Part shown: in pieces, positions 1 to 31,471 of the stretch | How positions within the stretch are numbered: the first letter of the stretch is position 1 | Layout of the letters: each line of letters opens with the position of its first letter | Source of the DNA: a virus | Length of the DNA: 31,471 nt | IMG/VR virus record: IMGVR_UViG_3300020193_000088 | Location: 1-31,471 of that record | Direction: 5' to 3' (one strand) | Position numbers and translations under genes: made by a program | Notes under the pieces: generated by a model | Database searches by the model: none | What the model saw: the letters and a program-made list of their open reading frames with translations, nothing else | Told to the model about the DNA's origin: nothing

Positions 1-3
1 ACT

Positions 4-669
4 ATGTTTATAAAATCAATACCACCAAAAGAAGTATTGGAGAAATTGTTTTACTATGATCCAAAGACTGGAAGGTTGTATCGAAAGATAGGCCGAGGTA
101 ATCAAATAGCAGGCGCCGAAGCAGGATGGATATATACTCATCCTGATGGTCGAAAATATAGGAGAATTTTTCTTCAAGGAAAGTATTATTATGTACATCG
201 AATTATTCTTGAGATGAATGGCTATAGTTTACGACAAGATCAAGATATAGATCATATAGATGGTGATGGACTTAATAATAAACTCGATAACTTAAGACCT
301 TGTACACATCAACAAAATCAACAAAATAGACGCGTAAATAAAAATAGTAAAACTGGTCATAAAGGTGTTTACTTTAATAAAAGCCGCCAAAAATATTGTA
401 CGCGGATTGGGCATAATGGAAAACAAATATGGTTGCGTGACTCAACTGGTAGAATGTTTTTTGATACTATCGAAGAGGCTATTAAACTTCGAAAAGCAGC
501 AGAAGAAGCTTTGAATACTGAATCCAACGCTTTCTTCAATAGCACTAGGCGCGTAAATAAAAATAGTAAACCTGATATAAAAGGTGTTGGCTTTGATAAA
601 GGCAACCAAAAATATGAGGCGCAGCTAGTGTATAGTGGAAAAATAAGAAAGTTGCGCAGAACAAAATGA
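4..669 (+). CDS. HNH homing endonuclease with AP2-like repeats, possibly 5'-partial
   Basis: Free-standing homing-type endonuclease. The HNH core is visible around residues 66-97: HRIILEMNG, then DHIDGDGLNNKLDNLR, the usual His/Asn arrangement of HNH_3 enzymes. It is followed by an AP2-like DNA-binding repeat beginning RRVNKNSKTGHKGV, and a second, shorter copy near the C-terminus beginning RRVNKNSKPDIKGV that ends abruptly, so the tail may be truncated. The frame is open to the window edge (ACT before the ATG) and no ribosome site can be seen, so the true start may lie upstream. A second copy of its N-terminal coding sequence occurs 870 bp downstream (838-978). Such genes usually spread by cutting neighbouring loci; the neighbours here are hsp20 and the polymerase gene. 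Family call is firm; whether it is active is unknown. Confidence 0.85.
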   Translation: MFIKSIPPKEVLEKLFYYDPKTGRLYRKIGRGNQIAGAEAGWIYTHPDGRKYRRIFLQGKYYYVHRIILEMNGYSLRQDQDIDHIDGDGLNNKLDNLRPCTHQQNQQNRRVNKNSKTGHKGVYFNKSRQKYCTRIGHNGKQIWLRDSTGRMFFDTIEEAIKLRKAAEEALNTESNAFFNSTRRVNKNSKPDIKGVGFDKGNQKYEAQLVYSGKIRKLRRTK

Positions 670-687
670 TGAAAATGGAGAATTGTC

Positions 688-716
688 TTGACATTATTTT
701 CAAAGCCTGGTATTGT
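688..716 (+). promoter_or_regulatory. sigma70-like promoter candidate
   Basis: TTGACA at 688-693, a 17-bp spacer, then TATTGT at 711-716. The -35 box is perfect and the -10 is 4 of 6. It lies just after the HNH gene and could drive the short reading frame at 838 and, by read-through, hsp20. Sequence-only prediction. Confidence 0.45.
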
Positions 717-837
717 GGCCATATGATTGGTTAAATGAGCCTAACTTTTTTCTGCCACTGATGAGTTCTAAAGAACGAAACAAGATATTAATCTTGTATG
801 GCAGTAATGTTACTGTCAACAACATAAGGAAGTTAGT

Positions 838-978
838 ATGTCTAAGATTGAACGTGTTCTAAATGAAATGAGTGTATTAGCAAACCCAATGTCACCAAAA
901 GAAGTATTGGAGAAATTGTTTCACTATGATCCAAAGACTGGAAAGTTGTATTGGAAGAAAGTCCAGACCATGGATTAG
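838..978 (+). pseudogene. Remnant or short duplicate of the HNH endonuclease N-terminus
   Basis: A 46-codon reading frame with a good ribosome site (AGGAAG, 6 nt before ATG). Its residues 18-40 (MSPKEVLEKLFHYDPKTGKL and following) nearly repeat the first coding residues of the HNH gene at position 4. The DNA at 894-960 matches 24-90 at a constant offset of 870 bp with only a few mismatches. The frame stops soon after the duplicated segment, before any HNH motif, so it cannot encode a nuclease. It may be a deletion remnant of a second homing gene. The first 17 residues (MSKIERVLNEMSVLANP) are not seen in the upstream copy and may show what the upstream copy's true N-terminus looks like. The region 670-837 between the copies has no convincing gene apart from the promoter. 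Confidence 0.6.
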
Positions 979-999
979 AATTATCGTTTGATTTAGAAG

Positions 1000-1007
1000 T
1001 ATAAATA
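1000..1007 (+). promoter_or_regulatory. T4-type late promoter (TATAAATA)
   Basis: Exact match to the T4 late promoter octamer, about 70 bp before the hsp20 start, giving a leader of roughly 60 nt. T4 late promoters are read by a gp55-type sigma factor together with the sliding clamp. The leader contains a hairpin: GTGATAGAA and TTCTATCAC face each other (1012-1020 and 1031-1039). Confidence 0.65.
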
Positions 1008-1076
1008 TACAGTGATAGAATGCCAAAAGGGTTCTATCACTATTAACAGAAACACCTTGCTAATTAGGAGGTAACT

Positions 1077-1574
1077 ATGTCTATGTCTATGTTGATTGAT
1101 CAAAAGTATCGTGATGATTTCAATTACTTTTTTGTTGGTGCTGATCGTTTGTGGAATAATCTTGACGCATTTATCAATGGTTCAATGACAGTAACCCGGG
1201 ATTATCCACCGCACAACATTATTAAAATCGATGAAGACCGCTATGCTATTGAATTAGCCATAGCTGGTTTTTCTGAAAATGATATTGAAGTGCATTTAGA
1301 AGATGGAAAGTTGACCATCACGGGAAAAATCGAAAAGAAAAATGATCAAAAAGTGCCCGACGAATTAAAATATGTTTATCGAGGCATTGCAGGAAGGAGT
1401 TTTACAAAAACATTTAAGATTGCAGATACCATTGAAGTTGAAGAAGCAAGACTTACAAATGGGATGCTTAAAATCAATCTTAAGCATGTCATACCAGACA
1501 ATCGAAAAGCTAAGAAAATTGAGATTAAGACTGGAAGTAATTCGTCTTCAAAAAAGGAATATCTAACAGAGTAA
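1077..1574 (+). CDS. hsp20: Hsp20 family small heat shock protein
   Basis: Small heat shock protein (alpha-crystallin type), an ATP-independent holdase that keeps unfolding proteins soluble. The alpha-crystallin domain spans about residues 42-150: it opens with PPHNIIKIDEDRYAIELAIAGF, continues with VHLEDGKLTITGKIE and RSFTKTFKI, and ends with the conserved GMLKINL. The usual IXI-type tail motif is not obvious; the C-terminus is polar (SSSKKEYLTE). Length (165 aa) matches IbpA and the Hsp20 proteins that are near-universal in marine T4-like cyanophages. A strong AGGAGG site precedes the ATG; the first residues MSMSM contain alternative ATGs. It sits alone between a late promoter (1000) and a terminator (1597), so it is probably expressed late and monocistronically, perhaps to assist virion assembly (inference). 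Confidence 0.93.
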   Translation: MSMSMLIDQKYRDDFNYFFVGADRLWNNLDAFINGSMTVTRDYPPHNIIKIDEDRYAIELAIAGFSENDIEVHLEDGKLTITGKIEKKNDQKVPDELKYVYRGIAGRSFTKTFKIADTIEVEEARLTNGMLKINLKHVIPDNRKAKKIEIKTGSNSSSKKEYLTE

Positions 1575-1596
1575 GACTGTTTACTCTTTAATTATG

Positions 1597-1634
1597 AAAA
1601 ATAGGAACAATTTTTAAATTGTTCCTATTTTTTT
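1597..1634 (+). terminator. Rho-independent terminator after hsp20
   Basis: A perfect inverted repeat: arms 1597-1613 and 1616-1632 (core TAGGAACAATTT / AAATTGTTCCTA) with a 2-nt centre, ending in a run of T. It separates hsp20 from the polymerase operon. Because the A tract on the left mirrors the T tract on the right, it may work in both directions. It is the only clear terminator in the window. Confidence 0.8.
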
Positions 1635-1635
1635 A

Positions 1636-1664
1636 TTTACTTTTTTACGATAATAGAATATAAT
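1636..1664 (+). promoter_or_regulatory. sigma70-like promoter for DNA polymerase
   Basis: TTTACT at 1636-1641, a 17-bp spacer, then a perfect TATAAT at 1659-1664. Predicted transcription would begin near 1671, about 43 nt before the GTG start proposed for gp43 and right after the hsp20 terminator. Confidence 0.5.
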
Positions 1665-1713
1665 TCTATGATTAATGAGAAATTTTATAAAGCCCTGTAA
1701 TGAAGGTTCTAAC

Positions 1714-4209
1714 GTGGTAAAATTTTACACAGCCGTAGAAAGACATTATGACGATATTCTTTATGTTGGTTATAACGATAATCAACGTGAAATAAAACGT
1801 ATCAAATTTAAGCCTACACTGTTTATAGCGTCTCCTGAACCAACAAAATATACAACACTTAATGGTTTATATGTAGATACTTTTCAGCCTGGATATATGA
1901 GCGAGTGTAGCGAATTTATCAAGACGCATGAAGCTTCTAATTTCAAGATTTATGGCAATCTCGATTATTCTGCACAATTTATTGCAGAAACATTTCCGAA
2001 CGGCTGCAAACCAGACGCATCTGTAATGAATATAACATTTGTTGATATTGAGGTGGAATCTGATCAAGGCTTTCCTAATCCAGAAGAAGCAAAACTTAAA
2101 ATCACTGCTATTACTGTTAAAAATAATTTAAACGATACATTTTACACATGGGGTTATGGAGACTTTGATGTTTCTAAATCTACCATAAAAGATAAAAGAA
2201 TTCAATATACCAAATGTAATAATGAAGAAATTCTACTTACTAAATTTATTGATCATTGGTCCAAGAATACGCCCGATATTATTAGTGGTTGGTATTCTAA
2301 CGAATTTGATATAATTTATATTATTAATCGTATTACAAAAGTTCTCGGAAAAGAAGCTACTCGCAAATTGTCATTATTTAAATTGTATCCAGAAAAAAAT
2401 AAAAAAGATAACACATATACGATTCCGGGCTCAACACAACTTGATTTTATGTCTGTCTTTAAAAAACTAGGTTATACATATGGAAATCAAGATTCGTACA
2501 AACTTGATAATGTAGCCAATGTCATTCTTGGAGAAAAAAAGATTGACTATTCAGAATACTCTTCTCTTCATATGCTTTACAAAGAAAATCACCAAAAATT
2601 TATTGATTATAATATCCGAGATGTAAGTCTGGTTGAGCGAATGGAAGACAAAACTGGTCTCCTTTCTCTTGCGCTTACTCTTGCACACAAAGCAAACTCT
2701 ACTTATAAAAATATATTTGGCTCGGTGCGTATATGGGATACATTTATCTATAACATCTTAAATAGAAAGAATGTGATTATACAAGGACATAATCCCGAAT
2801 ACGCACGTAATAATCTAGACGGCGGATATGTAAAAGATCCAATAATTGGTATGCATAAATGGGTGTGCTCATTTGACTTAAACTCACTATACCCTCATTT
2901 AATTATGCAATACAATATGTCTCCAGAAACTATCGTTAATGATACAGTTGAAAGTGTGTCTGTTGATAATCTATTGAATAATACACATTATGATATTCCT
3001 AAGGAAATGTCGATGTCTGCAACGGGTCAATTATTTAAGAACGATAGAAAGGGTTTGTTTCCAACAATAGTTGAAAACATGTATGCAGAAAGAACAGAAA
3101 TTAAAAAGAAAGCGCTTTCTGCAAAACAAAAACTTGAAACAATAGACAAAAAAGATGTACGTGAAAAGTTTCTTGTTGAAAAAGAAATAAGTCGATATGA
3201 TAATGAACAAATGGCCATTAAAATTATGATGAACTCTTTATATGGAGCCATTAGTAACATTTATTTCAGATACTACGATTGGCGCATAGCTTCATCAATT
3301 ACTATATCAGGGCAGCTTGCTATTCGCTGGGCGGAGCAAGTAATTAACAAGTATATGAATTCCATACTTAAAACAAAAGGAATCGATTATGTGATAGCTA
3401 TCGATACTGATAGTTTGTATGTTAAACTTGACGATCTTGTCAATCAAGTAATGCCCAATGAAACAGATAACAACAAGATATGTGCTTTTATTGATAGAGT
3501 TGCAGGGCAAAAGATAGAACCTATTTTAAATGATGCATATGGCAAACTTCAAAAATATCTAAATGCATTTTCTCAAAAAATGTCAATGAAAAGAGAAATC
3601 ATTGCATCTAAGGTAATCTTTACAGGAAAGAAACGATACATTACAAATGTATTGAATAACGAAGGTGTACAATATACGAAACCAAAAATTAAAATTACAG
3701 GCATTGAAGCTGTTCAATCTTCTACTCCACAGATATGTAGAAAGTTTATTGAAAACACAATTTATGTTATCATTAATCAAGACGAAACCACAGTACAAGA
3801 ATTTATTCAAAAAACACGAGAAGAGTTTAACAAATTGTCTCCAGAAGACATTGCATTTCCTCGTGGAGTAAGTGAAATAAATAAAAATTATGCACAAGGT
3901 GTAGGTATACCTATTCACGTTCGCGCGTCTCGTCTTTATAACAAACTCATTCTAGATAAAAAACTTGTAAACAAGTATGAAGAAATTAAAGACGGATCAA
4001 AAATCAAGTTCTCTTATTTGAAGATGCCTAATCCTATGGGTCAAAATGTTATTGCATTTATGAATGTTTTACCTACAGAATTTAATATAAAGGAATATAT
4101 AGATTATGATACACAATTTAATAAAACATACGTAGAACCTATTAAACACATTCTAGATTCTCTAGGATGGAAAATAGAAAAAATAAACACACTTGAAAAC
4201 TTTTTTTAA
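1714..4209 (+). CDS. 43: DNA polymerase, family B (T4 gp43-like)
   Basis: Replicative family B polymerase with 3'-5' exonuclease. From the GTG start, exonuclease motif I is D111-I-E113, exo II is around NEFDIIYI and exo III is YNIRDVSLVERM. Polymerase motif A is FDLNSLYP (D388), motif B is KIMMNSLYGA, motif C is IDTDSLYV (D564, D566), and the KKRY motif follows. The C-terminus, KINTLENFF, resembles the sliding-clamp-binding tail of RB69 gp43. I chose GTG 1714 over the in-frame ATG at 1675. GTG has AAGG 7-10 nt upstream, the ATG has no ribosome site, and the protein then begins VVKFYTAVERH, lining up with MKEFYLTVEQ of RB69 gp43 from memory. At 831 aa it is shorter than T4 gp43 (898 aa). Motif C lacks the usual Tyr-Gly before DTDS. 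Confidence 0.96.
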   Translation: MVKFYTAVERHYDDILYVGYNDNQREIKRIKFKPTLFIASPEPTKYTTLNGLYVDTFQPGYMSECSEFIKTHEASNFKIYGNLDYSAQFIAETFPNGCKPDASVMNITFVDIEVESDQGFPNPEEAKLKITAITVKNNLNDTFYTWGYGDFDVSKSTIKDKRIQYTKCNNEEILLTKFIDHWSKNTPDIISGWYSNEFDIIYIINRITKVLGKEATRKLSLFKLYPEKNKKDNTYTIPGSTQLDFMSVFKKLGYTYGNQDSYKLDNVANVILGEKKIDYSEYSSLHMLYKENHQKFIDYNIRDVSLVERMEDKTGLLSLALTLAHKANSTYKNIFGSVRIWDTFIYNILNRKNVIIQGHNPEYARNNLDGGYVKDPIIGMHKWVCSFDLNSLYPHLIMQYNMSPETIVNDTVESVSVDNLLNNTHYDIPKEMSMSATGQLFKNDRKGLFPTIVENMYAERTEIKKKALSAKQKLETIDKKDVREKFLVEKEISRYDNEQMAIKIMMNSLYGAISNIYFRYYDWRIASSITISGQLAIRWAEQVINKYMNSILKTKGIDYVIAIDTDSLYVKLDDLVNQVMPNETDNNKICAFIDRVAGQKIEPILNDAYGKLQKYLNAFSQKMSMKREIIASKVIFTGKKRYITNVLNNEGVQYTKPKIKITGIEAVQSSTPQICRKFIENTIYVIINQDETTVQEFIQKTREEFNKLSPEDIAFPRGVSEINKNYAQGVGIPIHVRASRLYNKLILDKKLVNKYEEIKDGSKIKFSYLKMPNPMGQNVIAFMNVLPTEFNIKEYIDYDTQFNKTYVEPIKHILDSLGWKIEKINTLENFF

Positions 4210-4228
4210 ACAACAGGAGTAAATATAC

Positions 4229-5431
4229 ATGACAACAGATAATTATTTTAGAGATTTGGTAAAAGAAATCAACGATGAATATACAAGCATTGTAGGAGAT
4301 GGACTTGGTTCTTCAGAGTTTAGTGGATATATTGATACCGGTTCGTATATGCTAAATGCATTGCTTTCAGGTTCAATTTATGGTGGAGTACCAAATAATA
4401 AAATTATTACTTTTGCTGGTGATCCATCAACGGGTAAAACATTTTTTTCTCTTGGCATTTTGAAAAAGTTCCTAGATGATAATCCTACAGGCGGATGCAT
4501 TTATTTTGATACTGAAGGTGCTGTTACAAAACAGATGATGGAAGAGCGAGGCGTTGATTCAAAACGTGTAGTTCGCTCAGAACCAGAATCCATTGAAAAA
4601 TTCAGAACTACAATCCTTAAGGTACTCGATAATTATATTGAAGTTCCTAAAGATAAAAGACTGCCGATGTTAATGATACTTGATTCACTTGGTCAATTGT
4701 CAAGCATTAAAGAAATAGAAGATAGCGCTGATGATATAGAGAAAAAAGATATTAAAAAAGATATGACAAAGCCGCCACTTTTCAAAGGATTATTTAGAGT
4801 TATTGGGCTTAAGCTTGCCAAAGCAGAAGTACCTTTTATTGTTACCAATCATGTATACGCAGCAATTGGTGGTTATGGAACAAGCAAAGAAATGTCTGGT
4901 GGTTCAGGTTTAAAGTACGCATCATCGCAGATTGTTTTTCTATCTAAAATGAAAGATAAGGATGGTACTGAAGTAGTTGGCAATATTATTCATTGTCGAA
5001 CGATTAAATCTCGTTTTACACGAGAAAATAAAAATGTAGATGTTAAGTTATCATACAGAAAAGGCCTTGACAAGTATTATGGTCTACTTGATCTTGCAGA
5101 AAGGGCTGGTGTATTTAAAAGAGTGGCAACACGATACGAATTGCCAGATGGAACTAAAATGTTTGGCAAAGGTATTAATGAGGAGCCAGAAAAGTATTTT
5201 ACCAAAGACATTCTGGATAAATTAGATAAGCAAGCACAAAAAGAATTTTTATATGGAGAATATGAAGAACTAAAAGTTGATGAAATTACAAATGAAGAAG
5301 TCGAACAATCGAATCAATCAGAAGATTCTGATTCACAGAAATTGCCAACACCAGACAAGTTGAAACTCTTAGTTAATGACAAAGCCTTAAAAACAAAGAA
5401 GATGATACAAGATATTGTTAGCGAATCGTAA
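4229..5431 (+). CDS. uvsX: UvsX RecA-like recombinase
   Basis: Strand-exchange protein for recombination-dependent replication and repair. The Walker A motif GDPSTGKT lies at residues 64-71 and Walker B LMILD ends at D152. The RecA-fold segments IDTGSYMLNALLSGS (about 35-49) and VTNHVYAAIGGYGTSKEMSG (L2-region) match the T4 UvsX pattern. Length is 400 aa against 391 in T4. The C-terminal 50 residues are acidic then basic and low in complexity. AGGAG sits 9 nt before ATG, 19 nt after the polymerase stop, so it is probably co-transcribed with gp43. In T4 it works with UvsY and gp32; neither is in this window. Confidence 0.95.
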   Translation: MTTDNYFRDLVKEINDEYTSIVGDGLGSSEFSGYIDTGSYMLNALLSGSIYGGVPNNKIITFAGDPSTGKTFFSLGILKKFLDDNPTGGCIYFDTEGAVTKQMMEERGVDSKRVVRSEPESIEKFRTTILKVLDNYIEVPKDKRLPMLMILDSLGQLSSIKEIEDSADDIEKKDIKKDMTKPPLFKGLFRVIGLKLAKAEVPFIVTNHVYAAIGGYGTSKEMSGGSGLKYASSQIVFLSKMKDKDGTEVVGNIIHCRTIKSRFTRENKNVDVKLSYRKGLDKYYGLLDLAERAGVFKRVATRYELPDGTKMFGKGINEEPEKYFTKDILDKLDKQAQKEFLYGEYEELKVDEITNEEVEQSNQSEDSDSQKLPTPDKLKLLVNDKALKTKKMIQDIVSES

Positions 5432-5451
5432 TTTATTAATTGAGTTGAACA

Positions 5452-5751
5452 ATGGAAAAATATGAAATTTTATTTGATGAATATATAGATGAAAAAATAG
5501 CTAGAATTAAGTTGACATCTGGCGAATGGAATGGTATAGTCTATCGTTATGGTAATGTAAAATTCAAGAGAAGGAAAAAAGATTTTGCTATACTTAAATT
5601 TGATTATGACGTAATTTCTGTTCCAAATAATATTGATATCAAAAAAATGAGCATTGAAGAGAAGAGTAAATTTGAAACTCTTCTTGGTGATATATTAGTT
5701 GAACTTATCACGGAGGCAGCGAGTGAGATTAGAACAAACAATATTGTCTAA
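5452..5751 (+). CDS. Conserved hypothetical protein between uvsX and gp41
   Basis: A 99-residue acidic/basic protein with no motif I recognise. The first half looks like a small beta-rich fold (YEILFDEYID...IARIKLTSGEWNGIVYRYG), while the last third is a predicted amphipathic helix (SIEEKSKFETLLGDILVELI). Its 3' end overlaps the start of gp41 by 29 nt, so the two are translationally linked. A small gene between uvsX and the helicase gene is a common arrangement in T4-like marine phages, which suggests a replication-associated role, but no function can be assigned. Confidence 0.75.
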   Translation: MEKYEILFDEYIDEKIARIKLTSGEWNGIVYRYGNVKFKRRKKDFAILKFDYDVISVPNNIDIKKMSIEEKSKFETLLGDILVELITEAASEIRTNNIV

Positions 5752-7141
5752 TTTAATCTATGATGAAAACTATTGCCGCAGAGTCTTGCCGTTCTTAAAA
5801 AAGGAATACTTTCACGATCAAACGGAAAAACTTATTTTTTCCGAAATAGATATTTTTATTAACAAATATAATAATCTTCCTACAAAAGATACACTTCTTA
5901 TAGAATTGAATAATAAATCAGATGTTTCTGAAAACGTTTTTAAAGAAAGCGTTGAATACATCAATAATATGTTATTCGAAAAAAAGGACGAACAATGGCT
6001 TATTGATAATACTGAAGAATTTTGTAAAGAAAAGGCAGTATATAACTCCATTATGGAGTCCATTTCTATCATTGAAGGAAAGTCTAATAGCAAGGATCGA
6101 GGAGCCATACCTAGTATCTTGACAGAGGCACTTTCTGTAAGTTTTGACAATAATATTGGTCATGACTTTATTGAAAATTCAGAAAAACGACATGACTTTT
6201 ACACAAAACGTGAGGATCGTGTGCCGTTTGATCTTGAATATTTTAACAAAATAACTAAAGGTGGTTTGCCAAATAAAACTCTCAATATCCTTCTTGCTGG
6301 CACAGGCGTGGGCAAAACTCTTGCAATGTGTCATATGGCAGCAGCAAACCTTTTGGCTGGAAAAAATGTTTTGTATATTACTCTTGAAATGGCAGAAGAA
6401 AGAATAGCAGAACGTATTGATGCAAACGTCTTAAATATTCCCATTGATGAATTGTATCAGTTTCCAAAAAAGCTTTTTGATGATAAGATAGCTCGTCTTA
6501 AGACGCGTACAAACGGTAAACTGATCATTAAAGAGTATCCAACTGCAACAGTAGGAACTAATAATTTTCGTTTTTTATTGAATGATTTGTATCTCAAAAA
6601 GAACTTCAAACCTAATATCATTTATATAGATTACATTAACTTGTGTTTATCTAATCGACTTAAATTTGGCTCAAATGTCAACAGTTATTCTTATATCAAA
6701 GCTGTTGCAGAAGAACTTAGAGGTCTGGCCGTTGAAAGAAATTTGCCCATCATTAGTGCTACTCAGCTAAATCGTACGGGCTTTACTTCTTCTGATCCGG
6801 GCCTTGAAGATACATCCGAATCATTTGCTCTTCCAGCAACAGTGGACTTTATGTGTGCACTCATGACTTCTGACGAACTTGAATCGCTTAATCAAATCAT
6901 GATAAAGCAACTAAAAAATAGATATAATGATCCAACAATTGATAAACGTTTCGTTGTAGGAGTAGATAGAACAAAAATGAGACTTTACAATGTAGAATAT
7001 TCTGCTCAAAAGGATATTGTAAATGACGCACCAGTAATGGACAATACTACATTCAATGAACGTAGAACTGAAGAAGAAAAGATGGAATGGACAACGAAAA
7101 AGGCAGGAAAAAAGAATTTTGATAGTCTTTTTATTAAATGA
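5723..7141 (+). CDS. 41: Replicative DNA helicase (T4 gp41-like, DnaB family)
   Basis: 5'-3' hexameric replication helicase that works with the gp61 primase. It has an N-terminal helical domain (about residues 1-140), then a RecA-like ATPase core: Walker A GTGVGKT at 193-199, ITLEMAEERIAERIDANVL, Walker B-like IIYIDYINL, and the DnaB-type ISATQLNR with LPATVDFM. These blocks follow T4 gp41 closely. The open frame begins at TTG 5699, but GTG 5723 is better: GGAGG lies 6 nt upstream and the product starts VRLEQTILSNLIYD, comparable to the T4 protein's N-terminus. This gives 472 aa against 475 in T4. Confidence 0.95.
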   Translation: MRLEQTILSNLIYDENYCRRVLPFLKKEYFHDQTEKLIFSEIDIFINKYNNLPTKDTLLIELNNKSDVSENVFKESVEYINNMLFEKKDEQWLIDNTEEFCKEKAVYNSIMESISIIEGKSNSKDRGAIPSILTEALSVSFDNNIGHDFIENSEKRHDFYTKREDRVPFDLEYFNKITKGGLPNKTLNILLAGTGVGKTLAMCHMAAANLLAGKNVLYITLEMAEERIAERIDANVLNIPIDELYQFPKKLFDDKIARLKTRTNGKLIIKEYPTATVGTNNFRFLLNDLYLKKNFKPNIIYIDYINLCLSNRLKFGSNVNSYSYIKAVAEELRGLAVERNLPIISATQLNRTGFTSSDPGLEDTSESFALPATVDFMCALMTSDELESLNQIMIKQLKNRYNDPTIDKRFVVGVDRTKMRLYNVEYSAQKDIVNDAPVMDNTTFNERRTEEEKMEWTTKKAGKKNFDSLFIK

Positions 7142-7153
7142 AGATAAACGAAC

Positions 7154-7366
7154 ATGTATGAAATTAGAAAATATGCAGATTTATATAGAATATATGACAA
7201 AACTAATAGGATATACATAGGTTATACCAAAGATGAAAACGCAGCAAATTATTTTATATACACTATACTTAAAAAGAAAGGATTTGAGGGCAATATACCA
7301 CGATTTTTATTTGTACATTTGTCTTATGGGATTAATATTGATAATTTATGGGCTCTGAAAGACTAA
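7154..7366 (+). CDS. Hypothetical 70-aa protein
   Basis: A short reading frame 12 nt downstream of gp41 in the same direction, with no strong ribosome site (GAAGATAAACGAAC before ATG). The product is rich in Tyr and Lys (MYEIRKYADLYRIYDKTNRI...) and has alternating hydrophobic residues, suggesting a small alpha/beta fold. No family is recognised. Position in the operon and lack of overlap with another gene support it being real. Confidence 0.55.
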   Translation: MYEIRKYADLYRIYDKTNRIYIGYTKDENAANYFIYTILKKKGFEGNIPRFLFVHLSYGINIDNLWALKD

Positions 7367-7394
7367 TGAGTCCTGAAAGTCCAAGATGTATGAT

Positions 7395-7402
7395 TATAAA
7401 TA
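7395..7402 (+). promoter_or_regulatory. T4-type late promoter (TATAAATA)
   Basis: Exact late-promoter octamer in the intergenic region after the 70-aa gene. The first downstream frames are a possible 18-codon peptide at 7512 and the metalloprotease gene at 7581, giving a leader of about 100-180 nt, longer than at the other sites. Confidence 0.5.
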
Positions 7403-7456
7403 ATTATAGTGACTAACTACTTGATATCATTAGTTTCTTTTTTTTAAAAAAAAAGA

Positions 7457-7485
7457 TTGAAATTATAACCATTATATAGTATTAT
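7457..7485 (+). promoter_or_regulatory. sigma70-like promoter candidate
   Basis: TTGAAA at 7457-7462, 17-bp spacer, TATTAT at 7480-7485, upstream of the metalloprotease gene. Both boxes are 5 of 6. The flanking DNA is almost pure A+T, so chance matches are likely. Confidence 0.35.
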
Positions 7486-7511
7486 ATAACTATATGCTAT
7501 GGAGTTTAACA

Positions 7512-7568
7512 ATGTCAAATTTTGTTGTAATAAAAAAGACAAAAATTGATCTAAGTTATGTATATTAA
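7512..7568 (+). CDS. Possible 18-aa leader peptide
   Basis: ATG with GGAG 7 nt upstream opens an 18-codon frame (MSNFVVIKKTKIDLSYVY) that ends 12 nt before the metalloprotease start. The ribosome site is better than that of the downstream gene, so it may couple translation into it, or be a remnant. Too short to support by composition. The rest of 7367-7580 is A/T-rich intergenic DNA with a T8/A9 palindrome (7436-7456). Confidence 0.25.
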   Translation: MSNFVVIKKTKIDLSYVY

Positions 7569-7580
7569 GTAGTAGGTAAA

Positions 7581-8138
7581 ATGTACTTATCAGTAGCCGG
7601 CGGAACTCAGCTTCAAAGAAAAATAACCGAGGATGTTGCTCATTGGGCGGCGAATCAGTTACTTGGTAGATTAAGTAATAAAATTGAAATTGATATAGAA
7701 TTGCGACGTATAAGCAGCGCAGATGGCATATGCGAATGGTTGGATGACAATATTAATCCAAGAGAATTTAAAATAACATTACGAACTGGTCAAAAGTTTT
7801 CCGAACTTATTATTACTATTTTACATGAAATGACGCATATAAAACAATATGCTCGTGGTTATCTTGAAGATCATTACGACAATAAAGTTTCTTGTCGTTG
7901 GAAAAATAAAGATATCTCAAGCCGTGTTGATTACGATGATCAGCCATGGGAAAAGGAAGCATATGCCGAACAGGGCCGATTGGCAAAAAAATTCGTAAAA
8001 GATACAAATTTTGGTTATACTAAAGAAATGAAGAAAATTGACAAAAATAAGAAAAGTTTAACAAATAATAATAATTGTAGCAACTTGCATAAAAAGTATA
8101 AAAAAGATTCAAAGATTATTGAAAATAGTATAAGATAA
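7581..8138 (+). CDS. SprT-like zinc metallopeptidase
   Basis: Putative zinc-dependent protease of the SprT/gluzincin kind. The HExxH signature is HEMTH, in ITILHEMTHIKQYARG (residues about 78-93), and a downstream glutamate in WEKEAYAEQGRLAKKF (about 122-137) is a good candidate for the third zinc ligand. The N-terminal part has an alternating hydrophobic pattern typical of the SprT fold, and the C-terminal 40 residues are a Lys/Asn-rich tail. No signal peptide, so it acts in the cytoplasm. Substrate is unknown; cellular SprT/Spartan proteins process DNA-bound proteins, but transferring that role here is inference. Its stop codon shares one base with the next start (TAATG). Confidence 0.8.
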   Translation: MYLSVAGGTQLQRKITEDVAHWAANQLLGRLSNKIEIDIELRRISSADGICEWLDDNINPREFKITLRTGQKFSELIITILHEMTHIKQYARGYLEDHYDNKVSCRWKNKDISSRVDYDDQPWEKEAYAEQGRLAKKFVKDTNFGYTKEMKKIDKNKKSLTNNNNCSNLHKKYKKDSKIIENSIR

Positions 8139-8554
8139 TGTCTCCCGAACGTAATAATGAAATATGTGAGAATCTTTTTAAGATCGCACAAAGTATAGCA
8201 CCAGTCAGGTCGTCGCGGCTGGCGGCATGTCTTGTGTATAAGAACGAAATATATGCTTATGGTTTCAGTAAAATGAAAACGCATCCTTTTCAAGTACGTT
8301 TTTTTAAAAATCCACAATCAATATACCTACATGCAGAAACTGACTGCATAAAAAACGCACTTCGTGTTACTAATGATAAAACTATAGCTAAGTCCACTCT
8401 TTATGTGGTTAGAGCAAAAAAGGATGTACACAATCACAAACTTTGGGTGTATGGTTTGGCGAAGCCGTGTCTTGGTTGCCAACGCGCCATAATTACGTAT
8501 GATATTAAAAATGTAATTTATACAACTAATGAAGGTCATTATAAATATATGTAA
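8138..8554 (+). CDS. Cytidine/deoxycytidylate deaminase-like protein
   Basis: Zinc-dependent deaminase fold. The HAE motif is in YLHAETDCIKNALR (about residues 63-76) and the paired cysteines are PCLGCQRAI (about 109-117), the His/Glu/Cys/Cys set that binds zinc and activates water. A conserved-looking block SSRLAACLVYKNEIYAYGFS precedes it. At 138 aa it is shorter than T4 dCMP deaminase and I see no allosteric insertion. The likely substrate is a cytosine nucleotide, which would supply dUMP to the ThyX encoded at 20005, but nucleic-acid deamination cannot be excluded from sequence. It is translationally coupled to the metalloprotease gene upstream. Confidence 0.8.
   Translation: MSPERNNEICENLFKIAQSIAPVRSSRLAACLVYKNEIYAYGFSKMKTHPFQVRFFKNPQSIYLHAETDCIKNALRVTNDKTIAKSTLYVVRAKKDVHNHKLWVYGLAKPCLGCQRAIITYDIKNVIYTTNEGHYKYM
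8540..8547 (+). promoter_or_regulatory. T4-type late promoter (TATAAATA)
   Basis: Exact octamer lying inside the last codons of the deaminase gene and about 33 bp before the ATG of the gene at 8581, which gives a leader of about 27 nt. It probably marks the switch from early/middle to late genes. Confidence 0.65.
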
Positions 8555-8580
8555 ATACTTCTACATCTACAGAGAATAAA

Positions 8581-9816
8581 ATGATGAATTATAAATCATT
8601 TTTAATAGAATCTAAAAATACGCACATGGAGCACATTGAAGATTTAATCTTTAATGAGGGAGTTTCTGGTGCGCGCACTGCTATTAACTTTTTACAAGAC
8701 CTTCGCAATATGTTGGCGGGGCATGCTCCATCTGCAAAAAACATTACCGTAAAGTGGGACGGAGCTCCTGCAATATTTGCTGGAATAGATCCTAGCGATG
8801 ATAAATTTTTTATCGCAAAAAAAGGATTATTTAATATCAAACCAGTAATGTACAAATCTCAAGATGATATTAATAACGATAATCGTCTTGCATCAGAGTT
8901 AAAAAAGAAATTCAAAATAGCATTTAATGAGTTTTCTAAGTTAGGAATCAAGTCTGGTGTTTATCAAGGCGATTTGATGTTTACAACAGGCGACATCAAA
9001 GTTGAAGATATAGAAAATGAAACATACTATACATTCCAACCAAATACAATAGTCTATGCTATTCCAGTAAAATCTCAATTAGGAAAAATCATACATAAAG
9101 CAAAGATCGGTGTTGTATGGCATACAACTTACACCGGCGAAAATATACGTAATATGAAAGCATCTTTTGGTAAAAATATAACAAAAAACTTTAAAAAAGT
9201 TCGAAGCATTTGGATGGATGACGCCACATATAAAGATGAATCTGGAACAGTAAATTTTACAAAGGACGAGACAACTAAAATCACAGAAATACTGTCAAAA
9301 GCAGGAATTATATTTAAAAAAATATCAAGCGATATACTTCAAACAATTTCTTCTAACGAAGAACTTAAGATAAGAATAAAGACATACAATAATACTTATG
9401 TTCGTGAAGGTAATCCTTTTCCGAACCCAAATAAACATGTGCATGGTCTATTTAATTACATTACTGATTATTATGATGAAGAAATAAAGAGTAAAAATAC
9501 TCCTGTTGGAAAACAGAATGTAATGAAAAAGAAAAAAGAAGCTATGATCATATTCCAAAATCCTAATGATCTTATCAACATATTCGAATTTATGAACTAT
9601 ATTATTCAAGCAAAGAGTATGATAGTAAATAAGCTGAATATGGCTTCTAAATTGAACATGAATACATTTTTAAGAACATCAAACGGATTTAAAGCAACAA
9701 GTCAAGAAGGATTTGTTGCAATAGACGATATTAAAGGAGTGGTCAAACTAGTAGATAGACTTGAATTTAGTAGGGCCAACTTTTCTGCAAATGTGATTAA
9801 AGGATGGAAGAAATAA
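8581..9816 (+). CDS. Conserved T4-like phage protein with ligase-type KxDG motif
   Basis: A 411-aa protein resembling a conserved family of marine T4-like phages that is usually annotated as unknown. Reading it directly, it carries several signatures of the covalent nucleotidyltransferase (DNA/RNA ligase, capping enzyme) superfamily in the right order: ITVKWDGAPAIF (K58-x-D60-G61, motif I-like), GVYQGDLMF (about 126-134, motif III-like), EGFVA (376-380, motif IV-like) and GVVKLVDR with K389 (motif V-like). The gap between the III-like and IV-like motifs is much longer than in RNA ligases, so a large insertion would be needed. It starts under a late promoter and heads the virion gene region. 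The ligase relation is inference; the conserved phage family is likelier than the function. Confidence 0.7.
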   Translation: MMNYKSFLIESKNTHMEHIEDLIFNEGVSGARTAINFLQDLRNMLAGHAPSAKNITVKWDGAPAIFAGIDPSDDKFFIAKKGLFNIKPVMYKSQDDINNDNRLASELKKKFKIAFNEFSKLGIKSGVYQGDLMFTTGDIKVEDIENETYYTFQPNTIVYAIPVKSQLGKIIHKAKIGVVWHTTYTGENIRNMKASFGKNITKNFKKVRSIWMDDATYKDESGTVNFTKDETTKITEILSKAGIIFKKISSDILQTISSNEELKIRIKTYNNTYVREGNPFPNPNKHVHGLFNYITDYYDEEIKSKNTPVGKQNVMKKKKEAMIIFQNPNDLINIFEFMNYIIQAKSMIVNKLNMASKLNMNTFLRTSNGFKATSQEGFVAIDDIKGVVKLVDRLEFSRANFSANVIKGWKK

Positions 9817-9862
9817 AAAAAACGAAATTCTAAGTTTCTGATTAAATAAAAATTTAAATAAT

Positions 9863-9870
9863 TATAAATA
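9863..9870 (+). promoter_or_regulatory. T4-type late promoter (TATAAATA)
   Basis: Exact octamer 46 bp before the ATG at 9917, in a 100-bp gap between genes. Expected leader about 40 nt, containing AGGAG at the correct distance from the start codon. Confidence 0.7.
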
Positions 9871-9916
9871 ATCACTATAAACTCCAAGTTAGGCCAAGGC
9901 AATCCTAGGAGATAAA

Positions 9917-10333
9917 ATGGCGATTATAAAAGATAAGACAAAAAAAAATTTGAATGTTGCTAATACCGTCCAGCACAAAAATTGGTTTAATAATATAATT
10001 AAAAAAATTAAACTATGGCACGCAGCAATAGGTATGTTTGTTGCCCTTACTAGTGCTTATTCTGGCGCCGCTGCAATTGGCCTTGATTTGCCAAGATTTG
10101 CTTGGCTTTCTGAATTAAGAAAAACAGAAGTAAAATTAAATGGTGTTCAACTTAGAATGGAAAGACTTCAAGCTGAATCGCTTCAAAGGGCGTGGTTAGA
10201 TATTGCAGCACGAATAGCTGAATTGGAAGCAAAAAAAATTAAAATTCCACAGTTACTAAAAACTCAAGAAGAGATGGTTAAACTTGAATTGCAATTTCAA
10301 TCCAATTTTGTTAGAGAATTGGAGATGAAATAA
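9917..10333 (+). CDS. Single-pass membrane protein with coiled coil, unknown function
   Basis: A 138-residue protein with a basic, Asn-rich N-terminus (1-30), one hydrophobic segment at about 34-55 (WHAAIGMFVALTSAYSGAAA) and a long amphipathic helical stretch (about 65-138; ELRKTEVKLNGVQLRMERLQ and on) that looks like a coiled coil. Orientation from the positive N-terminus would put the helix outside the cytoplasm. This layout recalls inner-membrane spanins, but the window has a better spanin pair at 17311-18121 and this gene sits among virion genes, so I leave it unassigned. AGGAG precedes the ATG, a late promoter lies upstream, and the stop overlaps the next start (TAATG). Confidence 0.7.
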   Translation: MAIIKDKTKKNLNVANTVQHKNWFNNIIKKIKLWHAAIGMFVALTSAYSGAAAIGLDLPRFAWLSELRKTEVKLNGVQLRMERLQAESLQRAWLDIAARIAELEAKKIKIPQLLKTQEEMVKLELQFQSNFVRELEMK

Positions 10334-11826
10334 TGACAAAAGTGGTATTTGCATTTGGTAGATTTAATCCACCTACTATTGGTCATCAAAAGCTAATAGA
10401 CAAAGTAAAATCTGAAGCTTCTAGAAAAGGCGCCACTCCTCGTGTGTATTTGTCTCATAGTCAAGATGCTAAAAGAAATCCTCTTGATTACAATACTAAA
10501 TTTCGCTTTGTAAAAAGAGCATTTGGAAATTTAGTTACAAAATCTTCTTCAAAAAATTTAGTTCAAATACTTAAAGAGCTTGGAGATGAAGGAGTAACTG
10601 AAGTAACCATAGTTGTAGGTTCAGATAGAGTAAAAGAGTTTAAAAAATTGTTAAAAACAGATTTTTATTTTAATAAAATTAATGTTATAAATGCTGGAGA
10701 GCGCGATCCAGATGCTAGCGATGTATCTGGTATGTCTGCATCAAAGATGAGAGAGGCTGCAGCCTCTGGCAATTATGCCATATTTAAGAAAGGTACCCCA
10801 AAAATGTTGTCTGAAAAAGATAAAAAAGACATGTATAATGAAATTCGTGATGTTATGGGCATTACTGAAGAAAAGAATAAAGAAACTGATGATATGAATA
10901 TGGATTCAGAACCAGATGACGAAGAGCTTGACAAATTTATGAATACACTGAATATTGACAAACTTGATGAAGAAGAAGATTCTATTTTTGATGAAGAGTA
11001 TGATGGCCAACAAGACCTTCAAGAGCGTCAACCACTTACCATTGCACAGCGGTTAAAAAGAGCGAGAGTAATGAGACGTTTGGCTCCTCGTATAAAGCGC
11101 AAACGCGAAATGCTTAAAAGACGTATGGCAGATACAACAAGACTGACTCGGCGCGCGCGCAAGGCAGCTATTAAATTCTTAAGACGCCGCGCTGCAGGAA
11201 GACAAGGAGTCCGTTATGCTTCTTTGGGACCATCGCAAAAGATTGCTATTGATAGACTTATCATGAAAAGAATGCCAATGGTTGGTCGAATTGCATCAAG
11301 AATTTTACCTCGCATTCGTAAAGCAGAACTTGAACGACTCAAAAAAGTACGCGCTGCAAAAAAAGAAGATGTAAATAATCACTTTAACAATTTTATTGCA
11401 GAACGTGAATTTGAAAATTTGCAAAAGAAAGCTGAAAAGAGTGGTATTCCACTTGATATCATTTTTGAATGTTACATCCGCGAAAGTGATTCAAAGAAAG
11501 CATTTGAGCGCGTCAATTCTTTTGTTTCTGGTGGCAAGGCAAGAGAAATTGATAGTGATTTAGTTGAGAAGTTAAATCAAATAAAAGAGGCCTCGAGCGC
11601 GATGGATCGTCTTAAGAAATTTGACAAGTCGAGAGAAGCAGCTGGAAAAAGACCTATATTCAAAAAGGACTTTGCAAAAAACTTCTTAACTGTAAAAATG
11701 AAGAGACCTGGAATGTTATCTGTTATGAATGTACCAGCAAAAGAAGTAGATCGGTATCGCAAAATTGGATTTGAAGTAGTGGATGACTTAGGTAGAACCC
11801 ATCATTCAACATCAGATAAAAAATAA
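10333..11826 (+). CDS. Cytidylyltransferase-like nucleotidyltransferase fused to basic late-protein domains
   Basis: Multidomain protein of 497 aa. Residues 1 to about 170 form a nucleotidyltransferase of the NMN-adenylyltransferase/cytidylyltransferase fold: GRFNPPTIGH (9-18) carries the T/HxGH signature and SGMSASKMREAA (132-143) matches the ISSTxxR-type motif. A strongly acidic linker follows (about 175-228), then a highly basic helical region (about 235-345; RLKRARVMRRLAPRIKRKRE). Next comes a helical module (about 362-410; KAEKSGIPLDIIFECYIRES and then RVNSFVSGG) and a C-terminal Lys-rich segment. The same helical module recurs in the gene at 12490. The enzymatic domain suggests transfer of a nucleotide to a phosphate acceptor (NAD-type metabolism is one option); the basic part could bind DNA or the capsid interior. 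Catalytic activity and virion location are inferred. Confidence 0.8.
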   Translation: MTKVVFAFGRFNPPTIGHQKLIDKVKSEASRKGATPRVYLSHSQDAKRNPLDYNTKFRFVKRAFGNLVTKSSSKNLVQILKELGDEGVTEVTIVVGSDRVKEFKKLLKTDFYFNKINVINAGERDPDASDVSGMSASKMREAAASGNYAIFKKGTPKMLSEKDKKDMYNEIRDVMGITEEKNKETDDMNMDSEPDDEELDKFMNTLNIDKLDEEEDSIFDEEYDGQQDLQERQPLTIAQRLKRARVMRRLAPRIKRKREMLKRRMADTTRLTRRARKAAIKFLRRRAAGRQGVRYASLGPSQKIAIDRLIMKRMPMVGRIASRILPRIRKAELERLKKVRAAKKEDVNNHFNNFIAEREFENLQKKAEKSGIPLDIIFECYIRESDSKKAFERVNSFVSGGKAREIDSDLVEKLNQIKEASSAMDRLKKFDKSREAAGKRPIFKKDFAKNFLTVKMKRPGMLSVMNVPAKEVDRYRKIGFEVVDDLGRTHHSTSDKK

Positions 11827-11841
11827 AAGGTGTAATATTTA

Positions 11842-12456
11842 ATGAGTATGATATATAAAACGTTTCTTAAAGAAGAATCGCAAGCCACTCTCAATATTTT
11901 TGATCTTGACGATACTCTTTTTCATACAAAGGCTAAAGTTAAAGTAATCAAAAATAATAAAGTGGTTCGTGAATTAGAAGCGAGTGAATACAATAATGAT
12001 AAATTAAATCCTGGTGAATCATATGATTATGGTCAATTTAGAAGTGCTGAAGTATTTAAGAAAACAGCTACACCAATTGGTAGAATGGTAGGAAAACTTA
12101 AAACTGTAATACGAAATATAACAACTGAAAAATCAAAAGTAATCATAGTAACTGCAAGAAAAGATTTTGATAATAAACAACTTTTCTTAAATACGCTTGA
12201 ATCCTATGGAATTGATATAAACAAATTGTATATTGAGCGCGCTGGTAATTTAGAACTTGGCTCCTCTGCAAAAAACAAAAGATTTATTTTTCACAAGTAT
12301 TTACGAGGCGGTCGTTTCATGAAAATACGTTTATTTGATGACAGTGTGAAAAATCTTAATTCTTTTTTGGCCCTTCAGAAATTATACTCAGATTATAAAT
12401 TTGAAGCGTGGCAAGTCAATAAAAATGGCACTGTTGAGCGATTTAAACACTTATAA
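11842..12456 (+). CDS. HAD-superfamily phosphatase/hydrolase
   Basis: Haloacid-dehalogenase fold phosphohydrolase. Motif I is NIFDLDDTLFHT (nucleophile D21, acid/base D23), motif II is VIIVTARKDF (T104), a lysine for motif III lies in SSAKNKRF (about 144-147), and motif IV is IRLFDDSVKNL (D166, D167). The 204-aa length with a small cap between motifs I and II fits phage polynucleotide-phosphatase-like or 5'-nucleotidase-like proteins; substrate cannot be read from sequence. It follows the nucleotidyltransferase gene by 15 nt with AAGG 11 nt before ATG. A second ATG two codons in (11848) is an alternative start. Confidence 0.85.
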   Translation: MSMIYKTFLKEESQATLNIFDLDDTLFHTKAKVKVIKNNKVVRELEASEYNNDKLNPGESYDYGQFRSAEVFKKTATPIGRMVGKLKTVIRNITTEKSKVIIVTARKDFDNKQLFLNTLESYGIDINKLYIERAGNLELGSSAKNKRFIFHKYLRGGRFMKIRLFDDSVKNLNSFLALQKLYSDYKFEAWQVNKNGTVERFKHL

Positions 12457-12459
12457 ATA
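12452..12459 (+). promoter_or_regulatory. T4-type late promoter (TATAAATA)
   Basis: Exact octamer overlapping the stop codon of the HAD gene and 31 bp before the ATG of the large late gene at 12490. AGGAGA at 12478-12483 supplies the ribosome site within the short leader. Confidence 0.7.
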
Positions 12460-12489
12460 GTAAAAAATATTGCGTTTAGGAGAACTATA

Positions 12490-14526
12490 ATGCCAGAAAA
12501 TTATTTCAGAAATCCAGACTCTCTCGTGAAAGTTGTTCGTGATATTATTGAAAAAAATGTGGCATCATCTTCACGCGCGTCAAAAGAAGACTCTACTCTA
12601 CCAGTGAGTGAAGTTAAAGAAAAGAATAAAAAAGAAAAGGCAGACACGGGTAAGAAAAAAGATGAAATTGATACTGAACCTAAATTGAAAGTTTCTAAAG
12701 TTTATGAAAAAAATGATATAAAATTTGACTCTTCTTATGAAGACGCAAGTGATAATAAAATGTCGGATGCTGAAATGGAGAAACGTGAAAAAATTGTTAA
12801 ATCATTAAAAAGTAAGACTGCTGACTTAAAGAAAAGATATGGTGATCGTTGGAAGGGCGTTATGTATGCTATAGCTACAAAAATGGCAGTGAAAGAAAAT
12901 TTTGAACTTGAATTAACAGAAGAAGAGATTGAAGAATTGGAAGAAGTAATTTCAAAATCAAAAGAATATGCTGTTGTTAATTCTTCAACCAACAAGATAA
13001 TTTCTTTAAGCAGCCAAAAAGAAGCACTAAAAATGTTGAAAAAATTAAATGCAAAAGAAAAAGGAAGTCATTATTTGGCATATACACTTATACGTAAAGT
13101 TGGTGATACTTTCAATTGGCCGTATAATGCGGCCAAGGCCAAGAGCATTGGAGAAGAAATTGAACTTAAATTAACAGAAGAAGAGATTGAAGAATTCGCG
13201 CGTGAAGAAGAAATTCAAGAAACAGCCGAAGCTGGCCTCGCTGCAAAGGCAGAAAAGTCTGGCGTTTCTATTGATATACTTCGCAAGGTGTATCGTCGTG
13301 GCGTTGCTGCATGGAATTCTGGTCATCGTCCAGGGACTACACCTCAACAATGGGGCATGGCTCGTGTTAACTCTTATATTACAAAAGGCAAAGGCACATA
13401 TCACGGTGCTGATAAAGACCTTCGTGAAGAAGAAAGCAATTTGTCTAGAGTAAGAAAAGACAAAGAATCTGGTCTTCCACAGAAATATGTAACAGGTTTA
13501 TCTGTCTCAACTGCTAAAGCAAGAGCAGCACATTGGCAAAAGATGAATAAAAAGAGTGATAAAGACCCATCAGCATATGAGCCAGCTCCAGGAGATGCTA
13601 CTGCTAAAACTAAATTAAGCAAGCATACACTAAAATATCGGGCAATGTTCGGTGAGAACATGGACGAAGAATTGTATGATGTATGTTGGAATGATAATGA
13701 GCAGGTTGATATAAAAATGATAGATAACAAAGAGGACGATTTCTCTGATCAAGCACAAGTGACGCCTACACCCGATATTTATGATATGGAAAGAAGTCGC
13801 TGTATTGCAAACGATGTTCTAAAAGAAATTGAAGAGAGTGATTCCATTCAGAAAACTAAAGAATCAACACTGGATCCTAAAATCTTGCAAGTAGTTCGTC
13901 AAGCTTTTGCTGATCCCACAGATAGACAATATATGATGCGTATACTTACTCGTGGCGCAGAAAAGTCTATGGCAAATCCTAAGCTTCGTCCATACATATC
14001 AACTCTTATGAATAAATTTCTTGATGCTACAAAAAATGATCCAACTGTATTTTCAAAGGTACGTTCTTACTTTAAAAAAGCGGCCGAAGATGGAGTTGTT
14101 GATGAAGCGATGCTTCCATCATTGAAATATATAAAGTTTCGTTCATTTAATCAAACTAATCGCGCCGATTTCGAAGAAGCCGATCTTGATGAAGGTCGTA
14201 GAGGTAGACCTCGCAGCAAAGATTCGGGTCCTGAAAGAATTGAGCCCGAAGATGGTGGTCTTGAGCCCATTCAGGTTCAGTTAAATAAAGCCATTAATTT
14301 ACGCGGAATGAAAGAAGTTGAGTTTATAAACGGCGATAAAGAAAAAGTGAATCCAGAATTGGCACGAACCGTTCTTAATAAAATCAATTCTTTACGTGGC
14401 GCCAAGGAAAAACAAATGGTTGTTCGTTTCATTATGAAATCTAAAAATAATTTACACAAATATGCAAATGATCCTGATGCTATGAAGCCTCAAAAACGCT
14501 TTTTATCATTTCGTTATTATAAATAA
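12490..14526 (+). CDS. Large modular late protein, probably virion-associated
   Basis: A 678-residue, highly charged, Lys/Glu-rich protein resembling modular structural-cluster proteins of marine T4-like phages. Modules in order: low-complexity charged N-terminus (1-90); KRYGDRWKGVMYAIATKMA (about 113-131); two LTEEEIEE acidic repeats (about 140 and 226); a helical module with KAEKSGVSIDILRKVYRRG and WGMARVNSYITKGKG (about 254-301); a Pro-rich block SAYEPAPGDATAKTKLSKHT followed by YRAMFGE; and a C-terminal helical domain (about 455-530) ahead of a GRRGRPRSKD basic patch. The KAEKSG...RVNS module is shared with the gene at 10333. Late promoter and position suggest packaging inside the head or on the virion; no enzymatic motif is visible. 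Confidence 0.75.
   Translation: MPENYFRNPDSLVKVVRDIIEKNVASSSRASKEDSTLPVSEVKEKNKKEKADTGKKKDEIDTEPKLKVSKVYEKNDIKFDSSYEDASDNKMSDAEMEKREKIVKSLKSKTADLKKRYGDRWKGVMYAIATKMAVKENFELELTEEEIEELEEVISKSKEYAVVNSSTNKIISLSSQKEALKMLKKLNAKEKGSHYLAYTLIRKVGDTFNWPYNAAKAKSIGEEIELKLTEEEIEEFAREEEIQETAEAGLAAKAEKSGVSIDILRKVYRRGVAAWNSGHRPGTTPQQWGMARVNSYITKGKGTYHGADKDLREEESNLSRVRKDKESGLPQKYVTGLSVSTAKARAAHWQKMNKKSDKDPSAYEPAPGDATAKTKLSKHTLKYRAMFGENMDEELYDVCWNDNEQVDIKMIDNKEDDFSDQAQVTPTPDIYDMERSRCIANDVLKEIEESDSIQKTKESTLDPKILQVVRQAFADPTDRQYMMRILTRGAEKSMANPKLRPYISTLMNKFLDATKNDPTVFSKVRSYFKKAAEDGVVDEAMLPSLKYIKFRSFNQTNRADFEEADLDEGRRGRPRSKDSGPERIEPEDGGLEPIQVQLNKAINLRGMKEVEFINGDKEKVNPELARTVLNKINSLRGAKEKQMVVRFIMKSKNNLHKYANDPDAMKPQKRFLSFRYYK
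12904..12939 (+). repeat. Direct repeat, copy 1 (LTEEEIEE coding)
   Basis: About 36 bp encoding ELELTEEEIEEL, repeated 258 bp downstream at 13162-13197 with only one or two base differences. Because even synonymous positions are conserved, it looks like a recent internal duplication within the gene at 12490. Confidence 0.75.
13162..13197 (+). repeat. Direct repeat, copy 2 (LTEEEIEE coding)
   Basis: Second copy of the 36-bp element at 12904-12939, encoding ELKLTEEEIEEF. The spacing of 258 bp is a multiple of three, so the reading frame is kept. Confidence 0.75.
14518..14525 (+). promoter_or_regulatory. T4-type late promoter (TATAAATA)
   Basis: Exact octamer overlapping the last codons of the large late gene. 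Transcription would be expected to start near 14531, only a few bases before the ATG of a 35-codon membrane peptide (14534) and about 140 nt before the virion-type gene at 14673. Confidence 0.65.
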
Positions 14527-14533
14527 TACAGTA

Positions 14534-14641
14534 ATGGTGAATAAAAAGACTACGATTAGTATTATGATTTGGGCTATTGCCATCATTATGTTTTTTGTTT
14601 TTAATTTTTTTTTGCTTACTATTTTTTGTTATGTTGAGTAG
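14534..14641 (+). CDS. Putative 35-aa single-span membrane peptide
   Basis: A small frame that fills most of the 146-bp gap before the gene at 14673. The product starts MVNKKTT and then has an uninterrupted hydrophobic run of about 24 residues (ISIMIWAIAIIMFFVFNFFL and on) ending in YVE: a basic N-terminus followed by one transmembrane helix. No ribosome site is visible, and the late promoter octamer ends 8 bp before the ATG, so the mRNA would be almost leaderless. Possible roles include a lysis accessory or inhibitor or a virion membrane peptide, but nothing identifies it. The clean membrane-helix pattern and exact fit between promoter and next ribosome site (AAAGGA at 14657) argue that it is real. 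Confidence 0.5.
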   Translation: MVNKKTTISIMIWAIAIIMFFVFNFFLLTIFCYVE

Positions 14642-14672
14642 GAAAACCGAAAAGAGAAAGGAACAATAACAA

Positions 14673-15368
14673 ATGTCTAGTTGGGATTTTAGACGAGAAA
14701 AAAATCAAGATAATACTGGCTCAACATCTTCAAACCCATCAGGTGGATTAAAGGCAGGTTTTCAGCCTTTTCCCACAGCTGGCTCTCTTGCTTCAAAGAG
14801 AAATGTAATTGCAACAGAAAAGGGTTGGGTTCGGCGCATTCACAGAAATAACAATGATGGCTCTGGCACACGTCAAATTGACGAAATACTTGTTGCTGCT
14901 AATCCAGCAGCAAGCGGTGGTTATGCTGCTGATAGTTTTCTAGGCAATCCAGATATTGCTCAAATTTATCTAGCTGATTCAAGTAATATACCTTTGACAT
15001 CAAGCACAATTGCAAATAATACAAGTTTTAGAGCGCATGTTGTATTTAATGAACCAATTAAATACAACACCTCGCCGGCGAGTGGTAAAATTAAACTAAC
15101 ATTCACGAACGTAGCCAACTCTTCGATAACAATGGTTGCGCAATCAACCGTGAGTAATAGTAACACTGGTATTCGTAATGCAAATAATACTCTTATATTT
15201 GCATTTACATCTGGTCCAGCAGGTTCGTATAAGATTAATGCGCAAACTTTATCAAATGCAACATCGACTGCTGTTGGTCTTTTGTCACTTAACAATAGTG
15301 AGTCCGCAAACTTGGTGGTTACTGGTGCAGTATCAAATTCAATCGGCACTATTATTGTTTCGGCATAA
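14673..15368 (+). CDS. Putative virion protein with Ig-like beta domain
   Basis: A 231-aa, Ser/Thr/Asn-rich protein with few charged residues in its second half, typical of decoration or tail-associated proteins. Residues about 1-75 are Gly/Ser-rich and end in a conserved-looking WVRRIHRNNNDGSGTRQIDE. Residues about 95-231 have alternating beta strands (FRAHVVFNEPIKY, GKIKLTFTNV, TLIFAFTSGPAGSYKI) resembling bacterial Ig-like domains of the SbsA kind. Downstream of a late promoter, with AAAGGA 10 nt before ATG. Assignment as a structural protein is from composition, context and similarity to cyanophage virion proteins as remembered; its place in the particle is unknown. Confidence 0.65.
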   Translation: MSSWDFRREKNQDNTGSTSSNPSGGLKAGFQPFPTAGSLASKRNVIATEKGWVRRIHRNNNDGSGTRQIDEILVAANPAASGGYAADSFLGNPDIAQIYLADSSNIPLTSSTIANNTSFRAHVVFNEPIKYNTSPASGKIKLTFTNVANSSITMVAQSTVSNSNTGIRNANNTLIFAFTSGPAGSYKINAQTLSNATSTAVGLLSLNNSESANLVVTGAVSNSIGTIIVSA

Positions 15369-15386
15369 TAAAGGAGTGATGTAATA

Positions 15387-15704
15387 ATGGCTGATAAGAA
15401 AGTAACGCAACTTACGAGTCTTGCGACTCCGGCGTCTGAAGATTTATTACTTATTATTGATGACCCATCGGGTACACCAGTAAGTAAACAAATTAGTGTG
15501 AAAAATCTCGCTGGTGGTTTGCCAAACACAGCCATCAGCGGGTCTTTTATTGTAAGTAGTAATTCAATCAGAATAACTACACCAAAAACACCAGCATCGG
15601 CGAGCGCGACTGGTACAGCTGGAGATATTGCATGGGATACTAGTTTTATATATGTTTGTGTAGCCACAAATACTTGGAAGAGAGTGGCCATATCTACTTT
15701 TTAA
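15387..15704 (+). CDS. Small virion/tail-type protein
   Basis: A 105-aa protein with the look of phage tail-fibre or collar-associated modules: N-terminal KVTQLTSLATPASEDLLLII with a DPSGTPVSKQISVKNL segment (a motif common in tail-fibre N-termini), and a C-terminal ASATGTAGDIAWDTSFIYVC followed by ATNTWKRVAI, a repeat-like beta unit often seen in T4-like marine phage structural proteins. AAGGAG lies 10 nt before ATG, 18 nt after the preceding virion-type gene; the two probably form one transcript. Confidence 0.7.
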   Translation: MADKKVTQLTSLATPASEDLLLIIDDPSGTPVSKQISVKNLAGGLPNTAISGSFIVSSNSIRITTPKTPASASATGTAGDIAWDTSFIYVCVATNTWKRVAISTF

Positions 15705-15714
15705 TGGTTTGTAA

Positions 15715-16107
15715 ATGTTTGAAACAATAGATGAATCCAACTTTATGTTATTTGCCGCAAAACATTATGATAATCTAAGTTGTATGGATCAACTTGAGTT
15801 TCAAGAAGATATAGAACGAATCAAATATATAAAAAGATTGTTTGTAAAATATAAGAAGAATAAAGAACTAAAGGAGCGATTAATACTCAATCATTTGATT
15901 ATTCTTTACAATGTATTTTATCATAAAGCATGTACAAGAATGTTGTGTTATAAATTATATGAATATCTACAATATTTGAAGCCCTTTCTAGTTTATTTAA
16001 ACTATTGGCCCGATAAAGTAGATGCAATTGGTATAAACAAAATAATAATTAATGATTCAGACATTGCTATGGATAGTTACATTATTCAAAAGTTAAGGGG
16101 ACTTTAA
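15715..16107 (+). CDS. Conserved hypothetical protein (130 aa)
   Basis: A helical protein rich in Tyr, Leu and Lys (LEFQEDIERIKYIKRLFVKY...LKERLILNHLIILYNVFY), with no enzyme motif and no clear membrane segment. A similar small helical protein followed by the gene below is familiar from T4-like marine phage late regions, so I regard it as conserved there, but the function is unknown. The stop overlaps the start of the next gene by one base (TAATG), indicating coupled translation. Confidence 0.7.
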   Translation: MFETIDESNFMLFAAKHYDNLSCMDQLEFQEDIERIKYIKRLFVKYKKNKELKERLILNHLIILYNVFYHKACTRMLCYKLYEYLQYLKPFLVYLNYWPDKVDAIGINKIIINDSDIAMDSYIIQKLRGL

Positions 16108-16676
16108 TGGCAGATAGTAGTGTTGTTGGATTAGGAAGCGGAATGGACTTATATGTTGTTTACCGTTTTGTACGGGCGCTTAGCACTCCGTTTAATGAAA
16201 CTGACGCATTTAAGTTGGGATTAATAGACGAAAATGGAAAGAGACTTAAAAAGGCCTCTACTAAAGAAGAAAAGATGGCGATGTCGTATTTTCATCGTTT
16301 AATTTTTAATATGAAGCGTCTATTATCAAAAGTAGGACTTACAAGTAAATTTGCAACATTCGCAGCAGCTTTATTGTTACTTCGAGAAAATAAAGAAAAT
16401 TACACAGAAGAACAAATAGTAAAGAAAATAAACGAAAATATTGAATATTTAAAGAAAAACTCAGTTAAAAATTTCAAAGAGTTTGTAGAAGAGATTACTA
16501 ATTCCACCGGTCCAGCGGTTGCTGGTACTGGCGATGATGTCGCCACTTGGGTTAAACATCCATATCGTGTTGGAAAGAAGGGCGAAAAAAAGAGACAAGG
16601 TAGATATATTAATGGAGTTACTTATCTTAAAAGAGTTGCCAAAGAAGCAGCGAAAAACGGTCGAATACGGCAATGA
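16107..16676 (+). CDS. Conserved T4-like phage protein (189 aa), unknown function
   Basis: Begins MADSSVVGLGSGMDLYVVYR and continues with FVRALSTPFNETDAFKLGLI, a pattern I associate with a conserved late protein of marine T4-like phages. The middle is helical (about 56-130), and a Gly-rich STGPAVAGTGDDVATW segment (about 134-149) precedes a basic C-terminus. AAGGGG lies 6 nt before ATG. Its place just before the endolysin and after virion genes suggests a virion or assembly role, but this is inference only. Confidence 0.7.
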   Translation: MADSSVVGLGSGMDLYVVYRFVRALSTPFNETDAFKLGLIDENGKRLKKASTKEEKMAMSYFHRLIFNMKRLLSKVGLTSKFATFAAALLLLRENKENYTEEQIVKKINENIEYLKKNSVKNFKEFVEEITNSTGPAVAGTGDDVATWVKHPYRVGKKGEKKRQGRYINGVTYLKRVAKEAAKNGRIRQ

Positions 16677-16723
16677 AGACACGTAAAGGAATTTACAATG
16701 AATTGATGATTGGAGGCATAACA

Positions 16724-17311
16724 ATGGCTGAAGAAAATATTTTAAATACAACAAACGACGAATCGTCCTCAGTAAAGAAAAAAGTAAAGGCTGAGGTGGC
16801 TCCTTCAAGTGATCAAGCGAATGTGAATCTATCAGAAAATTTTACACTTGAAGAATTTACATTCTCAAATACAGTTAAGAAATCTGGACAAAATATACTT
16901 AATGTTCCATCTAAAAAAGAAATAGCTTCTGCTGTTGCGCTTTGTGAAAACGTACTTCAAAAAGTACGTGATAAATTTGGACCAACTCATATATATTCTG
17001 GTTACCGAAATCAACAAGTAAATAAACTTGTTGGAGGCAGTCCTAATTCGCAGCATATGAAAGGCGAAGCTGCTGATATAGCAGTGAAGGGATATGATAA
17101 TTATAAAATAGCTTGTTGGATTCGTGATAATTTAGAGTTTGATCAGCTAATACTTGAGTTCCGTAATCCAGAAGAATTTGGATCTGGTTGGATACACGTA
17201 TCATATAGTGAAGGTAATAATCGAAAAGAATCGTTAACTGCGACACTACTTCGGCCTGCTCATAATGCAGAAAATAATCGCGTTGTTTATAAAAAGGGAT
17301 TGGTTAGATAA
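16724..17311 (+). CDS. Endolysin, peptidase M15 (D-Ala-D-Ala carboxypeptidase-like)
   Basis: Cell-wall peptidase expected to cut peptidoglycan cross-links at lysis. The M15 zinc set is visible: SQHMKGEAADI supplies H111 and D118, and GWIHVSY supplies H158; SGYRNQQVN (92-100) is the typical preceding segment. The frame is open from ATG 16673, but the in-frame ATG 16724 has GGAGG 7 nt upstream while the upstream ATG has none, so the product is probably 195 aa. The first 35 residues are a charged low-complexity tail, with no signal peptide, so release depends on a holin. It is followed at once by a spanin pair and a holin candidate, forming a lysis cassette. Confidence 0.88.
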   Translation: MAEENILNTTNDESSSVKKKVKAEVAPSSDQANVNLSENFTLEEFTFSNTVKKSGQNILNVPSKKEIASAVALCENVLQKVRDKFGPTHIYSGYRNQQVNKLVGGSPNSQHMKGEAADIAVKGYDNYKIACWIRDNLEFDQLILEFRNPEEFGSGWIHVSYSEGNNRKESLTATLLRPAHNAENNRVVYKKGLVR

Positions 17312-17811
17312 TGTTTCTTAATTTACTTACTGCAAAAATTATAGGCGGTGTGGCCATTGTGGGTCTTATTGGTGGAGTTTATTTGTACATATCACATTTA
17401 AAATCCAGCTTAGCCACACTTGAAGCAAATAATGTAAAGCTAAATTTTGCTGTTGAACAACAAAAAGAATTGATAGAGCAGCAAAATAAAGACATAATTG
17501 TGGTCGCCAATTATTTCAAGGATTATCAAAAACTTAACAACTCTTTAAACAAATCATTAAACACACTTAATGAAAAATTCAACAAGAAAAATGCAGAAGA
17601 CGTTCAAAGAGATTTAGGCAAAATCGCAAAGGCAAAATCTAAATTAATAGAAAAAATAATAAATAAAGGAAGTAATAACTCTCTTCGATGTCTTGAAATA
17701 GCTATGGGAGCTTCGTTAACTGATGAAGAAAAAGGTGCAACTAAACGGTCGGAAATTAATTCGGAGTGCTATGATATTGCTAACCCTTCCTATTCTGACA
17801 ATGGGAATTAG
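17311..17811 (+). CDS. Inner-membrane spanin (Rz-like)
   Basis: Type II membrane protein: one hydrophobic segment near the N-terminus (about residues 8-28; KIIGGVAIVGLIGGVYLYI) followed by a long coiled-coil-like helix (LATLEANNVKLNFAVEQQKE and on, to about 120). This is the architecture of Rz-type inner-membrane spanins, which link to an outer-membrane lipoprotein to fuse the two membranes at the end of lysis. The start shares a base with the endolysin stop (TAATG). Its last 89 nt overlap the lipoprotein spanin gene in another frame, as in Rz/Rz1. Two cysteines near the C-terminus could form disulfides. Assigned from architecture and context. Confidence 0.8.
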   Translation: MFLNLLTAKIIGGVAIVGLIGGVYLYISHLKSSLATLEANNVKLNFAVEQQKELIEQQNKDIIVVANYFKDYQKLNNSLNKSLNTLNEKFNKKNAEDVQRDLGKIAKAKSKLIEKIINKGSNNSLRCLEIAMGASLTDEEKGATKRSEINSECYDIANPSYSDNGN

Positions 17812-18121
17812 TGCGTGCGAGACTGTTGATAAATTAGAGTTCTTCAAGAAAGAAACGCCTAGATTAGCACTTAATTTAGAGTCCCCACCTCCTATAAGGC
17901 TTAATGATGTTAAATGGATAGTAATTACTGAAAGTAATTATGCGGAAATATTCGACGAATTAAAAAAACAAAATAAAGATCCAGTGCTTTTTGCTTTGAC
18001 AGACGACGAATATAAAATACTATCATTAAATATAGGTGAAGTTAGAAAATACATTATACTTAATAATGATGTATTAAAAAAGTATCGAGAGTATTATGAA
18101 AGTACTAACGATGAGCAATAA
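17723..18121 (+). CDS. Outer-membrane lipoprotein spanin (Rz1-like)
   Basis: A lipoprotein signal is clear: basic start MKKKVQLNGRKLIRS, hydrophobic core AMILLTLPILTMG, and lipobox ISAC with the acylated cysteine at C32. The mature part (100 aa) includes a Pro-rich segment ESPPPIRLND typical of o-spanins. It starts within the coding sequence of the inner-membrane spanin in a different frame and ends beyond it, an overlapping Rz/Rz1-type arrangement. The ATG has GGAG 13 nt upstream, a weak site, so translation may depend on coupling. At 132 aa it is longer than lambda Rz1 (60 aa), with an extra domain of about 70 residues. Confidence 0.82.
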   Translation: MKKKVQLNGRKLIRSAMILLTLPILTMGISACETVDKLEFFKKETPRLALNLESPPPIRLNDVKWIVITESNYAEIFDELKKQNKDPVLFALTDDEYKILSLNIGEVRKYIILNNDVLKKYREYYESTNDEQ

Positions 18122-18449
18122 CACAAAATCAAATCCTCGTTCGTCTATCAGAATAAGAGATGAAAATAAAGATGGAATGATTAATGAATCTGACGTTGAA
18201 ATGAAATATGATATTATTAAGATTAAAAATGAAGATAGAAAAGAAATTGCTCAACGAAAAATGGCTTGGTTTTCTCTTATTGGTATGTTGTTTTATCCGT
18301 TCTCAATTATTATTGCAACTGTCTTAGAACTTGAAAATGCTGCTAATATTATAGGCAATATTGCATCTACATATTTTGTATCTGTTGCTGCTATTGTTGC
18401 TGCATTTTTTGCAAAAGAGGCATATGTTAAAAAAAATAAGGAGAAATGA
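18096..18449 (+). CDS. Holin-like protein with two membrane helices and an EF-hand-like loop
   Basis: A 117-aa protein with two hydrophobic segments (about 57-77, WFSLIGMLFYPFSIIIATVL; and 86-106, GNIASTYFVSVAAIVAAFF) and a Lys-rich C-terminus, the layout of class II holins. The soluble N-terminus carries DENKDGMINESD (22-33), a calcium-binding EF-hand-type loop with D1, N3, D5, G6, I8, N9 and D12. It overlaps the lipoprotein spanin by 26 nt and directly follows the endolysin and spanins, so it is the best holin candidate. The start could be ATG 18096 or the in-frame ATG 18111; neither has a strong ribosome site. Calcium control is inference. Confidence 0.65.
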   Translation: MKVLTMSNNTKSNPRSSIRIRDENKDGMINESDVEMKYDIIKIKNEDRKEIAQRKMAWFSLIGMLFYPFSIIIATVLELENAANIIGNIASTYFVSVAAIVAAFFAKEAYVKKNKEK

Positions 18450-18613
18450 AAAAAATGACAATCACCAGTTCAAATGAATGTAATAATTGCAATTGTATTC
18501 AAGAACAATGCAAATGTTTTGAAAAATATGATGCTTGCAATTGTAAAGATTGTGATTGTTTGCAAGACCCAGATCCATGGCATGGAAATGAAGAAACACA
18601 TATTGATATATAA
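18446..18613 (+). CDS. Cysteine-rich metallothionein-like miniprotein 1
   Basis: A 55-codon frame whose start overlaps the stop of the holin-like gene (ATGA). AAGGAG at 18438-18443 fits best with the in-frame ATG at 18455 (11-nt spacing), which would give 52 aa. Nine cysteines fall in CxC and CxxC clusters: CNNCNC (12-17), CKC (22-24) and CNCKDCDC (31-38), followed by an acidic, His-containing tail (DPDPWHGNEETHIDI). The spacing is that of metal-thiolate proteins such as metallothioneins; there is no signal peptide or membrane segment. No known family is recognised by eye. A second Cys-rich gene follows after 3 nt. Confidence 0.7.
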   Translation: MKKMTITSSNECNNCNCIQEQCKCFEKYDACNCKDCDCLQDPDPWHGNEETHIDI

Positions 18614-18616
18614 AAA

Positions 18617-18844
18617 ATGACAATTAATTTATCGGATGCATACGCCGATTTAAAAGTATGCAGTAATTGTATGCATCCTTGTCACTGCAATAATGCAGAA
18701 GATAAATCATCTTCCGCATTTCGTCTACAAGGCCGATGTTGCGAATTAGTTGGAATTGGTATGACGGATAAAAATGACATTTGTGGTTGTAAAAAATGTT
18801 GTTGTGATATTAAAAAATATCCAGGCATGAGTTACGCTATCTGA
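18617..18844 (+). CDS. Cysteine-rich metallothionein-like miniprotein 2
   Basis: A 75-residue protein with eleven cysteines: CSNCMHPCHC (15-24), CC (41-42) and CGCKKCCC (56-63). The first group includes a histidine in CMHPCHC. Like its neighbour it begins MTI, but otherwise the two are not close copies, so they may be diverged paralogues or partners. No separate ribosome site is seen; it starts 3 nt after the stop of the first miniprotein and is probably translated by coupling. The clusters suggest binding of zinc, copper or an iron-sulfur centre; which one cannot be told from sequence. The 130-bp region after it contains the primase promoter, so this is the last gene of the lysis-region transcript. 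Confidence 0.75.
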   Translation: MTINLSDAYADLKVCSNCMHPCHCNNAEDKSSSAFRLQGRCCELVGIGMTDKNDICGCKKCCCDIKKYPGMSYAI

Positions 18845-18883
18845 TTCACATTTATAAGAAAATAAGAAAATAATTATCTAAAT

Positions 18884-18951
18884 TTGCAAAAAACTTCTTG
18901 ACTTTTGCAATAATTATAGGTATTATAGGCCTTGTGCCTATTTGATATAAT
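18884..18951 (+). promoter_or_regulatory. Complex promoter region of the primase operon
   Basis: Several elements are packed in 70 bp. An inverted repeat TTGCAAAA (18884-18891) / TTTTGCAA (18903-18910) surrounds a -35-like TTGACT (18898-18903). A -10-like TATTAT follows after 17 bp (18921-18926). ATTATAGG occurs twice in tandem (18913-18920, 18922-18929). A short hairpin ATAGGC / GCCTAT (18925-18930, 18936-18941) follows, and finally an extended -10, TGATATAAT (18943-18951). Two promoters with possible repressor or activator sites are plausible; none is proven. Confidence 0.5.
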
Positions 18952-18976
18952 ATAGTTATAAGTTAATTATGGATAT

Positions 18977-20005
18977 ATGATGAGTATATGGATCGACATA
19001 AAATACGCTAATTTGCTATCAGTACAATTAGAAAGGTATAAAGTAAGACAAACAAATCCGTATTTGGCTAACTTTAGATGCCCGATATGTGGAGATAGTA
19101 AAACTAGTAAATCTAAAGCTAGAGGATACATATATCAGAAGTTGAATGCTTTGTTTTATAAGTGTCATAATTGTGGTGCTGGCTTAAGTATTGGTAACTT
19201 CATTAAGGAGTTAAATTCAGGATTATTTAAAGAATATTCTCTTGAAAGATATAAAGAAGGATATTCTATTCCATCTACATCTAAAAATAAAGTAGATTTT
19301 ACATTTAAGCCACCGGTATTTAAAGAAAAAAGATTGCTTGATCGTCTGCTGCCCAGACTTGATAGTCTGCCCGATACTAATGAAGCAGTACAATATTGTT
19401 TGTTGAGAAAAATACCTAAAGAAAAATTCAGCAGTTTATATTTTATTGATGATGTCAATCTTATAGAACAAATAGCGCCATCTTATAAAGATAAATTAAT
19501 TAAGTTGACTCCTAGACTTGTTATACCGTATTATGATCGTAATGATAATCTTATTGCTGTCACTTGCAGGTCTCTTAGAAATGAAAATCTTAGATATTTA
19601 AATATAGTTATTGACAAAACTGCTTCTCTTATATATAATATAGAAAATGTCGATACGTCTAAAACAGTGTATTGCTGTGAAGGGCCTATTGATAGTATGT
19701 TCTTAAGTAATGCTATAGCTGCCAGCTCGTCGAATTTGCAACGAGTATCAAAACATGTGCCGAAGCATAATCTTGTTTTAATTTTTGATAATCAACCACG
19801 TAATAAAGAAATTGTAAAAATAATGAAAGATGCTGCGCAAAATTCATTTAAAATGGTTGTTTGGCCAGAAAATATTCAACAAAAGGATATCAATGAAATT
19901 ATTTGTTCTGGAACATCTCCAGAAAAAGTACTTGACGTAATAAATAATAATACATTTTCCGACTTATCTCTTAAATTGAAATTAAATTCATGGAGTAAAT
20001 GTTGA
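18977..20005 (+). CDS. 61: DNA primase (T4 gp61-like)
   Basis: Makes RNA primers for lagging-strand synthesis together with gp41. An N-terminal zinc-binding domain has CPICGDSK (about 35-42) and CHNCG (about 62-66), with the T4-like SKARGYIYQKLNALFYKC between. The TOPRIM-like catalytic core shows LVIPYYDRNDN, CCEGPIDSMFL (acidic E/D pair) and LIFDNQPRNKE, in the same order as in T4 gp61. Length, 342 aa, equals T4 gp61. The start has two adjacent ATGs (18977, 18980) and no clear ribosome site. The stop overlaps the start of thyX. Confidence 0.95.
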   Translation: MMSIWIDIKYANLLSVQLERYKVRQTNPYLANFRCPICGDSKTSKSKARGYIYQKLNALFYKCHNCGAGLSIGNFIKELNSGLFKEYSLERYKEGYSIPSTSKNKVDFTFKPPVFKEKRLLDRLLPRLDSLPDTNEAVQYCLLRKIPKEKFSSLYFIDDVNLIEQIAPSYKDKLIKLTPRLVIPYYDRNDNLIAVTCRSLRNENLRYLNIVIDKTASLIYNIENVDTSKTVYCCEGPIDSMFLSNAIAASSSNLQRVSKHVPKHNLVLIFDNQPRNKEIVKIMKDAAQNSFKMVVWPENIQQKDINEIICSGTSPEKVLDVINNNTFSDLSLKLKLNSWSKC

Positions 20006-20751
20006 TGCATGTTAAAATGGTGTCATGCTCGCAGAAATCACTTGAATATAAAGTTGCTATGGGTGAATTGGCATTTGATAAAAATTGTGTGACAGACGAA
20101 TTTGTCAAAAAAGATTATCAGTTTAACGGCGATAAATTGGATGAAATGATTGCTTATACAGCAAGAGTATCAAATCCAAATAATCAAAATAACAAAACAT
20201 CAGTAGACAAACTTATAAGATATCTTATTAAAAATAAACATTGGTCAGTATTTGAGATGGTCAATATTTGTTTAGAAATTGAAACAACACGTGATATTGC
20301 AAGACAAATATTACGTCATCGCAGTTTTTCGTTTCAAGAATTTAGTCAACGTTATTCTGATCCAACTGATCCAACAAGCAAATTAGGTTTTGTGACAAGA
20401 GAAGCACGTCTTCAAGATACTAAAAATAGACAAAATAGTATAGAAGTAGAAGATGAGGAATTAGATAAGAAGTGGAGAGAACTTCAAAGTAACATTACAC
20501 AATCTGCAATAAAAGCATATGAATGGGCTATTCTACATGGTATTGCAAAAGAACAAGCAAGAGTAGTGTTACCAGAAGGATTAACTGTATCAAGAATGTA
20601 TATGAACGGCTCGCTTCGTTCGTGGATTCATTATATCGAACTACGTTCTGGACCAGAAACGCAGAAAGAACATAGAGAAGTCGCTAAAGAGTGTGCGCGT
20701 GTTATTGCAAATGTATTTCCTTTAATCAATAATTTTAAGAAAGAAGAATAA
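20005..20751 (+). CDS. thyX: Flavin-dependent thymidylate synthase ThyX
   Basis: Converts dUMP to dTMP using FAD, NADPH and methylene-tetrahydrofolate. The family signature RHRx7SxR is present as RHRSFSFQEFSQR (residues 104-116 from the chosen start), preceded by HWSVFEMVNICLEIETTRDI and followed by QARVVLPEGL and SLRSWIHYIELRS. The open frame begins at ATG 19999, but ATG 20005 lies 9 nt after GGAG and overlaps the primase stop (TGATG), so I prefer it (248 aa). Length is normal for ThyX. The deaminase at 8138 may supply dUMP, and nrdA follows without a gap. Confidence 0.96.
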   Translation: MHVKMVSCSQKSLEYKVAMGELAFDKNCVTDEFVKKDYQFNGDKLDEMIAYTARVSNPNNQNNKTSVDKLIRYLIKNKHWSVFEMVNICLEIETTRDIARQILRHRSFSFQEFSQRYSDPTDPTSKLGFVTREARLQDTKNRQNSIEVEDEELDKKWRELQSNITQSAIKAYEWAILHGIAKEQARVVLPEGLTVSRMYMNGSLRSWIHYIELRSGPETQKEHREVAKECARVIANVFPLINNFKKEE

Positions 20752-22545
20752 ATGGAATATATGGGAATAGAAATTCAACCAAATCGCGATAATTTGTTTG
20801 ACAGTAATGGCATTAAAAGACTTAAAGAATCTTATATGAATGAAAATGAAACATCACCGCAACAACGAATTGCATATGTTTCTAAAGTATTTTCTTCCAA
20901 TCAAGAACATGCTCAACGTCTATATGATTATGCTTCACAGCATTGGTTATCGTATTCTACTCCTATTTTAGCATATGGTTCTACTCGTCGAGGCCTGCCA
21001 ATATCATGTTATCTTAATTTTATTGAAGATACCGCAGAAGGTCTTGTTAATAATTTGTCTGAAACTAATTGGCTATCGATGCTAGGTGGTGGTGTTGGTA
21101 TAGGTTTTGGAATTCGATCAGCAGATAATAAGTCTACTGGTGTAATGTCTCATTTACGAATGTATGATGCATCTTCACTTGCATATAGACAGGGTCGTAC
21201 ACGTAGAGGCAGTTATGCTGTATACTTGGATATTTCTCATCCTGATATTTTGATGTTTATTGAAATGAGAAAGCCAACTGGTGATCAAAATATGCGTTGT
21301 CTTAATTTGCATCATGGCATTAACATTTCCGATGATTTCATGCGCATTATTGAAAAATGTATGACAGATAAAAATTTCGATGATTCGTGGGAATTAAAAG
21401 ATCCGAATACAAAAGAAGTTCGTGAAGTTGTATCTGCTCGTGATTTATGGCAACGTATTATTGAAATTCGTATGCAGACGGGAGAACCATATCTTCATTT
21501 TATTGACAAGTCCAATCGTGATTTGCCAAAATGGTTAAAGGATAAAAATCTTCGTATTAATCAGTCTAATTTATGTTCTGAAATAATTCTTCCTACAGAC
21601 AAAAATAGAACCGCTGTCTGTTGTTTATCTTCACTTAATTTGGAGTATTTTGATGAATGGTCAACTAACAAACAGTTTTTACGCGATGTTCTTGAAATGC
21701 TCGATAACGTTCTTCAAAAGTTTATTAATGATGCTCCTGATTATGTTGCTAGGGCTAAGTTCTCTGCGAGCAGAGAACGATCAGTTGGTGTTGGCGCACT
21801 TGGATTCCATGCATACTTACAACGAAATAAATTGCCTTTCGAATCAGCCCTTGCCAAATCAGTTAATATTAAAATGTTTAAATATATACGAACGGAATTG
21901 GACAAAGCTAATCGAGACCTTGCCAAAGAAAGAGGAGAAGCCCCTGATGCGATTGGATTTGGGATTAGGTGTAGTCATGTCATGGCAATTGCACCTAATG
22001 CCTCTTCTTCAATCATTATGGGAAATACCTCCCCATCAATTGAACCGTGGAGAGCAAATGCTTATCGCCAAGACACACTTAGCGGTGCATTTTTAAATAA
22101 AAATAAGTATCTTGATATTTTATTAAAAAAGAAATGTGAAGAGGATGATACATTAGATTACGAAAAGTTATGGTCAAATATTATTTCGAATGACGGTTCT
22201 GCACAACAACTAAAATGTTTAACGGATTATGAGAAGGATATATTTAAAACATCAATGGAAATAGATCAGAGGTGGATTATAGAACATGCAGCAGACCGTC
22301 AACAGTTTATTGATCAAGCTCAGTCAATTAATGTATTTTTCCGCCCAAACAGTAATATTAAATATTTACATGCTGTGCATTTTCTTGCATGGAAACTTGG
22401 ATTAAAGACAATGTATTATTGCCGAAGTGAAAAGATTGGTCGTGCTGATAAAATATCAAAGCAAATTGAAAGAGAAATTATAAAAGAAATTGACATATCT
22501 GCTCTTACTAAAAATGAGGATACTTGTTTGGCATGTGAAGGATGA
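20752..22545 (+). CDS. nrdA: Class I ribonucleoside-diphosphate reductase alpha subunit NrdA
   Basis: Large subunit that reduces ribonucleotides to deoxyribonucleotides. The catalytic set is visible: redox cysteines C86 (GLPISCYL) and C290 (RTAVCCLSSLNLEY), the radical triad N273-x-C275-x-E277 (SNLCSEI), the radical-transfer tyrosine pair in KTMYYCRSE, and a C-terminal CxxC (C592, C595) for thioredoxin/glutaredoxin exchange. At 597 aa it is much shorter than E. coli NrdA (761 aa) and starts almost at the 10-helix barrel, so the N-terminal ATP-cone that senses dATP is absent. The start abuts the thyX stop; an in-frame ATG three codons later (20761) is an alternative. Its partner nrdB is 440 bp downstream, separated by speD. 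Confidence 0.96.
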   Translation: MEYMGIEIQPNRDNLFDSNGIKRLKESYMNENETSPQQRIAYVSKVFSSNQEHAQRLYDYASQHWLSYSTPILAYGSTRRGLPISCYLNFIEDTAEGLVNNLSETNWLSMLGGGVGIGFGIRSADNKSTGVMSHLRMYDASSLAYRQGRTRRGSYAVYLDISHPDILMFIEMRKPTGDQNMRCLNLHHGINISDDFMRIIEKCMTDKNFDDSWELKDPNTKEVREVVSARDLWQRIIEIRMQTGEPYLHFIDKSNRDLPKWLKDKNLRINQSNLCSEIILPTDKNRTAVCCLSSLNLEYFDEWSTNKQFLRDVLEMLDNVLQKFINDAPDYVARAKFSASRERSVGVGALGFHAYLQRNKLPFESALAKSVNIKMFKYIRTELDKANRDLAKERGEAPDAIGFGIRCSHVMAIAPNASSSIIMGNTSPSIEPWRANAYRQDTLSGAFLNKNKYLDILLKKKCEEDDTLDYEKLWSNIISNDGSAQQLKCLTDYEKDIFKTSMEIDQRWIIEHAADRQQFIDQAQSINVFFRPNSNIKYLHAVHFLAWKLGLKTMYYCRSEKIGRADKISKQIEREIIKEIDISALTKNEDTCLACEG

Positions 22546-22546
22546 A

Positions 22547-22554
22547 TATAAATA
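22547..22554 (+). promoter_or_regulatory. T4-type late promoter (TATAAATA)
   Basis: Exact octamer just after the nrdA stop codon and about 44 bp before the speD ATG at 22598. It would let speD (and perhaps nrdB) be expressed late, separately from nrdA. Confidence 0.55.
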
Positions 22555-22597
22555 GACCATCGTTACAACAATATTGCAGAGGAAATATGATCGAATT

Positions 22598-22969
22598 ATG
22601 TCTGGAGAATTTATTGCAACAAAATATTCTGGTAAACATTTGATTCTAGACTTGTTCGATGTCGATCCTAAATTCTTGTGCTCTGTAAATGAAATAAAAA
22701 AATGTCTGAAAAAAGCAGCCACATCAGCTAAAGCAACAGTTTTAAAAGATGCTTTTCATCATTTTGGAAAGGACCATGGAGTAACTGGAATTATTGTATT
22801 ATCTGAAAGTCATATCAGCATTCATACATGGCCAGAAGAACGATATGCTGCTATTGATATTTTTATGTGTGGCGTTTGTAATCCAGAAGATTCAATTGAG
22901 GAAATTAATAATTATTTTAAGCCAGGCAATTTATCTAAGAATGTATTATACAGAGGTATAATAGCGTAA
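22598..22969 (+). CDS. speD: S-adenosylmethionine decarboxylase SpeD, prokaryotic type
   Basis: Pyruvoyl-dependent enzyme that makes decarboxylated SAM, the aminopropyl donor for spermidine. The self-cleavage site lies in VLSESHISIHTWPE: cleavage between E70 and S71 would give the pyruvoyl group. H76 and C91 (IDIFMCG) fall at the same spacing from the serine (+5, +20) as the essential His and Cys of the Thermotoga enzyme. Length of 124 aa is normal for the short bacterial form. ATG 22598 gives a natural N-terminus (MSGEFIATKYSGKHLILDLF), but it lacks a close ribosome site; TTG 22574 is an in-frame alternative. No spermidine synthase is in the window, so the host's SpeE is probably used. Confidence 0.95.
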   Translation: MSGEFIATKYSGKHLILDLFDVDPKFLCSVNEIKKCLKKAATSAKATVLKDAFHHFGKDHGVTGIIVLSESHISIHTWPEERYAAIDIFMCGVCNPEDSIEEINNYFKPGNLSKNVLYRGIIA

Positions 22970-22985
22970 ATCATCATTTTTATGG

Positions 22986-23960
22986 ATGGAAAAAATTAAA
23001 ATGGCATTAACTGATACAAGATTAACGTTTAAACCATTTAATTATCCTTGGGCGTATGATGCGTGGTTGACTCATGAACAATCACATTGGATTCATACAG
23101 AAGTACCAATGATAGAAGATATTAAAGATTGGAAAAACAAGCTTAGTATTGAAGAGAAATACTTTCTCACTCAAATATTTCGCTTTTTTACTCAATCAGA
23201 TATAGATGTGGCAAGTGGTTACATAAAAAACTATCTATCTAACTTTCCTCAACCGGAAGTGCGAATGATGCTTATGAGTTTTTCTTCACGCGAAGCTTTG
23301 CACATAGCAGCATATTCACATTTAATTGAGTCTCTTGGTATGCCAGAGACTATTTACAATGAATTTCTAGAATATGATGCAATGAGAGAAAAACATGAAT
23401 ATTTTACCTCTAAAGTAGAAAACGGCGCAATTCTTCCTGTAAAGATTGCTGCAATATCTGCATTTACAGAGGGCCTTGCTCTTTTTAGTTCGTTTATTAT
23501 GTTATTGAATTTTCCTAGACATGGTAAAATGAAAGGGATGGGTCAGATTGTTACTTGGTCTATCGTAGATGAAACAATGCACGCGAACGGTATGATTAAA
23601 TTGTTTCGCACGTATGTAGAAGAAAACAGAGAAACTTGGAATGATGAAACAAAAGGTCAAATATATACAGTTGCAACTAAGATGGTTGAACTAGAGGATA
23701 AATTTGTTGATCTTGCTTTTAAAATGGGAAAGATTGACGGGCTTCAAGATTACGAAGTAAAAGAATATATTAGATATATAGCCGATAGGAGACTTATATC
23801 TATGGGCTTGAAAGGTGTATTTAAAGTAAAGAAAAATCCTTTACCATGGGTAGAATCTATGATTAATGCGCCAATACATACTAATTTCTTTGAAAATCGT
23901 GCCACCGATTACGCAAGAGGTGCGCTTACTGGTTCATGGAACGATGTATGGTCAAATTAA
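22986..23960 (+). CDS. nrdB: Class I ribonucleoside-diphosphate reductase beta subunit NrdB
   Basis: Small subunit housing the di-iron/tyrosyl radical cofactor for NrdA. Metal ligands can be placed: first Asp in SDIDVASGY (D72 or D74), E103 and H106 in SREALHIAAY, E161 in AFTEGLALF, and E195 and H198 in VDETMHAN. The radical tyrosine is Y110, four residues after H106, as E115-H118-Y122 in E. coli. So this is a tyrosyl-radical type, not a radical-lacking variant. Length 324 aa. ATG 22986 and ATG 23001 (MALTDTRLTFKPF) are both possible starts; GGATGGA lies about 10 nt before the second. The C-terminus ends in TGSWNDVWSN. Confidence 0.95.
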   Translation: MEKIKMALTDTRLTFKPFNYPWAYDAWLTHEQSHWIHTEVPMIEDIKDWKNKLSIEEKYFLTQIFRFFTQSDIDVASGYIKNYLSNFPQPEVRMMLMSFSSREALHIAAYSHLIESLGMPETIYNEFLEYDAMREKHEYFTSKVENGAILPVKIAAISAFTEGLALFSSFIMLLNFPRHGKMKGMGQIVTWSIVDETMHANGMIKLFRTYVEENRETWNDETKGQIYTVATKMVELEDKFVDLAFKMGKIDGLQDYEVKEYIRYIADRRLISMGLKGVFKVKKNPLPWVESMINAPIHTNFFENRATDYARGALTGSWNDVWSN

Positions 23961-23972
23961 CAGGAGATAATT

Positions 23973-24161
23973 ATGAACTATAATAGAAATGATGAAAAGA
24001 GTCGGCAGTATGGTATATGTGAAGAGTGCTATGCTGAATTTGTAATATTACATGAAGAGAATAAAGAAGTTGAATTTTGTCCATTTTGTGGCGCCGAACT
24101 TAATAATGAGGAAATAGACGAAGACGAAAATAATGAAAATGATTTTTTTTCTCATGACTAA
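23973..24161 (+). CDS. Small zinc-ribbon protein
   Basis: A 62-aa protein with two CxxC knuckles 18 residues apart (CEEC at 16-19, CPFC at 36-39), a typical four-cysteine zinc ribbon, followed by a very acidic tail (NNEEIDEDENNEND). AGGAG lies about 7 nt before ATG, right after nrdB. Zinc ribbons of this size in phages often bind nucleic acid or a host protein; no function can be assigned. Confidence 0.75.
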   Translation: MNYNRNDEKSRQYGICEECYAEFVILHEENKEVEFCPFCGAELNNEEIDEDENNENDFFSHD

Positions 24162-24167
24162 TTGGAA

Positions 24168-24626
24168 ATGAGCAGTTATAATAATCCATGGACATTTAAT
24201 GGGAAAGCTTTTGAATCTGAAAACATTGAAAATTTTGTTGGATTTGTATATTGTATTATGAGTCTCATTGATGGCAAAAAATATATAGGAAGAAAGTACT
24301 TTTATAATGTAAGAAAAGTAAAAGGAAAAGGTCGTCGTAAAAGAAATGAATCGGATTGGAAAGAATATTACGGCAGTTCTGAAAATTTATTGATGGACAT
24401 AGAAAAATATGGTAAAATAAAATTTAAAAGAACTATTCTTTCTTTACACATAACTCGTGGCGATTGTAATTATGAAGAGGTTAAGCAGCAATTTGTAAAT
24501 AATGTATTAGAAGAAGAAGGATTCTATAATGAAAACATTTCTGGAAAATACCACAGAAAACAAAAACACATTAAAGATGGAAGACGAGTTTCTAAAGAAA
24601 AATACAAAAACTTTGAACAAATTTGA
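24168..24626 (+). CDS. GIY-YIG-type endonuclease-like protein
   Basis: The N-terminal half has the GIY-YIG pattern: GFVYCIMSLIDGKKYIGRKY (25-44) followed by a basic loop (VKGKGRRKRNESDWKEYYGS) and a second catalytic-looking block, LMDIEKYGKIKFKRTIL, then DCNYEEVKQQF with the conserved glutamate. This layout is found in phage GIY-YIG nucleases, some free-standing and some homing. It is a 152-residue, mostly catalytic protein without an obvious separate DNA-binding domain; the C-terminus is a short basic tail. The frame is open from TTG 24162 but ATG 24168 is likelier. The 3' end overlaps the next small frame by 98 nt. Confidence 0.72.
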   Translation: MSSYNNPWTFNGKAFESENIENFVGFVYCIMSLIDGKKYIGRKYFYNVRKVKGKGRRKRNESDWKEYYGSSENLLMDIEKYGKIKFKRTILSLHITRGDCNYEEVKQQFVNNVLEEEGFYNENISGKYHRKQKHIKDGRRVSKEKYKNFEQI

Positions 24627-24714
24627 TTACAATAGAAATATAGAAAATTGGGACGATTTCGTTCTTAGAAAAATGAGAGAATATCATGAAAGTAAATATA
24701 GGCCCGATTCTTAA
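24529..24714 (+). CDS. Overlapping small hypothetical protein (61 aa)
   Basis: A frame that begins inside the 3' end of the GIY-YIG gene (different frame) and runs 29 nt into the next gene. It has a good ribosome site, GAAGGA 7 nt before ATG. The first half is polar (NTTENKNTLKMEDEFLKKNT); the second half, NKFDYNRNIENWDDFVLRKM, contains aromatic residues and lies partly in DNA not used by either neighbour. It bridges a 59-bp gap that would otherwise be empty. No family recognised. Confidence 0.5.
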   Translation: MKTFLENTTENKNTLKMEDEFLKKNTKTLNKFDYNRNIENWDDFVLRKMREYHESKYRPDS

Positions 24715-25111
24715 TAAGGGAAAATCTTCTCGCGTTATAGATATACAAATAGATAGATATGATGTACAAAACGTTGACAGTACAATATCGTTGATTTTAG
24801 TTCCTCTTTTAAAACGTTATAAAGATGTTGCAACAACTGGCACGCCAATTGTACAAGATGAAGACCTTCCAGAAAATCTTCGCACTACAGAAAAAAATGA
24901 TAACACAATTGCACCAGAAGAAACATTTGAGAACGATGATACATATTTTAGACAAAAACGTTGGAATTGGATATTAGATGAAATAATTTGGGCATTTGAA
25001 CAATACATGAATGATAGTAGATTTGATGTTATACAATCATCTGAAAACTACTACAGAGTAAAAAACGGTAGAATGTTGTTTGCAAAATATTTTGATGACA
25101 TGTGGATTTAA
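24686..25111 (+). CDS. Conserved T4-like phage protein (141 aa), unknown function
   Basis: Resembles a conserved small protein of large marine phages: MKVNIGPILNKGKSSRVIDI, then QIDRYDVQNVDSTISLILVP, a proline- and acid-rich QDEDLPENLRTT, and a C-terminal RWNWILDEIIWAFEQYMNDS followed by NGRMLFAKYFDDMWI. The RWxWxxDEMI-like block is the most recognisable part. No catalytic motif and no membrane segment. In relatives known to me the protein is longer at the front, so this version may lack part of the N-terminal region. Function unknown. Confidence 0.72.
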   Translation: MKVNIGPILNKGKSSRVIDIQIDRYDVQNVDSTISLILVPLLKRYKDVATTGTPIVQDEDLPENLRTTEKNDNTIAPEETFENDDTYFRQKRWNWILDEIIWAFEQYMNDSRFDVIQSSENYYRVKNGRMLFAKYFDDMWI

Positions 25112-25112
25112 A

Positions 25113-25823
25113 ATGGTAGATGTAGTGTGTGTTAAATGGGGCGATGAATTCTCGGATGATTATGTATATAATCTCAAGGCTATGATATCGAGAAACACCA
25201 CAACGCCTTTTAATTTCAAAGTGTATACTGACAAACATTTAGAAAATATAGACTATCATCCTCTTGAAAAAAATATTAAAGGTTGGTGGAATAAACTGTA
25301 TCTATTTTCAAGGCATAATACATTTCAGAGTAATTCCATAGTATATTTTGATTTAGATACTGTAATCACTGGAGACATTAATTTCTTGCTTAATTATAAT
25401 GGTGATTTTATGGGTATAGAAAATCTTGGTGTTAATAATCGTTTTGAAAATAATGAAATATATAAGAATGTTTTGCAAACAGGCGTAATGGCGTGGAATC
25501 CTACAAAGTGTTATTTTATTTGGGAAAAGTTTGTTGAACATCGTCAGTATATATTAAGTAATTATCGTGGTGATGGTGAATATATTAATGATATTTTAAA
25601 ACATCAATCTTCGCCTATTCGACCAGATTTTTTACAGCACAAATATCCAGGTCGATTAAAATCGTATAAGTATGAAATATATGAAAATGGTTTAGACAAA
25701 GATACAAGTATCATATGTTTTCATGGAACGCCTAGGCCGCACGAAGCCATTAGTAAAACAACATATCCGTGGGGCGTTGAGTTTCAACCATTACCGTGGA
25801 TTGCAGATTATTGGAAACCATAA
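25113..25823 (+). CDS. Putative glycosyltransferase (GT-A fold)
   Basis: Cytoplasmic nucleotide-sugar-dependent glycosyltransferase. VDVVCVKWGDEFSDDYVYNL begins a Rossmann-like nucleotide-binding half, YFDLDTVITGDI (79-89) supplies the DxD metal-binding motif (D80-x-D82), and IICFHGTPRPHE near the C-terminus is typical of galactosyl/glucosyltransferases related to GT8. The frame is open from TTG 25080, but ATG 25113 is a natural start, 1 nt after the preceding stop. 236 aa. First of three putative glycosyltransferase genes, so it probably acts in the same glycan pathway as the radical SAM and dehydrogenase genes downstream. Acceptor unknown. Confidence 0.78.
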   Translation: MVDVVCVKWGDEFSDDYVYNLKAMISRNTTTPFNFKVYTDKHLENIDYHPLEKNIKGWWNKLYLFSRHNTFQSNSIVYFDLDTVITGDINFLLNYNGDFMGIENLGVNNRFENNEIYKNVLQTGVMAWNPTKCYFIWEKFVEHRQYILSNYRGDGEYINDILKHQSSPIRPDFLQHKYPGRLKSYKYEIYENGLDKDTSIICFHGTPRPHEAISKTTYPWGVEFQPLPWIADYWKP

Positions 25824-25833
25824 GAAGAAAAGA

Positions 25834-25935
25834 ATGCCCAATTCTTTTGCAGATATAGAAACTAGAAAGATAATTAAACGCATTTTCAAATCTGAAGGAT
25901 GGCAATTACCAAAAAAACTGGAACACAAAGAATGA
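25834..25935 (+). CDS. Possible 33-aa small protein
   Basis: ATG with a purine-rich but weak upstream site (AAGAAGAAAAG) opens a 33-codon basic peptide (MPNSFADIETRKIIKRIFKS and then EGWQLPKKLEHKE) that fills the gap between two putative glycosyltransferase genes. Its stop overlaps the next start (ATGA), which would couple translation. Real or not cannot be decided from sequence. Confidence 0.35.
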   Translation: MPNSFADIETRKIIKRIFKSEGWQLPKKLEHKE

Positions 25936-26672
25936 AATTAGGTATACTTACTCCTTCCAGACAAAGACCTGGAAGACTTGATAGTTTTATTAGATCAGTG
26001 CACACTTTTGCTTCTAATAAAAATCGTGTGTATACATGCAGTTATATTGATAACGACGATCCTAGAATAGAAGCATACAAAAGTTATTATGATCAAAGAT
26101 CGCTTTTTAAAAACGATTTTATTTGTACAGGTCCACCACAATCAGTATCTAAATCTTGGAACATTCTTATAGAAAAGGTAACAGAACTTGATATTGATGT
26201 TGTCATTATGGGCAATGATGATATGTTGTATAGGACAAATAATTGGGACGTATTACTTGAAAAAGAAATAGAAAAATATCCTGATCAAATTTATTGTATG
26301 TGGTTTGAAGATATGATTAATGGCCCAAATCATTGTGCATTTCCAATAGTATCATATAAGTGGATTAAAACTCTTGGATATTATACACCAGGACATTTAC
26401 CTTTTAAATTTTTGTATAATGATACATGGATATTTGATCTTGGAAAAAGAGTTAATCGCTGCCACTTCATACCAAATGTGGTAAATGAACACCTTCATTT
26501 TACGGTTAATAAATCATCAGTGGATGAAACTACAAAACGAAATCGAGGCGCTCAAGGTTTTGATGCAAGAATAGATGATAAATCTTTATTTGAGCAAACT
26601 GTAATAAATAGAGAACAGGATGCTAAAAAATTACAAAATGTTATTGATGAATATAAATGCCACAACAACTAG
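25932..26672 (+). CDS. Putative glycosyltransferase (GT2-like)
   Basis: A 246-aa protein starting MKLGILTPSRQRPGRLDSFI, the opening typical of GT-A enzymes in phages that read 'PSRxRP'. YIDNDDPRIEAY (39-50) and VVIMGNDDMLY (90-100) give acidic metal-binding candidates (DDD/NDD), and NEHLHFTVNKSSVDETTKRN near the C-terminus is a conserved-looking block. The frame is open from ATG 25899; ATG 25932 overlaps the previous small frame's stop and gives a cleaner N-terminus. Likely transfers a sugar to a phage- or host-derived acceptor; specificity unknown. Confidence 0.7.
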   Translation: MKLGILTPSRQRPGRLDSFIRSVHTFASNKNRVYTCSYIDNDDPRIEAYKSYYDQRSLFKNDFICTGPPQSVSKSWNILIEKVTELDIDVVIMGNDDMLYRTNNWDVLLEKEIEKYPDQIYCMWFEDMINGPNHCAFPIVSYKWIKTLGYYTPGHLPFKFLYNDTWIFDLGKRVNRCHFIPNVVNEHLHFTVNKSSVDETTKRNRGAQGFDARIDDKSLFEQTVINREQDAKKLQNVIDEYKCHNN

Positions 26673-26697
26673 AAACAATTTTTTGTAAAAAATTTAC

Positions 26698-27567
26698 ATG
26701 CGAATAGCAATATATAGAATTCATTACGGCATAGAATTTCTAAAGCAATCAATCGAATCAATTTATGATGCGGTTGACAAAATCTTTGTAATATATTCCT
26801 TATATCCATGGGTTTATAAAGAGACTGTAAATTATTGTGGCTCAGAAATACCTATGCCAGCTCTACATGAAAACGTAGATAAATTTATCTACACTCATTT
26901 TGGCAGTAAATCATCGAATAAATGGTATGATGAAAAAATAATAACATTTCGTTGTGAAATAAGTACACCACTTAATCAGTTTAGATTATATTATGATATG
27001 TGTATGAATAAATTTATTAATAAATTCAAGTCATCAAATTATCATGATACATCTTTTGATGACATCAGTGTGCTATTCATTGAGCCTGATATGATATTTT
27101 ATAAACCAGATGTTAAAGAATTATTTCAACAAATTGATAAAGAAACCAAAGTGCCATGTCTTAGTTCATTACAAATAGAATTATGGAAAAATGAATCATG
27201 GATAATTCCTTCTCGCCCACGTATAGGACCTACTATATGGAAACCTAAACGTCAAATTAATTTTACAACAAATTTTGGAACATATAACGAAAGACAAAAA
27301 TATATATCAAGTAATATAAAAAATTACAATTTTGGATTTTGTTTTAGTAATGAAACAATGTTGTATAAACATCTTACTGCTATCAATTTTTCTTCAATTA
27401 TTGGCGACTCAATACCATCTCATGAATGGTATAAAGACAAATGGTTAAATTGGACTCCAGATACAACCGATTTAGAGATATCAGAAAAGTATAAACATCT
27501 CATTCATAAAGCGGAGCCTTATTCTATGCCAATAGAAATGTTAAAGCAGATTGGAAAAAATATATGA
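26698..27567 (+). CDS. Putative glycosyltransferase-like protein
   Basis: A 289-aa protein whose start, RIAIYRIHYGIEFLKQSIES followed by VDKIFVIYS, matches the nucleotide-sugar-binding start of GT2-like enzymes ('I...NE..fl..sieS'). VLFIEPDMIFYKPDV (125-139) could carry the metal-binding acidic residue (E129/D131). SHEWYKDKWLNWTPDTTDLE followed by KHLIHKAEPY near the end resembles acceptor-side motifs of phage glycosyltransferases. No ribosome site is evident. It overlaps the radical SAM gene by 4 nt (ATGA). Less certain than the two glycosyltransferase genes upstream. Confidence 0.55.
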   Translation: MRIAIYRIHYGIEFLKQSIESIYDAVDKIFVIYSLYPWVYKETVNYCGSEIPMPALHENVDKFIYTHFGSKSSNKWYDEKIITFRCEISTPLNQFRLYYDMCMNKFINKFKSSNYHDTSFDDISVLFIEPDMIFYKPDVKELFQQIDKETKVPCLSSLQIELWKNESWIIPSRPRIGPTIWKPKRQINFTTNFGTYNERQKYISSNIKNYNFGFCFSNETMLYKHLTAINFSSIIGDSIPSHEWYKDKWLNWTPDTTDLEISEKYKHLIHKAEPYSMPIEMLKQIGKNI

Positions 27568-28610
27568 TAAGAGAAAAAAGTCAAGAAGAACACAAATACA
27601 CGTCAACAGGAATAAAGTGGTGGCGGCATTCGAATCAAATGCTTGAATATAAATCAGGCGGCCATAATACTGTTATTTCCACACACATATCTCCAGAAGG
27701 CGCGTGTAATTTAAAATGCCCATATTGTTCTGTTACATATAGAGACACACACGAACGCATAGATTTTGATGTTATCAAAAAATATGTTAGGGACTTAAAG
27801 ACTCGTGGATTAAAGGCAGTAATTTTAACTGGTGGTGGTGAGCCCACTGGATACAAACATTTTAATGAACTTGTCCGTTTTATTCATGATGAAGAAAATC
27901 TGAAAGTGGCTCTTATTAATAATGGAACTCTCACAAGACGTATTAATGATGATGTACTTAAAATGTTTTCATGGGTTAGAGTATCTATTAATATGTTTGT
28001 TAATTGGGAAGAAAAAATAATGTTTCCTTACGATAAAGTTAGTGATGATTGTGTGGTGGGTTGTTCAAGTGTATTTACATCTGATCATGAAAAGTCAGAG
28101 GATACTGTCAACAAAATTGAAATGTATAAACGTATATCAAAGGTAGCAGATAAATGCGGCGCCAAATATATTCGTCTTCTTCCTAATTGTTTATTGGAAC
28201 AAGACGATCTTATAAGAAAGCATAACGAACTTGACGAAATTTTAAAAGAAGTTAATGATACAAGATATTTTCATCAATATAAAATACACGGCGCGCCACA
28301 AACTTCTAAGTGTCATCAATCATATTTTCGACCGTATCTGAGCGAGGTAGATGGAGGAACTGTATATCCATGTGATTCAGTTGTATTAAATGGAGCAGTT
28401 GCTCATTTTGCAAAACAATGGCAACTTTGTAAAGCGAAAGATGTATTGCAATATATAGATGGTATGATAGAACAACCATTTGATGCAAAAAAACATTGTA
28501 AAGGTTGTGTATTTACTGAAAATGTTAATATGCTCGATGACTTTGTAAATGGCAAAATAGATAGATTTGAGGAATTTAAACAGCCGTTAGTTCATGAAGA
28601 ATTCGTATGA
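27564..28610 (+). CDS. Radical SAM protein with SPASM-like cysteine cluster
   Basis: Radical S-adenosylmethionine enzyme. CNLKCPYC gives the canonical CxxxCxxC cluster (C48, C52, C55), preceded by THISPEGA as in many SPASM proteins. GGGEPTG (90-96) is the SAM-binding GGE-type motif. C-terminal cysteines C250, C270, C289, C312 and C315 (TSKCHQSY, VYPCDS, KHCKGC) look like an auxiliary iron-sulfur domain. The 348-aa length fits. SPASM enzymes modify peptides or sugars; here the neighbours are putative glycosyltransferases, a methyltransferase and a sugar dehydrogenase, so sugar modification is a reasonable guess. Translationally coupled to the gene upstream. Confidence 0.85.
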   Translation: MIREKSQEEHKYTSTGIKWWRHSNQMLEYKSGGHNTVISTHISPEGACNLKCPYCSVTYRDTHERIDFDVIKKYVRDLKTRGLKAVILTGGGEPTGYKHFNELVRFIHDEENLKVALINNGTLTRRINDDVLKMFSWVRVSINMFVNWEEKIMFPYDKVSDDCVVGCSSVFTSDHEKSEDTVNKIEMYKRISKVADKCGAKYIRLLPNCLLEQDDLIRKHNELDEILKEVNDTRYFHQYKIHGAPQTSKCHQSYFRPYLSEVDGGTVYPCDSVVLNGAVAHFAKQWQLCKAKDVLQYIDGMIEQPFDAKKHCKGCVFTENVNMLDDFVNGKIDRFEEFKQPLVHEEFV

Positions 28611-28643
28611 AATTGAAAGTTTGAGTAATTTTGTGGTAAAAAA

Positions 28644-29411
28644 ATGATTGATGATAAATTTTTTGATAAGGTATATTTTGAATCCGGGCCTCAATCTGGT
28701 AAATCACTTTATCAGAACTATTCATGGCTTCCTGAATTAACGATACCACTTGCTTATCGATTTGTATGTGAATTTCAACGTGAGGCCTCCATGGGATTGC
28801 AGCAGTGGGAAAAGTCACGATTACAATTTTATGCCAAACGGAAAATTGTTCCCATTCCTAATCGTTGGAAAAATAGTTTTACTAACGATGTTTTTTTAGA
28901 AGAAATAGCAAACGAAAAAAGCAACAAAAATACTATTATGGATTTTGGTTGTGCAAAGGGTTATTTAGTTCATGCTTTTAGATTATTAGGAATAGAAGCA
29001 TATGGTGTTGATATTTCTGAATATGCCATTTCAAAAGCACCAAAAGAAGTTAATAATTATATATCTCTTATAAAGCCATATTCAGATAATTTTCGTTATT
29101 GTACTTATATTATATGTAAAGATATACTTGAACATATTCCATATGATAAAATAGATGAACAGCTAAGTATACTTAAAAGTAAATGCGAAGTCGTTCTTGC
29201 AATTATTCCATTAGGAAATAATGGAAAATATGTTATACCTGCATATGAATTAGATAAATCGCATTATATTCGTGAGCCCAAAGAATGGTGGAATGAGCGA
29301 TTTGAAAAGGCTGGATTTACACAAATAAAAAGCACGACTAATTTGGGCGCATTTAAAGCGCAATGGCAAGAAATAGATTCGAATGGAAATTTACTTTATA
29401 TGGGCTTCTAA
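28644..29411 (+). CDS. SAM-dependent methyltransferase (class I)
   Basis: A Rossmann-fold methyltransferase: motif I is IMDFGCAKGYLVHAF (98-112), motif II-like YGVDISEYAI follows, and YIICKDILEHIPY is the motif IV/V region typical of small-molecule methyltransferases. The N-terminal 90 residues (FESGPQSGKSLYQNYSWLPE and on) form a separate helical domain and look conserved in phage relatives. The C-terminal WWNERFEKAGFTQIKST is typical of sugar or lipid methyltransferases. Substrate is not readable; its place in the glycan cluster suggests a sugar hydroxyl. No strong ribosome site, and a TGATTG start context. It is followed by a strong promoter. Confidence 0.8.
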   Translation: MIDDKFFDKVYFESGPQSGKSLYQNYSWLPELTIPLAYRFVCEFQREASMGLQQWEKSRLQFYAKRKIVPIPNRWKNSFTNDVFLEEIANEKSNKNTIMDFGCAKGYLVHAFRLLGIEAYGVDISEYAISKAPKEVNNYISLIKPYSDNFRYCTYIICKDILEHIPYDKIDEQLSILKSKCEVVLAIIPLGNNGKYVIPAYELDKSHYIREPKEWWNERFEKAGFTQIKSTTNLGAFKAQWQEIDSNGNLLYMGF

Positions 29412-29416
29412 TATGA

Positions 29417-29445
29417 TTGACATTATTTTTAAATCTTGATATAAT
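29417..29445 (+). promoter_or_regulatory. Perfect sigma70 consensus promoter
   Basis: TTGACA (29417-29422), exactly 17 bp, TATAAT (29440-29445), with TGA before the -10 (extended -10). Transcription would start near 29452, about 21 nt before the gene at 29473, which has AAAGGA in the leader. This is the strongest sigma70-like promoter in the window and reads into the small genes and the dehydrogenase. Confidence 0.75.
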
Positions 29446-29472
29446 GTTTAATATATTAAAGGATTTAATGTA

Positions 29473-29721
29473 ATGAAGGATAAACCAGTAATACCTCCAA
29501 ATACATGCCCTCATATTGATAGAGTAATAGAATTGATTGATAATTTTGTAAAAAATATGCCTTCGTCCTCAAGTTGGCATAATGATCAAAATTTATTTGA
29601 AAAATATTGCTCTATAATAAAAGAGGAGCTTGAATATATAAGAAGGTCTAATGAGTTGCTTCGCACAGCTTCTAAATTTTGGCATGATGTAGCAATCGAA
29701 AAAAAATCAAAAAAAAAGTAA
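29473..29721 (+). CDS. Hypothetical 82-aa protein
   Basis: A small, mostly helical protein (PHIDRVIELIDNFVKNM, then NLFEKYCSIIKEELEYIRRS and NELLRTASKFWHDVAIEKKS) with no recognised family. It directly follows the perfect promoter, with AAAGGA about 11 nt before ATG, so it is probably expressed early and strongly. The C-terminus is Lys-rich. It could be a host-takeover peptide, but nothing in the sequence shows that. Confidence 0.65.
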   Translation: MKDKPVIPPNTCPHIDRVIELIDNFVKNMPSSSSWHNDQNLFEKYCSIIKEELEYIRRSNELLRTASKFWHDVAIEKKSKKK

Positions 29722-29727
29722 AAATAT

Positions 29728-29895
29728 ATGACTGAAATTAATGAGATTCAAAAAATTCTGAGTGAATTTTTTACTACAGAAATACCAAATCCAGATAATT
29801 ATCCAGAGTCATTCAAATATATGATTAAAATATATGCGTACATTATGCAGAATAGTAAAACAACGTCTCTAGAAAAAATAATAGAAAAGGAATGA
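29728..29895 (+). CDS. Hypothetical 55-aa protein
   Basis: A 55-codon frame starting 6 nt after the previous gene and ending 6 nt before the dehydrogenase. It contains EIPNPDNYPESFKYMIKIYA and short helices; no known motif. No strong ribosome site is seen. It fits exactly into the gap of the operon, which is the main reason to accept it. Confidence 0.5.
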   Translation: MTEINEIQKILSEFFTTEIPNPDNYPESFKYMIKIYAYIMQNSKTTSLEKIIEKE

Positions 29896-29901
29896 TGAAA
29901 A

Positions 29902-31167
29902 ATGAAGAATCTTAAATCAATTTTACAATCTTTTGCTGAAGCTTACGAAGTTCCTATTAATCCTAAGTGTGCGTTTGTTGGCGTTGGCAAACTTGGAAAG
30001 GATGTTGCTGAAGTTATTTCAGAGTATTATGATATAGTCGGATATGATATACGCAAAATAGAAAATACCACCATTAAAATGGAATATGACTTAAAAACCG
30101 CAGTATCTAATAAGGACATTGTTTTTATAGCAGTCCCTACCGCGCATGATAAAAGTTATGATGGTCGTTATCCAACAAGTCATTTGCCACCAAAAGACTT
30201 TGATTATAGTGTTGTTGTATCTGTAACTAAAGAAGTGGACTCATATGTAAACAATAACACACTTATTGTTATGATAAGCACTATGCTTCCTGGCACTGTT
30301 AGAAGAGAAATAGCACCCGTCATTAATAATGGAAGATTCATTTATAATCCCTATTTGATAGCACAAGGCTCAGTTAAATGGGATATGCAAAATCCAGAAA
30401 TGGTAATGATTGGCACTGAAAACGGCGAAGAAACTGAAGATGTAGAACTTCTTATGGAATTTTATAGGCCCATACTTAAAAAGCATGGCACCAGATTTGA
30501 AATAGGAACGTGGGAAGAAGTGGAGTCGATGAAAATTTTTTACAATACATTTATCACGACTAAACTTTGTCTTGTAAATATGATTCAAGATACAGCTATG
30601 GCAATAGGGCATATGAATGTTGATCGAGTTACCGATGCTCTTAAACATTCTAAAGATCGTATTACAGGACCAAAATATATGACAGCTGGACTTGGCGATG
30701 GTGGAGGATGTCATCCAAGAGATAATATTGCCCTTCGCTCATTTGCAGAAAAACATAATTTAGGTTATGATTTATTCAATGCAATTATGAAAACACGAGA
30801 AGAACAAGCTCGTAACATGGCAAAATTCTTTGAGACTATAAATGTACCAAAGAGCATGCCAGTGATTATATTAGGAACGGGATTTAAGCCAAATGTAAAT
30901 CAATTAGAGGGCTCACCTTCCATACTTGTAGGACATTATATTGAATTGCTTGGCTATAATGTTTATTATGATCAAGAAGTTTTAGATACCACAAGTCCGA
31001 AAGTGTATTTTCTTGGTTGGCCAGTTTATTTTAATAATTATCTTTTCGTTAAAGGTTCCATTATCATTGATCCTTGGAGACAGATAAAATCTATTGACAA
31101 AAATGAACTAACCATATACCATTATGGAAATACGCGAAATAATTCATTGGGCCTAGTTGAATCATAA
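29902..31167 (+). CDS. UDP-glucose/GDP-mannose 6-dehydrogenase-like enzyme
   Basis: NAD-dependent sugar-nucleotide dehydrogenase that oxidises the C6 alcohol to a carboxylate. The NAD-binding GxGxxG is FVGVGKLG (25-32); MISTMLPGTV (124-133) and EESMK-type helix KIFYNTF (K211, N215) match the family. The catalytic cysteine is C270 in GLGDGGGCHPRDN, the GGxCxxKD motif with Arg for Lys. The C-terminal domain starts ILGTGFKPNVNQLEGSPSIL (GxxFK...SP). At 421 aa it is normal length. It would supply uronic-acid-type sugars for the putative glycosyltransferases upstream. Sugar specificity is not readable. Confidence 0.88.
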   Translation: MKNLKSILQSFAEAYEVPINPKCAFVGVGKLGKDVAEVISEYYDIVGYDIRKIENTTIKMEYDLKTAVSNKDIVFIAVPTAHDKSYDGRYPTSHLPPKDFDYSVVVSVTKEVDSYVNNNTLIVMISTMLPGTVRREIAPVINNGRFIYNPYLIAQGSVKWDMQNPEMVMIGTENGEETEDVELLMEFYRPILKKHGTRFEIGTWEEVESMKIFYNTFITTKLCLVNMIQDTAMAIGHMNVDRVTDALKHSKDRITGPKYMTAGLGDGGGCHPRDNIALRSFAEKHNLGYDLFNAIMKTREEQARNMAKFFETINVPKSMPVIILGTGFKPNVNQLEGSPSILVGHYIELLGYNVYYDQEVLDTTSPKVYFLGWPVYFNNYLFVKGSIIIDPWRQIKSIDKNELTIYHYGNTRNNSLGLVES

Positions 31168-31321
31168 AAGATTTGATGATTATATTAAAGAAAAAAGATT
31201 TTTCTTCTGTCAGGAAATGGGTAGCAAAATCAAGCCGCATTTGTTGCAGATCAGGAAATTAATTTAGTCGCTTGTTTGACTGAAATAATGGTAGAATGTG
31301 AGTTTAATTAAGGAGATTAAT

Positions 31322-31471
31322 ATGAATAATTCCAATGTAGTAGATTTATTTGATGAAAAATACGAAGTAAAAATAAATGATAAATTAACGGTTGTATATG
31401 ATAATAAACAAGAAAAAGAAAACTATAATGCCTTTGTTTATAAAATATGTATTTCTTACATTGGAAAAGAT
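31322..31471 (+). CDS. Partial hypothetical protein at window end
   Basis: AAGGAG 6 nt before ATG opens a frame that runs off the window (50 codons seen), starting MNNSNVVDLFDEKYEVKIND. No motif is recognisable in the visible part. The 154 bp before it (31168-31321) holds no gene I can support; it contains an A/T-rich hairpin (31188-31206) and two copies of TCAGGAAAT. Confidence 0.6.
   Translation, partial: MNNSNVVDLFDEKYEVKINDKLTVVYDNKQEKENYNAFVYKICISYIGKD

Follow-up and report, generated by a model that had tools for sequence, protein, structure and literature searches.

Small cysteine-rich proteins of marine phages: a widespread family with a member beside the lysis cassette of a T4-like phage

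Introduction

Metallothioneins of the SmtA/BmtA type (PF02069; PDB 1JJD, 6GV6/6GV7) are small proteins (about 50-80 aa) that carry 9 Cys and 2 His and are mainly conserved at these ligands. The core of the cyanobacterial SmtA, whose sequence matched PDB 1JJD, is Zn4Cys9His2 (PMC10119931). In PF02069, an N-terminal CxCxxCxC cluster is followed by a central YCSxxC zinc-finger segment and by a C-terminal CxHxxCxC cluster. Structural zinc knuckles and zinc ribbons also combine CxxC pairs with His ligands. For phages and other viruses, no description of metallothioneins or of Cys-rich pelagiphage proteins was found in searches of an open-access library.

The DNA analyzed here, hereafter the window, is a 31,471-base IMG/VR record of a T4-like marine phage. 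Two adjacent frames of the window, ORF1 and ORF2, had been proposed from the sequence to encode metallothionein-like miniproteins. Their translations indeed contain 9 Cys in 55 aa (clusters CNNCNC, CKC and CNCKDCDC) and 11 Cys in 75 aa (clusters CSNCMHPCHC and CGCKKCCC), respectively, a size and Cys content that are those of the metallothionein class.

Results

The lysis cassette and the two Cys-rich frames

The region comprises the following features:

16673-17311, + strand: Peptidase_M15_3 endolysin of the lysis cassette (Pfam PF08291, E 1.4e-18)
17311-17811, + strand: Rz-like inner-membrane spanin (spanin phrog_739/812 among the matches of the PHROG scan; N-terminal TM; resembles spanins of relatives)
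17723-18121, + strand: outer spanin, a lipoprotein, overlapping the inner spanin (lipobox-like LTMGISAC; resembles o-spanins of relatives)
18096-18449, + strand: holin-like small membrane protein (from position and hydrophobic segments; resembles the gene that precedes DUF1353 in relatives)
18438-18443, + strand: AAGGAG, ribosome-binding-like site preceding ORF1 (read in the sequence)
18446-18613, + strand: ORF1, 55 aa, 9 Cys (alternative start ATG at 18455)
18617-18844, + strand: ORF2, 75 aa, 11 Cys, member of the GxGM[ST]DK branch of a CxxCxHxCHC marine-virus miniprotein family
18925-18941, + strand: hairpin ATAGGC-CTTGT-GCCTAT with a short T tract, 3' of ORF2 (read in the sequence)

The placement of both frames after the lysis cassette, linked by an overlap and a 3-nt gap, is as the original prediction had it. 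The endolysin gene, a nested/overlapping pair of spanin genes and the holin-like gene, which has no match in a Pfam search, all lie upstream of ORF1. The ATG of ORF1 overlaps the stop of this membrane-protein gene (ATGA, 18446-18449) with AAGGAG 5' of the overlap, and a start at the in-frame ATG at 18455 would be just as good; the ATG of ORF2 lies 3 nt past the TAA of ORF1. Downstream, a non-coding gap of 132 nt (18845-18976), which is possibly the end of the late lysis transcript, separates ORF2 from a primase gene. It contains the hairpin, which scored under the threshold of the terminator scan and is possibly a weak terminator ahead of the primase gene. The nearest relative of this primase in an annotated phage is that of Pelagibacter phage Mosig (~40% identity). 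Among the replication genes, the window also encodes an Hsp20-like small heat-shock protein (1077-1574) and a frame with an HExxH-like motif, HEMTH (7581-8138).

Relative to a Cys background of 0.98% of residues, calculated from the 19 larger genes of the window, the binomial chance of the observed content is 4e-9 for ORF1 and 2e-10 for ORF2. The nine Cys of ORF1 are packed into 27 residues and encoded by a mixture of TGT and TGC codons; nine Cys per 30 aa were attained in none of 100 first-order-Markov simulations (dinucleotide frequencies), whose maximum was seven. In ORF2, no stretch of 30 aa exceeds seven Cys, a value matched in 3 of 100 simulations, and the argument for ORF2 therefore leans on conservation.

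A large family of ORF2 relatives in marine viruses

Neither ORF1 nor ORF2, nor alignments of ORF2 relatives, gave any credible match in Pfam, NCBIfam, PHROG or PDB sequences, and the weak Pfam matches obtained (BIV_Env, DUF7571, GASA) were under the cut-off and look compositional. The proposal that neither frame belongs to a nameable family thus holds for these libraries, but ORF2 does belong to a large, unnamed family of marine viruses. Used alone, ORF2 retrieved nothing in a peptide-pattern search of IMG/VR or in a tblastn search of 50,697 phage records, since BLAST and single-sequence patterns perform poorly on such short Cys-rich proteins. The family was reached through contigs carrying related primases: a Cys-rich frame occupies the same place at four loci, and the profile built from these primase-linked loci matched 33 IMG/VR loci. 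The alignment of 26 ORF2 relatives gives the consensus C-x2-C-x-H-x-C-H-C, a middle C, G-x-G-M-[ST]-D-K and C-x-C-x2-C-x-C, i.e. 9 Cys and 2 His, to which the following parts of ORF2 correspond:

18659-18688, + strand: N-terminal cluster CSNCMHPCHC (CxxCxHxCHC), invariant or nearly invariant in the 26 homologues
18737-18739, + strand: middle conserved Cys (C41; same alignment)
18752-18772, + strand: GIGMTDK motif (GxGM[ST]DK), without variation in G, G, M, D and K within the branch
18782-18805, + strand: C-terminal cluster CGCKKCCC (CxCxxCxC; same alignment)

In this alignment, a 12-aa insertion ahead of C41 is found only in the ORF2 of the source phage. A second profile detected 154 relatives in IMG/VR viral contigs, of which 80 were kept, including one branch with ECxNDVC in the middle. 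A DNA pattern for CxxCxHxCHC found at least 120 stretches in IMG/VR, about 100 of which encode proteins of 31-93 aa with a second cluster, CxCxxC[xC/xH]. The core of the family, whose proteins have 32-90 aa, is CxxCxHxCHC-(variable)-CxCxxC[xC/xH] and has about 29 residues with 8 (54 proteins), 9 (43 proteins) or 10 Cys (20 proteins) and 2-3 His; one short member (32 aa) consists of little beyond the ligands. ORF2 has both clusters within fewer than 100 aa and matches the family profiles with E 3e-7 and E 1.5e-9.

A search of 84,980 bacterial and archaeal species genomes yielded just three loci with a match to the family. Two of them are phage contigs within one MAG whose genes closely resemble those of viral contigs (identity up to 100%), and a host-encoded origin was rejected on these grounds. 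At the sensitivity used, the family appears to be essentially viral. It is large, widespread in marine phages and apparently undescribed.

ORF1 and the recurrence of tandem pairs

The existence of homologues with conserved Cys clusters, established for ORF2, could not be demonstrated for ORF1. No homologue was found in IMG/VR by peptide-pattern search or in the 50,697 phage records by tblastn, and the matches listed by scans for its Cys spacing are mostly shadow frames of simple repeats, with one 28-aa candidate. Against the 20-sequence family profile, ORF1 gave a weak match within its own genome (10.6 bits, E 0.02); in a locus-wide search its E value was 1.7, reversed ORF1 scoring equally, and the HxCHC motif is absent. 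Its origin as a tandem duplicate of ORF2 was also considered and rejected: the DNA similarity is at the simulated level, the protein similarity has p 0.035, and against the locus-wide family profile the reversed sequence does no worse than ORF1 itself. Homology of ORF1 to the ORF2 family or to anything else should therefore be taken as unproven. The lack of homologues and the poor yield of the spacing scans would be expected if ORF1 were not a gene, or were a decaying one, ORF2 alone being real. However, its Cys density unseen in the simulations, the good context of its start, which overlaps the preceding stop codon, and the content of the same slot in relatives make this unlikely.

Indeed, the slot directly 5' of ORF2 holds a Cys-rich miniprotein in several relatives. 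In L091, L106-L111 and L243, a sister miniprotein (CxxCGHxSHCG ... CKxCxCxxC) is encoded directly upstream of the ORF2 relative; genes of the sister family, which often adjoin the ORF2 family, include L106:5838-5975, L111:4365-4520, L119:2995-3117 and L180:5904-6219. L180 carries two sister miniproteins in a row and one CxxCxHxCHC member, and L269 two family members end to end. Tandem pairs of predicted Cys-rich proteins thus recur in related phages.

Association with lysis genes

Among 34 members of the GxGM branch, 23 have a co-oriented gene for a lysozyme, M15 endolysin, spanin or holin at most 3 kb away; the other 11, some of them on short contigs, lack a lysis gene within this distance. 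At least four arrangements were found. The miniprotein gene lies (i) after the holin and DUF1353 genes and ahead of the primase gene, (ii) directly 5' of the lysozyme gene with a gap of 3-4 nt (L092, L096, L099-L101), (iii) between the lysozyme and spanin genes (L084, L086), or (iv) 5' of the lysozyme and spanin genes (L106, L107). This varying order makes the simple inheritance of one arrangement unlikely, although the 34 contigs include several near-duplicates and the loci are not independent. The endolysins concerned are both Zn-dependent (M15) and Zn-independent (lysozyme), and the supply of Zn to the endolysin is therefore not a general explanation. Lysis genes and primase are the recurrent neighbours of the ORF2 branch across phages. 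NrdB, radical SAM and ThyX, to which the two miniproteins had been suggested to supply metal, are not conserved neighbours of the family.

Conservation of ligands and comparison with known metal-binding proteins

In the 26-protein alignment, the nine Cys and two His columns are 96-100% identical compared to 49% for the other columns; in 20 diverse members of the wider family, the ligand columns are 98% conserved and the others 36%. The median pN/pS of close pairs of family genes is 0.24 (n = 27, simple counting). These sequence comparisons show purifying selection on the family and, within it, on the putative ligands. The ligands are kept (98-100%) and the rest is comparatively free (36-49%), as would be expected of a metallothionein, yet the residues G, G, M, D and K of GxGM.DK do not vary in the 26 members of the ORF2 branch, whose identity is only about 40%. 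The ORF2 branch therefore has something more than bare metal ligation, and the other branches, from which this middle motif is absent, keep the ligands only.

The ORF2 branch shares with the SmtA/BmtA type its size, its 9 Cys and 2 His, a CxCxxCxC cluster and conservation mainly at the ligands. However, this cluster is C-terminal in the ORF2 branch and N-terminal in SmtA, the YCSxxC segment is missing, and the order in ORF2 is CxxCxHxCHC ... C ... CxCxxCxC. The comparison with metallothionein family profiles did not bear out a kinship: PF02069 matches neither the window at E<=10 (control genomes being positive) nor any member of the 26- and 20-sequence alignments, and hhalign between the family and PF02069 aligned only the CxCxxCxC stretch (18 columns, 11% probability). 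Membership in PF02069 was rejected for the absent profile match and the differing cluster order, and any likeness to SmtA would therefore be one of working. AlphaFold2 models were of low confidence (pLDDT 53 and 64) and gave no usable fold, and the fold search made with such a model was empty.

Members in isolated Pelagibacter phages

Family members are also encoded by phages isolated on Candidatus Pelagibacter strains: Gjalp (gp42, QLF88234.1), Eyrgjafa (gp29, QLF88175.1), Mosig (Mosig_00110, QOI69074.1) and HTVC041P, together with a protein of the sister type, CxxCGHxSHC, in HTVC008M (AGE60383.1). Like ORF2, these proteins match the same profile and have the N-terminal CxxCxHxCHC cluster (CxxCGHxSHC in HTVC008M) and a Cys-rich C-terminal cluster. 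Unlike ORF2, they are devoid of the GxGM[ST]DK stretch, and their genes adjoin capsid or baseplate-wedge genes instead of a lysis cassette, those of Gjalp and Eyrgjafa being immediately upstream of the capsid gene. They are annotated as hypothetical or not at all. The HTVC041P copy is an unannotated frame between gp29 and the capsid gene (L317:3971-4153, about 17793-17975 of the record), which likely starts at TTG; it bears out the suggestion that such small genes escape gene callers. No family match was found in 12 further phage genomes (10 Pelagibacter phages, one Methylophilales phage and HMO-2011), so that not all phages of this kind carry it.

Discussion

The family described here is firmly delimited by its alignments and widespread. 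Its members would be metallothionein-like metal-cluster proteins that are not named in the libraries searched. For the ORF2 proteins, we infer metal binding, the identity of the metal, late expression and a buffering role from ligand content and gene position. The best reading, which we propose tentatively and rate somewhat below an even chance, is that of a late-made, metallothionein-like Zn or Cu cluster protein that would buffer Zn or Cu late in infection. ORF2, and probably ORF1, would be small cytosolic metal-thiolate/imidazole cluster proteins made alongside the lysis genes. The N-terminal CxxCxHxCHC and C-terminal CxCxxCxC clusters would wrap several Zn(II) or Cu(I) ions, and the 9 Cys and 2 His of the ORF2 branch equal the ligand inventory of the SmtA core. 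The dismantling of host proteins late in infection would free Zn or Cu, which ORF2 would bind and buffer, so that lysis and virion maturation could proceed in a controlled metal environment. ORF1 may be another such protein that diverges fast, occupying the slot of the sister CxxCGHxSHC miniprotein of relatives.

The invariance of GxGM[ST]DK speaks against this buffering role, since it points to a particular fold or partner and less to a protein that simply soaks up metal. The missing sequence kinship with bacterial metallothioneins and the members that have no lysis gene nearby also count against it. The main rival, which is quite possible if not probable, is a zinc-stabilised adaptor in which metal would only fold a mini-domain of the knuckle or ribbon kind, a conserved surface such as GxGM[ST]DK binding a partner, which might be an antiholin, a regulator of lysis or some host factor. 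Five invariant residues at such a low overall identity would be uncommon in a protein that only buffers metal, two knuckles of the CxxC type are present, lysis genes are the recurrent neighbours, and small structural Zn proteins are common among phage regulators. However, the middle motif is not shared by the other branches, which retain only the ligands, and 8-10 Cys plus 2-3 His per about 29 residues exceed the needs of one or two structural zincs, giving too many ligands per residue for zinc knuckles or ribbons. Furthermore, no zinc-finger or zinc-ribbon family was matched in Pfam or PDB by sequence, nor by the low-confidence model. Disulfide-rich secreted or periplasmic peptides, which the high Cys content beside lysis genes might evoke, are hardly credible: there is no evident signal peptide, the Cys numbers are odd (9 and 11), and CxC, CxxC and conserved His are patterns of metal sites.

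Members of the family are frequent in marine viral contigs and occur in isolated phages of SAR11, which are among the most abundant ocean bacteria. If the proteins do bind Zn or Cu, phages would govern a pool of trace metal when the host lyses; this, if true, matters for metal limitation of the host and for the metals contained in viral lysate. A broader proposal, which we consider less likely than not, is that marine phages, including those of SAR11, have a metallothionein class of their own: Zn/Cu cluster proteins of 30-90 aa, unrelated in sequence to cellular ones and often encoded in the lysis cassette, which would capture host trace metal late and affect both lysis and the form of the metals returned to seawater. 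The Candidatus Pelagibacter hosts of the five isolated phages make this question open to direct test, and the miniprotein genes are short enough to be omitted from annotations.

Beyond the ORF2 branch, members of the wider family are often encoded downstream of DNA polymerase and phrog_3704 genes, or next to HNH or capsid genes; the link with lysis is therefore mainly a trait of the ORF2 branch and not a universal one. The phrog_3704 gene, labelled 'ferredoxin' in PHROGs, follows the DNA polymerase gene, often precedes the CxxCxHxCHC miniprotein gene and is a neighbour in 28 of 98 wider-family loci (e.g. L121:8984-9658). In one clade, an ORF2 homologue sits between the lysozyme gene and an upstream gene for a blue copper protein of the plastocyanin/azurin family with a signal-peptide-like N-terminus (PF00127, E 1e-16, L099:1028-1456; also in L100, L101, L114, L246 and L247). 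This placement counts in favour of the metallothionein-like reading. These two neighbours and the many CxxC motifs might evoke an iron-sulfur or redox-active thiol protein, a small one that would carry electrons or serve as a redox switch late in infection. We regard this as very unlikely: inspection of the phrog_3704 neighbour revealed no ferredoxin-like Cys clusters, so that its label looks wrong, the conserved His and CxC pairs suit Zn or Cu better, and no ferredoxin family was matched by the miniproteins. In large viral contigs, a miniprotein gene also adjoins a gene encoding CHASE2 and adenylate/guanylate cyclase domains (L278:5120-7165).
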